Shown in pieces: positions 1-64,000 of a stretch of DNA of 64,000 bases. This DNA comes from Actinoplanes sp. M2I2 (GTDB taxonomy: Bacteria; Actinomycetota; Actinomycetes; Mycobacteriales; Micromonosporaceae): positions 620,001 to 684,000 of the forward strand of contig NZ_JALPVJ010000001.1 of assembly GCF_023544445.1 (NCBI RefSeq), read 5' to 3'. The notes under the pieces are model-generated. The model had not been told where the DNA came from, did no database searches, and was given only the letters and a program-made list of their open reading frames with translations. The translations under genes were made by a program, and so were the position numbers. Numbering within the stretch: position 1 is the stretch's first letter; each line of letters starts with the position of its first letter.

Positions 1-972
1 GTGTTGGCTTGGGCGGGCGGGCCTGGGTGGTGGGTCAAGGGAGCCGGACCGTGCCGGTTGCGGTCAGCATGTCGCGGTTGGGCGTTGGGTCACCGCGGCT
101 GGCTGGGGCGGGGTGAACCGCGTTCGCTGGGCGGCGGCTGGACTCGGTGCGTCGTTGGGCGGGGGTTGCGGCTCGGGCTCGCACGTCCGCGAGCGGAAGA
201 GCGACGCTGGGCCTGCCGCTGTGCCGGACTGTGCCGCTGTTGGCCGGGCAGTGCCGCTGTCGGCCGGGTAGTGCCGCTGTTGGCGGGGCAGTGCCGCTGT
301 CGGCCGGACAGTGCCGCTTTCGGCCGGGACAGGTCGGGTTCCGACGGCAAGCTTGCGAGGTCAGCGACAGCTGACTCGGCGAGGGGTCGGCGACACCTCC
401 GTCAGCGCCGCCTGGGTGGCGTCCTGCGTGGGCTGCGCGGTGCTCGTCGGATTCACGGGCAGCATGCCTCCCCACCGGGTCAGCAGCTGCCGCGTGGGTC
501 GGGTTGAAGCGCCACCACAATCGTCACGGCGCTCATGGTTGCGCCGGGCGGTCTCGTTCGCCGGGTGCGTGCTCTTGCTGGGTGGCGTGCTTCTTGCTGG
601 GCGGCGGGCTGGGCGGCGGCCGTGTCCGGGCGGTCGGAACTCGAAGGTCGGGCTGGGCACGGCTCGTCTGCTACTGAGGCTGGGGCACCGGTTGCCGCAG
701 CGCCGGGAGGGGCCTTGCTCGGACGGCAGGTTGAGCGGCTCATCCGCGACTGACACGGCGCCGGTGCTGGTGTGTTGCGGCGTCGGTTGTGGGGTCCGGA
801 AGCTGCGGCGTCGGGTGCGCGGCGTCGGGGTGCGCGGCGTCGGGGCTGGAAGTGTGGCTGGGCTGGCCGCGCGCGGCGCGGCGATGGACCGGTCGGCGTT
901 GGGCGAGTACGGCGCCGGGGCTGGAAGTGCGGTGTTGGGTGTGGGGTCTGGAAGTGGGGGTCGGAGTGGGGG
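1..972. other. Gene-free, low-complexity stretch at window start
   Basis: I find no reading frame here with a convincing start, ribosome-binding site or recognisable protein. The frames that stay open are rich in R, G, A and P, as expected of random open frames at this GC content. The stretch holds a 20-bp tandem repeat (231-340) and a second GC-rich repetitive patch (about 780-965) with recurring GCGGCGTCGGG and GGGGCTGGAAGTG motifs. It could be the 3' flank of a gene lying outside the window plus a repeat-filled spacer. Confidence 0.55.
231..340. repeat. 20-bp tandem repeat, about 5.5 units
   Basis: The decamer GTGCCGCTGT recurs at 231, 251, 271 and 291, and as GTGCCGCTTT at 311, so the period is exactly 20 bp. 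The other half of each unit is a variant of TGGCCGGGCA. Units differ at one to three positions. A 20-bp period would shift a reading frame, consistent with a non-coding location. Confidence 0.9.
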
Positions 973-2094
973 TCAGCCCCAGACTTCCTGGGCTGTTTCG
1001 GCTATGAGGGTCAGTTTGGCTACCTGCTCGTCGTAGGTGAGGACGTTGCCTTCGACCGTGGAGGAGAAGCCGCACTGGGGGGAGAGGCAGAGCTGGTCCA
1101 GGGGGACGTATCGGGCGGCCTCGTCGATGCGGCGCTTCAGGGTGTCCTTGGACTCGAGGGCGCCGCGCTTGGTGGTGACCAGGCCCAGGACTACCTGCTT
1201 GCCGGGTGGGACGAAGCGCAGCGGGGCGAAGTCGCCGGAACGGTCGTCGTCGTACTCCAGGAAGAAGCCGTCGACGGCCAGTTCGCTGAACAGGGCCTCG
1301 GCGACGAAGTCGTAGCCGCCCTCGGCTGTCCAGGACGAGCGGAAGTTGCCGCGGCACATGTGGGTGGTCACGGCCAGGCCCTCGGGGCGGTCGGCGATCG
1401 CGGCGTTGATCTGGCGGATGTAGCGCAGGTGCTGGTGGTCGGCGTCGTCGCCGCGCTCGGTGAGCAGGCGGCGCTGGGCCGGGTCGTTCAGGTAGGCCAG
1501 GCTGGTGTCGTCCAGCTGCAGGTAGCGGCAGCCCAGATCGGCCACCCGGCGCACCTGCTCGGCGTACGCGGCGCTCAGATCGGCCCAGAACTGGTCCTGG
1601 TCGGGGTAGACGGCCGGGTCGATCGCGGCCCGGCCGCCGCGGTAGTGGACCATGCTGGGCGACGGGATGGTCAGCTTGGCGGTCACCTCGGTGTCCACGA
1701 TGGACTGCAGGAAGGCGAAGTCGTCGCCGAAGATGGTCTCGGTGAGGCGGATCGGCCCGTCGACGGCGAGCGCCGCGGACTCGAAGTCGATCTCGCCCTC
1801 GGCGTTGCGGAAGTGCACCTGGATCTTGTCGTCGGTGGGGTGGATGCCGCCCAGGCGATAGATGAAGTCCATGTGCCACGAGGTGCGGCGGAACTCGCCG
1901 TCGGTGGCCGAGCGGAGGCCGGCGTCGCGTTGCATGCGCACGACGTCGCGGATCGCGTCGTCCTCGACGGCGCGCAACTCGTCGGCGTCGATCTCGCCGG
2001 TGGCGCGGCGCTCGCGGGCCTCGAGCAGCCGGGCGGGGCGGAGCAGACTGCCGACGTGGTCGGCCCGGAACGGTGGCGTCTCGCGCAGCGTCAT
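973..2094 (-). CDS. Cobalamin-independent methionine synthase (MetE C-terminal-like) family protein
   Basis: A 373-residue protein of the UROD/MetE-like superfamily, the single-domain form equivalent to the catalytic half of MetE (YxjG type). It starts with the family signature FRADHVGSLLRP. The metal/thiol-binding residues are visible as HMCRGN around residue 230 and a later QCGFSS. Family members transfer methyl groups to thiols such as homocysteine, but the methyl donor of these short forms is often unknown. ATG at 2094 gives the family-like N-terminus; GTG at 2103 would overlap the stop of the upstream gene by four bases, so the two are probably one transcript. A true metH lies 6 kb away. 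Confidence 0.85.
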   Translation of the reverse strand: MTLRETPPFRADHVGSLLRPARLLEARERRATGEIDADELRAVEDDAIRDVVRMQRDAGLRSATDGEFRRTSWHMDFIYRLGGIHPTDDKIQVHFRNAEGEIDFESAALAVDGPIRLTETIFGDDFAFLQSIVDTEVTAKLTIPSPSMVHYRGGRAAIDPAVYPDQDQFWADLSAAYAEQVRRVADLGCRYLQLDDTSLAYLNDPAQRRLLTERGDDADHQHLRYIRQINAAIADRPEGLAVTTHMCRGNFRSSWTAEGGYDFVAEALFSELAVDGFFLEYDDDRSGDFAPLRFVPPGKQVVLGLVTTKRGALESKDTLKRRIDEAARYVPLDQLCLSPQCGFSSTVEGNVLTYDEQVAKLTLIAETAQEVWG

Positions 2095-2099
2095 GCCCC

Positions 2100-2855
2100 T
2101 CACCGTAGCGCCGGGAACGGTTCGCCGCGGTTGAGATCATCGATGAGTTTGATCGCGGCCGGTGGTCCGCCGTTCGCTTCGAGCCACCGGCTGACCCGGC
2201 ACCCGGCCCGGGAGTACACCTGCGGGTCGGCGCTCGCGGCGGTGAGCCAGTCGGACAGCGTGCCGGGCAGCGGCTCGTTGGACAGTGCCTCGTTGGAGGG
2301 TGCCTCGTTGGAGGGTGCCTCGTTGGGCAGCGCCTCGTCGGGCTGGGAGGTCTTGCCGGGTGGGGGGCAATGCTCGCCCAGGTAGCGGGGATCGTCCGAG
2401 ACGACGACGGCCAGGCCCTCGTCGAACCACTGCGGGACCTCGGCGTCGAGCCGTTCGTGCAGCTCGACGTGGGACATCTCGTGGGCGGCGATGACGACGT
2501 CGAGACCGCGGGGCGACAGCATGACGGCGCGGTTGAGCACGGCGATGCCCTTCTCGCCGCCGCCACCGATGCGGTCGTAGCACTCATCGGTGTAGCAGGC
2601 GACGAGCCGCGGGTCGGACCGGCGGCCGCCGTAGAAGTCACCGACCCGGCGGCGGGCGTCGGCCGCAAGAGCGGTCAGCTGATCCTTGCGGGCGGTGCTG
2701 AGGTCACGCTCGCTCCAGAGGCCGTCGGCCACCCGGGTCAGGCCGTAGCAGCCGGGACAGGTCGTCGCCGCGACCGACGGGTAGGCGACGGCCAGGCCGC
2801 CGGCGGCCACCACGAGGAGGGCGACGACACCGGCTGCTATCCAACGGAATCTCAC
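2100..2855 (-). CDS. Secreted or membrane-anchored HExxH peptidase-like protein
   Basis: A 251-residue protein with an N-terminal hydrophobic segment (about residues 5-28) that is a signal peptide or anchor. It carries HEMSH at residue 125, with a downstream FDEGLA glutamate, the arrangement of gluzincin metallopeptidases (peptidase MA-like). A linker of NEAPS-type pentapeptides follows at about residues 172-193, encoded by a 15-bp tandem repeat. Two Cys pairs suggest extracellular folding. The GTG start at 2855 has GGGAGA upstream. It abuts the MetE-like gene downstream. Substrate unknown. Confidence 0.7.
   Translation of the reverse strand: MRFRWIAAGVVALLVVAAGGLAVAYPSVAATTCPGCYGLTRVADGLWSERDLSTARKDQLTALAADARRRVGDFYGGRRSDPRLVACYTDECYDRIGGGGEKGIAVLNRAVMLSPRGLDVVIAAHEMSHVELHERLDAEVPQWFDEGLAVVVSDDPRYLGEHCPPPGKTSQPDEALPNEAPSNEAPSNEALSNEPLPGTLSDWLTAASADPQVYSRAGCRVSRWLEANGGPPAAIKLIDDLNRGEPFPALR
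2273..2340. repeat. 15-bp coding tandem repeat in the HExxH protein
   Basis: Four to five imperfect copies of TCGTTGGAGGGTGCC (+ strand) encode a pentapeptide repeat (variants of NEAPS/NEALS) on the minus strand. Two adjacent copies are identical, suggesting recent slippage. The unit length preserves the reading frame. Confidence 0.85.
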
Positions 2856-2918
2856 CGGGCCAGTCTCCCGGGGGATTCGGTTGGAGGCATCGGACCACGG
2901 GTGGAGATCTGCCTGGGG

Positions 2919-3758
2919 TCAGAGGGCCAGCCGCGCCGCGCTCACGTCCTCGCGGCCGTGCCCCTCGCCGACCGCCTTGTGCCATTGCTGCGACAGCGCC
3001 CGCAGCAGCGGCAAGCGGTCGGCGCCGGCCGCCGCGACGGCCAGGTCGACGTCTTTGAGCGCCCACTCCAGGGGAAACTCGGGCGAGTAGTCGCCGCTCT
3101 GCATCTTGTGCAGCTTGGCGTCGGCGATCGGGGCGTCCAGCGGGCCGCCCTCGATGGCCCGGTCGAGATCGGCTGGGTCGAGGCCCAGCTCGGTGGCGAG
3201 CCGCAGCGCTTCGGCGACCCCCTCGATCAGCACGGACATGTAGGCGTTGATCGCGAGCTTCATGGCGCTGCCGCGGCCGGCCGGCCCCAGCCAGAGGGTC
3301 TCCCGGCCGATGGCGGCGAACGGCTGCTCGACCCGTCGGCGAGCCGCGTCGGGGCCCGAGGCCAGGATGAGCAGCCGGCCGGCCCGCGCCGGGCCGCTGC
3401 TGCCCGAGACGGGAGCGTCCACGAAGAGCACCCCGTCCGGCGCCTGACCGGCCAGGGCGGCCGTCGCGTCGAGCCCGATCGTGCCCATCTGGGCCCAGAC
3501 GGCGCCGGGGGCGAGGGACTCCAGCGTGCCGCGGGCGACCATCACCTCGGTCACCGCCTCGGGCGTGGAGAGCATGGTGATCACCACGTCGGCCCCGGCG
3601 ACGGCCTCGGCGGGCGAGGCGGCCACCGTGGCTCCCGGCAGCGGTTTCGGCGTGCGGTTCCACACGGTGGTGGGCAGTCCAGCCGCGACCAGGTTGCCGG
3701 CCATCGCCGCGCCCATGATGCCGAGGCCCAGCACGGCCACCCGCGTCTCTTCGCTCAT
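2919..3758 (-). CDS. NAD(P)-dependent 3-hydroxyisobutyrate dehydrogenase family protein
   Basis: A 279-residue beta-hydroxyacid dehydrogenase. The Rossmann motif GLGIMGAAMAGNL lies at about residues 8-20, the substrate-loop motif DAPVSGSSGPARAG near residue 113, and the catalytic Lys in MKLAINAYM near residue 168. Length matches the family. The ATG at 3758 is preceded by AGAGG, so an upstream in-frame start is not needed. Substrate cannot be predicted; relatives act on 3-hydroxyisobutyrate, tartronate semialdehyde, glyoxylate or as imine reductases. A paralogue lies at 5520-6389. Confidence 0.88.
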   Translation of the reverse strand: MSEETRVAVLGLGIMGAAMAGNLVAAGLPTTVWNRTPKPLPGATVAASPAEAVAGADVVITMLSTPEAVTEVMVARGTLESLAPGAVWAQMGTIGLDATAALAGQAPDGVLFVDAPVSGSSGPARAGRLLILASGPDAARRRVEQPFAAIGRETLWLGPAGRGSAMKLAINAYMSVLIEGVAEALRLATELGLDPADLDRAIEGGPLDAPIADAKLHKMQSGDYSPEFPLEWALKDVDLAVAAAGADRLPLLRALSQQWHKAVGEGHGREDVSAARLAL

Positions 3759-3804
3759 GCCTCTGCGGTTGTCCGATCCGGGCGGCGGCAAACCGTGGCC
3801 GCTC

Positions 3805-4509
3805 TCACGCCAGCAGCGCCTCGCGCATCTCCTTGCCGGGGTTGAAGCCGGCGACCACCCGGGGCGAGGCCGGGTCGTACACCTCGACGGTGTTGTTGCG
3901 GCGCATGAGCTCGCGGACCGGCTGGGGGAGCGGGGGCTCGTCGCTCATCGCGGCGCGCAGGTCGCGAGCCGTCACGATCAGCCGGTGGGCCAGGGTCGCG
4001 CCGTCGGTGTCCGGGCGGACGCGGCCGAACTCCCAGCCGTCGACGGTCAGGTCGAGGATCTCGAAGACGTGAGCCAGCAGCGGATGCGCGTCGAGCTGGC
4101 GCACGACCCGCTTGGCCTCGGTCCCGACCACCGTGGCGGCCGCGCTGACCTGGATGTACGGGTGGAGCCGGCACGGCAGCGTGAACAGCGGCCACCGCAG
4201 CCCGCCCTGCGTGTCCCGCCACAGCGGGCGGTAGTTGGCCCGGTCGACCGGGAACGCGTAACCGGTGCGCCGGGACAGCTCGGCCGCCTGCGCGCGCAGG
4301 TCGGCGTACGCGGCGTCGGCGAACTCCCGCAGGATCGCCGCGGCCGCGACCACCCCGTCGTCCCCGGCCAGCACCGCGACGACCGCGTCGGCCTGGTCGG
4401 GGAAAGACCCGGGCAGGTGCGGGCCGAAACGCCCCCGCACGTCCTCGACCAGGGCCTGCTCGAGGCCGGGAGTCTTGTCTCTGCCCGAACCGCGCCGGAA
4501 CCACCGCAT
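3805..4509 (-). CDS. Uncharacterised protein, 234 aa
   Basis: I do not recognise the family. The protein is soluble, begins MRWFRRGSGRDK, and has a helix-rich N-terminal half and several Trp/aromatic motifs (YRPLWRDTQGG, RLHPYIQV). No signal peptide, membrane segment or cofactor motif is visible. The ATG at 4509 has GAGGCGAC immediately upstream; a longer in-frame start exists but lacks this site. It follows the divergently read aldo/keto reductase and precedes the 3-hydroxyisobutyrate dehydrogenase-like gene on the same strand. Confidence 0.7.
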   Translation of the reverse strand: MRWFRRGSGRDKTPGLEQALVEDVRGRFGPHLPGSFPDQADAVVAVLAGDDGVVAAAAILREFADAAYADLRAQAAELSRRTGYAFPVDRANYRPLWRDTQGGLRWPLFTLPCRLHPYIQVSAAATVVGTEAKRVVRQLDAHPLLAHVFEILDLTVDGWEFGRVRPDTDGATLAHRLIVTARDLRAAMSDEPPLPQPVRELMRRNNTVEVYDPASPRVVAGFNPGKEMREALLA

Positions 4510-4655
4510 GTCGCCTCGTTTATGCCGTCGCCGTTGGAAACGCGGCAATGCTAGTCGATTCCCCGTCCGCCCGGGTCCGGATGTTCTCCGGCCGGTGGGG
4601 TACCAGGATGAGGTCAGGGGCGCGTGCCCCGTACGCGCGAAGGAAGGGTTTGACC

Positions 4656-5513
4656 ATGCAGAGTCGCCGCATCGGTGACGTGACGGTGAGCGCGATCGGT
4701 CTCGGCGGCATGCCGATGTCGATCGAGGGCCGGCCGGACGAGGACCGTTCGATCCGCACGATCCACGCCGCGCTCGACGCGGGCATCACGCTGATCGACA
4801 CCGCCGACGCCTACCACATCCACGCCGACGAGGTCGGCCACAACGAGACGCTGATCGCCCGTGCGCTGGCCACCTACGGCGGGGACACCTCCGACGTGCT
4901 CGTCGCCACCAAGGGCGGGCACCTGCGCCCGGGCGACGGCAGCTGGACGCTGAACGGCTCGCCCGACTATCTGAAGCAGGCGTGCGAGGCGTCGCTCAAG
5001 CGGCTCGGCGTCGAGACGATCGGGCTCTACCAGTTCCACCGTCCCGACCCCGAGGTTCCGTACGCCGAGTCGGTGGGCGCGATCCGCGACCTGCTCGACG
5101 CGGGCAAGATCCGGCTGGCCGGCATCTCGAACGCCGACCCGGAGCAGATCCGCCAGGCGCAGGAGATCCTCGGTGGGCGGCTGGCCTCGGTGCAGAACCA
5201 GTTCTCGCCGGCGTTCCTGTCGTCCGAGCCCGAGCTGCGGCTCTGCGACGAGCTGGGCATCGCGTTCCTGCCCTGGTCGCCGCTGGGTGGCATCAGCAAG
5301 GCGTCCGAGCTCGGCGGGCGGGCCGACGCCTTCGCCCGGGTGGCCGAGCGCCACGGGGTGAGCCCGCAGCGCGTCTGCCTGGCCTGGCATCTGGCCAAGT
5401 CGCCGGTCGTGGTGCCGATCCCCGGAGCCAGCCGGCCCGAGACGATCCGCGACTCGGCCCAGGCGTCCGAGCTGACGCTCACGTCGGACGACCTGGCCGA
5501 GATCGGCATCTGA
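4656..5513 (+). CDS. Aldo/keto reductase
   Basis: A 285-residue (alpha/beta)8 NADP-dependent oxidoreductase. The tetrad is visible: Asp and Tyr in DTADAYHIHADE (about residues 49-60), Lys in VATKGG (about residue 88) and His in YQFHRPDP (about residue 127). The C-terminal cofactor motif PIPGASRPETI is present. ATG at 4656 follows GGAAGGG at good spacing. It meets the next reductase gene tail to tail with 6 bases between stops. Natural substrate unknown. Confidence 0.9.
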   Translation: MQSRRIGDVTVSAIGLGGMPMSIEGRPDEDRSIRTIHAALDAGITLIDTADAYHIHADEVGHNETLIARALATYGGDTSDVLVATKGGHLRPGDGSWTLNGSPDYLKQACEASLKRLGVETIGLYQFHRPDPEVPYAESVGAIRDLLDAGKIRLAGISNADPEQIRQAQEILGGRLASVQNQFSPAFLSSEPELRLCDELGIAFLPWSPLGGISKASELGGRADAFARVAERHGVSPQRVCLAWHLAKSPVVVPIPGASRPETIRDSAQASELTLTSDDLAEIGI

Positions 5514-5519
5514 CCGGCG

Positions 5520-6389
5520 TTACTTGTCGAAACTGGCGTAGTACGTAGCCGCCATGTCCTTGTCGCCGTGGCCCTGGTCGGCGGCCCGTCGGAACCGTTC
5601 GGCCCCGGCCTCGACCAGGTCCAGCCGGACGCCGTGCCGCCGGCCGGCCTCGGCGATGAGGCGGGCGTCCTTCTCGGCCGTGGTCACGGCGAAGCTGGCC
5701 GGGGACAGCTGGTCGCTCCGCATCAGGCCCACCTTGGCCCGCAGGTAGCCGTTGTCGAGCGGACCCCCCTCGATGAGCTGGAAGAACCTGTCCGGGTCGA
5801 CGCCCAGCGCCTCGGCCAGCGAGAGGGTCTCGGCGCCGGCGTGGGTCAGGGCCAGCACCCAGCTGTTGGCCACGAGCTTGAGCCGGGTCGCGTCGCCGGG
5901 CCGGTCGAGCCACACGGTGCGGCTGCCGACGGCCTCGACGATCGGCGTCAGCTCCTCGCGCCGCTCGCCCGGGCCGGCCGCGAGCACGGTGAGCTGCCCG
6001 GCCTCGGCCGGTTGGCGGGTGCCCAGCACCGGCGCGTCGTAGAAGGCGAGCCCGTGCTCGGCGGCCCGGGCGGCGAGCCGGTCGACGTCGTCGAGGCTCA
6101 CGGTGGTCGACTGCATCCACAGCGCCCCGGATCTGACGGCCGGCAGGGCCTCGTCCATCACCTCGCTGACGGCCGCCCCGTCGTAGAGCATGGTGAGCAT
6201 CACGTCGGCGTCCCGGACGGCCTCGGCCGCGCTCTCCACCGGCACTGCGCCGTCGCCGGCTAGCGCCGCGGCCTTGTCGGCACTGCGGTTCCAGACCCGT
6301 ACGGTGTGTCCGGCCTTGAGGAGGTTCCGGGCCATCGCGGCCCCCATGATGCCGGTGCCGAGAACAGCCACGGTCAGTGTGTCGGTCAT
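5520..6389 (-). CDS. NAD(P)-dependent 3-hydroxyisobutyrate dehydrogenase family protein (second copy)
   Basis: A 289-residue paralogue of the protein at 2919-3758. It has GTGIMGAAMARNL at the N-terminus, DAPVLGTRQPAEAG in place of the usual DAPVSGG loop, and Lys in LKLVANSW. The altered substrate loop suggests a different substrate from its neighbour. ATG at 6389 follows AGGA with 8-base spacing; an ATG 9 bases further upstream is less well placed. Confidence 0.87.
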   Translation of the reverse strand: MTDTLTVAVLGTGIMGAAMARNLLKAGHTVRVWNRSADKAAALAGDGAVPVESAAEAVRDADVMLTMLYDGAAVSEVMDEALPAVRSGALWMQSTTVSLDDVDRLAARAAEHGLAFYDAPVLGTRQPAEAGQLTVLAAGPGERREELTPIVEAVGSRTVWLDRPGDATRLKLVANSWVLALTHAGAETLSLAEALGVDPDRFFQLIEGGPLDNGYLRAKVGLMRSDQLSPASFAVTTAEKDARLIAEAGRRHGVRLDLVEAGAERFRRAADQGHGDKDMAATYYASFDK

Positions 6390-6512
6390 GCCGACCATCC
6401 TGACCGGTGCGGCCGTTCCCGGCCACGACGTTCCCGCATGCCCGGCCCGCGCCGGCCGCATGTCGGCCCGGGGCCGCCGCAAAGTGTCGTACCTCCGGGC
6501 GACAATGACCGG

Positions 6513-8177
6513 GTGCTGACAGCGGTGGTGGCGGATGCGGGCGGTCGAGGGGGCCGCCTGCTCGACCTGCGCGCCGACGGCACGGCCGCCGGGCCCGTCG
6601 GGCACACCGCCGACCTGGCCGCGGCGATCGGCGAGCGGGAGGCGGCCGACCACCCGCGCTGGGTCTGGCCGGCCACCGCCGATCTCTACCCGGCCCTGCT
6701 GCGGGCCGGGGTGCGGGTGGCCCGCTGTCACGATCTCGAGCTGACCGAGGCGCTGCTCTCGGGCCATGCCGGGCGCTGGGGCGAGCCGCGGTCGCCGGCC
6801 GCGGCCCACGCCCGGCTGCACGGGCTGCCGGTTCCGCCCGATCCGCCGCCGCGGGTGGCCGAGCCGCCCGGGTTCGCCCAGGCGTCGCTGTTCGAGACGT
6901 CAGGTGACCACTCGGCCAGCGTGGCCATCGAGGTCGTGCGCGAGGTCTACGCCGATCAGCTGGCCCGCCTGGCCCGGACCGAGCACCCGGGCCGGTTCCG
7001 GCTGCTCGTCGCGGCCGAGTCGGCCGGCGCGCTGGTCGGGGCCGAGATGGGCCACACCGGTCTGCCGTGGCGGGCCGACCTGCACGACGAGTTGTTGCGC
7101 GAGTTGCTCGGCCCGCCCCAGCCGGTCGGGCCGCCCCGCCGCCTGGCCGAGCTGTCAGCCGAGATCAACGCGGCCTTCGGCACCCGGGGACTGCACCCCG
7201 ATTCGCCGGCCGAGGTCGTCCGGGCCTTCGCCCGGGCCGGGGTCGACGTGCCCAACACGCGTGCCTGGGTGCTCAAGCAGGTCGATCACCCGGCGGTGCG
7301 GCCCCTGCTGGAATACAAGGAGCTCTACCGCATCTGGACGGCCCACGGGTGGTCCTGGTGCGACGCCTGGGTGATCGAGGGACGCTTCCGGCCGGAGTAC
7401 GTGCCCGGGGGCGTCGTCAGCGGTCGCTGGGCCACCCGCGGCGGCGGCGCCCTGCAGGTGCCCAAGGCGGTGCGCCGGGCCGTCGTGGCCGACCCGGGGT
7501 GGCGGTTCGTGGTCGCCGACGCCGGTCAGCTCGAGCCGCGGGTGCTCGCCGCCATCTCGGGCGACCAGCGGCTGGCCGACGCGGCCGCGGCCGGCGACCT
7601 CTACGCCGCTCTCGCCACCGACTCGTTCGACGGCGACCGCGCCAAGGCCAAGATCGCGCTGCTCGGCGCCATGTACGGGCAGACCGGCGGCTCCGCCGTC
7701 CCCGCGCTCGCCGTGCTGCGCCGGCACTATCCGACCGCGTTCGAGTTCGTCGAGCACGCGGCCCGGGTGGGCGAGGCCGGCGGGATCGTCCGTTCCTGGC
7801 TGGGCCGCACCTGCCCGCCGTCGGCCACCGCCTGGCGGGATGCCGGGCTCGACCCGCCCGAGGAGGCCGAGCCCGTGGGCGCCTCCGGCCGGGCCCGGGG
7901 CCGCTTCACCCGCAACTTCGTGGTCCAGGCGACCGCCGCCGAGTGGGCTCTCGTCCTGCTGGCCACGCTGCGCACCGCGCTCGAGGGCAGCAAGGCCGAG
8001 ATGGTGCTGTTCGTGCACGACGAGGTGGTCGTGCACTGCCCGGCCGAGCAGACCGACGAGGTCGTGGCGGCCGTCCACGAGTGCGCCGAGCAGGCCGGGC
8101 GGCTGCTGTTCGGCGCCACCACCGTGCGCTTCCCGCTCGACGTCGCCGTGGTGGAGGCCTATGTCGACGCGAAATAG
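6513..8177 (+). CDS. DNA polymerase I-like (family A) polymerase, short actinobacterial form
   Basis: A 554-residue family A polymerase lacking the N-terminal 5' nuclease domain, about 60% the length of PolA. Motif A is VADAGQLEPRVLA (Asp336), motif B is represented by KAKIALLGAMYGQTGG, and motif C is VHDEVVVH (His502-Asp503-Glu504). The N-terminal third occupies the 3'-5' exonuclease position but looks degenerate. This matches the actinobacterial proteins named bifunctional 3'-5' exonuclease/DNA polymerase. The GTG at 6513 is the first sensible start; no strong ribosome-binding site precedes it. Role is probably accessory or repair synthesis (inference). Confidence 0.85.
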   Translation: MLTAVVADAGGRGGRLLDLRADGTAAGPVGHTADLAAAIGEREAADHPRWVWPATADLYPALLRAGVRVARCHDLELTEALLSGHAGRWGEPRSPAAAHARLHGLPVPPDPPPRVAEPPGFAQASLFETSGDHSASVAIEVVREVYADQLARLARTEHPGRFRLLVAAESAGALVGAEMGHTGLPWRADLHDELLRELLGPPQPVGPPRRLAELSAEINAAFGTRGLHPDSPAEVVRAFARAGVDVPNTRAWVLKQVDHPAVRPLLEYKELYRIWTAHGWSWCDAWVIEGRFRPEYVPGGVVSGRWATRGGGALQVPKAVRRAVVADPGWRFVVADAGQLEPRVLAAISGDQRLADAAAAGDLYAALATDSFDGDRAKAKIALLGAMYGQTGGSAVPALAVLRRHYPTAFEFVEHAARVGEAGGIVRSWLGRTCPPSATAWRDAGLDPPEEAEPVGASGRARGRFTRNFVVQATAAEWALVLLATLRTALEGSKAEMVLFVHDEVVVHCPAEQTDEVVAAVHECAEQAGRLLFGATTVRFPLDVAVVEAYVDAK

Positions 8178-8257
8178 CCACCGAGGTGAACGACGCGACG
8201 TCTCAGCAGTTGGCTTCCGCGAGGAGGCGGCAACGAAAATCGGGTAGCTTGGTGGGT

Positions 8258-8330
8258 CCGAAGCGAGAGGCGCTGCAACGGGGTGACACCCGCCACGCTC
8301 GCTCGGTGGAAACCGACCAAGGGCGCCTCC
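8258..8330 (+). ncRNA. S-adenosylhomocysteine (SAH) riboswitch
   Basis: The core resembles the known SAH riboswitch: GAGAGGCGCTGCAACGGG with a downstream GGGCGCC. P1 is CCGA plus GCGAG (8258-8267, one bulged A) pairing with CTCGC plus TCGG (8298-8306). P2 is a CGGG/CCCG hairpin at 8279-8292. A further hairpin is CGGT/ACCG at 8304-8314. The pseudoknot is AGGCGC (8268-8273) with GCGCCT (8323-8328), fully complementary. It ends about 22 bases before the metH start. The class is known upstream of metH and ahcY and turns expression on when SAH accumulates. Confidence 0.9.
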
Positions 8331-8351
8331 GTTGAACCGGAGGTGGTCGGT

Positions 8352-11987
<3,636 letters not shown>

Positions 11988-12050
11988 GCAGCGTCGGCCC
12001 GGGCGGCCGATCGGCGTGCGGACTTCCGCGGCACCCGGCATGATCGCCGG

Positions 12051-12464
12051 GTGACTACTGTCGACCTCCGGGGCGTGGACGCCCTGCTGGCCCGGGCTCG
12101 CGAAGGCCTGCGACGGCTGGACCCGCACGAGACGCGGGCCGCCGTCGCGGCCGGCGCGCTGCTGGTGGACACCCGCACCGACGTCCAGCGGGAGAGCCAG
12201 GGCCGGCTGCCCGGCGCGATCGTCATCGACCGTACGGTGCTGGAGTGGCGCCTCGATCCGGCGTCGCCCAACCGCATCCCGGAGGCCGGCGACCCCCACC
12301 GGGTGATCGTGGTGGTCTGCCGGCAGGGCTACAGCTCCAGCCTGGCCGCGGCCAGCCTGCAGGCCGTGGGCCTGACCAACGCGACCGACCTGGCCGGGGG
12401 CGTCGAGGCGTGGCTGGCGGCGGGCCTGCCGACGACCGACGCACCCGAGGACGTGCGTTTCTGA
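12051..12464 (+). CDS. Rhodanese-like domain protein
   Basis: A 137-residue single rhodanese domain. The catalytic loop is CRQGYSSS with Cys90, and the fold markers LVDTRTDVQRE and LAGGVEAWLAAG are present. An N-terminal extension of about 20 residues is helical. Rhodaneses carry sulfane sulfur; the acceptor here is unknown. GTG start at 12051, 63 bases after metH. Its stop overlaps the next start (TGATG), so the two genes are probably translated together. Confidence 0.88.
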   Translation: MTTVDLRGVDALLARAREGLRRLDPHETRAAVAAGALLVDTRTDVQRESQGRLPGAIVIDRTVLEWRLDPASPNRIPEAGDPHRVIVVVCRQGYSSSLAAASLQAVGLTNATDLAGGVEAWLAAGLPTTDAPEDVRF

Positions 12465-12793
12465 TGCCGCTGCTCTTCTCGTACGGCACCCTGCGCGACC
12501 CGGCCGTGCAGAAAGCCACCTTCGGGCGTACGTTGGCCGGCCGGGCGGACCGCCTCGTCGGCTTCCGCCTCGAGATGCTGGAAATCGCCGATGCCGAGGT
12601 GGTGGCGTTGAGCGGCGAGAGCCACCATCCCATCCTGGTCACCGGATCGCCGGACGACACCGTCGACGGCTCGGTCTTCGAGCTCACCGACGAAGAGTTG
12701 CGCCGGGCCGACGAGTACGAGGTCGACGACTACCGCCGGGTCGAGGCGGCACTCGCCTCGGGTGGCGTCGCGTGGGCCTACGTTGCCCGGTGA
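12464..12793 (+). CDS. Gamma-glutamylcyclotransferase-fold (AIG2-like) protein
   Basis: A 109-residue protein starting with LLFSYGTLRDP, the hallmark of GGCT/AIG2-like proteins, and retaining the acidic ELTDEELRRADEYE helix (the usual location of the catalytic Glu). Family members cyclise gamma-glutamyl groups, but many bacterial members are uncharacterised. Its ATG overlaps the rhodanese stop, implying coupled expression; sulfur or thiol metabolism would be a fitting shared theme (inference). Confidence 0.82.
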   Translation: MPLLFSYGTLRDPAVQKATFGRTLAGRADRLVGFRLEMLEIADAEVVALSGESHHPILVTGSPDDTVDGSVFELTDEELRRADEYEVDDYRRVEAALASGGVAWAYVAR

Positions 12794-12802
12794 CGTGCGG
12801 GC

Positions 12803-13165
12803 TCAGCGGCCCGCCAGATAGCGCAGAGCACGCCGCCGGCTCCGCACGGCCGCCCAGCAGGTCCCGGCGAACGAGAAAGCCAGCGTGGCGGACAGTCCCA
12901 CCTGGAACCAGTCGTCGTTGCCCGTCACGACGCGGAAAATCGCGCCACCCGCCTGGGTCACCGCGCCGGCGCCGGTGAGCACGATGAACCAGGCCCGCTT
13001 CACCTCCCACCCGGCGAGCCGGCGCGCCCGTTCGTCGATGCGGGGATCGCTCGTGCCGCCCTCCTCCAGGGCCTTCACCACCGCGTCCTGTACGCCGGGC
13101 TCGAGGCTGACCGGCGGCCGGCCACGCCCCGTCGAGAACGGGAAGACGACCAGCCTGGGGTCCAT
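12803..13165 (-). CDS. Small two-helix membrane protein
   Basis: A 120-residue protein with a cytosolic N-terminal half of about 55 residues and two predicted membrane helices, WFIVLTGAGAVTQAGGAIFRV and VGLSATLAFSFAGTCWAAV, followed by a basic tail. I do not recognise the family. ATG at 13165 has only a weak AAGAGA upstream. It converges on the GGCT-like gene with a 9-base gap. Confidence 0.65.
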   Translation of the reverse strand: MDPRLVVFPFSTGRGRPPVSLEPGVQDAVVKALEEGGTSDPRIDERARRLAGWEVKRAWFIVLTGAGAVTQAGGAIFRVVTGNDDWFQVGLSATLAFSFAGTCWAAVRSRRRALRYLAGR

Positions 13166-13194
13166 GGACGTCTCTTACCCCAGGCGGCGCGTTC

Positions 13195-14016
13195 TCAGTA
13201 CCGGGATCGGTAGCGGCGGCGCCGGCGTCGCGGGTCGGTCAGCAGGCTGCGGCCGACGAAGAACGCCAGGCCGACGATCACGGCCAGCAGGCCACCGACC
13301 AGCGGCAGGTTGACCGTGGAGGCGGAGGTGGTCTGCCCGACCGCGGACAGCGCCGGGCCCGCGCCGCCGCCGGTTCCCGCAGCGGCGGCGGCGGCCGGGG
13401 CCGGCGGCGGCGCCGTGGGCAGGGCCGCGTAGTCGACCAGGTTGCTGCTCTCGAGCAGGGTCAGGTGGGTCATGACGAACTGGTTGGCCCGCTGGGCCAG
13501 CTTGCGGATCGTGTCGTTGCGGGTGCTCGTCCGGATCGTCGCGATGGCCGGGAAGATCTTGCCGTGGGCGGCCCGGAGCCGGTCGATGTAGATCTGGTCG
13601 AACTCCTCGCCCTCGGCGTCGCGCATCTCGGCCAGCCAGCTCTGCTGGTCGGCGTTGGGCTTGTCGGGCAGCTTGATGGTGAGCTTGCGCGCCGCGTCCC
13701 GGACCATCTTGTCCAGCACGACGTGCTGGGCGGCGATGTCGCGGCCGATGGCCTTGATCCGGGGATCGTCCGACTTCTCCTGGGCCATCTCGCCGGCCGG
13801 GATCTCCCACAGTCCGGCCAGGCGTACCTTCACGGCGAAGTCGCGGTCCGCGGCGGCGACATCCCCCGTGCCGGTGTCCTTGATGAGCCCGTTCGGCGGT
13901 AGCGGCACTCCGGGCTCGGCCCGGGCCACGCTCGGCTCGAGCAGCACGAGGGCCAGGGCGGTGATCGCCACCGCGGTCAGGCGGCTGCGGCGGGACAAGC
14001 GATCGACGGCGGACAC
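13195..14016 (-). CDS. DUF4142-containing exported protein with C-terminal membrane anchor
   Basis: A 273-residue protein. A signal peptide ends near the ARAEPG site (about residue 35). A helical ferritin-like DUF4142 domain follows (about residues 50-190; DRDFAVKVRLAGLWEI, IAAQHVVLDKMV). Then come an Ala/Pro/Gly-rich linker, one membrane helix (LPLVGGLLAVIVGLAFFVG) and an Arg/Tyr-rich tail. The family is secreted and of unknown function. GTG at 14016 follows GGAGGAG with 6-base spacing, better than the upstream TTG. Divergent from the dehydrogenase at 14202. Confidence 0.85.
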   Translation of the reverse strand: MSAVDRLSRRSRLTAVAITALALVLLEPSVARAEPGVPLPPNGLIKDTGTGDVAAADRDFAVKVRLAGLWEIPAGEMAQEKSDDPRIKAIGRDIAAQHVVLDKMVRDAARKLTIKLPDKPNADQQSWLAEMRDAEGEEFDQIYIDRLRAAHGKIFPAIATIRTSTRNDTIRKLAQRANQFVMTHLTLLESSNLVDYAALPTAPPPAPAAAAAAGTGGGAGPALSAVGQTTSASTVNLPLVGGLLAVIVGLAFFVGRSLLTDPRRRRRRYRSRY

Positions 14017-14201
14017 GTCAATCTCCTCCAATTCCGTTTACGTCGGGCCCCCCTGACAGCCAGAGATACGGAAGGGGAACGGCAACGGATCAACGAAGGC
14101 TCACCCGGTTGTCGTGTGCCCCGGAGCGCGGCGGCGCGTTTGCCCTCGAAGGGCACGGGTAGCCAGACACCGGTCAGCCCTGCGCCAATCAGGAGGTTCC
14201 G

Positions 14202-15347
14202 GTGCAAGCCATGGTTTATCGCGGGCCGTACCGTGTCCGTGTCGAGGAGAAGGACCGCCCGTCGATCGAGCATCCGAACGACGCGATCGTCCGGGTCACC
14301 CGGGCTGCCATCTGCGGCTCCGACCTGCACCTTTACCACGGATTGATGCCGGACACGCGGGTCGGCATGACGTTCGGCCACGAGTTCGTCGGCGTGGTCG
14401 ACGAGGTGGGTGGCTCGGTGCAGAACCTCAAGGTCGGCGACCGGGTCATGGTGCCGTTCAACATCTTCTGCGGTACGTGCTTCTTCTGCGCCCGCGGGTT
14501 GTACTCCAACTGCCACAACGTCAACCCGAACGCCACGGCGGTCGGCGGCATCTACGGCTACTCGCACACCTGCGGCGGCTACGACGGCGGCCAGTCCGAG
14601 TACGTCCGGGTGCCGTTCGCCGACGTCGGTCCCAGCCCCATCCCGGACTGGATGGACGAGGACGACGCCGTGCTGCTCACCGACGCGCTGGCCACCGGCT
14701 ACTTCGGCGCTCAGCTGGGCGACATCAAGGAGGGCGACGTCGTGGTCGTCTTCGGCGCGGGACCGGTGGGGCTCTACGCCGCCGCGTCGTCGTGGCTGAT
14801 GGGCGCGGGCCGGGTGATCGTGATCGACCACCTCGACTACCGCCTCGAGAAGGCCCGGACGTTCGCCCACGCCGAGACGATGAACTTCACCGAGTACGAC
14901 GACATCGTCGTCCAGATGAAGAAGACCACCGAGTTCCTCGGCGCCGACGTGGCCATCGACGCGGTCGGCGCGGAGGCCGACGGCAACCTGCTGCAGCACG
15001 TGACCGCGGCCAAGCTCAAGCTCCAGGGTGGCTCGCCGATCGCGCTCAACTGGGCGATCGACTCGGTGCGCAAGGGCGGCACCATCTCGGTGATGGGCGC
15101 GTACGGGCCGATGTTCAGCGCCATCAAGTTCGGCGACGCGATGAACAAGGGGCTGACGCTGCGCATGAACCAGTGCCCGGTGAAGCGGCAGTGGCCCCGG
15201 CTGTTCGAGCACATCCGCAACGGCTACCTCAAGCCGAGCGACATCGTGACGCACCGGATCCCGCTCGAGCACATCGCCGAGGGCTATCACATGTTCTCGG
15301 CCAAGCTCGACGGCTGCATCAAGCCGCTCATCGTCCCGTCCGCCTGA
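14202..15347 (+). CDS. Zinc-dependent alcohol dehydrogenase, glutathione-independent formaldehyde dehydrogenase type
   Basis: A 381-residue medium-chain dehydrogenase. Catalytic zinc ligands are Cys in AAICGSDLH (about residue 38) and His-Glu in FGHEFVG. Structural zinc cysteines are in CGTCFFCARGLYSNC. The NAD fold is VVFGAGPVGLYA, and the long insertion typical of Pseudomonas putida-type formaldehyde dehydrogenase is present. GTG at 14202 sits 5 bases after a perfect AGGAGG. It is followed after 10 bases by an unknown gene, probably in the same transcript. Substrate may be formaldehyde or another aldehyde/alcohol. Confidence 0.88.
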   Translation: MQAMVYRGPYRVRVEEKDRPSIEHPNDAIVRVTRAAICGSDLHLYHGLMPDTRVGMTFGHEFVGVVDEVGGSVQNLKVGDRVMVPFNIFCGTCFFCARGLYSNCHNVNPNATAVGGIYGYSHTCGGYDGGQSEYVRVPFADVGPSPIPDWMDEDDAVLLTDALATGYFGAQLGDIKEGDVVVVFGAGPVGLYAAASSWLMGAGRVIVIDHLDYRLEKARTFAHAETMNFTEYDDIVVQMKKTTEFLGADVAIDAVGAEADGNLLQHVTAAKLKLQGGSPIALNWAIDSVRKGGTISVMGAYGPMFSAIKFGDAMNKGLTLRMNQCPVKRQWPRLFEHIRNGYLKPSDIVTHRIPLEHIAEGYHMFSAKLDGCIKPLIVPSA

Positions 15348-15357
15348 GGGGGAAGCC

Positions 15358-15933
15358 ATGGCCTACACGCCCGACAAGCCCAAGCTCCCGGAGAGCACCG
15401 AGGAGCTGCGCGCCCGCATCCCCGGGTGGGGCGCCGACCTCGACCCGAAGGACCGCCCGTCGGTGCCGCGCGAGAAGTTCGACCCGACCTTCAGCGGCGC
15501 CCACTGGGAGTTCCCCGAGCGTCAGCCCGAGTTGTGGCCGCGGGAGCGGTCGATCGAGCACGCCTTCCTGACCCCGGTCTTCGGCACGTCCTGCCCGCCG
15601 CGCGGGCTCTCCGGCCGCATCCGCCGCTACTCGTACGCGAAATACAGCGAGGGTCGCGCGGCGCACTGGCTGCTGCTGCTGGCCTCCGACCGGGTCGACG
15701 CGGTGGAGAGCACGCTGCGCTCGTTCGTGTCCCGCCGCCCGGACAACCCGATCACCGAGACCGGCGTGCTGAGCGAGGTGTCCCGCCACGGGCTGTCCTC
15801 CCGGCTCAGGGACCGGCGGGCGGACAAGGTCCACCAGCCGCTCGATCCGATCATCGTGGCGGCTCCGTGGGTGCTGGGCGCCGGTGTCGCGTACGCCGTG
15901 GTCCGCCGCGTCGTCCGCCGGTCCCGCCGCTGA
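15358..15933 (+). CDS. Uncharacterised protein paired with the zinc dehydrogenase
   Basis: A 191-residue protein of unknown function. It has an acidic/proline-rich N-terminus (PKLPESTEELRARIPGWG), aromatic motifs (GAHWEFPERQPELWPRER) and a single C-terminal membrane helix (VAAPWVLGAGVAYAVV) with an Arg-rich tail, so it is likely tail-anchored. Start ATG at 15358 after GGGGGAAG. The 10-base spacing from the dehydrogenase suggests one operon and a possible role as its membrane tether or partner (inference). Confidence 0.75.
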   Translation: MAYTPDKPKLPESTEELRARIPGWGADLDPKDRPSVPREKFDPTFSGAHWEFPERQPELWPRERSIEHAFLTPVFGTSCPPRGLSGRIRRYSYAKYSEGRAAHWLLLLASDRVDAVESTLRSFVSRRPDNPITETGVLSEVSRHGLSSRLRDRRADKVHQPLDPIIVAAPWVLGAGVAYAVVRRVVRRSRR

Positions 15934-15987
15934 CGTTCCCGCGGGGCTGACATTCCCGCGGGCTGATGTTTCCGCGGCTGACCGTCC

Positions 15988-16044
15988 CATCCGGCTGATC
16001 GCCAGGGTGCTGGCACCACCAGAAACCATGGGGTCAGCCGGATG
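15988..16044 (+). terminator. Long inverted repeat after the dehydrogenase operon
   Basis: CATCCGGCTGA (15988-15998) is exactly complementary to TCAGCCGGATG (16034-16044), with a 35-base loop that itself holds a GCCAG/CTGGC hairpin. No T-run follows, as is common for actinobacterial terminators. It lies between the 15358 gene and the serine hydrolase. It could alternatively be a regulatory site for the latter. Confidence 0.6.
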
Positions 16045-16109
16045 GCCGCCGGGAGTCGCGCATTCGTACCGTGAGGTCCTCGTTCCGATGTGGAAACAGG
16101 GGGATCCCA

Positions 16110-17312
16110 GTGGTGACGAATTCTCGAATCCGGCGGAGTGTGGTGCACGCGGGAGCGGTGGTCGCGGCGGCCGTGCTGGCCGTCCCGGCGATCGGCGCGG
16201 TCCCGGCCGGCGCGGTCCCGGCCGGGGCAGCCCCGGCCGGGGCGGCACCGCCCCGTTCGGAACTGCAGACCGCTCTCGACGATCTGCGCGCCCTGGGCAT
16301 CACCGGCGCGCAGGGGGAGATCTCCGCCGGTCGCCGTGACGTGGTGGCCCGCAGCGGGGTGGCGGACCGGCGCACCGGCCGGCCGATGCCGCTCGACGGC
16401 CGGTTCCGGATCGGCAGCAACACCAAGACCTTCGTCGCGGTCGTGGTGCTCCAACTGGTCGGTGAGGGGCGGCTGTCGCTGGACGACACCGTGGAGCGCC
16501 GGCTGCCCGGCGTGGTGTCGGGCAACGGCAACGACGGGCGCCGGATCACCGTACGCCAGCTCCTCCAGCACACCAGCGGGCTGTTCAACTACACGAACGA
16601 CCTGGCCGCGCTGGGCTCGGCGGAGTCCTACCAGGCCCACCGGTTCGACCACTACGAGCCGGCCGACCTGGTCGCCATCGCGATGAAGCACGAGCCCGGG
16701 TTCGCGCCGGGCGCCCGGTGGGAGTATTCGAACACCAACTACATCCTGGCCGGGATGATCATCGAGCGGGTCACCGGGCACTCCTGGTCGTCCGAGGTGC
16801 GGTCGCGCATCCTGCGCCCGCTGGGGCTGAACGACACGTCGTACCCGCAGGACCGATCCACCCTGCCGCGCCCGCACGCCCGGTCCTATCAGCAGTTCGT
16901 TCCGGGCGGCCCGCTGCTCGACGTCACCGAGTTCAACCCGACCGCGGCCGGCGCGGCCGGCGGCATGGTCAGCACGACCGCCGATCTGACCCGGTTCTGG
17001 CGCGCCGTGCAGCGCGGCGAGCTGCTGCGCCCGGCGCAGGCGGCCCAGATGCACCGCACGGTCCTGGCCGACGGCATGCAGGACATCGTGCCCGGCATCC
17101 GGTACGGCCTGGGCATCTTCCAGGTGCCGAACGACTGCGGCGGTTTCTGGGGCCACCCGGGTGACGTGGTCGGCACCAGCACCTTCAACGGCGTCAGCCG
17201 CGCCGGCGACCGGGCCGTGGTGCTCTATCGCACCACCGGGCTCGCCGACCCGGCCCCGTCGGCGGCCGTGGACAACCGCATCCTCCGGTTGGTGACCGAC
17301 GTCCTCTGCTGA
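16110..17312 (+). CDS. Secreted class-C beta-lactamase-fold serine hydrolase (D-Ala-D-Ala carboxypeptidase type)
   Basis: A 400-residue secreted enzyme. An N-terminal signal segment is followed by a repetitive AVPAG/AAPAG stretch, then the hydrolase domain. SxxK is SNTK (Ser103). YxN is YSN in WEYSNTNY, and the third motif is HPG in GHPGDV, where class C enzymes have KTG, as in DD-peptidases of the R61 type. GTG at 16110 follows AGGGGGA with 5-base spacing; the adjacent GTG at 16113 is equally possible. Probably acts on peptidoglycan peptides or esters outside the cell. Confidence 0.88.
   Translation: MVTNSRIRRSVVHAGAVVAAAVLAVPAIGAVPAGAVPAGAAPAGAAPPRSELQTALDDLRALGITGAQGEISAGRRDVVARSGVADRRTGRPMPLDGRFRIGSNTKTFVAVVVLQLVGEGRLSLDDTVERRLPGVVSGNGNDGRRITVRQLLQHTSGLFNYTNDLAALGSAESYQAHRFDHYEPADLVAIAMKHEPGFAPGARWEYSNTNYILAGMIIERVTGHSWSSEVRSRILRPLGLNDTSYPQDRSTLPRPHARSYQQFVPGGPLLDVTEFNPTAAGAAGGMVSTTADLTRFWRAVQRGELLRPAQAAQMHRTVLADGMQDIVPGIRYGLGIFQVPNDCGGFWGHPGDVVGTSTFNGVSRAGDRAVVLYRTTGLADPAPSAAVDNRILRLVTDVLC
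16182..16252. repeat. 15-bp coding tandem repeat in the serine hydrolase
   Basis: About four imperfect copies of GGCGCGGTCCCGGCC encode an AVPAG/AAPAG pentapeptide between the signal segment and the catalytic domain. Frame-neutral, like the repeats in four other genes of this window. Confidence 0.75.
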
Positions 17313-17318
17313 CGGCCA

Positions 17319-17379
17319 CCAGCGCCTGTTTCCCAGGGAGAGCCGCGCCGCGACGCGCTCCCCTGGGAACAGGTGCTGC
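17319..17379 (+). terminator. Strong hairpin terminator after the serine hydrolase
   Basis: CAGCGCCTGTTTCCCAGGGAG (positions 17320-17340) is nearly complementary to 17359-17379, starting 7 bases after the stop codon. The stem of about 20 bp with an 18-base loop and no T-run is typical of high-GC terminators. Confidence 0.8.
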
Positions 17380-17403
17380 CGCCCGTCGACGGGGACGCCG
17401 GCC

Positions 17404-17700
17404 GGATCCGGCATGACGCGTGCCCGTTCAGGGAGCGCGGGCGAATCCAGCTTGACGCCTGCCCGTTGACGGGGACGTCGGGCGGATCCGGCATGACGCG
17501 TGCCCGTTCAGGGAGCGCGGGCGAATCCAGCTTGACGCCTGCCCGTTGGCTGGGGACGCCGATGGATCCGGGTTGACGCCTGCCCGTTGAGGGGGACGCC
17601 GACGGATCCGGGTTGACGCCTGTCCGTTGAGGGGGACGCCGACGGATCCGGGATGACGCCTCCCCGTCGACGAGGACGCGAGCGGACCTGGGGTCGACCG
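17404..17700. repeat. 40-bp tandem repeat, about 8 units
   Basis: The landmark GGATCC/GAATCC/GGACCT recurs at 17404, 17443, 17484, 17523, 17564, 17604, 17644 and 17684, giving unit lengths of 39-41 bp. Each unit also holds a TGACGC(C/G)TGCCCGTT core. The first four units form two near-identical 80-bp pairs (types A-B-A-B), showing duplication of a dimer. The period is not a multiple of three, so reading frames through it are artefacts. No gene is supportable between 17313 and 17771. Confidence 0.9.
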
Positions 17701-17771
17701 GACCTAGGATCACGCCGCGTTCTCGACGTGCTCCGGGTCGGACGGTGCCGGAAGGTGGGCGACGGATGCTG

Positions 17772-17957
17772 TCAGGAGGCGAAGAGCGCCGTCAGCTCGT
17801 CGGTGTGGGAAGTCCCGGTCGGCCGCGCCTTGCTCAGGGCAATGGTGGCGGCGTGCAGGTAGGCGCGGTCTCCACTGGCGACGTATTCGGCGCGCAGGAG
17901 CGCGGCGATCTCGTTCGCGAGGGTGCGACGGGCGTCGGTGTCGGCGGTCTTGAACAT
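17772..17957 (-). CDS. Small hypothetical protein, 61 aa
   Basis: An unrecognised 61-residue protein (starts MFKTADTDARRTLANEI), predicted largely helical, with no membrane segment. ATG at 17957 has AGAAAG about 8 bases upstream; an in-frame GTG lies 6 bases further out. Its codon-position composition looks gene-like, in contrast to the repeats on both sides. It is the only plausible gene in the interval 17313-18628. Confidence 0.45.
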   Translation of the reverse strand: MFKTADTDARRTLANEIAALLRAEYVASGDRAYLHAATIALSKARPTGTSHTDELTALFAS

Positions 17958-18628
17958 GGGCACACTTTCTCGGGCTACGGAGCGATAATGATGCGCCGTC
18001 CGACACTCGGATGCATCAACCGAAACGGTGATGCCGGGTTCGGGTCGCGGCAGGGATCATCCCGGCCGCGACGGTGACCGGCCGCATCGTCATCAGTGTG
18101 CCTGGCCGATGCGGAGCGGGCCCGGATCGGCACGCTCCGCATCGGATCAGAAGGGCGAACGCGTCCTCGGAGGGGCCGCCCGAACCCTTGTGAACGCCGT
18201 TCTGAGAGCAGCAGGCGCTGTGACAAGCGGCCGCCGCCCGTCACGCCGGCTGCCGCCCGTCACAGGGTGCTGCCGCCCGTCACCGGGCTGCCGCCCGTCA
18301 CAGGAGCAGCCGCCCGTCACAGGAGCAGCCGCTCGTCACTCCGCAGCCAGCCGCGACAGGGCAGCCCTCCCAGCGACCCCGCTTGCCCAGCGCCAGTCCA
18401 GCCGCAGCTCGTCACAGCAGTGGCTGCTCGTCACAAGGGCGGCTGCTCGTCACAAGGGCGGCTGCTCATCACAACGGCGGTCGCTCGTCACAGCAGCCGC
18501 TTGTGACAGTGGCAGCCGCTTGGGGCAGCGGCTACTTGTCACAGTGGCGTGCGCTGGTCACAGCAGCGGCTCGCCGCGACGGTGGCGGCTCGTCGCGGCG
18601 GCGGCTGTTTCCGGAGTGGTAGCGGTTC
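17958..18628. other. Gene-poor interval containing degenerate short tandem repeats
   Basis: The first 240 bases show nothing I can identify. From about 18230 to 18610 the sequence is built of degenerate units of about 18 bp around the motif GCTGCTCGTCACA (variants CCGCCCGTCACAGG, GCTCGTCACAAGGGCG). There are roughly 20 copies, with a few inverted (TTGTGACAG). Open frames across it are repeat artefacts. Confidence 0.7.
18230..18610. repeat. Degenerate repeat array of about 18 bp (CGTCACA motif)
   Basis: Two adjacent units, GGCTGCTCGTCACAAGG at about 18423 and 18441, are near-identical, and earlier units read GCCGCCCGTCACAGG at 12-18 base spacing. Divergence increases towards the right end next to the GH64 gene stop. 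Confidence 0.75.
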
Positions 18629-20065
18629 TCAGAGGGGGAGCCAGAGCGCCAGGACGTTCGGCGGCTCCCAGCCGGGCAGTGCGGTGTGCGCCTGCCGGCA
18701 CTGGTATCGCACGCCGTTGTAGGTCACGATCTGGCCCACGGCGTACGGGGTGCCCGCCGCCCACGTGGTGCCGGCCGGCGGCTGCGTCGCCGGCGGGGTC
18801 GTCGCCGGGGGACGCGTGGTCGGCGGCGTGGTGGTGGGCGGGGTCGTCGCCGGCGGCTGGGTGGGTGTGGTCCCGCCGGCGCCGAACGGGCTCATGATGA
18901 TGCCCGCGCGCTGCGGGTCGCCGTCGTTGACCAGGGACTCGAAGCCGCCGACGTCGTCGTACGCGAAGCCGTAGGCCTTGCCGTCGGCCATGTTCGCGTG
19001 GATGATCCGCGAATAGTGGTTGGGGGCGCTGTTCTTGTAGAACGCGTTGGCGTCGTACACCGGCTCCACGGTCGAGGTGCCGAGCGTGCCCCGGACGAGC
19101 GCCGTGCAGATGGTGCGCCGGACCTCGCTCTGGATGAACGGCGCGACGTTCGGCGCGTTGAAGACGCCGTCGCAACCCCAGACGTTCGAGGTGCTGGGTT
19201 TGTCGACCGTCGCCACCTCGGCGCCCGAGCTGTCGGTGAACCGCAGGGTGTTGCCCACGGTGCGCCCGAAGAACTTGCGGTTGGGCTCGGCCTGCCGCGG
19301 CTGCACGGTCAGGGTCCGGCTGGTGTAGGCGGCGAACGCCGAGTTGATGTAGGCGTCCAGGTAGTTCGCGGGGAAGAGGCCGGCGTCGGTGGCCTTGCCC
19401 GGCGCGAGCACCCGCAGCACCGTGCCGTCCGAGCGGGTGATGACCGACCGCTCCCAGCCGGGCTGCGCCTTGATCGCGTTGATGACCTTGTTGCGACCGT
19501 CGGCGACCACGTCGCCGGTGCGCTTGGTCTGGCCGGCGCCGTTGGTGACGGTGACCGCGTGCGGGATGCCGAAGAAGTCGACCTGCGAGCTGTTCAGCCA
19601 GAGCCCGGAGTCGTTGAAGGTGAACTCGCTGGTGTCGAAGAGGGTGTTGAAGTTGGGGTCGCCGGGCGCCCACGGCGCGGGCTGCACGAAGCCGTCCGGG
19701 GTGATGAAGAACTTGATCTTGTCGCGCATCGCCAGGTAGACGCGACCGGACAGGCCCTTGGGGATGCGGATGGTCGTGCTGCCGCCGTTGCCCGGGCCGG
19801 GAATCGACACGTCCGGCGCGGGGGTCGGCGGCAGGCCGCCGGCGGGCCACGGCGTGAACGTGGCGCCGCTGTTCACCGAGCCCCAGCGGCCGTTCAGGAT
19901 GCCGATGACGTAGAGGTGGACCGCGTCGCCGCGGCCGGTGTTGTTGCTGACGGTGACGGGGAGGACGGCGGGGGATGCCGCCGAGGCGGGCATCGTCACC
20001 GCCGCGACGGGCGCGGCGACGGCCAGGGCCGCCACCGCGCTCAGCCATGCGGTTCGTTTACGCAA
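18629..20065 (-). CDS. Secreted GH64 beta-1,3-glucanase with C-terminal carbohydrate-binding module
   Basis: A 478-residue secreted enzyme: signal peptide (about residues 1-30), GH64 laminaripentaose-producing glucanase domain (about 33-390), a Thr/Pro linker (about 395-430) and a CBM5/12-type chitin/glucan-binding module (WAAGTPYAVGQIVTYNGVRY; last 45 residues). GH64 enzymes cut beta-1,3-glucan of fungal walls. The start is TTG at 20065 with AGGAG 5-6 bases upstream. It lies downstream of the GH43 gene on the same strand, with its own operator-like palindromes in the 105-base gap. Confidence 0.9.
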   Translation of the reverse strand: MRKRTAWLSAVAALAVAAPVAAVTMPASAASPAVLPVTVSNNTGRGDAVHLYVIGILNGRWGSVNSGATFTPWPAGGLPPTPAPDVSIPGPGNGGSTTIRIPKGLSGRVYLAMRDKIKFFITPDGFVQPAPWAPGDPNFNTLFDTSEFTFNDSGLWLNSSQVDFFGIPHAVTVTNGAGQTKRTGDVVADGRNKVINAIKAQPGWERSVITRSDGTVLRVLAPGKATDAGLFPANYLDAYINSAFAAYTSRTLTVQPRQAEPNRKFFGRTVGNTLRFTDSSGAEVATVDKPSTSNVWGCDGVFNAPNVAPFIQSEVRRTICTALVRGTLGTSTVEPVYDANAFYKNSAPNHYSRIIHANMADGKAYGFAYDDVGGFESLVNDGDPQRAGIIMSPFGAGGTTPTQPPATTPPTTTPPTTRPPATTPPATQPPAGTTWAAGTPYAVGQIVTYNGVRYQCRQAHTALPGWEPPNVLALWLPL

Positions 20066-20098
20066 GTCGGCTCCTCATTCTGGGGGACGCTCCGGGGT

Positions 20099-20110
20099 GA
20101 GAGCGCTCTC
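20099..20110. promoter_or_regulatory. LacI-type operator GAGAGCGCTCTC upstream of GH64
   Basis: A perfect 12-bp palindrome 34-45 bases before the GH64 start. It has the central AGCGCT of CebR-like and related LacI-family operators that control polysaccharide-degradation genes in actinomycetes. The regulator is not in the window. Confidence 0.65.
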
Positions 20111-20127
20111 GCAGAATGTTTCGCAAA

Positions 20128-20142
20128 GTTAACAGTTGTCAA
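20128..20142. promoter_or_regulatory. Second operator-like motif upstream of GH64
   Basis: GTTAACAGTTGTCAA resembles the more perfect GTTACAACGTTGTCAAC found upstream of the GH43 gene (21272-21288), with a one- or two-base contraction in the middle. It may let one LacI-type regulator control both genes. Weaker than the other two sites. Confidence 0.4.
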
Positions 20143-20170
20143 TGGAACCGATCGAAGCGTGCCCGAACGC

Positions 20171-21220
20171 TCACTCGAAGAACTTGAGACCGAAGCCGGT
20201 GTCCGACGTCGCGCCCGGGACGTTCGCGCGGGTGTACGTGGAGCCGCCCCACCAGGCGAAGATCCCGGTGTACCAGTGCCGGTTTTCCCAGGCGTACGGC
20301 GTGCCCTTGGGAACGGCGTGATACATCAGCGGGAAGCGCGGGCCGGCCGGCGGGCTGGTGGCGATGTCGCCGTTGAGCAGCACGAACGTGTGGTGGCCGG
20401 GCCCGTTGGCGGACACCGTCGGATCCCAGCCGGCCATCATGGTCGCCCGGTTCGAGCCGAACTGGCACCCGTTGGACTTGTACCAGTCCCAGACGTACGT
20501 GGGGTCGCCGCCCGCGCGCAGCCGCAGGTCGGCCAGGCAGTACTGGTCACTCCAGCTGCCGTTGGCGGAGTACACGATGTGCAGCCGGCCGTCGGGGTCG
20601 CGGATCGGCTGCGGCCCCTCGTTGATGAACGGGTTGCCGACCACCCGCTCCCAGCTCTCCCGCGGCTGCGAGATGACGAACCGCCCGCCGGTGGTCGTGG
20701 TGGGGCTGCTCATCCGGGCCAGGTAGAGGTTCTGCTCGACGTTGGTGTCGCCGGCCCAGCCCGACCAGACGAAGTAGCGCTGCCCGGCGAAGACGAACAT
20801 GGCGCCGTCGACGGCCCACTTGTCGTCGGGCAGCGCCAGCCGCGTCTCGGCTGTGTAACCGCTTGCGGCCGACGCCGAGCTGATGGCGTACATCCGGTGG
20901 GCCGGGCCGCGTCCGGCGGAGAAGTAGATGTAGTAGCGGCCGGCGTCGGTGGTGATCTCGGGCGCCCACACCTCACCGAGGTTGCGGGTGTCGCTCCAGA
21001 CCTGGCGGGCCGGCGCCGCGGCGAGCCCGTCGGTCGACGAGGCCTGCCGTACGGCGATGCCGCCGCCGGTCGACTGCACCGAGATGTAGGTGCCGCCGAC
21101 CCGCAGCACGCTGGGGTCGGCCGCGCGCAGTGAGGTCTGTCCGGCCTCGGCGGGGGTGGCGGTGGCGAGGGTGGCGGCCGCCACGAGGGCGACAGCCATT
21201 GACAGGTACCGATTTCTCAT
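20171..21220 (-). CDS. Secreted GH43-family glycosidase (arabinan/xylan side-chain type)
   Basis: A 349-residue protein with a signal peptide ending near AEAGQ (about residue 27) and a five-bladed beta-propeller GH43 domain. Expected acid residues are visible: DPSVLRVGGTY (base, about residue 35), WAVDGAMF (middle Asp, about residue 137) and NEGPQPI (Glu, about residue 200). Substrate within the family (arabinan, xylan, galactan) cannot be set from sequence. ATG at 21220 with a weak GGGAA. A LacI-type palindrome lies 52-68 bases upstream. Confidence 0.85.
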   Translation of the reverse strand: MRNRYLSMAVALVAAATLATATPAEAGQTSLRAADPSVLRVGGTYISVQSTGGGIAVRQASSTDGLAAAPARQVWSDTRNLGEVWAPEITTDAGRYYIYFSAGRGPAHRMYAISSASAASGYTAETRLALPDDKWAVDGAMFVFAGQRYFVWSGWAGDTNVEQNLYLARMSSPTTTTGGRFVISQPRESWERVVGNPFINEGPQPIRDPDGRLHIVYSANGSWSDQYCLADLRLRAGGDPTYVWDWYKSNGCQFGSNRATMMAGWDPTVSANGPGHHTFVLLNGDIATSPPAGPRFPLMYHAVPKGTPYAWENRHWYTGIFAWWGGSTYTRANVPGATSDTGFGLKFFE

Positions 21221-21271
21221 GACAGTTCCCGGGGATGAGGGAATGGGGGATTCCCCGAGAGTCCGTGCTTG

Positions 21272-21288
21272 GTTACAACGTTGTCAAC
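21272..21288. promoter_or_regulatory. LacI-type operator upstream of GH43
   Basis: GTTACAACGTTGTCAAC is a near-perfect palindrome with perfect core ACAACGTTGT, 52-68 bases before the GH43 start. The TTGACAACGTTGTAAC architecture is that of LacI-family sugar repressors of actinomycetes. Confidence 0.65.
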
Positions 21289-21339
21289 AGTGCGGGCCGG
21301 GAACGGCGCCTACGGGCAGGCGGCCCCCGAGGAAAGCGG

Positions 21340-22170
21340 TCAGCGGCCGCTGTTGTCGGCCCACGCCTGGAGCTCGATGTGCTGCAACAGGCCCGGCGCG
21401 AAGATGCCGGCGATCGCCAGCAGCGAGATGACGACGAACGCGGTCCGCAGGACGACCGTCTCGACCTTGCCGCCGACCCGGACGGCCATGCTGTTGGGCA
21501 CGCCGACCATCCGCCACAGCCGGCGCCCGGTGGGTATCGGCCAGAGGATCGGCACGCCCGCCGACGTGATGATGTCGCCCAGCAGATGGACCACGCAGCC
21601 GACCGCGACCGCGAACCCGAGCATCGGATAGCCCCGGTCGCCGGGCAGGTTGGCCGCGGTGAACATGGCGATCACGGCCGAGCAGATCGTCACGATGACC
21701 CAGCCGGCCCGCTCGGCCCACTTGTCGAACAGGCCCCGCAGTGCCAGGCCGGCCATGAAGAAGACGATGCCGACCACGGCCCACTTGCCGTAGTGCCCGC
21801 TCAGCCAGGTCGTGCCCCATCCGACCAGCGCCGCGAAGGGCAGGGTGTGGGTGAACGTACGGTGCCCGTTGGTCCGCCTCGGGTCGCGGCTGAGCCGGGT
21901 CGCCGTGTAGATGCCCAGCGAGATCTTCTCGATCACCTCGGCGGCGAACAGCGAGAACACGCCGAACGTCCGGGCGACGGTCGCGCCGCCCTGGTTGCGG
22001 GTGACCTTGCCGGACAGGTCCAGATCGGGCAGCAGGGCGCCGCCGGCACACACCAGCGTGCCGACGGCGATGGCGAGCGGCGACTGCTCGTACCCCGCGA
22101 AGTGATCGAGGGCCCAGGTCCCGGCCAACCAGGCGGTCGCCCCCGAAAGAGCGTGCGACGGACCCATCAT
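21340..22170 (-). CDS. Metal-dependent hydrolase-like membrane protein (YdjM/DUF457 family)
   Basis: A 276-residue polytopic membrane protein with about 7 helices. It carries the family metal-site motifs GPSHALSGA near the N-terminus, LLPDLDL (about residue 50), HRTFTHTLPF (about residue 105) and HLLGDIITSAGVP (about residue 195), as in the DUF457/YdjM inner-membrane proteins. Function is unproven. ATG at 22170 follows GGGGAGGG; ATG at 22167 is an alternative. Confidence 0.82.
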   Translation of the reverse strand: MMGPSHALSGATAWLAGTWALDHFAGYEQSPLAIAVGTLVCAGGALLPDLDLSGKVTRNQGGATVARTFGVFSLFAAEVIEKISLGIYTATRLSRDPRRTNGHRTFTHTLPFAALVGWGTTWLSGHYGKWAVVGIVFFMAGLALRGLFDKWAERAGWVIVTICSAVIAMFTAANLPGDRGYPMLGFAVAVGCVVHLLGDIITSAGVPILWPIPTGRRLWRMVGVPNSMAVRVGGKVETVVLRTAFVVISLLAIAGIFAPGLLQHIELQAWADNSGR

Positions 22171-22239
22171 GCGAGTGTTGCCCTCCCCGAGCTGAACAGC
22201 GCTCAAACCCCGTTAATCTGTCAGAGCGGGGAGGGTTGA

Positions 22240-22737
22240 TCAACAACCTCGATGTCCACTGTGGAACCGGTGCGGTCCCCCGTAGCCGGGTGCGTTCCAC
22301 GGGGCGACGCCGTGGCCGAGGCTGTACTCGACCTGCCAGCGGCGGTAGCGAGCGTGCTTGAAGAAGCCGATGAGCAGGAACGTGAGCGGAATGACGGGCC
22401 AGAAGAACTGCGCCCCCGAGATGATCCACAGGCCGGTGAGGATCATGGCGATCGAGAGGATGATCCCGCCGTGCCGCCGCAGGCTCCGGCGTGTCGCGTT
22501 CCGGGCCTCGGGAGTGTCGGCCAGGGCGCTCAGGCCACCGTTGGGCAGGTCGGCGGTGAGCGGGCCGAGCTCGTCGCGGAACTTCGCCGCGTACGTCGCG
22601 GCCAGTCGCTCCTCGCCCTCGGTCAGGTCGAGGCGCCCCTCGGCCATCGCCGCCCGCAGGATCTCGGCGACCTGCTCGCGTTCCTTGTCGGAGGTCCGCA
22701 GCCGCTTGCTGGACCAGGTCGTGTCGTTGGGTTGCAC
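22240..22737 (-). CDS. DUF1707 (SHOCT-like) membrane protein
   Basis: A 165-residue protein. The N-terminal DUF1707 domain, LRTSDKEREQVAEILRAAMA through RLDLTEGEERL, covers about residues 13-65. Two adjacent membrane helices span about residues 90-125, and a Gly/His/Pro tail follows. DUF1707 is an actinobacterial helical domain found on membrane and signalling proteins; molecular role unknown. GTG at 22737 follows GAGGAGG closely. Divergent from the histidine kinase gene. Confidence 0.88.
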   Translation of the reverse strand: MQPNDTTWSSKRLRTSDKEREQVAEILRAAMAEGRLDLTEGEERLAATYAAKFRDELGPLTADLPNGGLSALADTPEARNATRRSLRRHGGIILSIAMILTGLWIISGAQFFWPVIPLTFLLIGFFKHARYRRWQVEYSLGHGVAPWNAPGYGGPHRFHSGHRGC

Positions 22738-23012
22738 CGGGTTCCTCCTCAGTGGGGCTTCCTGGTACCAGGATCGGCTTTCCGCCGCCGCCGGTCGTCG
22801 GCCCGGCGGAGCATCTTCCGGGCGGCCTCCGGGACGGTTCCGGCCCCCGCTCGTACGCCCGGGGGCGCACGACGTCCGCCCGGCGTACGACCCCGGGAGT
22901 AGCCGAAACCCGCCCGTGCTCCGATGCCCGCGGGCCCGCCGGTGCCGTAGCTTCGGCAGTGCCGGGAAACAGCCCGGGGCACGGCGGAACGGACGGGGAC
23001 GGTGAGCACAGC

Positions 23013-24296
23013 GTGAAACACCTGCACGGGCCGCCGGCGCCGCCCTGGGGGCGCGACCAGCGCACCGGCCGCTTCCACGGGGGGCCGCCCGGGGCCGGGC
23101 AGTTCCGCGGGCCGGGCGTCGGCGCAGCCGTCGGCGCCGGGTTGTTCCAGGCCCTGGGGGCCAAGCAGCAGGCCGGCGAGGGGCACATCCTGGTCGCCAT
23201 GCGCCCGGCGCTCTACCTGCTGCTGCTGGTCGGCCCGGTCGCCCTTCTCCTGCGCCGCCGCTACCCGGTGACGGTGTTCGCCGTCGCGGCCGCCGCCTCG
23301 CTGGGCTTCGCGACGGTTGCCCAGCCGCACTGGTTCTGGACCGTGGCGCCCATCGTCGCCCTGTTCGCCATCGCCTGCGCCGGGCGGCGCACCGCCGCCC
23401 TGATCGCCGCCGGTGTCGCCTACACGGCGTACCTGCTGGTCTTCTGGGTCTTCGCCGACCCGATCGGGCTGCCCGGCCAGGCCCGGCCCGGGCTGCGCGA
23501 GGCGCTGCTGCTCGGGATCGCGCTGGCCGCGGCGATCTTCCTGGGCGGCATGGCCAAGATCCGGGGCGAGCAGCTGGCGCAGACGATGAAGATGCGCGCC
23601 GAGCGCGAGCGCGCCGAGCAGGAGCAGCAGCGGCGCCAGGCGTCCGAGGAGAGGCTCCGCATCGCCCGCGAGCTGCACGACGTGATCGGCCACCACCTGT
23701 CGCTGATCAACGTGCAGGCCGGGGTGGGTCTGCACCTGATGGACAGCCGGCCCGAGCAGGCCCGCGAGGCCCTGTCGGCGATCAAGACGGCCAGCTCCGA
23801 AGCGCTGCGCGAGGTGCGCTCGGTGCTGGGCGCGCTGCGCACCGAGGACGAGGCGGCTCCCCGGCAGCCGGCGCTGGGCCTGAGCCGGCTGCACGACCTG
23901 ACGGCCGACGCCGGGCTGCCGGTCGAGACCCGGGTGACCGGCGAGGTGCGCACCCTGCCGGCCGAGGTCGACCGGGCGGCATACCGGATCGTGCAGGAGG
24001 CGCTGACCAATGTGCGCCGGCACGCGGGCCAGGGGGCGTCCGCCTCGGTGGCGGTCGACTACCTGCCCACCGCGCTGCACCTGGCCGTCCGCAACGACAC
24101 CGCCAACGCCCCGGCGCCGGTCGAGGGCGGGCCGGCCGGCACGGGCATAGCCGGCATGCGGGCCCGGGCCCAGAGCCTCGGCGGCACGCTCGAGGCCGGC
24201 CCGGTGACGGACGGCTTCCTCGTGTCGGTGCTGCTCCCGGCCGGGGGCCATGCGGTGGTCGGCGATCGGCCGCGACGAGAAGGAGCGATGGAGTGA
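23013..24296 (+). CDS. Sensor histidine kinase, NarL/DesK type
   Basis: A 427-residue kinase. A Gly/Pro-rich cytosolic N-terminus of about 55 residues precedes about five membrane helices (residues 60-190). A short coiled coil (RAERERAEQEQQRR), the HisKA_3 domain with ARELHDVIGHH (His222) and a HATPase_c domain with GTGIAGMRARA follow. It should phosphorylate the adjacent LuxR-type regulator, whose GTG overlaps its stop (GTGA). GTG at 23013 follows GGTGAG with 6-base spacing; frames extending further upstream have no better site. Signal unknown. Confidence 0.87.
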   Translation: MKHLHGPPAPPWGRDQRTGRFHGGPPGAGQFRGPGVGAAVGAGLFQALGAKQQAGEGHILVAMRPALYLLLLVGPVALLLRRRYPVTVFAVAAAASLGFATVAQPHWFWTVAPIVALFAIACAGRRTAALIAAGVAYTAYLLVFWVFADPIGLPGQARPGLREALLLGIALAAAIFLGGMAKIRGEQLAQTMKMRAERERAEQEQQRRQASEERLRIARELHDVIGHHLSLINVQAGVGLHLMDSRPEQAREALSAIKTASSEALREVRSVLGALRTEDEAAPRQPALGLSRLHDLTADAGLPVETRVTGEVRTLPAEVDRAAYRIVQEALTNVRRHAGQGASASVAVDYLPTALHLAVRNDTANAPAPVEGGPAGTGIAGMRARAQSLGGTLEAGPVTDGFLVSVLLPAGGHAVVGDRPRREGAME

Positions 24297-24967
24297 TCTC
24301 GGTTGTGCTGGCGGACGACCAGCTGCTGGTCCGGGCCGGGTTCCGGGCCCTGCTCAACGCCGAGCCCGACATCGAGGTGGTCGGCGAGGCCGCCGACGGC
24401 CTCGAGGCGGTCGTGCAGGCCCAGGCCACCCGGCCCGACGTGGTGCTCATGGACATCCGCATGCCCGGCGTGGACGGCCTCGAGGCGACCCGGCGGATAG
24501 CGGCCGACCCCGCGCTGTCCGGCACCCGGGTGGTCATCCTGACGACGTTCGAGCTCGACGAGTACGTCTTCGACGCGCTGCGGCTGGGCGCGTCGGGGTT
24601 CCTGGTCAAGGACACCGAGCCGGTCGAGCTGATCCGCGGGGTGCGCGCGGTGGCGGCCGGCGACGGCCTGCTCTCGCCGGGCGTCACGCGCCGGGTCATC
24701 GGCGAGTTCGCCGGCGGCGGTCACGGGCGTTCCCCGGCCACCCCGCCCGCCTCCCTCGATCACCTCACCGACCGCGAGCGCGAAGTCCTCGTCCTGGTCG
24801 CCGAGGGCCTGTCCAACGACGAGATCGCCGCCCGCCTGGTGATCAGCCCGGCGACCGCGAAGACCCACGTCAGCCGCACGATGATCAAGCTGGGCGCGCG
24901 CGACCGCGCGCAGCTGGTCGTCTACGCCTACGAGGCCGGCCTGATCCGCCCGGGCTGGCTGGCTTAA
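24293..24967 (+). CDS. Two-component response regulator, NarL/FixJ (LuxR-HTH) type
   Basis: A 224-residue regulator: receiver domain with acidic DD pair near residue 8, phospho-acceptor Asp54 in VLMDIRMPG, a Thr in ILTTF, Lys in LVKDTEP, and a C-terminal LuxR HTH (LTDREREVLVLVAEGLSNDEIA). Its GTG start overlaps the kinase stop and has AAGGAG upstream, so the two are translationally coupled. Candidate targets are its own operon or the downstream transporter. Confidence 0.92.
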   Translation: MISVVLADDQLLVRAGFRALLNAEPDIEVVGEAADGLEAVVQAQATRPDVVLMDIRMPGVDGLEATRRIAADPALSGTRVVILTTFELDEYVFDALRLGASGFLVKDTEPVELIRGVRAVAAGDGLLSPGVTRRVIGEFAGGGHGRSPATPPASLDHLTDREREVLVLVAEGLSNDEIAARLVISPATAKTHVSRTMIKLGARDRAQLVVYAYEAGLIRPGWLA

Positions 24968-24995
24968 CCGTCCGGTTCCGGGGTACGCGCCGCGC

Positions 24996-25835
24996 ATGCC
25001 GGCCAAGGAGCCCTCGGACATAGCCCACGCCGCCGTCGCCACCGGGGTGAAGAAGGCCGACCTGCGCTGGGACAAGGTGCTGGTCGGGTCGTTCCTGGCC
25101 GGCGCGTACATCGCCTTCGGCGGGCTGGTGGCCATCGCCGTGTCGTCCGGGCTCGACCCGCGGACCTGGGGCAGCCTGCCCACGCTGTTCACCGGCCTGG
25201 CCTTCACCCTGGGCCTGGTGCTCGTGCTGGTCGCCGGCTCGCACCTGCTCACCGGCAACATGCTGCTGGTGCCGATCGGCGCCATGCAGGGCCGCCTCTC
25301 CGCGGCCGACGTGGCGCGCAACCTGACCCTCGTCCTGATCGGCAACGTCGTCGGCGCCCTGTTCGTCGCCTACTTCCTGGCCGTGCAGACCGGCGTGATC
25401 GGCCAGGTCGGCAGCGACGCGGGCACGTCCGGCGCGATGACCTACGACCGGCTGGCCTCGATCGCCGAGGCCAAGGCCCTGCACGAGGACAACTGGCAGA
25501 TCTTTTTGCGGGCGGTCGGCTGCAACTGGCTGGTCTGCCTGGCCGTCTGGATGTCGCTGGCCGCCGACACCCTCTCGGGCAAGGTCCTGGTCATCGTGTT
25601 CCCGATCATGGCCTTCGTGGCGATGGGCTTCGACCACGTGGTGGCCAACATGTTCTTCCTGCCCGCCGCCATCTTCGCCGGCGTCCCCGATCTGGGCTGG
25701 GACGACACCCTGCGGAACTGGCTGTTCGCCTTCCTCGGCAACTTCGTCGGCGCGGTGGTCTTCGTGGCGACGTCGTACTGGTATCTCTACCTGCGGGACG
25801 AGCCGTCCGAGGAGAAGCCTCGCGAGCTGACGTGA
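24996..25835 (+). CDS. Formate/nitrite transporter (FNT) family channel
   Basis: A 279-residue FNT protein with six membrane helices. Family motifs present include FLAGAYIAFGGL (helix 1), GSHLLTGNML (omega loop, helix 2b), NWLVCLAVW and GFDHVVANMFFLPA with the central His. FNT channels move formate, nitrite, hydrosulfide or lactate as weak acids. ATG at 24996, 28 bases after the response regulator, so probably on the same transcript. No adjacent nitrite reductase or formate lyase clarifies the substrate. Confidence 0.87.
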   Translation: MPAKEPSDIAHAAVATGVKKADLRWDKVLVGSFLAGAYIAFGGLVAIAVSSGLDPRTWGSLPTLFTGLAFTLGLVLVLVAGSHLLTGNMLLVPIGAMQGRLSAADVARNLTLVLIGNVVGALFVAYFLAVQTGVIGQVGSDAGTSGAMTYDRLASIAEAKALHEDNWQIFLRAVGCNWLVCLAVWMSLAADTLSGKVLVIVFPIMAFVAMGFDHVVANMFFLPAAIFAGVPDLGWDDTLRNWLFAFLGNFVGAVVFVATSYWYLYLRDEPSEEKPRELT

Positions 25836-25899
25836 AGCCGCGCCACGCCGGCCCGGGCGAAGACTCAAGTCGGGCGGGGCGGCACCGATAACAAGCTTC

Positions 25900-28866
25900 G
25901 TGCTGAACTCACCGGGTACCTTGCCGCAGAGCTCGGGGCGTCTGCGTGCCCTGCGGGCCACCGGGCTGCTCGAGGCTCGCGACGTGCACGCCCTCGACCG
26001 GCTGACCAGGCTGGCCGCCCGCATGCTGGAGGCCCCGACCGCGCTCGTGTCGCTGGTCGACGAGGACCGGCAGCGCTTTGCGAGCGCTTACGGCCTCTCC
26101 GGCGAGATCGAGGAGACCCGGCAGACCCCCCTGTCCCACTCGTACTGCAAGCACGTCGTCGAGGGTCAGGCCGCGCTCGTCGTCCCGGACGCCCGGCTGG
26201 ACGCCCGCCTGCACGACAACCCGGCGATCGGCGACTTCGGCGCGATCGCCTACGCCGGCGTTCCGCTGCGCTCGCCCGACGGCCACGTGCTCGGGTCGTT
26301 CTGCGTCGTCGACTCGGTGCCGCGGCAGTGGAGCCCCGAGGACCTCGCCGTGCTGCACGACCTCGCCGAGTCGGCCGAGTCCGAGGTCGCGCTGCGGCTG
26401 GCCCGGGCCGAGCAGCAGATCTCGTCGGCCCGGATGAGTGCCGTGCTGAACGCGACCCACGACGCGTACATCTCGACCGATCTGACCGGCGAGGTGCTGG
26501 GCTGGAACGCGGCCGCCGAGCGGCTGTTCGGCTACCGCGCGGGCGAGGCTATCGGCCGCAACGTCGCCGACCTGATCATCCCCGAGCGGTTCCGCGCCGA
26601 CCACCTGGCCGGCCTGGCCCGGGTCCGGGCCACCGGTGACTCGCAGCTGAGCGGACAGCACCTGCGGATCGCCGCGCTGACCAGCACCGGCCGCGAGTTC
26701 CCGGCCGAGATGACCCTCCAGGTGGTGACCGAGCCCGGCGGCACGATCTGCCACGCCTTCGTGCACGACATCACCGGACGGCTCGTGGCCACGGCCGAGA
26801 TGGAGCAGCACCGCAAGAAGCTCGACGAGGAGCACGCGTTCCTCGAGGCCGTACTGGACAGCGTCGACGTCGGCATCGCCGCCTGCGACAGCGAGGGCCG
26901 GCTGAGCCTGCTCAACCGGGCCGCCCGCGAGATGACCGGCCACCAGACGTCCCCCGACACTCCGGTCGAGGAGTGGCTGGCCGCCTTCCAGGCCTATGAG
27001 CCGGACGGTCGCGAGCTGGTGAGCGATATGCCGCTGACCCGGGCCCACCGCGGTGAGGTCGTCGAAGGCCGGCACGTTCTGGTCAAGAGCGAGGACTCCT
27101 GGCGCCGGTTCGTCACCAACGGCCGCCCGATCGACACCCGCGACGACCGCCGGCTCGGCGCGGTGGTGGCCTTCCACGACATCACCGAGGCGCACCGGGC
27201 CGAACAGCTGCGGCGCGCCCGGCACGCGGTCGCCCAGGTGCTCTCCGACGCCACCAACGCCCGCGACGCCGGCATCGAGGCGGTCGCCGCGATCACCGGC
27301 TCGCTGGGCTGGCTCTGCGGCGAGTACTGGCAGGTCACCGACGACCGCAAGAGCATCGTGCGGCACAGCTCGCACACCACCGGCGACCGTGACCTGTCCG
27401 CCTTCACCAACGACCGTGCGCTCACCTTCGTCCTCGGCGAGGGCCTGCCCGGCCTCGTCTGGGCGCGCAACCGTGAGGTGTGGTGGGACACCGGCCAGAC
27501 GCCGACGGACATGGTCGACCAGGGCCGGGCCGAGCTGCACGAGGTCGGCATCCGGGTCGCGGTCGGTGTGCCCGTGCGCTCCGGCCGCCGGACCCTCGGC
27601 GTGCTCGCCTTCTACACCGACCAGGACCTGCCCTTCGACACCGACACCGTGGAGATGCTGGACGCGGTCGCGGCCCACCTGGGCCGCTTCGTCGAGCGCC
27701 GGTGGGCCGAGGACATGTCCCTGGCCCTGGCCGACGCCCGCCGCAACTTCGACCGGATCGTCGCGCAGGTCAACGACTACGTCTGGACCGTCGAGACGAC
27801 CCCCGGCGAGGAGCCCCGCCTGGTCTACGGCAGCCCCAACGGCCGCGCGGTCTTCGGCCGCGAGGTGACCGACGAGTCGCCGGCCGTGCTGGGCGAGCTC
27901 GTCCACCCGGACGACGCCGGCCTCCTCGACGAGTTCAACCTCAAGCTGGCCGCCGGCGAGCACGCCGAGGTGGAGTGCCGCCTCGTCGGCTATGACGGCG
28001 TGGTCCGCTGGATCTGGACCCGGGCCGCGGCCCGGGTCGAGGGCGACCGGTTCTTCGTCGACGGGCTGTCCACCGACGTGACCGATCGGCACGAGCTCTC
28101 CGAGCAGCGCGAGCGCCTGCTGGATCAGGAGCGCGAGCAGGTCGACAAGCTGCGGGAGCTGGACCGGATGAAGGACGAGCTGTCGGCGCTGGTCATCCAT
28201 GAGCTCCGCAACCCGGTGGGCGTCATCAAGGCGTACACGGAGGTCCTGCTCGACAGCCCGGCGCTGGGCGAGGCGGAGCGCAAGCACGCCACCGTGGTCG
28301 ACCGCAGCACCCGGCACCTGCAGGGGCTGGTCGACGACCTGCTCGACCTGGCCCGTCTGGACGCCGGCCACATCAGCATCGACCCGTGCCCGATGGCCGC
28401 CGACACCGTGCTGCGGGACGTGCTCTACAGCCACCACCTCAGCGCCGCGGCCAAGGGCCTGACCCTCAACGCGTCGATCAAGCCCGACCTGCACGTGCTG
28501 GCCGACGCGCAACGCCTGCGTCAGGCGCTGGACAACCTGATCTCGAACGCCGTCAAGTACACGCCCGAGGGCGGCACGGTGTCGGTCACCGCCGAACACG
28601 ACGGCGACGCCGTGCTCATCACGATCAGCGACAACGGCATCGGCGTCCCGGCCGAGCAGTACCCGCACCTGTTCAGCCGGTTCTTCCGGGCCAGCAACGC
28701 GCAGAAGGCCGGCATCAAGGGCACGGGCCTGGGCCTGGCCGTGACCAAGGCGATCATGGACGCGCACGACGGCACCATCACGGCGCGCCCGGCGGCCGGT
28801 GGGGGTACCGAGTTCGCGCTGTCCCTGCCCGCGCCGGAGCTCGACTTCGGCGGCCTTCAGCGGTAG
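25900..28866 (+). CDS. Multi-sensor histidine kinase (GAF-PAS-PAS-GAF-PAS-HisKA-HATPase)
   Basis: A 988-residue soluble kinase. Approximate layout: GAF 15-170, PAS 180-295 with a short coiled coil, PAS 305-430, GAF 440-610, PAS_3 620-735, HisKA 750-815 with VIHELRNPVG (His767), HATPase_c 860-980 with NAVKYT, DNGIGV and GTGLGLAV. No membrane segment and no adjacent response regulator, so it is an orphan sensing cytosolic, redox or light-type cues (cofactors not identifiable). GTG at 25900 has no clear ribosome-binding site, so the transcript may be leaderless. Confidence 0.9.
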   Translation: MLNSPGTLPQSSGRLRALRATGLLEARDVHALDRLTRLAARMLEAPTALVSLVDEDRQRFASAYGLSGEIEETRQTPLSHSYCKHVVEGQAALVVPDARLDARLHDNPAIGDFGAIAYAGVPLRSPDGHVLGSFCVVDSVPRQWSPEDLAVLHDLAESAESEVALRLARAEQQISSARMSAVLNATHDAYISTDLTGEVLGWNAAAERLFGYRAGEAIGRNVADLIIPERFRADHLAGLARVRATGDSQLSGQHLRIAALTSTGREFPAEMTLQVVTEPGGTICHAFVHDITGRLVATAEMEQHRKKLDEEHAFLEAVLDSVDVGIAACDSEGRLSLLNRAAREMTGHQTSPDTPVEEWLAAFQAYEPDGRELVSDMPLTRAHRGEVVEGRHVLVKSEDSWRRFVTNGRPIDTRDDRRLGAVVAFHDITEAHRAEQLRRARHAVAQVLSDATNARDAGIEAVAAITGSLGWLCGEYWQVTDDRKSIVRHSSHTTGDRDLSAFTNDRALTFVLGEGLPGLVWARNREVWWDTGQTPTDMVDQGRAELHEVGIRVAVGVPVRSGRRTLGVLAFYTDQDLPFDTDTVEMLDAVAAHLGRFVERRWAEDMSLALADARRNFDRIVAQVNDYVWTVETTPGEEPRLVYGSPNGRAVFGREVTDESPAVLGELVHPDDAGLLDEFNLKLAAGEHAEVECRLVGYDGVVRWIWTRAAARVEGDRFFVDGLSTDVTDRHELSEQRERLLDQEREQVDKLRELDRMKDELSALVIHELRNPVGVIKAYTEVLLDSPALGEAERKHATVVDRSTRHLQGLVDDLLDLARLDAGHISIDPCPMAADTVLRDVLYSHHLSAAAKGLTLNASIKPDLHVLADAQRLRQALDNLISNAVKYTPEGGTVSVTAEHDGDAVLITISDNGIGVPAEQYPHLFSRFFRASNAQKAGIKGTGLGLAVTKAIMDAHDGTITARPAAGGGTEFALSLPAPELDFGGLQR

Positions 28867-28942
28867 CCGTCCCCCGCGGGAATGAGGCGAGGCCCCTTCG
28901 CGTAGTGGTCAGGTCACCGTCGGTCGTCGTGCACAATCGGCG

Positions 28943-28961
28943 GTGTCAACACATCTGACAC
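28943..28961. promoter_or_regulatory. Inverted repeat upstream of the MGH1-like glycosidase
   Basis: GTGTCA (28943-28948) and TGACAC (28956-28961) form a 6-bp inverted repeat with 7-base spacer, 53-71 bases before the glycosidase start. A possible operator; no regulator is adjacent. Confidence 0.3.
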
Positions 28962-29013
28962 ACGGCAGTGAGACGCTGGGCACGGGGCGGCGGGTGCGAG
29001 GGGTGAGGCAGGC

Positions 29014-31603
<2,590 letters not shown>

Positions 31604-31620
<17 letters not shown>

Positions 31621-31924
31621 CCTCCGGGGCGGCCTGGAGCGTGTCGCCCAGCAGGGCCCGCAGGGCGGCGGCGTGCCCGGTGAGCGCGTGCCGCCCCTCG
31701 GCGGTGAGCCGGACCGTGGCCCGGCGGCCCTGACGTTGCAGCTCCACGTAGCCGGCCTCCTGCAGGGTGCCGATCTGCTTGCTCAGCGCCGAGTCGCTCA
31801 GCCCGGTGGCCTCGCGCAGGTAGGCGAACTCGACGTGGACGGCCGGCGCCAGCAGGGACACGAGAGTGAGCCGGACCGGCGCGTGCAGCACCTCGTTGAA
31901 GCCCGGCGGATGCAGCGCGCTCAC
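31604..31924 (-). CDS. Winged-helix transcriptional regulator (MarR/HTH_34-like)
   Basis: A 106-residue regulator with a single winged-helix domain: LVSLLAP, ATGLSDSALSKQIGTLQEAGYVELQ (recognition helix), RATVRLTAEGRHAL (wing). This family usually pairs with a small membrane protein, as here: its GTG start overlaps the upstream gene's stop (GTGA at 31921-31924), so both come from one mRNA. The palindrome upstream of the pair (32386-32402) is its likely operator. Confidence 0.88.
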
Positions 31925-32361
31925 GACGGGCGACGGGTCGTGGCGGCCGTCTGCGCGATGCCCATCGCCCCGATCCACACCGCGCCGGCGGCCAGGCCGC
32001 CGATCGTGCCGGCGACGGGGACGTCGAAGAGGCGCAGCACCGTCCCGACGCCGATGCCGGTGACCACCACGGCGGCCACGAAGGCCAGCAGCGGCCGATA
32101 TCGCAGGCTGCGCCGGCGCAGCCGGACGCCGGTGGAGCGCTCGAGCGCCCAGGCCAGCGCGATGAGCGCGACGGCGCTGACCGCGGTCAGGATCGTCGAG
32201 GCCGGGCGGGTCAGGTCGGTGCCGGCCCAGCCCAGCGTGAGCGCGGCCGCGCCGCCGTAGGTGAACCACGCCGGCAGGCGGCGGGGACCGCCCCGCTCGA
32301 GCGTCTCCTGCTGGCGCTTGTCGATCTCGGCGAGCGATCGTGAAGCCTCGTCGACGTCCAT
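31921..32361 (-). CDS. Four-helix membrane protein coupled to the winged-helix regulator
   Basis: A 146-residue membrane protein: cytosolic N-terminus with LAEIDKRQQETLERG, then four predicted helices (about residues 30-47, 52-70, 85-105, 112-132). Function unknown; such proteins commonly accompany HTH_34-type repressors. ATG at 32361 follows AAGGAGG at ideal spacing. First gene of the two-gene operon. Confidence 0.8.
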   Translation of the reverse strand: MDVDEASRSLAEIDKRQQETLERGGPRRLPAWFTYGGAAALTLGWAGTDLTRPASTILTAVSAVALIALAWALERSTGVRLRRRSLRYRPLLAFVAAVVVTGIGVGTVLRLFDVPVAGTIGGLAAGAVWIGAMGIAQTAATTRRPS

Positions 32362-32385
32362 GGGGCCTCCTTCGGCACGGGGACT

Positions 32386-32402
32386 GTTTCCATGAAGGAA
32401 AC
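32386..32402. promoter_or_regulatory. Palindromic operator GTTTCC-N5-GGAAAC
   Basis: GTTTCC (32386-32391) and GGAAAC (32397-32402) form a perfect 6-bp inverted repeat with 5-base spacer, 25-41 bases before the membrane-protein start. The position fits autorepression by the winged-helix regulator encoded in the same operon. Confidence 0.6.
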
Positions 32403-32539
32403 TATCACAACTCTTTCCGCCTCGGCAAGAGTCGTCGGCCGATAACACTTTCCGTCGATTTCTGCCCGTACGGTCCGATGTTCTTAGCGGCTGATTAAGT
32501 GGCTTCTGCGCGCACGGGGAACGCCGTTACGGTCGCCGC

Positions 32540-33793
32540 ATGTCACGCAGAACGCTTGCCATCCTCATCTCCTCCGTGGTTGTCGGAGGACTCGGCGTCC
32601 TCGGCATCACGGCGGCCTCGGCGGCCGACGCCGGGCCGATCACCGGCGCCGCCGGCCGCTGCGTCGACGTGGCCGGGGCCAACCCGGCCGCCGGGACAGC
32701 CGTCCAGCTGTGGGACTGCAACGGCACGGCGGCGCAGAAGTGGACGATCGACGGCGGCAGCGTCCAGGCGCTGGGCAAGTGCCTCGACGTGGCGGCGGCT
32801 TCGCGGGCCGACGGCGCCCGGGTCCAGATCTACGACTGCAACGGGACCGGCGCCCAGAAGTGGTCGGCCACCGGCGGCCGGCTGGTCAACGCCGGGTCGG
32901 GCAAGTGCCTGGACGCCGACGGCGCCCGCCTGCAGATCTGGACCTGCACCGGCAACCCGAACCAGCTCTGGACCGTGCCCGGCGGAACCGCGCCGGCCAC
33001 CACCGCTCCGGCCACGCCGGCCACCACGGCCCCCACCACGCCACCGGCCCCCGGGGCGCCGGCCGCGGCCAAGAAGGGCGTCAGCACCTGGCAGTTCACC
33101 GGCCTGTCGGGCGCGGTCCAGGACGTCGGCGCGAAGTGGTACTACAACTGGGGAACCAACAACGACAGCACGCCGGCCGGCGCCGAGTTCGTCCCGATGA
33201 TCTGGGACGAGAACGTGGTGACCCCGGCCAACCTGGCCAAGGTCAAGACCGAGGGCAGCACGCTGCTGGGCTTCAACGAGCCCGACCTCGCCGGGCAGGC
33301 CGAGATGAGCGTCGAGCAGGCCCTGGATCTGTGGCCGCAGCTGCAGGCGACCGGCATGCGACTGGGCAGCCCGGCCGTGGCGTTCGGCGGGAACACCCCG
33401 GGTGGATGGCTCGACCGGTTCATGACCGGCGCCGAGCAGCGGGGTCTGCGCGTCGACTTCATCACCCTGCATTGGTACGGCTCGGACTTCAGCTCGGCCG
33501 CGGCCGGTCAGTTCATGGGGTACGTCCAGGCGGTCCACGACCGGTACGGGCTGCCGATCTGGGTGACCGAGTACGGCCTGATGAACTTCACCGGTACGCC
33601 CAAGTTCCCGAGCACCGCGCAGATCACCGCGTTCATCACCGAGTCGGCCCGCCGGCTCGAGGCGGCCTCGTACGTCGAGCGCTACGCCTGGTTCTCACTG
33701 CCGGCCGTCGATGACTCGGTCGACTACGGCCTCTACCGCAACGCCACCACGCCGACCGAGGCGGGAAAGGCGTACCGCGCAGCCGGACGATGA
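32540..33793 (+). CDS. Secreted GH128-like glycosidase with N-terminal ricin-type (CBM13) lectin
   Basis: A 417-residue secreted protein. The signal peptide ends near AASAAD (about residue 30). A CBM13/ricin B-type trefoil (about 32-150) has three repeats with GRCVDVAG, GKCLDVAA, GKCLDADG and QLWDCN/QIYDCN/QIWTC. A Thr/Pro/Ala linker (about 150-177) leads to a GH128/Asl1-type catalytic domain. Catalytic Glu candidates are in LGFNEPDLAG and IWVTEYGLM. GH128 enzymes cleave beta-1,3-glucan, the same substrate class as the GH64 enzyme 13 kb away. ATG at 32540; ribosome-binding site weak. Confidence 0.88.
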   Translation: MSRRTLAILISSVVVGGLGVLGITAASAADAGPITGAAGRCVDVAGANPAAGTAVQLWDCNGTAAQKWTIDGGSVQALGKCLDVAAASRADGARVQIYDCNGTGAQKWSATGGRLVNAGSGKCLDADGARLQIWTCTGNPNQLWTVPGGTAPATTAPATPATTAPTTPPAPGAPAAAKKGVSTWQFTGLSGAVQDVGAKWYYNWGTNNDSTPAGAEFVPMIWDENVVTPANLAKVKTEGSTLLGFNEPDLAGQAEMSVEQALDLWPQLQATGMRLGSPAVAFGGNTPGGWLDRFMTGAEQRGLRVDFITLHWYGSDFSSAAAGQFMGYVQAVHDRYGLPIWVTEYGLMNFTGTPKFPSTAQITAFITESARRLEAASYVERYAWFSLPAVDDSVDYGLYRNATTPTEAGKAYRAAGR

Positions 33794-33860
33794 TTGGCGC
33801 GCGGGGGAGTCGGGTACACAAAGGACGCCAACGACTCTCGCACGGGGAAAGGTAACTCCG

Positions 33861-34109
33861 ATGACTCAGGTGACAACCCGCCGCAGAAGCATCTCCGGCG
33901 CTCGGGTGTGCACGATCCTCGCGTTCGTGTTCGCCGCGGTGGCCGTGTTCTTCGTGCCGGTGGTCTTCGGTCTGGCCGCGCTCGTGCTCGGTCTGGTCGG
34001 CGGCTTCCTCGGTGACCGTCCGCTCGGCTGGTACGCCGCCGCGGCCGGTGTCGCCGGCGGGGTGATCGGCGTCGTCCTGAGCGCCCTGATCCTCAACGCC
34101 GCCAACTGA
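33861..34109 (+). CDS. Small membrane protein, 82 aa
   Basis: An 82-residue protein with a short basic N-terminus (TTRRRSISGARV) and about two to three membrane helices rich in Gly/Ala/Val (ILAFVFAAVAVFFVPVVFGLAALVLG and GWYAAAAGVAGGVIGVVLSALIL). ATG at 33861 follows AAAGG. A strong hairpin terminator follows. Family unknown. Confidence 0.75.
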   Translation: MTQVTTRRRSISGARVCTILAFVFAAVAVFFVPVVFGLAALVLGLVGGFLGDRPLGWYAAAAGVAGGVIGVVLSALILNAAN

Positions 34110-34125
34110 CCGCGGCCTCTCTCTG

Positions 34126-34157
34126 CTCCCCGTGCCGGCCCACCCCGGCACGGGGAG
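34126..34157 (+). terminator. Hairpin terminator
   Basis: CTCCCCGTGCCGG (34126-34138) pairs perfectly with CCGGCACGGGGAG (34145-34157) around a 6-base loop, 16 bases after the small membrane protein stop. No T-run, as usual here. Confidence 0.88.
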
Positions 34158-34198
34158 TCGCCGTTTTCCCAGGGCCACCCGGTTCCTAGGATCGGCGC

Positions 34199-35029
34199 AT
34201 GGACTTCGGTGTCGGTTACTTCCCCACCCATGACGGCATGCGGCCGGGCGAGATCGCTCGCCGGGCCGAGGAGCGCGGGCACAGCGCGCTGTACTTCGCC
34301 GAGCACACGCACATCCCGGCGAGCCGGGAGACGCCCTGGCCGGGCGGGGCCCAGCTGCCGCGCAAGTACTGGCACACCTACGACCTGTTCGTCGCGCTGA
34401 CCGCGGCGGCCGAGGCGACGAGCCGGCTGCGGATCGGCTCGGGCGTGTGCCTGGTCACCGAGCGCGACCCGATCACGACGGCCAAGGAGGTCGCGAGCGT
34501 CGACCACCTCAGCGGCGGCCGGTTCGATTTCGGCGTCGGGCTGGGCTGGAACCGCGAGGAGATGCGCAACCACGGCACCGACCCGCGCCGCCGGGTGCCG
34601 GTCCTGACCGAGCGGCTGAAGGCCATGCGCGAGATCTGGACGACCGAGGAGGCCTCCTTCCACGGCGAGCACGTCGACTTCGACCGCATCTGGTCGTGGC
34701 CCAAGCCGGCCCAGCGCCCGCACCCGCCCGTCCTCATCGGTGGCGGTGGCCCGACGGTGGTCGACCGGGTGCTCGACCACGGCGACGGCTGGTTCCCGCA
34801 GTGGCGCGACGAGAATGTGTTCGCCCGGATCGCCGAGCTGCGAGCCCGCGCCGACCGCTACCTGCAGGTGCAGATGTTGAGCGTGCCGCCCGACCCGAAG
34901 GCGCTGGAGCAGTGCGAGCGGGCGGGCGTCGACTGCGTCTCGGTGTGGCTGCCGTCCGGGCCGTGGAGCATCGTCGAGCCGGCGCTGGCCAAGTGGGAGG
35001 CGGCCATCGGCGAGCTGACCGGCCGGTGA
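34199..35029 (+). CDS. LLM class F420-dependent oxidoreductase
   Basis: A 276-residue luciferase-like TIM barrel. Typical stretches are YFAEHTHIP (residues 33-41), RIGSGVCLVTERDP (about 82-95), DHLSGGRFDFGVGLGWNREE (about 103-122) and PPVLIGGGGPTVVDRV. In actinobacteria such proteins usually use coenzyme F420 rather than FMN. ATG at 34199. Its stop overlaps the start of a PPOX-type F420 enzyme, making a two-gene operon of F420-type enzymes. Substrate unknown. Confidence 0.88.
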   Translation: MDFGVGYFPTHDGMRPGEIARRAEERGHSALYFAEHTHIPASRETPWPGGAQLPRKYWHTYDLFVALTAAAEATSRLRIGSGVCLVTERDPITTAKEVASVDHLSGGRFDFGVGLGWNREEMRNHGTDPRRRVPVLTERLKAMREIWTTEEASFHGEHVDFDRIWSWPKPAQRPHPPVLIGGGGPTVVDRVLDHGDGWFPQWRDENVFARIAELRARADRYLQVQMLSVPPDPKALEQCERAGVDCVSVWLPSGPWSIVEPALAKWEAAIGELTGR

Positions 35030-35421
35030 CCCCGGCCGAGCTGTTCGCGACGGTGCCCGTGGCCCGGCTGGCGACGGTCGGGCCGGACGGGGCGCCGCGC
35101 CTCGTGCCGATCGTCTTCGCGCTCGTCGGAACCGACGTCATCGTCTCGGCGGTGGACCACAAACCCAAGCGCACCCGCGCGCTGCGGCGGCTGGCCGACA
35201 TCGCGGCCGAGCCTCGGGTCAGCGTGCTGGCCGACCACTACGAGGCGGACTGGTCGCGGTTGTGGTGGGCGCGCGCCGACGGGACGGCGCGCGTCCTCGA
35301 GACGTACGCGGAAGGTCTGGAAGCCCTGGTCGAGCGCTATCCGCAGTATCGCGGGACGCCGCCCGCCGGGCCGTTCATCGAGATCACCGTCCGGCGCTGG
35401 GCGGCGTGGTCCCCGGAGTGA
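35026..35421 (+). CDS. PPOX-class F420-dependent oxidoreductase (TIGR03668-like)
   Basis: A 131-residue split-barrel flavin/deazaflavin protein: VARLATVGPDGAPRLVPIVF at residues 12-31, VDHKPKRTRALRRLADI (about 44-60) and VSVLADHYEADWSRLWWARADG. These features match the TIGR03668 F420-binding group. GTG at 35026 overlaps the previous stop (GTGA). The 3' end overlaps the convergent sigma-factor gene by 38 bases. Confidence 0.88.
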   Translation: MTPAELFATVPVARLATVGPDGAPRLVPIVFALVGTDVIVSAVDHKPKRTRALRRLADIAAEPRVSVLADHYEADWSRLWWARADGTARVLETYAEGLEALVERYPQYRGTPPAGPFIEITVRRWAAWSPE

Positions 35422-36262
35422 CGGCGCGCAGCTTGTCGGGGTTGGCCATGGTGTAGATGCCCCGGATGCGGCCGTCGTCGGCGAAGTCGAACGACAGCGT
35501 GGAGATCACCCGGCCGGCGCCGGTGAAGACGATCCCGGGGCTGCCGTTGAGGTCGACCAGGTCGGCCCGCATGTCGGCGGGCGCGACACCCTCGTACGGG
35601 ACCCGGCTGACACCGGCCATCCAGGCCGCCACCCGCTCGGCCCCGACGACGGGGCGGCGCGCGTGGCGGACCTTGCCGCCGCCGTCGGTCCAGAGGGTGA
35701 CGTCAGGGGCGAGCAGCTCCAGGAGCCCGTTGAGGTCGCCGCCGGAGGCCGCCGCGAGGAACCGCTCGGTCACGTCGCGCTGGTGACGGCGGTCGGTGTG
35801 GAAGCGGGGACGCCGGGCCCGCACGTGCTCGCGGGCGCGGTGGGCGGCCTGGCGGACGGCCGGTTCGGTGCGGTCGACGGCGGCGGCGATCTCGGGATAG
35901 GGGAAGTCGAAGATCTCCTTGAGGACGAACACCGCCCGTTCGAGCGGGCTGAGCGTCTCGAGCACGACGAGCATCGCCAGCGAGATGTCGTCCGCGTCGA
36001 CGTCACCGGTGGTCAGGATCGGTTCGGGCAGCCACGGGCCGATGTAGGTCTCGCGCCGCCGCCGGGCCGACCGGAGCTGGTCCATCGCCTGGTGGGTGAC
36101 CATGCGGGCCAGGTACGCCCGGGGGTCGGCGACGTTCGTGCGGTCCGCCGCCGACCACTTCAGCCAGGTGTCCTGCACGGCGTCCTCGGCGTCCCCGGCC
36201 GTCCCCAGGATGCGGTACGCGATTGCGAACAGCAGGCGCCGGTGCTCGTCGAAGACGGTCAT
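35384..36262 (-). CDS. sigJ: ECF41-group RNA polymerase sigma factor (SigJ-like) with SnoaL-like C-terminus
   Basis: A 292-residue sigma factor. Sigma region 2 (LFAIAYRILGTAGDAEDAVQ, residues 9-28) and region 4 (LSPLERAVFVLKEIFDFPY, about 115-133) are followed by an NTF2/SnoaL-like extension of about 110 residues. This extension regulates ECF41 activity in place of an anti-sigma factor. It ends in the MANPDKL motif typical of the group. ATG at 36262 overlaps the upstream flavoprotein stop by four bases (ATGA). ECF41 factors are usually coupled to an oxidoreductase or decarboxylase gene, as here. The symbol is by family similarity only. Confidence 0.9.
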   Translation of the reverse strand: MTVFDEHRRLLFAIAYRILGTAGDAEDAVQDTWLKWSAADRTNVADPRAYLARMVTHQAMDQLRSARRRRETYIGPWLPEPILTTGDVDADDISLAMLVVLETLSPLERAVFVLKEIFDFPYPEIAAAVDRTEPAVRQAAHRAREHVRARRPRFHTDRRHQRDVTERFLAAASGGDLNGLLELLAPDVTLWTDGGGKVRHARRPVVGAERVAAWMAGVSRVPYEGVAPADMRADLVDLNGSPGIVFTGAGRVISTLSFDFADDGRIRGIYTMANPDKLRAVTPGTTPPSAGR

Positions 36263-37413
36263 CGGGTGTACCGGCCGCCGCGGGGCCACCACGAGGCCAT
36301 CGCCGGGTGCGCCCGCATCCGGGTGAAGACGGGCCAGGGGGAGGCGCTCACCGTCTCCTTGTACCAGACGGCGGTGCGCCCGGTCAGGTACGCGCGGCGC
36401 GGGCTGTCGTCGGGCCGGGTGAACTGCACGACGGCGTCGCCGCGGCCCAGGCTGACCGGCCGGTGGTAGTACCCGAAGCGGAACGGCTGGGGCTCCCGGC
36501 CCTCGAGCTCGCGGGCGATCGACACCGCGGCGTGCACGCCGGTGGGCATGCCGCTCTGGCAGGTGCCGTGCAGCACGCCGAAGCCCAGCCGGACCGCGGC
36601 CGCGTCCCCGACCGCGTAGACCTGCGGGTGCGAGACCGAGCGCAGGCACGGGTCGGTGACGATGCGCCCGCGGTCGTCGACGGCCGGCCCGGCCGCGGCG
36701 GCCAGCGGCGAGACCCGGGTGCCGGCCGTCCACAGCACCACGTCGGCGTCGACCCGGCCGTCGGCCAGGATCACCGAGCCGGGCCGCACCTCGCAGATCT
36801 CGACACCGCTGCGCACCTCGACGCCGAGCCGGTGCAGGGTCGCTTCGACGTACGCCCGGGCCCCCGGCGCCATCGTCGCGCCCGGGGCCTGGCGGCCGAG
36901 CAGGTGGACGGTGAGGGCGGGGTGGCGTTCGGCGATCTCGGTGGCGGCCTCGACGCCGGTCAGGCCGCTCCCGCAGACCGCCACGGCGCCGCCGTCGAGG
37001 CCGGCCAGCCGGGCCGCCAGCGCCTCGGCGTCGCGGTAGCTGTCGAACGTGTAGGCGTGCTCGGCTGCGCCCGGCACCGCGGCGGTGTCGGCCGCGCTGC
37101 CCAGGGCCCAGATCAGCTTGTCGAAGCGCAGTTCCCGGCCGTCGTCCAGGTGCACGACCCGGGCCGCCGCGTCGGCCGCGGTCACCCACCCGCGCACGAA
37201 TTCGACGCCGGTGCCGGCCAGCAGATCGGGCAGGCGCAGGTCGGCCGTGGCCCGGCCGGCCCCGGTGGAGTGCAGGCGGAGCCGTTCGGTGAACCGCTCG
37301 TCGGCGTTGACCAGGGTCAGGCGGACGCCGGCCCGGCGCCGGACGCGGCCGGCCAGGTTGGTCGCCGCGCTCAGGCCCGCGTAGCCCGCCCCGAGGATGA
37401 GTACGTCAGTCAT
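36259..37413 (-). CDS. FAD-dependent NAD(P)H oxidoreductase (NDH-2-like)
   Basis: A 384-residue flavoprotein. The FAD-binding motif VLILGAGYAGLSAATNLA is at residues 4-21, the NADH-binding AVCGSGLTGVEAA near residue 147, and VYAVGDAAA near residue 268. It resembles type II NADH dehydrogenases but has no C-terminal membrane helix. It is the first gene of an operon with the ECF41 sigma factor and is the likely sigma target. ATG at 37413 lies only about 9 bases after the predicted -10 element, suggesting a leaderless or nearly leaderless mRNA. Confidence 0.9.
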   Translation of the reverse strand: MTDVLILGAGYAGLSAATNLAGRVRRRAGVRLTLVNADERFTERLRLHSTGAGRATADLRLPDLLAGTGVEFVRGWVTAADAAARVVHLDDGRELRFDKLIWALGSAADTAAVPGAAEHAYTFDSYRDAEALAARLAGLDGGAVAVCGSGLTGVEAATEIAERHPALTVHLLGRQAPGATMAPGARAYVEATLHRLGVEVRSGVEICEVRPGSVILADGRVDADVVLWTAGTRVSPLAAAAGPAVDDRGRIVTDPCLRSVSHPQVYAVGDAAAVRLGFGVLHGTCQSGMPTGVHAAVSIARELEGREPQPFRFGYYHRPVSLGRGDAVVQFTRPDDSPRRAYLTGRTAVWYKETVSASPWPVFTRMRAHPAMASWWPRGGRYTR

Positions 37414-37421
37414 GACCGCGG

Positions 37422-37449
37422 GACGGGACCGGCGGGCTCGGCTGTGACT
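37422..37449 (-). promoter_or_regulatory. Predicted ECF41 promoter (AGTCACA-N17-CGTC)
   Basis: On the minus strand AGTCACA (37449-37443) is followed after 17 bases by CGTC (37425-37422). The published ECF41 consensus is TGTCACA-N16/17-CGTC, so only one base differs. It drives the oxidoreductase-sigma operon and predicts positive autoregulation. Confidence 0.72.
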
Positions 37450-37452
37450 CGG

Positions 37453-37468
37453 AGTGACCCAGGTCACT
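37453..37468. promoter_or_regulatory. CRP/GlxR-type palindrome upstream of the ECF41 promoter
   Basis: AGTGACCCAGGTCACT contains GTGA-N6-TCAC, the CRP/FNR-family half-site arrangement, with 7-bp perfect arms. It sits just upstream of the predicted -35. The same AGTGA-N6-TCACT pattern occurs before the sugar ABC operon (50892-50911). Confidence 0.5.
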
Positions 37469-37557
37469 GATCCGGGAGATCCCGGCGGACGGCCCAGCCC
37501 CAGGTTGGGTACGGATGCTCATCCGCGGGGGCCGGTGCGGGCACGAGGATCGGTGCC

Positions 37558-39309
37558 ATGACCTATCCCTGCCCGCACTGCTCGGCCCCGGCCTCGCCGG
37601 AGAGCGGCTGCCCGTCCTGCGGGCGCGGCCCCGACCCGGACGCCATCGAGGTGGTCCGGGCCGATGCCGAGATCGCCGAGCTCAACGCCCAGCTGGTCAC
37701 GGCCCGGCAGCGGGTGGGGGAGATCGAGGCCCGGCTGGCCGGGGTCTGGAACAGCCGGCAGGCCGCGGCGGCCCGGGTCCGCGCCTCCCTGGGCGCCGCT
37801 CCGGACGTTCCCCGGGCCGGGCGGGAAGTTTCGTCGACATTCGCGCAGACCGTGCTTTTCGTGCTGGGCGGCCTGTTGCTCGGGGTCGCCGCGATCGTCT
37901 TCGCCGCGGTCGCCTGGGCCCAGTTCGGCCTGGGCGGCCGCGCGCTGGTGCTGCTCACGTTCACCGGCGTCGCGCTGGCCGTGCCGTTCGTGGCGCTGCG
38001 GCGCGGCCTGCGGGCCACGGCCGAGACCTTCGCCGCCATCGGACTTCTGCTGATGCTGCTCGACGGGTACGCGGCCTGGCACGTCGACCTGTTCGGCGTG
38101 GCCGCCACCGACGGCTGGGGCTACGCGAGCGCCGTCTTCGCCCTGACCGCCGCCGTGGCCGCCGGGTACGAGCACGTCACCGGTCTGACCGGGCCCCGAT
38201 ACGCCGCCCTGGTCGTCGCCCACCCGGTGATCCCGCTGCTGGCGGCCACGGCCGGACCCGGTCCGGCCGGCTGGGCGCTGGCCTTCGCCGCGGTGGCGGC
38301 CGTCGACGTCGCCGTGCTCGCCCAGCCCCACCGGGGTCTGCGCCTCGCCGGCGCCGCGACCGGTGGCCTGGCGGTGGTGATCGCCAGCGGATTCGCCCTG
38401 ACCGGCCTCTTCTCGACCGGCGACCCCGGCGACGCCGCGCTCGCCGGTGGCTCGCTGCTGATCGCGGTCGCGACGGTGCTGGCCGGGGCCGTGGTGTCGA
38501 AGCAGCCGTGGGCCCGCGAGGTCGCGGTGAATCTGCTGGTCGTGGCGGCCGGCGTCGCCGTGAGCCGGGTGGCGCACCTGCTCGTGCACGGTGATGCGCT
38601 GCTGACCGTCGCCATCGTGGCTCTGCTCCTGACGCTGGCGAGCCGCTTCGGTGGCCGTCCCGGCGCGTTGGCCGTGGCCGGGGCGCCCGGCCTGATCGCG
38701 CTGGGCCTGGCCGCCGAGGCCGGGGTGCGGGCCTTGGACACGACCCGGACCGGCCCGTCCGGCTGGGAGCTGCCCGCCGCCGTGGCCGTGCTGGGCGCGG
38801 CCTTGGTGCTGCTGCTCCCGGCCGGGTGGCGCCGGGTGGGCACGCTCGGCTCGGTGGCGGTGCTGGCGCTGACCGTGCCGGCCGGTCTCGGACTGCCCTG
38901 GTGGACGGCCCTGATTCTCGACGGCCTCCTGGTCGTGGCCGGTCTCGTCCTCGGCCGGGGCCGGTCGAGCTGGGTCGTCTACGGGCCGGCCCTGGCCGTC
39001 GGGCTCCTGCCCCAGCTGATGGTGATCCTGGTCGACGACGGCGAACACCTGCGGCGTCTGCTGCTCGGCGGGGCCTGCGTGGCGGTGGTGGCGGCCGGGG
39101 TGGCCACCCGGCTGCGGGCGCCGGTGGTCGCCGGGGGCGCGGTGCTGACCGTGCTGGCCCTGCACGAGCTGGCCGAGGTCTGGGACCTGATCCCGCGGTG
39201 GATCCCGCTCGCGGTCGCCGGTCTGGTGCTGGTGCTGCTGGCGACGACGCTGGAGCGCCGCCGCCGCGACCTCAACCGGATCCGAACCGCCCTGCAACGC
39301 ATGAGCTGA
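37558..39309 (+). CDS. Large polytopic membrane protein of the SCO7613 C-terminal type with N-terminal zinc ribbon
   Basis: A 583-residue protein. It begins with a zinc-ribbon-like motif YPCPHCSAP...GCPSCG (four Cys, residues 4-21) and a coiled coil (about 30-65, AEIAELNAQLVTARQRV). It then has at least 14 predicted membrane helices to residue 560, closing with a basic tail. The architecture matches actinobacterial SCO7613 C-terminal domain membrane proteins of unknown function. ATG at 37558; divergent from the NDH-2-like gene. Confidence 0.82.
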   Translation: MTYPCPHCSAPASPESGCPSCGRGPDPDAIEVVRADAEIAELNAQLVTARQRVGEIEARLAGVWNSRQAAAARVRASLGAAPDVPRAGREVSSTFAQTVLFVLGGLLLGVAAIVFAAVAWAQFGLGGRALVLLTFTGVALAVPFVALRRGLRATAETFAAIGLLLMLLDGYAAWHVDLFGVAATDGWGYASAVFALTAAVAAGYEHVTGLTGPRYAALVVAHPVIPLLAATAGPGPAGWALAFAAVAAVDVAVLAQPHRGLRLAGAATGGLAVVIASGFALTGLFSTGDPGDAALAGGSLLIAVATVLAGAVVSKQPWAREVAVNLLVVAAGVAVSRVAHLLVHGDALLTVAIVALLLTLASRFGGRPGALAVAGAPGLIALGLAAEAGVRALDTTRTGPSGWELPAAVAVLGAALVLLLPAGWRRVGTLGSVAVLALTVPAGLGLPWWTALILDGLLVVAGLVLGRGRSSWVVYGPALAVGLLPQLMVILVDDGEHLRRLLLGGACVAVVAAGVATRLRAPVVAGGAVLTVLALHELAEVWDLIPRWIPLAVAGLVLVLLATTLERRRRDLNRIRTALQRMS

Positions 39310-39384
39310 CCCAGACTTTTCAGCAACGGCATCCGGGTGCCGATCAAAGGGGCTCAACCACCCCTGAGACGGATCGGAGCACGG

Positions 39385-42300
39385 ATGTCGGCCAAGCGCA
39401 TGCAAGCGTGCTTCGGCGCCTGGGTCGTCACCCTGACGATCGTCTTCTACGTGCTGCCGCAGTACAGCATGTACACCTGGGCGACGATCGGTCTCTCCGC
39501 CGCCGCCATGGTGCTGGTGGGCGTACGGGTGCATCAGCCGTCCCGGCGCCTGCCGTGGTATCTGCTGTCGGCCGTGGTGGCCAGCTTCACGCTCGGCGAC
39601 ACGACCTACAACATCCTCACCGACTTCCTCGGCGTCGAGAACCCGTTCCCGTCCCTGGCCGACGTGTTCTACCTGATCGTCTACCCGATGATCGCGGTGG
39701 CGCTGCTGGTCTTCATCCGGGCCCGGGCCGGCGCCGACAACCGGGCCGCGCTGCTCGACGCCCTGGTGCCCACCGCCGGTCTCGGCCTGCTGGCCTGGGT
39801 CTTCCTGATCTCGCCGTACGTGCGTGACACCGGCCTCGGGTTCGTCGAGAAGCTGGTCTCGGTCGGCTACCCGCTGGGCGACGTGCTGGCCCTGGCCATG
39901 CTGGCCCGGCTGCTCACCGCCGGCGGCCGCAAGCCGGTCGCGCTGACCGTGCTCGTCGCCGGCGTCGCCAGCCTGCTGCTCACCGACGTCGTCTACGGCC
40001 TGCGGCAGCTCGCCGGCACGTGGCAGGTCGGCGGCCCGGTCGACGCGGGCTGGGTGCTGTTCTACACCGCGATCGCGCTCTCGGCCCTGCACCCCTCGAT
40101 GCGGCAGCTGACGATCAGCGACCGCGTGCCTCCGGGCATCGTCGGCGGGCGGCGTCTCGCGCTGATGTCGCTGGCCGCGCTGATCGCTCCGGCTGTCCTG
40201 CTGGTCGAGCACCTGGCCGGCGAGATCACCGACGCCATGATGATCGCCACCGCCTCCGGCGTCATGTTCCTGCTGGTCATGGCCCGGGTCGCCGGTCTGA
40301 TGAAGTCGCAGCGGGAAACCGCCGTACGGGAGCGCACGCTCCGTCTCACCGGCGCCGACCTGGTCGCGGCCAGCAGCGTGGACGAGGCGGGCGCGGCCCT
40401 CACCCAGGCCGTCACCTCGATCGTGCCGTCGGGCGCCGACCACCGCTGGTACATGCGGGCCTTCGACGCCGTTCCCGGCGCCGAGACCGGCCTGCTGAGC
40501 ACGGGGCGGGTGCGGATCGCCGATCTGCCGCCGGAGGTCGTCGCCGAGCTCGGTGGCTTCGAGTGGGCGCTGCACGCCGAGGCGGTCGCCGGTGGTCGTA
40601 CCGCGGGCGGGCCGCCGCGGAACAACCAGGTCTTCCTGGCCGCCGCCGACGACGTGCTGACCGCGCTCGAGCCGTCCTTCGAGGCGCTGATGGCCCAGGG
40701 CACCATGGCCGTCGAGCGCATCACCCTGACCGACGAGGTCAACCGCCGGAGCAGCGAGGACTACTTCCGCGCGCTGATCCAGAGCGCCTCCGACGTCATC
40801 CTCATCGTCGGCGACGACGAGACCATCCGGTACGCCAGCCCGTCCGCGCTGCCGGTCTTCGGCCGCACCGACCTGGTCGGCATGCCGCTGTGGCGCCTCA
40901 TCGCCGGCACCGACCACGGCGCCCTGCTCGACCTGCTCGACCAGGTGCGCGCCGGTCGCGGCCCGCGTGACGGCGTCGACCTGACCGCGGTCTCCGGCGA
41001 CGACCTGCTGCTCCAGGTCGAATGCACCTGCCGTGACCTGCGCGGCGAGCCGGCCGTGAACGGCCTGGTCGTCACCATCCGCGACGTCACCGAGCGGCGC
41101 CGGCTCGAGAACGACCTGGCGCACCAGGCGTACCACGACGCGCTGACCGGGCTGGCCAACCGGGTCCTGTTCCAGAACCGGCTGGAGAACGCGGCCTCGT
41201 ACGCGGCGGTCCGCCGGCACGAGGTGGGCGTGCTCTTCGTCGACCTGGACGACTTCAAGGAGGTCAACGACAGCCTCGGCCACGCCGCCGGCGACCAGTT
41301 GCTGATCACCGTGGGCCGCCGCATCGCCGAGGTGGCCGGCCCGCTGACCACCGTGGCCCGCACCGGCGGCGACGAGTTCGCCGTGCTGATCGAGCACGGT
41401 GGAGCCGACGACGCCGAGAGTGTCGCCGATCGGATCGTCACCGCCCTGGCCGAGCCGGTCGAGGTCGTCGACGCGACCGGATCGACCCACCTGATCCGGG
41501 GCGCGGCCAGTGTCGGCGTCGCCACCAGCGCCGACGCCCCCGGCATCAGCGAGCTGCTGCGCCGCGCCGACGTGGCCATGTACGGCGCCAAGACCGTCGG
41601 CAAGAACACCTGGCAGCGCTACCAGGACGAGATGCACGAGACGATGCTGCAGCGGCTCGAGATGCGCTCGGCGCTCAACGACGCGGTGGCCGACGGCCAG
41701 ATGCGCCTGCGGTTCCAGCCCATCATCGATCTGCCCACCGGCGAGGTGGCCGGGCTCGAGGCCCTGGTCCGCTGGCAGCACCCGGTGCGCGGCCTGCTCG
41801 GCCCGAACGAGTTCATCGAGCTCTCCGAGGAGAACGGCTCGGTCGTCGCCATCGGCGGCTGGGTGCTGCGCGAGGCGCTGCGGGCGTTCGCCGAGTGGCG
41901 CGAGACCGACGCCGGCCGCGACCTGCGGTACGTCAGCGTCAACGTCTCGGCCCGTCAGTTCCGGGCGCCCGGGTTCGTCGACGAGGTCCGCGGCGTTCTC
42001 GCCCGGACCGGCGCCGACCCGCGCTCCCTGCTCCTCGAGGTCACCGAGAGCCTGGTGCTGCACGACGCCGACCAGGTCTGGCGCGACCTGCGCGAGCTCC
42101 GCGCGATGGGGGTGCGGATCGCCATCGACGACTTCGGCACCGGCTACTCGTCGCTCAGCTACCTCAGCAACATGCCGGTCGACGTCCTCAAGATCGACAA
42201 GTCGTTCATCGACGACATCCTGCACAAACCACAGCAGCTGGCGCTGGTCGAGACCATCGTCAACCTCGCCCGCACGCTCGACCTGGCCGTCGTGGCCGAA

Positions 42301-42441
42301 GGCATCGAGCTCGACGGGCACCGCATCGCCCTGACCGAGATGGGCTGCTCGTACGGCCAGGGCTACCTGTTCTCCAAGCCGATCACCGCCGACGAGTTCC
42401 AGGAATACCTGCGGACACGGCACACCGCGCTCTCCCACTGA
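39385..42441 (+). CDS. Membrane-bound GGDEF-EAL protein (c-di-GMP synthase/phosphodiesterase) with PAS domain
   Basis: A 1018-residue protein. N-terminal eight or nine membrane helices (to about residue 300) precede a GAF-position region (about 320-450), PAS (about 455-570), GGDEF (about 580-740; intact GGDEF at 661-665) and EAL (about 760-1005; EAL at 792, plus DDFGTGYSS and DVLKIDKSFI). Both catalytic motifs look complete, so it may make and degrade c-di-GMP. ATG at 39385 is preceded by CGGAGCACGG; an upstream in-frame start is less likely. It lies 31 bases before the alpha-oxoamine synthase gene. Confidence 0.92.
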   Translation: MSAKRMQACFGAWVVTLTIVFYVLPQYSMYTWATIGLSAAAMVLVGVRVHQPSRRLPWYLLSAVVASFTLGDTTYNILTDFLGVENPFPSLADVFYLIVYPMIAVALLVFIRARAGADNRAALLDALVPTAGLGLLAWVFLISPYVRDTGLGFVEKLVSVGYPLGDVLALAMLARLLTAGGRKPVALTVLVAGVASLLLTDVVYGLRQLAGTWQVGGPVDAGWVLFYTAIALSALHPSMRQLTISDRVPPGIVGGRRLALMSLAALIAPAVLLVEHLAGEITDAMMIATASGVMFLLVMARVAGLMKSQRETAVRERTLRLTGADLVAASSVDEAGAALTQAVTSIVPSGADHRWYMRAFDAVPGAETGLLSTGRVRIADLPPEVVAELGGFEWALHAEAVAGGRTAGGPPRNNQVFLAAADDVLTALEPSFEALMAQGTMAVERITLTDEVNRRSSEDYFRALIQSASDVILIVGDDETIRYASPSALPVFGRTDLVGMPLWRLIAGTDHGALLDLLDQVRAGRGPRDGVDLTAVSGDDLLLQVECTCRDLRGEPAVNGLVVTIRDVTERRRLENDLAHQAYHDALTGLANRVLFQNRLENAASYAAVRRHEVGVLFVDLDDFKEVNDSLGHAAGDQLLITVGRRIAEVAGPLTTVARTGGDEFAVLIEHGGADDAESVADRIVTALAEPVEVVDATGSTHLIRGAASVGVATSADAPGISELLRRADVAMYGAKTVGKNTWQRYQDEMHETMLQRLEMRSALNDAVADGQMRLRFQPIIDLPTGEVAGLEALVRWQHPVRGLLGPNEFIELSEENGSVVAIGGWVLREALRAFAEWRETDAGRDLRYVSVNVSARQFRAPGFVDEVRGVLARTGADPRSLLLEVTESLVLHDADQVWRDLRELRAMGVRIAIDDFGTGYSSLSYLSNMPVDVLKIDKSFIDDILHKPQQLALVETIVNLARTLDLAVVAEGIELDGHRIALTEMGCSYGQGYLFSKPITADEFQEYLRTRHTALSH

Positions 42442-42472
42442 AAGTCCCCACCCCTTGTTCGGAAGGAAATTC

Positions 42473-43735
42473 ATGAACGACGCTCCCCTCGCCGGTTCCG
42501 GTCTCGAGTTCGTCAAGCGCGACGGACGCTGGGCCGACCTGGAGCGGTTGCGCAGCGGCAACCCGATGTACGACGCCACGATCGAGGAGATCAAGGGCCG
42601 GCGCATCCGTGTCGGCGACCACTGGCTCGCCGACTTCGCGTCCTGCAACTACCTCGGCTTCGACCTCGAGCCCGAGATCATGGACGCGATCGCCCCCGAG
42701 GTCGCCCGCTGGGGCACCCACCCGAGCTGGTCGCGCCTGCTCGGCAACCCGTCGCTCTACCCGCAGATCGAGGAGAAGCTGACCGCGCTGCTCGACGCGC
42801 CCGACACCCTGGTGCTCCCGACCATCACGCACATCCACATGTCGGTGCTGCCGATCCTGGCCGGCAAGGGCATGATCTTCCTCGACTCGCAGGCCCACAA
42901 GACCATCTACGACGGCAGCATGGTCGCCCGCGGCTTCGGCGCGACCGTGCAGCGGTTCCGCGCCAACGACCACGAGCACCTGCGGGAGCTGCTGGCGGCC
43001 GCCCCGTCCGGCATCTCGAAGATCGTGGCGATGGACGGCGTGAACAGCATGACCGGCAACGCGCCCGACCTGAAGGCGTTCGCCGCGGTGGCCCGCGAGC
43101 ACGGCGCCCTGCTCTACGTCGACGACGCGCACGGCTTCGGCGTGATCGGCGAGCGTGGCGCCAACGAGAAGTCCCCGTACGGGCTCCGGGGCAACGCCAT
43201 CGTCAAGTACAGCGGCGAGACGTACGACAACGTGGTGCTCGTCGGCGGCTTCTCCAAGTCGTACTCGTCGCTGCTCGCCTTCCTGGCCCTGCCGACCTGG
43301 CTGAAGAACCACCTCAAGGTCTCGGCCGCGCCCTACCTGTACTCCGGCCCGGCCCCGACCGCATCGCTGGCCACGGTCAACGCCGGGCTCGACCTCAACG
43401 AGAAGCGCGGCGACGACATCCGCGCCGACCTGTACCGCAAGACCATGAAGGTGCTCGACCACGTGCGCGGCCTGGGCGTCTACACGCCGAACACCGGCAG
43501 CACCCCGGTCATCGAGCTGCCGCTGGCCGAGGGCGAGGACATCGACGCCGTGGGCAAGCTGCTGTGGGACCGCGGCATCTACGTGACGCTGGCCGCCTAC
43601 CCGCTGGTGCCGCGCGACCAGGTCGGCTTCCGCGCCCAGGTCACGGCCGCGAACTCCGACGACGAGCTGGACGAGCTGAACGCCGTCATCACCGACCTGG
43701 CCGCGGCCGGCAAGCTGCGCAGCGTCCAGAAGTGA
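42473..43735 (+). CDS. Alpha-oxoamine synthase family PLP enzyme (AONS/KBL/SPT/CqsA-like)
   Basis: A 420-residue fold-type I PLP enzyme. Motifs: SCNYLGFDLEPEIMDA (residues 55-70), WSRLLGNPSLYPQIEEKL, DDAHGFGVIGERG (PLP Asp) and GGFSKSYSS with Schiff-base Lys262. The family condenses an amino acid with an acyl-CoA, but biotin, heme, ceramide and alpha-aminoketone signals all come from it. No bio genes are nearby, so 8-amino-7-oxononanoate synthase is not supported. ATG at 42473 follows GGAAGGAA. Its stop overlaps the MFS start. Confidence 0.87.
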   Translation: MNDAPLAGSGLEFVKRDGRWADLERLRSGNPMYDATIEEIKGRRIRVGDHWLADFASCNYLGFDLEPEIMDAIAPEVARWGTHPSWSRLLGNPSLYPQIEEKLTALLDAPDTLVLPTITHIHMSVLPILAGKGMIFLDSQAHKTIYDGSMVARGFGATVQRFRANDHEHLRELLAAAPSGISKIVAMDGVNSMTGNAPDLKAFAAVAREHGALLYVDDAHGFGVIGERGANEKSPYGLRGNAIVKYSGETYDNVVLVGGFSKSYSSLLAFLALPTWLKNHLKVSAAPYLYSGPAPTASLATVNAGLDLNEKRGDDIRADLYRKTMKVLDHVRGLGVYTPNTGSTPVIELPLAEGEDIDAVGKLLWDRGIYVTLAAYPLVPRDQVGFRAQVTAANSDDELDELNAVITDLAAAGKLRSVQK

Positions 43736-45111
43736 GGCTCGCCGGTCCGTTGGCGCCGCTGCGCAATCGCCAGTTCCGGCTCCTGTGGACCGGGATGAGC
43801 GCGTCGCTGGTGGGCGACGGGGTCCTCCTCGTCGCCCTGGCGTGGCAGGTGTACGACCTGTACGGGACGCCCGCCGCCATGTCGGCGGTGGGCGTCGCCC
43901 TCTCCCTGCCGCAGGTCGTCACGCTGCTGTTCGGCGGCGTGGTGAGCGACCGGTTCGACCCGCGCAAGGTCATGCTCGGCTCCGACCTGGTGCGCGGACT
44001 GGTGATGGCCACGCTGGCCACCCTGAGCCTGACCGGGCAGCTGAGCTCGCTCTGGTCGATCCTGGTGCTGACGGCGATCTACGGCGCCGCCGCCGGGTTC
44101 TTCGGGCCGGCCTTCGACGCCACCGTGCCCCGGATCGTGCCGGCCGGCGACCTGGTGGCGGCCAACGCCCTCGACCAGTTCGTCCGGCCGGCCGGGCTGC
44201 AGATCTTCGGCCCGATGCTGGGCGGCGCGGTCATCGGGATCGCCGGCGCGGGCTGGGCCTTCGCCATCGACGCGGCGACGTTCGCGCTCTCGGTCGCCTG
44301 TCTGCTGGCCATGCGGCGCATCGCGTCCGTGGAATCTCCCGAGGCGTCCGCACCGTCCTCGTCGGACGAGTCGATGTGGCAGGAGATGCGGGCCGGCTTC
44401 CGGTACGTGCGGGGGCAGGTGTGGCTGTGGGGGACCTTCCTGTCGGCCACGTTCACCTACCTGCTGTTCGTGGGGCCGACCGAAGTGCTCCTCCCGTACG
44501 TGATCAAGCACGAGCTCGGTGGCAGCGCCACCGCCCTCGGGCTGGTCCTGACCTCGGGCGGCCTGGGCGCGATCGCGGCGGCGCTGACCGTGGGCTGGTT
44601 CGGCATCCCGCGGCGGTTCATGACCTACATGTACTCGGTCTGGGCGGTCGCGACCCTGGCCGTGGCCGGATACGGCGCGGCGACCCACACCTGGCAGCTC
44701 GCCGTGGCCTGTGTGCTGGTCAACGGCCTGGAGGCGGCCGGAACGGTGGCCTGGGCGACGACCAAACAGCGGTTCGTACCCGAGGGCATGCTCGGCCGGG
44801 TGTCCAGCCTCGACTGGTTCGTCTCGACCGCGCTGTTGCCTCTTTCGTACGCCCTGGCCGCGCCGATCGCGGCGTGGATCGGGGTGCGCGAGACGCTGAT
44901 CGGCGCCGGTCTGCTCGGCGCGGTGGTCACGTTCGGCTTCCTGTTCCTGCCCGGCATGCGCCGGATCGAGGAGAACGCCGGCTACCGGCCGCGGCACCTG
45001 CGCGAAGGGGGCCTGGCCTATATCGAGCGTCCGGCGGCTGCCTCCGGTGACGTGCCGGTCGGCGCCGCTCGGGCCACCGCGGAGATCGAGCGGGAGGGGA
45101 TCCCGGTATGA
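43732..45111 (+). CDS. MFS transporter (EntS/MFS_3-like exporter)
   Basis: A 459-residue transporter with 12 predicted helices. It has PLRNRQFRLLWTGMSASLVGDG at the N-terminus and the loop 2-3 motif GGVVSDRFDPRKVML, as in enterobactin-exporter-type MFS proteins. A cytosolic C-terminal tail of about 50 residues follows. GTG at 43732 overlaps the previous stop (GTGA), and its own stop region overlaps the next ATG (ATGA at 45108). Tight coupling suggests it exports the product of the alpha-oxoamine synthase (inference). Confidence 0.87.
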   Translation: MRLAGPLAPLRNRQFRLLWTGMSASLVGDGVLLVALAWQVYDLYGTPAAMSAVGVALSLPQVVTLLFGGVVSDRFDPRKVMLGSDLVRGLVMATLATLSLTGQLSSLWSILVLTAIYGAAAGFFGPAFDATVPRIVPAGDLVAANALDQFVRPAGLQIFGPMLGGAVIGIAGAGWAFAIDAATFALSVACLLAMRRIASVESPEASAPSSSDESMWQEMRAGFRYVRGQVWLWGTFLSATFTYLLFVGPTEVLLPYVIKHELGGSATALGLVLTSGGLGAIAAALTVGWFGIPRRFMTYMYSVWAVATLAVAGYGAATHTWQLAVACVLVNGLEAAGTVAWATTKQRFVPEGMLGRVSSLDWFVSTALLPLSYALAAPIAAWIGVRETLIGAGLLGAVVTFGFLFLPGMRRIEENAGYRPRHLREGGLAYIERPAAASGDVPVGAARATAEIEREGIPV

Positions 45112-45494
45112 GCGACGGACCGGCGCAGGCGGTACGCGATCTGAGCGAGGCCTTCGCGGCCCGCGACCTGAACGCGGCCCTGGCTTGCTTCGCCCCCGGC
45201 GACGACATCGGCTACACCGGCTCCGAGCTCACCGAGTCGGCCCGGGGCCGCGCGGCCCTGACCGCCCTGCTCGGCGACGTCTTCGCCCGGCCCGAGGCGT
45301 ACGCCTGGCAGGCCCGCGAGAGCACCGTCCACCGCGCGGGTTCGCGGGCCTACGTCTTCGCCGAGGCGGACGGCGAGGCGCGCGCCGACGCGGGTGGCCG
45401 GGAGAACTTCCCCTATCGGGTGTCGGGGCTCGTGGAGCAGGTCGACGGCCGCTGGCTCTGGCGTCACTGCCAGGGCAGCGAGCCGTCCTCCTGA
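45108..45494 (+). CDS. NTF2-like (SnoaL/SgcJ) fold protein
   Basis: A 128-residue cone-fold protein: N-terminal helix AVRDLSEAFAARDLNAALACF, core LTALLGDVFARPEAYAWQ, final strand VSGLVEQVDGRWLWRHCQGSEP. These proteins act as small polyketide/terpenoid enzymes, steroid-type isomerases or ligand binders. ATG at 45108 overlaps the MFS stop, placing it last in the series GGDEF-EAL, synthase, MFS, NTF2. A hairpin terminator follows. Confidence 0.82.
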   Translation: MSDGPAQAVRDLSEAFAARDLNAALACFAPGDDIGYTGSELTESARGRAALTALLGDVFARPEAYAWQARESTVHRAGSRAYVFAEADGEARADAGGRENFPYRVSGLVEQVDGRWLWRHCQGSEPSS

Positions 45495-45528
45495 GTCCGG
45501 GCGCCCACGGGGGCAGGGGTGGGGAAAC

Positions 45529-45559
45529 GGCCGGCCGGTGGGGCTCTCACCAGCCGGCC
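45529..45559. terminator. Bidirectional hairpin terminator
   Basis: GGCCGGCCGGTG (45529-45540) pairs with CACCAGCCGGCC (45548-45559), one mismatch, 7-base loop. It sits between the convergent NTF2-like and glycosyltransferase genes and can serve both. Confidence 0.82.
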
Positions 45560-45574
45560 GCCCGCATGCCCGCG

Positions 45575-46741
45575 TCATAGCGATTTCTCGATGAGGTCGG
45601 CGGCCCGGGTGGCGCCGCCCTGCGTGCGTACCTCGTGCTTGATCTGCTCGCAGCGAGCCGTCACCTCCGGATCGGTGATCAGGCCGAGCAGGCGCCGCAG
45701 CTCCCCGGCGGTGACGGTGGCCGACTCGACGACCCGCGCGACGCCCAGGGCGGCCAGCTGCTCGGCGTTGCCGAACTGGTCGGCCGCCTGCGGGGCTGCG
45801 ATCATCGGCGTTCCGCAGTACAGGCCCTCGCTGCTGCCGCCCATGCCGGCGTGCGTGACGAACGCGTCGGCCTGTTCGAGGACGGCCAGCTGGGGCACCC
45901 AGGAACGCACCTCGACGGAGCCGGGCACCTCGCCGAGCTCGGCCGGGTCGACGTGCCGGCCGATCTGCAGGACGGTGTGCCAGCCGGGCAGCGTACCGAA
46001 GGCCTCGACGCACCGCCGGTAGAAGCCGGGGTGGTTGGTGAAGGCCGAGCCGAGCGACACCAGCAGCACCTTCTCGGCGTCGGCCGGGCGGGTCCAGGAA
46101 CCCTGGGCCGACCGGTCACCGAAGACCGGGCCGACGAAGTCGTAGACGGCCGGGTCGACCCGGTCGGCGTGTGGTTGCAGCGCCCGGGGGATCAGCGCCA
46201 GGCCGCGGTCGGGCCGCCCCTGGAACGCCTGACTGTCGGTCGTGGACGATCCGTTGGCGGCCAGCCAGGCCGAGAAGCGGCGGTAGTAGTCGGCGCCCCG
46301 GGGGTCGGCGCGCATCGCCTCCACCAGGGGCGCCATCTCCTGCTCGTACCCGTCCCAGGCCACGAAGGTGGGGGAGAGCTGCACGGCCGGGATCTTCCAC
46401 TGCTCGGCGAGCAGCCGGGCCGGCGCGCCGGCGATGTCGTAGAGGAACAGGTCGGGGCGGTCGTCGGCGTAGGCGTCCCGCAGTTGCGGCAGCATCTCGA
46501 TCGCGTCGTCGAGAAAGACGGTCAGCTGGTCGACCGGGTCGTCGGACCACTGCTCGTCCGTCGCGGGCAGCGTGGACGCGTACGGCTTCAGCTCCGCGCC
46601 CGCGCCGGTGATCACGTCGGCGAACGAGGGCGCGTTGGCGTACGTGACGCGGTACCCGCGGGCGGCCAGCGTCCGGATGATCTCGATGCTCGGGTTGACG
46701 TGGCCGTGGAACGGAATGCTGACCATGGCGATGTGCGGCAT
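45575..46741 (-). CDS. MGT-family glycosyltransferase (macrolide glycosyltransferase type)
   Basis: A 388-residue GT-B fold enzyme of family GT1. The N-terminal acceptor motif FHGHVNPSIEI (residues 10-20) carries the catalytic His. The C-terminal nucleotide-sugar motif is THAGMGGSSEGLYCGTPMIA, then PQAADQFGNAEQL. Relatives inactivate macrolides by UDP-glucose transfer or decorate natural products. ATG at 46741 follows GAGGAAAC. It is divergent from a TetR repressor whose twin operators cover its promoter, a classic drug-inducible resistance layout. The actual acceptor is unknown. Confidence 0.9.
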   Translation of the reverse strand: MPHIAMVSIPFHGHVNPSIEIIRTLAARGYRVTYANAPSFADVITGAGAELKPYASTLPATDEQWSDDPVDQLTVFLDDAIEMLPQLRDAYADDRPDLFLYDIAGAPARLLAEQWKIPAVQLSPTFVAWDGYEQEMAPLVEAMRADPRGADYYRRFSAWLAANGSSTTDSQAFQGRPDRGLALIPRALQPHADRVDPAVYDFVGPVFGDRSAQGSWTRPADAEKVLLVSLGSAFTNHPGFYRRCVEAFGTLPGWHTVLQIGRHVDPAELGEVPGSVEVRSWVPQLAVLEQADAFVTHAGMGGSSEGLYCGTPMIAAPQAADQFGNAEQLAALGVARVVESATVTAGELRRLLGLITDPEVTARCEQIKHEVRTQGGATRAADLIEKSL

Positions 46742-46773
46742 GTTTCCTCGCTCGGCTCGACGCGTTTCGACAA

Positions 46774-46790
46774 CGAGACGGTACGTCTCG
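46774..46790. promoter_or_regulatory. TetR operator site 1 (CGAGACG-N3-CGTCTCG)
   Basis: A perfect 7-bp inverted repeat around GTA. It overlaps the predicted -10 (TACCGT, minus strand, 46783-46778) of the glycosyltransferase promoter, so repressor binding should block transcription. Confidence 0.87.
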
Positions 46791-46807
46791 TCTCGTGCTC
46801 GCGTCAA
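46778..46807 (-). promoter_or_regulatory. Glycosyltransferase promoter (TTGACG-N18-TACCGT)
   Basis: Minus strand -35 TTGACG (46807-46802) and -10 TACCGT (46783-46778) with 18-base spacing resemble a housekeeping-sigma promoter. The -10 lies inside operator 1 and the -35 abuts operator 2. Confidence 0.65.
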
Positions 46808-46809
46808 GA

Positions 46810-46826
46810 CGAGACGTATCGTCTCG
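46810..46826. promoter_or_regulatory. TetR operator site 2 (CGAGACG-N3-CGTCTCG)
   Basis: The same 7-bp arms as site 1 around TAT, centred 36 bp from site 1 and 20 bases before the tetR start. It contains a TATCGT that could be the regulator's own -10, implying autorepression. Confidence 0.87.
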
Positions 46827-46845
46827 CAGCCGGTACGCTGGCCGG

Positions 46846-47457
46846 GTGCCCGACCTCGCCCGCCGCAATGAGCAATCCCGCCGCGCGATCCTGACCGCGG
46901 CGCTCGACCTGCTGTCCGAGACCGGGTACGCCCGGCTGACGATCGAGGCCATAGCCGGCCGGGCCGGCGTCGGCAAGCAGACGATCTACCGCTGGTGGCG
47001 CGGCAAGGGCGCGGTGATCCTCGACGCGCTGGTCGAGAACGCCGTGCCGGCCGAGCTGCCCGACACCGGCGACCTGGAGGCCGACCTGCGGGCCGTCGTG
47101 CGGGGCACGGTCGCCGAGTTCGCCGATCCCCGGCTGTCGGCCACGACCCGCGCGCTCACCGCCGAGACGCTGGCCGACGAGGCCCTCGGCGACCAGGTGC
47201 GCGACCGGCTTCTGCGGCCCCAGCTGGCCGCGGTGCGCGACCGCCTCGACGGCGCCCGGCGGGCCGGTCAGGTGCCCGGCGACGCCGACCTCGACCAGGC
47301 AGTCGAGCTGATCTTCGGCCCGATCTTCCACCGCTGGCTGCTGCGCACCGGGCCGCTCACCAACGACTACGCCGACGGCCTCGTCGCGCACGTACTGGCG
47401 GCCGTCCGGCTCCGCCGGCCCGGCAGCGAGCCGGCCGGTCAGTCTCCGGTCAGTTGA
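46846..47457 (+). CDS. TetR-family repressor of the divergent glycosyltransferase
   Basis: A 203-residue TetR regulator. The N-terminal HTH reads AILTAALDLLSETGYARLTIEAIAGRAGVGKQTIYRWWRGK in four pieces (about residues 13-55). The C-terminal ligand domain is of the TetR_C_16/AefR-like helical kind, ending with a Pro/Ser tail. GTG at 46846. Twin operators in the 104-base intergenic region suggest it controls itself and the glycosyltransferase. Its end overlaps the convergent chemoreceptor gene by 8 bases. Confidence 0.9.
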   Translation: MPDLARRNEQSRRAILTAALDLLSETGYARLTIEAIAGRAGVGKQTIYRWWRGKGAVILDALVENAVPAELPDTGDLEADLRAVVRGTVAEFADPRLSATTRALTAETLADEALGDQVRDRLLRPQLAAVRDRLDGARRAGQVPGDADLDQAVELIFGPIFHRWLLRTGPLTNDYADGLVAHVLAAVRLRRPGSEPAGQSPVS

Positions 47458-49003
47458 GGATGGCGCCCGTGACGGCGACCTGTTCGGTGAGGACGCCGCT
47501 GATCAGCTTCTGCGTCTGGTTGATCTCTTCCACGGCGGTGTGGATCTCGGCGAGCGAAGCGGTGACGGCGTCGACGCGGGCCTGGATGGCGTCGACCCTC
47601 GAGCTCACCTCGGAGGTGGCCCGCTCGGTCTCGTCGGACAGGGCCTTGACCTCGCCGGCGACGACGGCGAAGCCCTTGCCCGCCTCTCCCGCGCGGGCCG
47701 ACTCGATGGTCGCGTTGAGCGCCAGCAGCTTGGTCTGCGCGGCGATGGACTGGATCGTCTGCACCACCTTGCTGATCTCGGCGCTGGCCTCGCCGAGCCC
47801 GGCCACCTGCTGGTTGGCCTCGACGGTGAGCTGTTCGCCCTGTTCGGCGACCGTGGCGGCCGACGTGACGTTGCGCTCGACCTCGGCGATGGAGTCGAGC
47901 AGCTCGCGGCCGGCGTTCTGCAGCTGCTCGGCCGCGGCGAACCGCTCCAGCGCCTGACCGACCAGGTAGGCCGTGTTCCGCAAGGCTGCCTCCCGGCCCG
48001 GATACATGATGAGCGTGCGGGTGGCGAAGAAGTCCATCGTGCCGACGACCTGGCCGCCGATCTTGATCGGCAGGCAGACGCCCGACTTGACCCCGGCGGC
48101 CTGGGCCGCCGGCCGGCGCACGCAGTCGGTCAGTTCGCCCAGGTCCTCGACGAAGACCAGGTCGTCGCGGGCCCAGGCGCGACCGGAGAGCCCGACGCCC
48201 CGGGCGAAGGACGCGGACATCGTCACCCTGCGGAACTCCGCCCCGGCGTCGCCCGACTCGAGCGCGAAGCGCAGCACGTTGTCGTCCTCGTCGAGCTGCC
48301 AGAACGAGCCGTACTGCCAGTCGAAGTCCTGGCGGATCGTCTCCAGCGCGGACCGCAGGGCCTGATCGCGGCTGGTCGCCTGGGTCAGCTCACGGATGAC
48401 GGTGGAGACCGCCTCGACGTCCTGGGCCGCCTTCTCCTGCCGTACGGCCTCGTGCAGGCGGGCCAGCGCTGCGGACACCAGCTGGCCGACCGAGCGCAGG
48501 ACCGCCAGCCGGCCCTCCGACGGGTGCAGCTCCTCGGTCGCGAAGAAATCCATGGTGCCGACGACGCGGTCGTTCTCGACGAGCGGGAAGCAGACGCCGC
48601 TGCGGACACCGGCCCGCGCGGCGACGGGAGCCCGTACGCAGTCGGTCATGTCGGCGATGTCGCGGACGAAGACCAGGTCGCGGCTGCGCCACGTGCGCCC
48701 CGACAGGCCCACCCCCTCGGGGAACGAGGCCTCGAGGGTCACCCGGCGGAAGTCCTCGTTGACGCTTCCGCTCTCCTGGGCGAACCGAAGCGCCTTGCCG
48801 GTGGGGTCGAGCTGCCAGTAGGAGCCGTAGGCCCAGCCGAACAACTGACGGACGAGGTCGAGGGCCGTGCCGATGGCTCGTTCGGGAGAGGCGGCGGTCT
48901 CCATCGCCCGCATGATCGCGGTCACCGCCTGGACGTCCGCCTGTGCTTCCGCGAGCTCGGCCGTCACCTGGTCGAAAGCCGCCCGCCTACCGTTCCCGAA
49001 CAC
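47450..49003 (-). CDS. Soluble methyl-accepting chemotaxis-like protein with two GAF domains
   Basis: A 517-residue protein with no membrane segment. Two homologous GAF domains (about residues 25-190 and 200-365, sharing FGWAYGSYWQLD/FDWQYGSFWQLD and GVGLSGR.W) are followed by an MCP signalling helix bundle with the hairpin KLLALNATIESARAGEAGKGFAVVAGEVK. The GAF pair arose by internal duplication. GTG at 49003 follows AAGGGG. No che genes are nearby. A cytosolic receptor would suit a bacterium with motile spores (inference). Confidence 0.88.
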   Translation of the reverse strand: MFGNGRRAAFDQVTAELAEAQADVQAVTAIMRAMETAASPERAIGTALDLVRQLFGWAYGSYWQLDPTGKALRFAQESGSVNEDFRRVTLEASFPEGVGLSGRTWRSRDLVFVRDIADMTDCVRAPVAARAGVRSGVCFPLVENDRVVGTMDFFATEELHPSEGRLAVLRSVGQLVSAALARLHEAVRQEKAAQDVEAVSTVIRELTQATSRDQALRSALETIRQDFDWQYGSFWQLDEDDNVLRFALESGDAGAEFRRVTMSASFARGVGLSGRAWARDDLVFVEDLGELTDCVRRPAAQAAGVKSGVCLPIKIGGQVVGTMDFFATRTLIMYPGREAALRNTAYLVGQALERFAAAEQLQNAGRELLDSIAEVERNVTSAATVAEQGEQLTVEANQQVAGLGEASAEISKVVQTIQSIAAQTKLLALNATIESARAGEAGKGFAVVAGEVKALSDETERATSEVSSRVDAIQARVDAVTASLAEIHTAVEEINQTQKLISGVLTEQVAVTGAILN

Positions 49004-49172
49004 GCCTGCCCCTTCCGGAGCGGCCCCGTGCCGCTCAGTCGGCGGAATCTTCGGCGGACGCGGACCCCACTTGAAACAACCCGAAATGGTCTGGTGAATA
49101 CAATTCGGACCGTTACAGGGTGACTACGGCAAGTGATCGGCCGATGGGGCGGCCGCATGGCAGGGTGGCGGC

Positions 49173-49882
49173 ATGCGACTTTCCTTGTGGCCCGGCGCCG
49201 GGCAGAGCTTCGCCGGGGTGCTCGAGGCCGCCCGGCACGCCGAGCGCACGGGATGGGACGGCGTGTGGTTCGCCGACCACTTCATGCCGAACACGGAGCC
49301 GGGCGAGGACGACACCTGGCCCGTGCTGGAGTGCGGCTCGGTCGTGGCGGCGCTGGCCGTGGCGAGTTGCCCCCGCTCAAGCAGCGCATCGACCGGTTCG
49401 AGGAGGCCCTGCGGGTGCTGCGCGGGCTGCTCGCCGACGCGCGCACCACGGTGGACGGTTCGTACTACCGGATCACCGACGCGGTCTGCGAGCCCAAGCC
49501 GGTGCAGCGGCCGCTGCCGTTGCTGATCGGGGCCAAGGGCGAGAAGCGGATGCTGCGCGTCGTGGCCGAGCACGCCGACGAGTGGAACTGCTGGGGGCGG
49601 CCGGACCTGGTCGCGCACAAGTCGGCCGTGCTCGACGAGCACTGCGCCGCGGTCGGACGGGACCCGGGCGCGATCGCGCGCACGGCGCAGGCGCTCGCGG
49701 TGGTGAACGGGCCGGTGCCCGAGAGCGGACCACCGGTCATCGGCGGGTCACCGGAGAAGCTCGCCGACGACGTGGCCGCGTACGCGGATCTGGGTCTCGA
49801 CGAGCTGATCATCCCGGACGGCCTGCTCGGCACCGGCGCGGACCGCCTCAAGGCGATGGACGTGATCCGCGGGATCGTCTGA
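49173..49882 (+). pseudogene. Decayed LLM-class F420-dependent oxidoreductase with internal deletion and frameshift
   Basis: Frame one gives a good N-terminus, MRLSLWPGAG then AERTGWDGVWFADHFMP, up to VVAALA at about 49358. The family sequence resumes in another frame at about 49364 (ELPPLKQRIDRFEEALRVLRG) and runs to the stop at 49882 with the usual LPLLIGAKGEKRM and C-terminal helix. The 50-60 residues normally between, including the GGR-type loop and the GLGAGW-type motif, are missing. A deletion not divisible by three therefore broke the gene. A sequencing error alone would not remove this block. Confidence 0.85.
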
Positions 49883-49890
49883 AACGCGCC

Positions 49891-50163
49891 TTAGTGGCCG
49901 GTGACGATGGCCTCGGCGACACGGCGCAGCTGGTTGTGGTCGGGCTCGAAACCGGCGGCGATGTCCGGGTGCAGGCCCGCCTTGGTGCCCTCGAGCAGCT
50001 GACCGGTGACCTCTTCGACGCTCTCCCCGGCGTACGAGTGCCTGATCTTCTCGGTCGCGGCCTGGAGGGCGGACGTGAGCTGTTCCTCGAGCGCGCCCTG
50101 CAGCTTCGCCTCGACCGGGCTGAGAGTGTTCGTATCCAACGTGACCTGAGGCTCGGCGGTCAT
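49891..50163 (-). CDS. Small hypothetical protein, 90 aa
   Basis: A 90-residue acidic, helical protein of no family I recognise. It contains EAKLQGALEEQLTSALQAA and EEVTGQLLEGTKAGLHPDIA, suggesting a three-helix bundle. ATG at 50163 follows AGGGAG. It meets the pseudogene tail to tail. A real gene judging by start site and composition. Confidence 0.72.
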   Translation of the reverse strand: MTAEPQVTLDTNTLSPVEAKLQGALEEQLTSALQAATEKIRHSYAGESVEEVTGQLLEGTKAGLHPDIAAGFEPDHNQLRRVAEAIVTGH

Positions 50164-50237
50164 CGATTCTCCCTGTGGTGAACGGCGTGACGCCGAGACC
50201 CGTGCGCGTCACGCCGCCAAACGTACTCGCCGGCCGG

Positions 50238-50816
50238 TCAGCTTCGGCCGCGCTTCACCTCGTAGAACGTATCGGTGCGCATGAGCGTGACGACCGAGTC
50301 GAACATCGCCGTCGACGCGGCGCCCGAGGGAACCACGTCGATGATCGGGCCGTGCAGTCCGCGGGTGGCCCCCTCCGCGTGCAGCACCGGCGAACCGATG
50401 TCCGGGCCGGCCAGCTTCAGAGCGGTCTCGTGCGACTCGCGGACGGCCTCGTCCCAGCGCTCGTCGTCGAGGATCGCCTTCGCGTCCTCGATGCCCACCG
50501 CCTCGGCGACCTGGTCGACCAGCTGGTCGTCCAGGGCGGCGCCGTCGTCGTGCACGCGGGTGCCGAGTTCGGTGTAGAACGTCGCGATCGTGTCGTCGCG
50601 GTGGTCGGCTCGCAGCGCTTCGACCAGGCGCAACGCGCGGAACGAGGCGAGCACACCGCCGCGGTATTTCTCAGGGGTGTTGTCGCCGTTGAGGATCAGC
50701 AGGCTGAACGACCGCCAGCGCACGGTGACGTCCCGCTCGGGCGCGACCGCGACCAGCCAGCGCGACGTGCGCCAGGTGAACGGGCAGACGGGATCGAAGA
50801 AGTAGGTGGCTTCCAT
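50238..50816 (-). CDS. DsbA-fold mycothiol-dependent nitroreductase-like protein (Rv2466c family)
   Basis: A 192-residue thioredoxin/DsbA-fold protein. The N-terminus FFDPVCPFTWRTSRWL matches Rv2466c-type mycothiol nitroreductases, and the helical insertion and GSPVLHAEG cis-Pro region are present. The active site is CPFT, so the second Cys of a CxxC pair is absent, implying a monothiol mechanism with mycothiol. Cytosolic. ATG at 50816. Divergent from the sugar ABC operon. Confidence 0.82.
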   Translation of the reverse strand: MEATYFFDPVCPFTWRTSRWLVAVAPERDVTVRWRSFSLLILNGDNTPEKYRGGVLASFRALRLVEALRADHRDDTIATFYTELGTRVHDDGAALDDQLVDQVAEAVGIEDAKAILDDERWDEAVRESHETALKLAGPDIGSPVLHAEGATRGLHGPIIDVVPSGAASTAMFDSVVTLMRTDTFYEVKRGRS

Positions 50817-50891
50817 GGACGAAGCTTAGATCTCTCCGACGCGTTTCTGGTTTGTTTCGTCACTGCCTGGGGCAGGACAACCACTGGCCGT

Positions 50892-50911
50892 CAAGTGATG
50901 AAGATCACTTG
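50892..50911. promoter_or_regulatory. CRP/GlxR-type palindrome before the sugar ABC operon
   Basis: CAAGTGAT-GAAG-ATCACTTG is a perfect 8-4-8 inverted repeat containing AGTGA-N6-TCACT, the CRP-family pattern. It lies 28-47 bases before the binding-protein start. Carbon-status control of a sugar transporter by a cAMP-type regulator would make sense. Confidence 0.6.
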
Positions 50912-50938
50912 GCGCGGTACCGGCCGGATGGAGGGTCA

Positions 50939-52222
50939 ATGGCGATCTCAGACCGACATCCGCAACGGCGCACCCTGCGCGCCCGGGCACTCGCGGCGGG
51001 GGCCGCGATCGCTCTGGTCGCACCGTTGGCAGCCTGCGGATCCGACGAGGGCGGCGTACCCGTCCTCAATCTCTATCAATTCCCCGTCGAGAACATGCAG
51101 AGCGTCATCGACCGATGCAACCAGCAGGCGGGGGGACGGTACGAAATCGTCTATCAGGTCCTGCCCCGCTCGGCCGACGACCAGCGGGTGCAGATGGTCC
51201 GCCGGCTCGCCGCCAAGGACGACAGCATGGACATCCTGGGCATGGACGTCACCTGGACCCAGGAGTTCGCCAGCGCGAACTGGATCAAGGAGTGGACCGG
51301 GGACGACCGGGCCGAGATCGAGAACGGCACCCTCCCGGGCCCGCTGGCCTCGGCCGAGTACGAGGACAAGGTGTACGCGGCGCCCAACAACACCAATGTG
51401 CAGTTGCTCTGGTATCGCAAGGACCTCGTGCCCACCCCGCCGAAGACGTGGGACGAGATGATCCAGATGTCCCGGCAGTTGCAGGCCGAGGGCAAGACCT
51501 ACCAGGTCGTGACCATGGGCGCCCAGTACGAGGGCCTGGTGGTGCTCTTCAACAGCCTGGTGGCCAGCGCCGGCGGGCAGGTCGTGAGCGAGGACGGCAA
51601 GACCGCGGTGATGGACGAGGGCGCGGTCCGTGGGCTCGAGACACTGAAGACGTTCGCGACGTCCGGGGTCACCACCCCGTCGTTCTCCAACGCGCTCGAG
51701 GACGACGTCCGGCTCGCGTTCCAGAACGGCGGCGGGGCGTTCCAGCTGAACTGGCCGTTCGTCTGGGCCTCGATGCAGGGCGACGCGCCCGACCTGGCCC
51801 GGAACGTCGGCTGGGCCCGCTACCCGGGCATCGACCCGAACACCCCCAGCGTCACCACCATCGGCGGCTCCAACATCGCGGTCAGCTCGTACAGCAAGCA
51901 TCCCGACCTCGCCTTCGAGGCGGCCAAGTGCCTGCGTGACCGCGAGTCGCAGAAGTATCTGGCGATCAACGCCGGGCAGCCCCCGTCCATCGAGTCCATC
52001 TACAACGACGCCGACATGGCCGAGGCCTACCCGATGAAGGACACGCTGCTGGAGGAGCTCAAGAACGCCTCGCCCCGCCCGCGTACGGCGGCCTACCAGA
52101 ATCTCTCCACTGTGGTCGCCGCTCAGCTGTCGCCGCCGTCCGGCATCGAGCCGCAGAAGACCGCGGGTGAGCTGAGAAAGTCGATCCAGGCCGCCATCGA
52201 CTCGAAGGGAGTGCTGCCGTGA
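50939..52222 (+). CDS. Sugar ABC transporter substrate-binding lipoprotein
   Basis: A 427-residue family 1 solute-binding protein. A basic N-terminus, hydrophobic segment and lipobox LAAC (lipidated Cys33) precede the binding domain. It shares the trehalose/maltose (ThuE/LpqY-like) style: ILGMDVTWTQEFASANWI, YAAPNNTNVQLLWYRKDL, GGGAFQLNWPFVW. ATG at 50939 directly follows GGAGGGTCA. First gene of a four-gene operon. The sugar cannot be fixed; trehalose or a related disaccharide is a fair guess. Confidence 0.9.
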   Translation: MAISDRHPQRRTLRARALAAGAAIALVAPLAACGSDEGGVPVLNLYQFPVENMQSVIDRCNQQAGGRYEIVYQVLPRSADDQRVQMVRRLAAKDDSMDILGMDVTWTQEFASANWIKEWTGDDRAEIENGTLPGPLASAEYEDKVYAAPNNTNVQLLWYRKDLVPTPPKTWDEMIQMSRQLQAEGKTYQVVTMGAQYEGLVVLFNSLVASAGGQVVSEDGKTAVMDEGAVRGLETLKTFATSGVTTPSFSNALEDDVRLAFQNGGGAFQLNWPFVWASMQGDAPDLARNVGWARYPGIDPNTPSVTTIGGSNIAVSSYSKHPDLAFEAAKCLRDRESQKYLAINAGQPPSIESIYNDADMAEAYPMKDTLLEELKNASPRPRTAAYQNLSTVVAAQLSPPSGIEPQKTAGELRKSIQAAIDSKGVLP

Positions 52223-53196
52223 GCATCTCCAGCACGACCCCGGCGACGTCGGCGGCCGCCGACGCCGAAGAGCGCGCCATCCCGAAGCAGCGCGGCCGTC
52301 GCCGCCGGGTGGAGCTCAGCGAGGGCAAGAAGCAGGAGCGGAAGCTCGGCTGGCTGCTGTGCGCGCCGGCCGCGATCGTGATGGTGGCGGTCACCGCGTA
52401 CCCGATCCTCTACTCGTTCTGGCTGTCGCTGCAGCGGTACGACCTGAAGTTCCCCGACGAGCGCGAGTTCGTGTGGTTCTCCAACTACGTCACCGTGCTG
52501 ACCAACGGGTACTGGTGGACCGCGTTCGGGGTGACCATGCTGATCACCCTGGTCTCGGTCGTCGTCGAGCTCGTGCTCGGCATGGGACTGGCCATCATCA
52601 TGCACCGCACCCTGGTCGGGCGCGGGTTGGTGCGGACGTCGGCCCTCATCCCGTACGGGATCGTGACCGTCGTCGCCGCCTTCAGCTGGCGCTACGCCTG
52701 GACGCCGGGCACCGGCTACCTGGCCAACCTGGTCTCGCCGGAAGGGGCGCCGCTGACCGAACGGGCCAGCGCGCTGGGCATCATCATCCTGGCCGAGATC
52801 TGGAAGACCACGCCGTTCATGGCGCTGCTGCTGATGGCCGGGCTGGCCCTGGTGCCCGACGACCTGCTCAAGGCCGCGTCGATGGACGGCGCGACCTGGT
52901 GGCAGCGCTTCACCAAGGTCATGCTGCCCGTGATGAAGCCGGCCATCCTGGTCGCGCTGCTGTTCCGCACGCTCGACGCGCTGCGCGTCTTCGACAACAT
53001 CTATGTGCTCACCAACGGCGCCAACGAGACGTCGTCGGTCTCGATGATCGCCTACAACAACCTGATCAAGGGCCTCAACCTCGGCATCGGCTCCACGATG
53101 TCGGTGCTGATCTTCCTCACCGTGGCGATCATCGCGTTCATCTTCGTGAAGTTGTTCGGCACGGCCGCGCCCGGTAGCGACGAGGGGAGACGCTGA
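52219..53196 (+). CDS. Sugar ABC transporter permease 1 (MalF-like)
   Basis: A 325-residue permease with a long charged cytosolic N-terminus (about 45 residues, with [17 protein letters not shown]) and six membrane helices. The ATPase-coupling EAA loop is visible as [22 protein letters not shown] at 52219 overlaps the binding-protein stop (GTGA). Confidence 0.92.
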
Positions 53197-54029
53197 TGGC
53201 CGCCGCAACCACCTCGGCCAAGGTCAAGTGGGGGGTGCTGGACGCGGTCGTGGTCGTGTTCGCGCTCATCCCGGTGTTGTGGATCGCGTCGCTGTCGTTC
53301 AAGACGCCGGCCACCCTCACCGACGGCAACTTCATCCCCCGGGAATGGACGTTCGACAACTACAAGCTGATCTTCCAGACCGACCAGTTCGTCCGGGCGC
53401 TGATCAACTCGATCGGCATCGCGCTGATCTCGACGCTGATCGCGGTGGTCCTCGGCACCATGGCCGCCTACGCGATCAGCCGGCTCGACTTCCCCGGCAA
53501 ACAGCTGCTGGTCGGGGTGTCGCTGCTGATCGCCATGTTCCCGCAGGTGTCGCTGGTGTCGCCGCTGTTCAACATCGAGCGCAACACCGGGCTGTTCGAC
53601 ACCTGGCCGGGCCTGATCCTGCCGTACATCACGTTCGCGCTGCCGCTGGCCATCTACACGCTGTCGGCGTTCTTCAAGCAGATTCCGTGGGACCTCGAGA
53701 AGGCGGCCAAGATGGACGGCGCCACGCAGGGTGAGGCGTTCCGCCGGGTGATCGCCCCGCTGGCGGCGCCCGGGGTCTTCACCACGGCGATCCTGGTCTT
53801 CATCTTCTGCTGGAACGACTTCCTGTTCGCCATCTCGCTGACCTCGACCGAGCGGTCCCGCACGGTCCCGGTGGCGTTGTCGTTCTTCACCGGTGCGTCC
53901 CAGTTCGAGGACCCCACCGGCGCGATCTCCGCGGCCGCCGTGGTGATCACGATCCCGATCATCCTGTTCGTGCTGTTCTTCCAGAAGCGCATCGTCGCGG
54001 GCCTCACGTCCGGCGCCGTGAAGGGTTAG
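53196..54029 (+). CDS. Sugar ABC transporter permease 2 (MalG-like)
   Basis: A 277-residue permease with six helices and an EAA loop [19 protein letters not shown]. Typical MalG-type ends: N-terminal [13 protein letters not shown] and C-terminal [18 protein letters not shown] at 53196 shares a base with the previous stop (TGATG). Confidence 0.93.
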
Positions 54030-54035
54030 GTATCG

Positions 54036-55241
54036 ATGGCTGACATTGTTCTCGACAAGGTGACCAAGAAATACCCGGACGGCACCACCGCGGTGCACGA
54101 GGTGGACCTCGAGATCGCCGACGGGGAGTTCATCATCCTGGTAGGGCCGTCGGGCTGCGGGAAGTCGACGACCCTCAACATGATCGCCGGCCTGGAGGAC
54201 ATCTCCTCCGGTGAGCTGCGCATCGCCGGCGAGCGGGTCAACGAGAAGCAGCCGAAGGACCGGGACATCGCGATGGTGTTCCAGTCGTACGCGCTGTACC
54301 CGAACATGACCGTGGGGGAGAACATGGCGTTCCCGCTGCGGCTGGCCAAGATGGACAAGGCGCTCATCAAGCAGAAGGTGGACGACGCGGCCCGGGTCCT
54401 CGAGCTGACCGAATACCTGGACCGCAAGCCGGCCAACCTGTCCGGCGGGCAGCGGCAGCGGGTGGCCATGGGCCGGGCGATCGTCCGCTCGCCCAAGGCG
54501 TTCCTCATGGACGAGCCGTTGTCCAACCTGGACGCCAAACTGCGGGTGCAGATGCGTACGCAGGTGTCGCGCCTGCAGAAGCAGCTGAACACCACCACGG
54601 TGTACGTGACACACGACCAGACCGAGGCGATGACGCTGGGCGACCGCGTCGTGGTGATGCGGGGCGGCTACATCCAGCAGTTGGGGGATCCGCAGACGCT
54701 GTATGACAACCCGAAGAACCTGTTCGTGGCCGGCTTCATCGGCTCGCCGTCGATGAACTTCCTGTCGGCCACGGTCGAGGAGAGCCTGCTGCGGACGCCG
54801 TTGGGTGACCTGCCGCTGGGGGACCGGCTGCGGAGCTCGCTGAGCGGCGCGGACGCCCCGCGGCAGCTGATCCTGGGCATCCGGCCCGAGCATTTCGAGG
54901 ACGCCCGGCTGATCGAGGAACACCAGCGCGAGCGGGGCTTCGAGTTCACGATGCCGGTGGACCTGGTCGAGTCGATGGGCTCGGACAAGTACGTCTACTT
55001 CACGGTCGAGGGCGAACACGCCACGGCCGCCGACCTGGAGGACCTGGCCGCCGACGCGGGCGGCGCCGACCTCCCCCCACAGGACAGCCTGGTGACCCGC
55101 CTGTCGGCGGAGTCCCGAGTACGCGACGGCGTAGACGCCCGCGTCTGGATGAACCTCGACAAAATCCACCTGTTCGACCCCCGCGACGGCCGCAACATCA
55201 CCCTCCACGAGGACAAGACCGCAGGTGTGACCACCGTCTGA
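54036..55241 (+). CDS. Sugar ABC transporter ATPase (MsmK/UgpC/MalK type)
   Basis: A 401-residue ATPase: Walker A GPSGCGKST (residues 37-45), Q-loop MVFQSYALYPNM, signature LSGGQRQRVAMGRAI, Walker B AFLMDEPLSNLD, switch His in VTHDQTEAMT. A C-terminal TOBE/MalK-like regulatory domain follows (about 235-380). Having a dedicated ATPase in the operon is notable because many actinomycete sugar importers share one MsiK. ATG at 54036, 6 bases after the permease stop. Confidence 0.93.
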   Translation: MADIVLDKVTKKYPDGTTAVHEVDLEIADGEFIILVGPSGCGKSTTLNMIAGLEDISSGELRIAGERVNEKQPKDRDIAMVFQSYALYPNMTVGENMAFPLRLAKMDKALIKQKVDDAARVLELTEYLDRKPANLSGGQRQRVAMGRAIVRSPKAFLMDEPLSNLDAKLRVQMRTQVSRLQKQLNTTTVYVTHDQTEAMTLGDRVVVMRGGYIQQLGDPQTLYDNPKNLFVAGFIGSPSMNFLSATVEESLLRTPLGDLPLGDRLRSSLSGADAPRQLILGIRPEHFEDARLIEEHQRERGFEFTMPVDLVESMGSDKYVYFTVEGEHATAADLEDLAADAGGADLPPQDSLVTRLSAESRVRDGVDARVWMNLDKIHLFDPRDGRNITLHEDKTAGVTTV

Positions 55242-55256
55242 CCGCCACCCCCCCAC

Positions 55257-55283
55257 GGGCGCCCGGCCTCTCGCCGGGCGCCC
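55257..55283. terminator. Perfect bidirectional hairpin terminator
   Basis: GGGCGCCCGGC (55257-55267) pairs with GCCGGGCGCCC (55273-55283) around CTCTC. It lies 15 bases after the ABC operon stop and downstream of the oppositely oriented response regulator. Confidence 0.88.
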
Positions 55284-55364
55284 GCCTCATGCCCGGAGCG
55301 CCCGTGCGCCCCGCCAGCCGATGTCCCGCCCGCCGCGCCTGCCGACGTCTTGCCCGGCATTCGC

Positions 55365-56267
55365 TCAGACGAGGCCGGCGTCGTGGACCATCACCGCCGC
55401 CTGCGAGCGGTTGTTCATGCCCAGCTTGCCCAGAACACGCGACACGTGGCCCTTCACGGTCGAGACCCCCATGCCCAGCGCGGCCCCGATCTCGGCGTTG
55501 GACCGGCCCTGCCCCAGCCCGATCGCCACGTCGCGTTCCCGATCGGTCAGCTTGCCGAGCTGCTCCTGCGCCCAGGCACGGCGTGACCCGCCGCCCGAGG
55601 CAGCGACGAAGCCGACCACCGCCCCGATAACCTGCGGTGACAGGACGCTCTCGCCCCGGGCGACCTTCCGCACGGCCGCGATCAGCTCAGTCGGAGGCGT
55701 GTCCTTCAGCAGAAACCCGTTGGCGCCGTTCCGAAGAGCCTGCAGAACGTAGTCATCCACATTGAACGTAGTCAGAATGAGGATCTGCGGCGCCCGCGGC
55801 CGCGCCCGGATCAGCCGGGTGGCCAGCACCCCGTCCATCCGCGGCATCCGGACGTCCATCAGCATCACATCGGGCCAATGCGCGTCCGCCGCGACGATTG
55901 CTTGCGCCCCGTCCTCGGCCTCGCCCACCACCTCGAGGTCGGACCGCCCGCCCAGCAGGAACCGCAACCCGGTGCGCACCATCGGATCGTCGTCGACGAT
56001 CACCACCCGGATGGGCCGCTCATCCCCGCGCAGGGGGTCGACCTGTCCCTGGTCCGGGCCGTCGCCCGCTCCGGCACCACCGCGGCCTCCGCCAGCGTGA
56101 ACCAGGTCTTCACCAGCGCCACCTTCACCAGCGCCACCTTCACCAGCGCGACCTTCACCAGCGCCGCCTTCACCAGCGCAACCTTCACCAGCGCCACCTC
56201 CGCCGGCGCCGACACGACGCCCGGCAGCGTCGATCGGCGGCGGTGCTACTCCTGCCACGGCAGCCAC
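55365..56267 (-). CDS. NarL-type response regulator with unusual Gly/Glu/Ala repeat N-terminus
   Basis: The receiver starts at about residue 88 (VVIVDDDPMVRTG) with phospho-acceptor Asp138 in MLMDVRMPR, and a LuxR HTH ends the protein (LTDRERDVAIGLGQGRSNAEIG). In-frame sequence upstream is open back to ATG 56267, overlapping the kinase gene by 22 bases. It encodes about 85 residues dominated by GEGGA pentapeptides. No normal M-x-IRVV start exists; GTG at 56006 would give a 213-residue regulator beginning inside the first beta strand. The 15-bp repeat preserves frame, which favours translation of the extension. Start uncertain. Confidence 0.8.
   Translation of the reverse strand: MAAVAGVAPPPIDAAGRRVGAGGGGAGEGCAGEGGAGEGRAGEGGAGEGGAGEDLVHAGGGRGGAGAGDGPDQGQVDPLRGDERPIRVVIVDDDPMVRTGLRFLLGGRSDLEVVGEAEDGAQAIVAADAHWPDVMLMDVRMPRMDGVLATRLIRARPRAPQILILTTFNVDDYVLQALRNGANGFLLKDTPPTELIAAVRKVARGESVLSPQVIGAVVGFVAASGGGSRRAWAQEQLGKLTDRERDVAIGLGQGRSNAEIGAALGMGVSTVKGHVSRVLGKLGMNNRSQAAVMVHDAGLV
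56105..56205. repeat. 15-bp tandem repeat in the response-regulator N-terminal region
   Basis: About seven copies of CCACCTTCACCAGCG (+ strand) with one or two changes each. On the minus strand in the regulator frame this reads as GEGGA pentapeptides. Confidence 0.9.
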
Positions 56268-57709
56268 GCCTCCAATCGGAAGCGTTCGCCGTCGGCGCCG
56301 TACTCGACCCGGCCCCCGACCAGCCCCACGCGCTCCCCGACGCCGGTCAAGCCGGTGCCGGATCCGGGTAGCTCCTCGCCACCCGGCACGTCGCCGTGGT
56401 GGCCACCCAGCGAGTTGACGACCAGGATCCGGAGGTCACGGTCACCGCCGCCGTCGAGCAGCACCTCGATGTCGGCCCCCGGAGCGTGCTTGCGCGCGTT
56501 GGTCAGCGCCTCCTGCACCACCCGGTAGGCCGTCCGCCCCAGCTCCTGCGAGGGCGATGCCCGCGGCACCACCCACGCGAAGTCGATGTTCATCCCCGCC
56601 GTCCGCGCCCCGTCCAGCAGATCGGGCAGATCCCAGAACCGAGGCTGCGGCGGCTCAGGCTGAAAGCGTTCCAACCGTTCACGGACGCCTTCCGTCCAGG
56701 CCTCGTCCTCCGCGTCGGTCTCCGACTCCGCCTCCTCAAGGATCTTGGCCCACATGTCGTCGGAGTCCGGTGTTGCGGCGTCCTGCTCAGCCCCCGCCTC
56801 GCCGCGGCCGCCGCGGTCGCCGGAGTCGCTGCGTTCGTCAGAGTCGCCGCGTTCGCCGGGGTTGCCGGGGTTGCCGGAATCGTTCTGCTGACGCCGTGCA
56901 AGATCCGCCGAAGCGTTCAAGCCGGTGTGGGGTTGGTCCGGCTGACGCAGGACGCCGATGACGGAGCGCAGCTCTTCCAGCGCCTCATGGGAGCTGACCC
57001 GGATCGTGCGCGCGGCCGCCGCGATTTCGTCGGGACGGGCGTCGGCGCGGACCTCCAGGGCGCCCGCGTGCAGGCTGACCATGGACATGCGGTGGGCGAG
57101 CACGTCATGCATCTCGCGGGCGATGCGGGCGCGTTCGGTGAGGCGGGCCTGCTGCATCCGCAGTCGCTGCTGAGCCAGCGCGTTCGCCGCCTCGGCCCGC
57201 AGCGTCGAGGTCAGATGGCGATAGGCCCGAAGGAACAGCCCCCAGCCGGCCGCGGCCAGCACGGTCACGGATCGCAGAAGCAGATCGACCCAGAGCTCGA
57301 AAGGCGGGTCGTGCTGCAGCGCGTAATAGACGACGCCCGTGCCGACGTGGGCGGCGGCGAGCCCCAGCACGAGAACCGCCCGCCGGCGGATGGCGACGGT
57401 GAAGAGCGCCATCAGGATCGGTCCCGTCGCCATCACCGAGATGACGCCGAGTGGCAGGAGCGCGAGGCACACCCCGAGCGGCCATCGTCGGCGCACGAGC
57501 AGAGCGGGCGCACAAGCGACACCGATCGCCACGTCAGCCTGCCACGGGATGGCCGCGTGCGGCGCGGTCGCGTCGCCCAGCACGACCATCACGGCGCCGT
57601 AGGCCAGCGCGATCAGCACAGCCATGGTGTCGGCCGCCCGGTCGCGCAGCACCGCGTGCCGGCTGCCCGGCGGACCGGGCACCAGCAAGGCGAACAGGAG
57701 CGACGACAT
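56246..57709 (-). CDS. Sensor histidine kinase, NarL/DesK type, with acidic inter-domain insert
   Basis: A 487-residue kinase. Five or six membrane helices (about residues 28-160) precede HisKA_3 with ARIAREMHDVLAHR (His201). The domain boundary then carries an inserted hydrophilic stretch of about 100 residues (269-365) rich in N, G, D, E, S (NSGNPGNPGERGDSDERSDS), absent from ordinary family members. The HATPase_c domain follows (QEALTNARKHAPG; GTGLTGVGERVGLVGG). Its stop lies inside the start region of the partner response regulator. ATG at 57709 lacks an obvious ribosome-binding site. Confidence 0.87.
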   Translation of the reverse strand: MSSLLFALLVPGPPGSRHAVLRDRAADTMAVLIALAYGAVMVVLGDATAPHAAIPWQADVAIGVACAPALLVRRRWPLGVCLALLPLGVISVMATGPILMALFTVAIRRRAVLVLGLAAAHVGTGVVYYALQHDPPFELWVDLLLRSVTVLAAAGWGLFLRAYRHLTSTLRAEAANALAQQRLRMQQARLTERARIAREMHDVLAHRMSMVSLHAGALEVRADARPDEIAAAARTIRVSSHEALEELRSVIGVLRQPDQPHTGLNASADLARRQQNDSGNPGNPGERGDSDERSDSGDRGGRGEAGAEQDAATPDSDDMWAKILEEAESETDAEDEAWTEGVRERLERFQPEPPQPRFWDLPDLLDGARTAGMNIDFAWVVPRASPSQELGRTAYRVVQEALTNARKHAPGADIEVLLDGGGDRDLRILVVNSLGGHHGDVPGGEELPGSGTGLTGVGERVGLVGGRVEYGADGERFRLEAWLPWQE

Positions 57710-57818
57710 GAGCGGAGCCTACGAGGCGACGAGTCCGTTGGGGACCTACCAAAGTACTGGGTCGACCCCCGACCGATGGCGGCTGTGCTCAGCGGCGCGA
57801 GCGGCGATTCTCAGCGCC

Positions 57819-59180
57819 ATGACTTTTCCTCCGGCAATCGTCTGGGCTCTGGTCGCTGCTTCCTGGGGTGCGGTCGCAGGGTGGTGGACACCGCGCGGCC
57901 CGCTCACCGTCACCCAAGCATTGTGCTCGGTCGGAGTCAGCGCCGCGATCGGGTGGGCCGCCGGCCGGTCCGGCCGGTCCCGTCTGGTGTGGCTGGTGCC
58001 GGTCTTCTTCGTCGTGGCGCTCGAGCTAACCCGCGCCCGTGTCGCCGGTCCGTCCACCGGCCCTCCACATGCCAGCCCGTTCGGCGTGATCGTCTTGATC
58101 GCCGGTCGGGGAGTGCAGGCGGTGCTGACCTTGCTGCCGCTCCTGCTGGGCCTCGCGATCGGCCGGGGCGTCCGCCGGCGGCTGGGTCGTGTGCTCGTGG
58201 CCCTGCCCGCGGCCGGTCTGCTCCTGCTGACCGCCGTCATCGCCGTGCCTGCCCGCACCGCGCCGATCACGGGTGGCGTGGCCGAGTTGACCCAGGTCGG
58301 GCGCCTCGGCGTCATGATCCGCGGGGCGAGGGCCGACCTGCCGGTGCTGCTGTTCGTGCCGGGCGCTCCCGGCGGGTCCGAGCTGGGTAACGTCCGCAAC
58401 CGCCTGGCGCCTGTCGAGCAGCGATTCATCATGGCCACCCTCGACCGGCGAGGCGGTGGCTCGTCCTATCCGGCGCTCGACCCGACCTCGCGCGTGACGC
58501 CCGACCGGATGGTCGACGACATCCTCGAGGTGGCCGACTATCTACGCGGGCGCTTTCGCCAACACAAGATCTACCTGCTCGGTCATTCCGGCGGCTCGAT
58601 CCTGTCCGTCCTCGCGGTGCGGCGGCACCCGGAGAAATTCGCGGCCTACATCGGCACCGGCCAGGCCGTCGACCTGCCCGCGAGCGACCAGATCTTCTAC
58701 GACGACATCCTGGCCTGGGCGCGTTCCAGCGGTCGCGAGGGGGTGGTCCGGCAGCTGACCAGGCAGGGTCCGCCCCCATATCCCGACTTCTGGGCCTACG
58801 AGCCGATCCTGACCTACCAGAACCAGGCGTACGACCAGGAGCCGCTCGACCTGGGGCTGGGCGTCCGGGAGTACACGCTGCTGCAGAAGGCGCATGTGCT
58901 GAACGCGATCCTTGATACCTGGAGCGTCCTCTATCCCCGGATGCAGGGCATCGATCTGCGCCGCGATGTGCCGAGCTTGACGGTGCCGACGTGGTTCCTC
59001 CTGGGCGGCAACGAGATGCGCGGTCTACGGGTCCTCTTCGACGATTGGTACGCGCGGCTGCGGGCACCCGACAAGAGACTGGTCGTCGTGCCGGGCGCCG
59101 GTCACCCGGTGCTCTTCGAGCGGCCCGAGCGATTCGTCGAGGTGCTGGACGAGGTGCTCGACGATGTGCCGGCCCGGTAG
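57819..59180 (+). CDS. Alpha/beta hydrolase with N-terminal five-helix membrane domain
   Basis: A 453-residue protein. Five membrane helices (about residues 8-145) precede an alpha/beta hydrolase domain. It has LFVPGAPGGSE (oxyanion region, about 180), GGGSSYPALDP (about 208), nucleophile elbow GHSGGS with Ser257, and GAGHPVLFE with the catalytic His near residue 429. It resembles prolyl-iminopeptidase-like hydrolases. The hydrolase side is probably extracytoplasmic or membrane-proximal. ATG at 57819; no strong ribosome-binding site. Substrate unknown. Confidence 0.82.
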   Translation: MTFPPAIVWALVAASWGAVAGWWTPRGPLTVTQALCSVGVSAAIGWAAGRSGRSRLVWLVPVFFVVALELTRARVAGPSTGPPHASPFGVIVLIAGRGVQAVLTLLPLLLGLAIGRGVRRRLGRVLVALPAAGLLLLTAVIAVPARTAPITGGVAELTQVGRLGVMIRGARADLPVLLFVPGAPGGSELGNVRNRLAPVEQRFIMATLDRRGGGSSYPALDPTSRVTPDRMVDDILEVADYLRGRFRQHKIYLLGHSGGSILSVLAVRRHPEKFAAYIGTGQAVDLPASDQIFYDDILAWARSSGREGVVRQLTRQGPPPYPDFWAYEPILTYQNQAYDQEPLDLGLGVREYTLLQKAHVLNAILDTWSVLYPRMQGIDLRRDVPSLTVPTWFLLGGNEMRGLRVLFDDWYARLRAPDKRLVVVPGAGHPVLFERPERFVEVLDEVLDDVPAR

Positions 59181-59189
59181 TCGCCCTGA

Positions 59190-59234
59190 GGCCCCGTTGC
59201 TCGCCGGCTATCCGATCGCCGGGCGTACGGGGCC
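59190..59234. terminator. Bidirectional hairpin terminator
   Basis: GGCCCCGT (59190-59197) pairs with ACGGGGCC (59227-59234), enclosing a second helix of CGCCGG with CCGGCG type. It lies between the convergent hydrolase and anthranilate synthase genes. Confidence 0.65.
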
Positions 59235-59286
59235 GGTGGCCCAAGCGGAGGCTCTCGATCCCCTTGAACCACCGGCATTATCTTCG

Positions 59287-61191
59287 CTACCCGTTCTTGG
59301 CGATGCTAATCACGTCGGACATCACTTCCGGCAGAAGTTCGGCGAGCACGGCCACGCCGTCGCGGCTCAGCACCGACTCCGGGTGGAACTGCAAACCGGC
59401 GAATCCGGTGCCCCGCAACGCATGCACGGCCGAGTCGGTGGTGTCGCGAGCGATCTCCACCCGGCCGTACGGGGTGTCCCATTCATCGACGGCCGAAAGC
59501 GCGGTGAAGCTCGAGTAGAAGCCGATCCTCCGCCGCGTCCCGAAGAGGTCGATCTCCCGGGCCAGCCCCTGATAGGGCGAGACGCGCCGGTGCAGGTCGA
59601 GCCCGAGCAGCCCGGCGAGGATCTGATGCCCGAGGCACACGGTCAGCAGCGGCTTCCCTTCCGCCAGCCGGGCCGCGACCAGCTCCCGCATCACCGCCAT
59701 CTTCGGGTCGGCCTGATCGCCGGGGTCGCCGGGCCCCGGCCCGGCGACGACCAGGTCGGCATCAGCCACGGCCACGCCGGCACCGGTTCCTGCGGCACCG
59801 GTTACGGCGGCACCGGTTACGGCGGCACTTGCCACGGCGGTATCGGTCATGGGGGTACCGGCTGGGCGCAGGGCCGTCCACGGGACGACCGTGACGGTCA
59901 GCCCGAGGGCCCGCAACTGGTGGGCCAGCATCGCGGTGAAGGTGTCCTCCGCGTCGACGATCACGGCCGTCCGGCCGGCCAGGCCGGGGACGGTGAGCGC
60001 GTCCGGCGCCCGCGAGTCGAGCCAGAAACGGGCCAGCCCCTCGTTGCGTGCGGCCAGCGCCGCCCGTACCTCCGGCGACTCCACCTCGGCGCGGGCCGGC
60101 CCGGGGCGGGACGCGACGGCGCCGAGCGCGGCCAGGACGCCCGCGGCCTTCGTGTGGGTTTCCGCGACCTCGCCCGCCGCTGTCGAGTGGCGTACGAGGG
60201 TGGCGCCGACCGGCACGCGCAGGGCGCCGTCCGGCGAGATCTCGGCCGTGCGAATCAGGATCGGCGCGTCCAGGGTCTGCCGGCCCTGGTCGTCGTGGTC
60301 GAGCAAGGCAAGCACGCCGGCGTAGTAGCCACGCCCGCGGCGCTCGTGGCGGGCGATCACCCGGCAGGCGTTCTCGATGGGGCTGCCGGTCACGGTCGGG
60401 GCGAACATGGTTTCGCGCAGCACGTCGCGCACGTCGAGGGAGCCGCGCCCGGCCAGGAGGTATTCGGTGTGGGTCAGGTGCGTCATCTGTTTGAGGTAGG
60501 GCCCGGCGACCTGACCGCCGTGCTCGGCCACGGTCGCCATCATCTTGAGCTCCTCGTCGAGCACCATGTAGAGCTCCTCGATCTCCTTCGGGTCGCGCAG
60601 GAAGTCGAGCAGGTGGCCCGAGCCGTTGCGGAAGGTGCCGCTGATCGGGTTCATCATGGTGATGCCGTCGACCACGCTGACGTGCCGCTCCGGGGTGGCG
60701 CCGACCAGCGTGCGGGTGCCGGTGTGCACGAGGAACGTCCAGTAGGTGCCCTGCTCGGCGGCGAGCAACCGGCCGAAGGCGGCTCGCGCGGCGGCGATCG
60801 GGTCGCCGTCGACCCGCGCGGTGTAGACCCGGTGGATCACGAAGTTGGCGCCCTCCCCGCGGCCGATCTCGTCGCGCAGCACGTCCTCGACGATCGCGCC
60901 GTAGGCGTCGTCGGAGAGGTCGAATCCGCCACCGCTGATGCTGAGCGGCCCGGGTGGGAAGGCGTCGAGCGGTTCCTGGCGCGACGACCGCACGACCAGG
61001 CACTCGAGGGGTGCGCCGTCGTCGACGCAGTCGAAGCCGCGCTCGGTGATCTGCCGGTAGGGGATGACGGCCAGCGTGGGGCGGCCCCGGTGCAGCGGGA
61101 TGTCGTCGAGCGAGGCAACGGTGACGACGTCGCCTTCGAGCACCTCGACGTGGTCGGCGCCGTCCCGGTGGAGCAGGGCGAAAGGCCGCAT
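59287..61191 (-). CDS. Fused anthranilate synthase (TrpE-TrpG), attenuator-controlled
   Basis: A 634-residue fusion. The chorismate-binding (TrpE-like) half covers about residues 1-410 (TMMNPISGTFRNG, GRGYYAGVLALLDHDD, RTAEISPDGALRVPVGATLV). A linker with AAVTGAA repeats (about 445-475) joins it to a class I amidotransferase (CLGHQILAGLLG with catalytic Cys; QFHPES). It converts chorismate and glutamine to anthranilate, or in PhzE-type enzymes to 2-amino-2-deoxyisochorismate. The trp attenuator upstream favours the anthranilate role. No other trp or phz genes are adjacent. ATG at 61191 follows AGAGGACC. Confidence 0.9.
   Translation of the reverse strand: MRPFALLHRDGADHVEVLEGDVVTVASLDDIPLHRGRPTLAVIPYRQITERGFDCVDDGAPLECLVVRSSRQEPLDAFPPGPLSISGGGFDLSDDAYGAIVEDVLRDEIGRGEGANFVIHRVYTARVDGDPIAAARAAFGRLLAAEQGTYWTFLVHTGTRTLVGATPERHVSVVDGITMMNPISGTFRNGSGHLLDFLRDPKEIEELYMVLDEELKMMATVAEHGGQVAGPYLKQMTHLTHTEYLLAGRGSLDVRDVLRETMFAPTVTGSPIENACRVIARHERRGRGYYAGVLALLDHDDQGRQTLDAPILIRTAEISPDGALRVPVGATLVRHSTAAGEVAETHTKAAGVLAALGAVASRPGPARAEVESPEVRAALAARNEGLARFWLDSRAPDALTVPGLAGRTAVIVDAEDTFTAMLAHQLRALGLTVTVVPWTALRPAGTPMTDTAVASAAVTGAAVTGAAGTGAGVAVADADLVVAGPGPGDPGDQADPKMAVMRELVAARLAEGKPLLTVCLGHQILAGLLGLDLHRRVSPYQGLAREIDLFGTRRRIGFYSSFTALSAVDEWDTPYGRVEIARDTTDSAVHALRGTGFAGLQFHPESVLSRDGVAVLAELLPEVMSDVISIAKNG
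59776..59851. repeat. 15-bp coding tandem repeat in the TrpE-TrpG linker
   Basis: About five copies of CGGCACCGGTTACGG (+ strand), two of them identical, encode the Ala/Thr/Gly-rich linker between synthase and amidotransferase halves. Confidence 0.85.
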
Positions 61192-61245
61192 GGTGGTCCT
61201 CTTTCGGATCTCGGCGGCGCCGGCCGAGGCCCGACCATACGAAAA

Positions 61246-61266
61246 GGCCGCCTCGGGGAGGCGGCC
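61246..61266 (-). terminator. Trp attenuator terminator (segments 3:4)
   Basis: Minus-strand GGCCGCCTC (61266-61258) and GAGGCGGCC (61254-61246) form a 9-bp stem with 3-base loop followed by TTTTCG, a real T-run, unusual for this genome. It lies 55 bases before the trpE-trpG start. Segment 3 can alternatively pair with GGCGGCC at 61297-61291 to form an antiterminator. Confidence 0.87.
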
Positions 61267-61299
61267 GCGTGGTGGGTACGCGAGAAGTATGGCCGCCAG

Positions 61300-61335
61300 T
61301 CAGGCGGGCCACCAGTTCCTTCGCGCGTTCAGCAT
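61300..61335 (-). CDS. trpL: Trp leader peptide MLNARRNWWPA
   Basis: An 11-codon frame, ATG at 61335 to TGA at 61302-61300, with two tandem Trp codons (61314-61309). Its stop sits 2-3 bases before segment 2 of the attenuator (61298-61291). Stalling at the Trp codons would cover segment 1 (about 61313-61304) and free segment 2 to pair with 3, allowing read-through; completing translation favours the 3:4 terminator. A TAGGCT 7 bases before the ATG may be the -10. Confidence 0.87.
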   Translation of the reverse strand: MLNARRNWWPA

Positions 61336-61339
61336 GGTG

Positions 61340-61927
61340 CCGAGCCTACGACCCGCCGCCGAAGCCACACCACCCCCGTCCCAGATTTCCCCCGGCCGGA
61401 CCACCGCCGGAGCCGGCTGGGGCGCGCCGCTCATGCCAAGCGCCGCGCCGGAGCCAGGCGAGGACAAACGGGTGGGAACGGAGTGGCGCGACGGGTCAGG
61501 CGAGGACGAACGAGGCCCGCCGGGTCAGGTTGGAATGAGTGGCACGCCCTGCTTAGACCAGGACGGAAGCGGCCCGCCCTCGAAGGGGAAGGGGGTGGCG
61601 CGCTGGGTTGTACGAAGACGGAGTGGCCCGCCAGGTCAGGTGGGGACGAGTGGCGCGCCGGGATCGAGTGGACACGCAGTGGCGCGCCGGCATCGAGTGG
61701 GGACGAATTGGCGTGCCGAGATCGCGTGGGGACGCAGTGGCGTGCCGGGCTCGAGTGGGGATGGAGTGGCGCACCCGGCTTGGGTGGGGATGGAGTGGCG
61801 CACTCGATCGGGTGGGGACGGAGTGGCGTGCCGGGATCGGGTGGCGACGGGGTGGCACGCCAACATTGGGTGGGGACAGAGACGTGCTGGGTCAGGTGGC
61901 AGCCGAGCGGCGCGCCGGACTGGGCGG
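61340..61927. other. Repeat-filled interval upstream of the trp leader
   Basis: No gene is supportable here. The right two thirds are a 29-bp tandem repeat (see 61611-61890). The left part (61430-61610) contains diverged related motifs (GACGGAGTGGCGCG and similar). The trp promoter must lie within the first 60 bases or so. Confidence 0.65.
61611..61890. repeat. 29-bp tandem repeat, about 9-10 units
   Basis: The landmark GTGG(G)GAC recurs at 61640, 61668, 61697, 61726, 61755, 61784, 61812, 61841 and 61870, a 28-29 bp period. Consensus core is GTGGGGACGCAGTGGCGTGCC followed by GGGATCGA. Units differ at several positions and there are no spacers, so it is a minisatellite, not a CRISPR array. 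Confidence 0.9.
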
Positions 61928-62158
61928 TCAGTCGAAGGCGGAGCGGACGGCCTTGCGGGCCCACCGCATGCGGCCGAGGGCGCAGTCGGGGTGCTCGCCG
62001 AACTCCTGGGCCACCAGCTCGGCGCAGCGGGCCTCGCCGAGGCGGTCGACCGTGGTGGTCACCGCCTCGCGGATCAGCTCAGGGGTGGGGCTCTGTGAGC
62101 GCTGCAGGCTGGAGACGAAGAGAGCTTCGGTGCGGATCGAGTCGAGGACTGTGTTCAT
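61928..62158 (-). CDS. Small hypothetical protein, 76 aa
   Basis: An unrecognised 76-residue protein (MNTVLDSIRTEALFVSSLQ...), helical, with a mid-segment ELIREAVTTTVDRLGEARCAELVAQEFG and a basic C-terminus RMRWARKAVRSAFD. This layout resembles small actinomycete helical proteins of unknown role. ATG at 62158 follows GGGAGG at good spacing, strongly supporting it over the longer frame. Confidence 0.72.
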   Translation of the reverse strand: MNTVLDSIRTEALFVSSLQRSQSPTPELIREAVTTTVDRLGEARCAELVAQEFGEHPDCALGRMRWARKAVRSAFD

Positions 62159-62465
62159 CGGAAACCTCCCGGGCGGCGCAAGTGGGGCCTGCAACCAGAA
62201 CACCCGAGCGCGGATGCAGGTGTGCTGCGTGGCGGGTGCGCGTGGGTTGCACAAGTCGGCACTCCTCGGCTTCTGCCGGGGGCGGTGGCGCCGCCGGCTG
62301 TCTCGTGCGGGTGCATCGGCATTTGCGGAGGGGCCTCTGCTGGGGGCGGTGGTGCCGCCGGCAATCCGGGCGGGCGCGTCGGCATTCTCGGAGCGGCCTC
62401 ACAAGTCCGACTAACCGGATATGGTCCCGAAGTAGCGTCTGCGCTGACAACCGAGGGAGAGTGCC
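62159..62465. other. Intergenic region with an imperfect 64-bp direct repeat
   Basis: Units at about 62273-62336 and 62337-62402 share CTG(C/-)(C/T)GGGGGCGGTGG and CGTCGGCAT/CATCGGCAT blocks at 64-base spacing; a poorer third copy precedes them. The divergent promoters of the 76-aa gene and the receiver gene must lie here; I cannot place them. Confidence 0.6.
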
Positions 62466-62840
62466 GTGACGGTGGTCCTGGTCGCCGATGACGACGCCGA
62501 CATCCGCGACCTGGTGGCGTTCAAGCTGGAGCAGGCGGGCTTCGAGGTGATCGCCGTCGAGGACGGGCAGGCCGCGGTCGAGCAGGCTCGTGATCGGCAG
62601 CCCACGCTGGCCGTGCTCGACGTGTCCATGCCGGGGCTGTCCGGCATCGACGTGTGCCGCAAACTGCGGGCCGACCCGTCCACGGCCGGGATCCTGATCA
62701 TCATGTTGACCGCGCGCGTGCAGGAACAGGACGTCGAGGGTGGTTTCAGCGCCGGCGCCGACGACTATGTGACCAAGCCGTTCAGCCCGCGCGAGTTGGT
62801 GTCACGCATTCAATCCCTTCTGAGCCGGGCCCGGGCTTGA
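62466..62840 (+). CDS. Stand-alone response regulator receiver (CheY-like)
   Basis: A 124-residue single receiver domain. It has acidic residues in ADDDADIRD (residues 8-10), phospho-acceptor Asp in LAVLDVSMPG (about 53), Thr in MLTARV (about 81) and Lys in VTKPFSPREL (about 103). No output domain. GTG at 62466 follows GAGGGAGAG. It lies 28 bases before a histidine kinase gene and is its probable partner. Confidence 0.92.
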   Translation: MTVVLVADDDADIRDLVAFKLEQAGFEVIAVEDGQAAVEQARDRQPTLAVLDVSMPGLSGIDVCRKLRADPSTAGILIIMLTARVQEQDVEGGFSAGADDYVTKPFSPRELVSRIQSLLSRARA

Positions 62841-62868
62841 GGGCCGGTCGGCCGGACGCTACGGGACG

Positions 62869-64000
62869 ATGCCACGTGACCGCTCCGTCGAGGGGCTGCC
62901 CAGCGACGGGAAGCCGCACAGCGTCGACGGGCCGCCCAGCGACGAGAAGCCGCCCAGCGACGAGAAGCCGCCCAGCGACGAGAAGCCGCCCAGCGACGGG
63001 AAGCCGCCCAGCGACGGGAAGCCGCACAGCGTCGACGGGCCGCCCAGCGACGAGAAGCCGCCCAGCGACGGCAAGCCGCGTAGCGACGGGAAGCCGCGCA
63101 AGGCCGGCGGGCTACTCAGCGTCAGCGGACTGCTGAGCAGGGCCTTCGCGGTCCTGGTCGCGCTGATCGTCGGCTCGGGCCTGGCCCAGCTGACCACCCT
63201 GCTGGTCGAGCACCGGGCCGTGCAGCAGCTCACCGCCGAGGTGCAACCGTTGCAACTGGCGAACGCCGGCCTGCACGACGCGCTGGCCGACGCGCAGAGC
63301 GGCTTGCGCGGCTACCTGCTCACCGGCGACCGGCAGTGGCTCGACGCCTACGCCGGCGCGCGCGGCGAATACTCGGTCGCCGGTGACGACCTGCGCCGGC
63401 TGAGCGGTGACCACCACGCCGACGCCACGAAGGACCAGATCGCCAAGGCCGACAGCTGGTGGGCGAACGCCGAGACCCAGCGGACCGCGCCGGCCCGTAG
63501 CGATGCCGCGATCCGGTCGGCCGAGCGGGCCGGACCCCTCTACCAGTCCTTCGTCACTGCCAACCACGAGCTCCGGGTCACGCTCGAGGCTCGTGCCGAC
63601 GGTCTTCGCGGCCGGGTCCGCACCCTGCAAACGGTGGCGGTCGTGGTCGTCGCGGTGCTGACTGTCACGGTGGCCGCATCGGCCGTCCTGATCGCCGTGC
63701 GGGCCGGTCGCCGCCTCACCCGGCCGCTGGGAGCGGTCGTCGAGACCCTCGGCCGCGTCCGCGACGGGCAGCTCGACGCCCGGGCCGACGTCACGAGCGG
63801 CCCGGTCGAGATCCGGGCCGTCGCCGAGGCGGTCAACGCGGCCGCCGAGCACAGCGAGCTCATCCGCCGCAACGAGGAACTGGTCATCGCCCGGCTCGAG
63901 GCGCTCGACACGGTCAAGACCGACTTCATGTCGACCGTCTCGCACGAGCTTCGCACGCCTCTGACCAGCATCTCGGGCTATCTCGAGCTGCTGCGCGACA
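62869..64000 (+). CDS. CHASE3-HAMP sensor histidine kinase, cut by the window end
   Basis: At least 377 residues. The N-terminus (about residues 5-80) is an 18-bp-encoded KPPSDE/KPPSDG repeat, highly charged and likely disordered. TM1 (about 91-112) precedes an extracytoplasmic CHASE3-like helical domain (LADAQSGLRGYLLTGDRQWLD), TM2 (about 253-277), HAMP and HisKA with STVSHELRTPL (His359). The ATPase domain lies beyond 64000. ATG at 62869, with only GGGA upstream. Follows the receiver gene closely. Confidence 0.85.
   Translation, partial: MPRDRSVEGLPSDGKPHSVDGPPSDEKPPSDEKPPSDEKPPSDGKPPSDGKPHSVDGPPSDEKPPSDGKPRSDGKPRKAGGLLSVSGLLSRAFAVLVALIVGSGLAQLTTLLVEHRAVQQLTAEVQPLQLANAGLHDALADAQSGLRGYLLTGDRQWLDAYAGARGEYSVAGDDLRRLSGDHHADATKDQIAKADSWWANAETQRTAPARSDAAIRSAERAGPLYQSFVTANHELRVTLEARADGLRGRVRTLQTVAVVVVAVLTVTVAASAVLIAVRAGRRLTRPLGAVVETLGRVRDGQLDARADVTSGPVEIRAVAEAVNAAAEHSELIRRNEELVIARLEALDTVKTDFMSTVSHELRTPLTSISGYLELLRD
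62893..63110. repeat. 18-bp coding tandem repeat in the histidine kinase N-terminus
   Basis: Repeated AAGCCGCCCAGCGACGAG/GGG (about ten units, some identical neighbours), interrupted twice by a CACAGCGTCGACGGG variant that marks a larger duplicated block. Encodes a Lys-Pro-Pro-Ser-Asp-(Glu/Gly) hexapeptide. Confidence 0.9.

Follow-up and report, generated by a model that had tools for sequence, protein, structure and literature searches.

On its minus strand, the window (the whole 64,000-nt stretch of Actinoplanes sp. M2I2 DNA that was analyzed) carries a gene, trpEG, whose 634-aa product joins a chorismate-binding domain to a glutamine amidotransferase domain in one chain, with a short leader upstream (Table 1). 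Direct reading of the leader confirmed the claim of the first-pass annotation that it encodes an 11-residue peptide with tandem Trp codons, and both the sequence and the computed fold place segments 2, 3 and 4 and the T-run in the order that it gave. Its positions for segments 3 and 4 were exact, but those for segments 1 (61313-61304) and 2 (61298-61291) were off by 1–2 nt from the fold. Segments 3 and 4 form a 9-bp GC-rich stem with TTTT directly after it, and the leader stop codon sits in the 1:2 loop, ahead of segment 2. The trpEG gene starts 54 nt past segment 4, with an AGAGGA-like ribosome site of its own. What is expected of a trp attenuator was found at the locus: a small leader ORF containing two adjacent Trp codons, a U-run after the 3:4 hairpin, and a position ahead of a gene for Trp synthesis or use, here a PhzE-type anthranilate synthase.

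Table 1. Features of the trpEG leader and gene in the window (all on the minus strand).
Feature	Position	Strand	Basis or remark
-10-like box TAGGCT	61343..61348	-	sequence; 3' end 7 nt upstream of the leader ATG
Leader ORF MLNARRNWWPA* (ATG at 61335, stop TGA at 61302-61300)	61300..61335	-	read from sequence; WW conserved
P0 5' arm, start-proximal helix (leader nt 10-15)	61321..61326	-	fold; between-family covariation
Tandem Trp codons TGG TGG	61309..61314	-	direct reading
Segment 1, overlapping the Trp codons	61303..61312	-	computed fold
Segment 2	61289..61297	-	computed fold
P0 3' arm, between segments 2 and 3 (leader nt 53-58)	61278..61283	-	fold; between-family covariation
Segment 3 (GGCCGCCTC)	61258..61266	-	sequence and fold
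Segment 4 (GAGGCGGCC)	61246..61254	-	sequence and fold
TTTT run 3' of the 3:4 hairpin	61242..61245	-	sequence
PhzE-type fused anthranilate synthase, 634 aa (PF00425 and PF00117), putatively controlled gene	59287..61191	-	

Other features were noted upstream of the leader. A small minus-strand ORF (61928-62158, MNTVLDSIRTEALF...) has a counterpart in locus L047, where a similar frame lies directly upstream of the leader. Between this ORF and the leader promoter lies a degenerate 29-bp tandem repeat (61617-61861, 8.6 copies, 78% matches). An 18-bp tandem repeat (62898-63097, 11.1 copies) gives a CHASE3/HAMP/HisKA protein a PSDEKP-like repeat at its N-terminus.

The domain scan of the 634-aa protein gave no match to the separate TrpE N-terminal domain. 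Its best solved relative was PhzE (3r74, 528 bits), the next being a TrpE at 60 bits. The description as a trpE-trpG fusion held in that both domains are fused, but the single chain is nearer PhzE than TrpE, and the enzyme is of PhzE type and not a canonical TrpE-TrpG. Assignment to the fused TrpEG of TrpE-clade3 (TIGR01815) was rejected (120.6 bits vs. a cut-off of 739.15), and none of the 25 NCBIfam matches listed for the protein reaches its curated cut-off. A phenazine phzE locus was also rejected: the five neighbouring proteins scanned, outside window positions 1-52 kb, were one hydrolase and four two-component proteins, with no phzD-, phzF- or phzC-type protein among them.

Two other chorismate-binding genes of the genome score higher with PF00425 (313 and 198 bits vs. 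117 for the trpEG product). The search for a second trpE that the first-pass annotation had proposed identified one of these two as a canonical trpE directly after hisI, with trpA ~3.4 kb further on. Relatives of trpEG are widespread, with a match at 1e-60 in 111 of the 150 family genomes, paralogues included, as might be expected if the main anthranilate synthase were encoded by trpEG, with the canonical trpE silent or otherwise employed. The position of the canonical gene, beside hisI and ahead of trpA, suggests a working trp operon, however, and we regard a main role for trpEG as unlikely. We take trpEG to be a second, PhzE-type anthranilate synthase gene.

Folding of the leader, a check that had likewise been proposed, recovered the classical alternatives (1:2 with 3:4 vs. 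2:3) computationally. Both 1:2 and 3:4 are present in the minimum-energy fold of the whole leader. When the first 36 nt were treated as covered and the RNA ended at segment 3, the 2:3 pairing formed (-17.8 kcal/mol); once segment 4 was included, 3:4 was favoured by ~9 kcal/mol (-30.6 vs. -21.8 kcal/mol with 2:3 forced). By computation only, this folding order is what a classical attenuator needs. The fold alone is modest evidence, because the 144-nt leader (-67.2 kcal/mol) reaches z = -2.20 against 200 dinucleotide shuffles, eight of which fold as well.

The alternative pairing is shared by relatives. In 105 of 134 distinct leaders, a segment-3 6-mer is perfectly complementary to both segments 2 and 4, vs. 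110 of 2,680 shuffles, and 133 of the 134 can form a 2:3 pairing at least as stable as -8 kcal/mol, so that refutation by loss of this pairing in orthologues failed. The mutually exclusive structures are supported by folding and complementarity, and not by within-family covariation: among 35 sequences of the window's family, none of 23 pairs showed changes in both partners, since the segments barely vary there. With a similar set of 49 sequences, RNAalifold arrived at another, non-classical structure, and none of its 15 predicted pairs covaried. Rfam gave a single sub-threshold lncRNA match (E = 0.35) in window positions 60500-62000, and no match at the gathering score in the loci of eight relatives.

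The U-runs are weak family-wide, with TTT found within 9 nt 3' of the 3:4 hairpin in 33 of the 134 leaders. These poor tails are what would be expected if the leader worked via translation coupling or factor-dependent (Rho-like) termination instead of an intrinsic 3:4 terminator. Against this stand the TTTT right behind the GC-rich stem of the window and the distance and independent ribosome site of the gene start, and we judge such a mode of action improbable.

The near-homologue set, which by choice holds the nearest homologues, comprises 112 rows, three of which are the window's own gene (L003, L004 and WIN). A WW leader was present upstream in 108 of the 109 other loci; the exception, L073, is cut by a contig end, its contig beginning inside the gene. 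The Trp codons were thus kept in all 108 of these loci that have upstream DNA. All 97 distinct leader regions, including that of the window, carry a TAnnnT box whose end lies 6–8 nt ahead of a leader start. At control starts (other mechanical ORFs of at least 200 aa in the same loci), a WW mini-ORF lay upstream of 66 of 1,921, and a WW mini-ORF with a TAnnnT box 5–9 nt before it upstream of 0 of 1,921.

A short GC-rich WW ORF lying by chance beside an ordinary hairpin, with no regulatory role, could draw on the modest shuffle z of the window leader and on the control mini-ORFs. We rejected this explanation as having next to no probability, because it is already contradicted by the control ORF starts and the comparative data, namely the near-universal WW codons, the fixed box spacing and the absence of the WW-plus-box combination from the controls. 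The genome-wide hits of the RNA model described below, which fall before Trp genes, also speak against it and for a conserved regulatory element.

Extending the near homologues by 80 loci from further out in the family and class gave 190 loci (window included), of which 148 had a WW leader with the box; 39 were without a leader, and three had a WW mini-ORF without the box. No single-Trp leader was found by the same box rule in the loci lacking a WW leader. Judged from these comparisons of sequence, the leader is conserved across several Actinomycete families. In a tree of 106 proteins, built by a quick method and midpoint-rooted for drawing, all 64 leader-bearing rows fell within one group of 72 (98% SH-aLRT), and the leader label needs four changes on the tree vs. 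33 for shuffled labels. The eight rows of this group without a leader are L073, the pair L132 and L133 on a long shared branch, and five of family f28. In the f28 genes (L185, L187, L189, L190 and L191), a TAnnnT box lies, by eye, just before an in-frame start of the gene, as if the leader and attenuator had been deleted and the gene were now transcribed leaderless. The conditions that the first-pass annotation had named as refuting its reading thus did not refute it, but wider relatives can lose the leader.

A further helix, P0, can form in the window between leader nt 10-15 and nt 53-58. Its arms change together in other families (GTACGCGA/TCGCGTAC, CGCGAAC/GTTCGCG, GTACGCAC/GTGCGTAC and CGTCGAA/TTCGACG). 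Over 78 distinct 5' arms, native P0 pairing averages -12.6 kcal/mol vs. -9.6 kcal/mol with the 3' arms of other families, and the native sum was reached by 0 of 5,000 permutations; the swapped pair nevertheless equals the native one in stability in 18% of the between-family cases, and arms rich in CGCG show partial self-complementarity. Within families f1 and f21, exchanging arms made little difference (own -13.2 vs. swapped -12.6 in f1; -12.5 vs. -12.3 in f21). In alignment A4, which is model-fitted, leans to structure and includes three opposite-strand rows, 7 of 7 P0 pairs change on both sides, with covariation above that of all 500 shuffles and of all slid versions. No P0 covariation was found within the family-level alignments, the window's own included. 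By sequence comparison, then, P0 covaries between families and not within the window's own.

P0 of at least 6 bp is possible in 69% of the 134 trpEG leaders vs. 9% of letter shuffles. The same holds for 19 of 19 leaders located before trpS, trpD, clade-3-like genes or contig ends, vs. 22% of letter shuffles, and in some of these 19 the helix takes in the AUG. We infer that P0 would close the leader after initiation or without it.

The element is of a type that has been described in Streptomyces. A trp attenuator on an anthranilate synthase gene is attributed to S. venezuelae (Lin, Paradkar and Vining 1998, as cited in PMC4833913 and PMC1262725), whose TrpEG is reported to resemble PhzE (PMC3111181); as there, the Trp attenuator of the window precedes an anthranilate synthase gene. 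The window, however, comes from a different family, and the S. venezuelae element is known here from citations and not from its leader structure. Seliverstov (2005) predicted actinobacterial trp attenuators with two or three UGG codons, and their gGCC-rGCy-GGCC alternating segments are common to the window (PMC1262725). According to its figure legend, that alignment spans the Trp codons to the terminator; because it begins at the Trp codons, the start-proximal arm of P0 falls outside it (PMC1262725).

In S. lividans TK24, trpL1 (MFAHSTRNWWWTAHPAAH) is leaderless by RNA-seq and precedes a monocistronic trpE, and trpL2 is a leaderless Trp leader peptide before a monocistronic trpS; both have hairpins, and trpL1 also a U-rich stretch, according to the account of leader peptides in PMC8079986. 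TrpL1 has WWW in 18 residues, whereas the window leader has WW in 11; the leaders of family f20 resemble the published TrpL1 (L141, MFAHSISTWWWTAHPAAH). The same source gives a -10 box of the TAnnnT kind for 93.4% of the leaderless genes of S. lividans TK24 (PMC8079986). Given these statistics and the -10 box 6–8 nt before the leader start (start site predicted from sequence), the leader transcript is probably leaderless.

Two covariance models were used to search for further copies of the RNA: R1, built from 35 trpEG leaders only, and R2, which adds trpS and trpD leaders. At E <= 0.1, R1 missed 4 of 62 source loci given as positives (L147, L166, L192 and L193). In this genome, R1 found three unlinked elements at E < 0.01, one each ahead of trpEG, of a trpD that stands alone and of a second trpS; a fourth hit had E = 0.98. 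The element at C66:166522-166619 precedes the stand-alone trpD (316 bits, TIGR01245) and has the leader MIDRMTNWWPVS*; this second trpD (L215, G000:C66:166522-167710) carries a leaderless-type WW leader and attenuator segments. The element at C27:36062-36164 precedes trpS (284 bits, TIGR00233) and has the leader MRFANLGRWLP*; this second trpS (L196, G000:C27:35064-36164) carries a single-Trp leaderless-type leader, an AUGCGC/GCGCAU closing helix and attenuator segments. Both genes have a stronger-scoring copy elsewhere in the genome, and neither hisI-trpE nor the stronger-scoring trpS is preceded by a Trp leader plus box when the same rule is applied. The description of trpEG as isolated fits the five neighbours scanned, but must be amended in that an unlinked second trpD and second trpS carry the same kind of leader.

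Across 61 family genomes, R1 gave 51 hits at E <= 0.01 (38 trpEG, 8 trpS, 4 trpD and 1 contig end). R2 gave 79 hits in the same genomes, 72 of which were assigned by position to 38 trpEG, 30 trpS (in 29 genomes) and 4 trpD. Of the other seven, four lie ahead of long ORFs with similar N-terminal residues, two extend past contig ends, and one is antisense to a trpEG element. The four ORFs (L219, L220, L221 and L222; genera g5, g12 and g14) are fused TrpEG-like genes with the same kind of leader (e.g., MTTFAFNWWWRR). The two that were scanned, L219 and L222, match TrpE-clade3 at 858 and 843 bits, above the cut-off, so the same kind of RNA also stands ahead of a second, distinct fused anthranilate synthase. 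All three elements occur together in 3 of the 61 genomes, this one included. The trpD branch is rare, being present in only 4 of the 61 genomes, and two further second trpD copies (L225 and L226) showed no such leader by eye.

The trpS branch is already known from Streptomyces, as described for S. lividans (PMC8079986). Among the eight leader peptides listed for S. lividans there is no trpD leader, whereas this genome has one (PMC8079986). No report of a trpD attenuator in Actinomycetes was found among the papers listed by searches of open-licence PubMed Central. The scattered set that contains trpD and the covarying P0 helix may be new. By its title, a 2010 report by Vecchione and Sello describes an auxiliary trpS under ribosome-mediated attenuation; the organism is reportedly S. 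coelicolor. The second trpS of this genome has a Trp leader as well; that system represents the trpS branch and not an anthranilate synthase.

PhzE-like paralogues without the leader provide a comparison. Among 41 such loci, the RNA model found no credible element (best 22 bits, E = 0.048). At five of them, eight neighbouring genes were assigned by Pfam to four class-II DAHP synthases, two isochorismatases, one PhzF-like protein and one short-chain dehydrogenase; this sample is biased, the neighbours having been selected by codon-position GC, some two dozen inspected and eight natural-product-like ones chosen by eye, and other such loci inspected show other neighbours. Such neighbours are in keeping with ADIC synthases belonging to natural-product clusters at these five loci. 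Two protein positions, chosen post hoc from the full set of alignment columns, set the groups sharply apart: position 310 holds Pro in 64 of 64 leader rows vs. 0 of 30 paralogues, and position 327 has Pro in 89% of leader rows vs. Gly in 87% of paralogues. They are leads, from alignment, to what turns a PhzE-type enzyme into an anthranilate synthase.

The closeness of the trpEG product to PhzE, an ADIC synthase according to PMC5481532, would agree with an ADIC synthase for a secondary metabolite, with the Trp leader merely linking that pathway to Trp shortage. The five neighbours scanned at the window locus, however, include no isochorismatase, PhzF or DAHP synthase, genes that some of the paralogues without a leader adjoin, and the leader clade has residues, such as Pro310, that these paralogues lack. 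The S. venezuelae relative is reportedly called an anthranilate synthase in the title of a 2008 report by Ashenafi. We consider ADIC synthesis quite unlikely for trpEG, and by analogy with this relative its product would be anthranilate rather than ADIC.

In the mechanism that we propose, a ribosome would start on the 5'-terminal AUG of the leader. When charged tRNA-Trp is scarce, it would stall at the Trp codons and cover segment 1, leaving segment 2 free to pair with segment 3, and RNA polymerase would continue into the gene. With ample Trp, the ribosome would reach the stop codon and cover segment 2, and 3:4 would terminate transcription. If no ribosome starts, P0 and 1:2 would close the leader, again favouring 3:4. 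Control of trpEG by Trp is thus predicted from sequence features. Together with trpEG, the trpD and trpS copies that carry such leaders at unlinked sites would form a scattered Trp-shortage set of duplicate genes, and coordination of the three is presumed from the shared leader.

These data suggest that (i) a ribosome-mediated tryptophan attenuator very probably controls a second, PhzE-type fused anthranilate synthase; and (ii) more tentatively, and with the odds somewhat against it, a single leaderless attenuator RNA, homologous throughout and with a P0 that covaries, has spread to duplicate Trp genes at unlinked sites (trpEG of PhzE type, trpS, trpD in a few genomes, and a fused TrpEG from a different clade in other genera) as a dispersed backup regulon, in which P0 might act as a one-shot gate: once it is closed, no later ribosome would start and the leader would be locked to termination.

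The shared RNA suggests that the seemingly isolated trpEG is a member of a small scattered Trp set joined by a common RNA switch and not by an operon. The switch may also mark those PhzE-like genes that make anthranilate for Trp as opposed to ADIC for natural products. If the P0 gate is real, these leaders would be a simple system in which to study how attenuation works when the transcript is leaderless.
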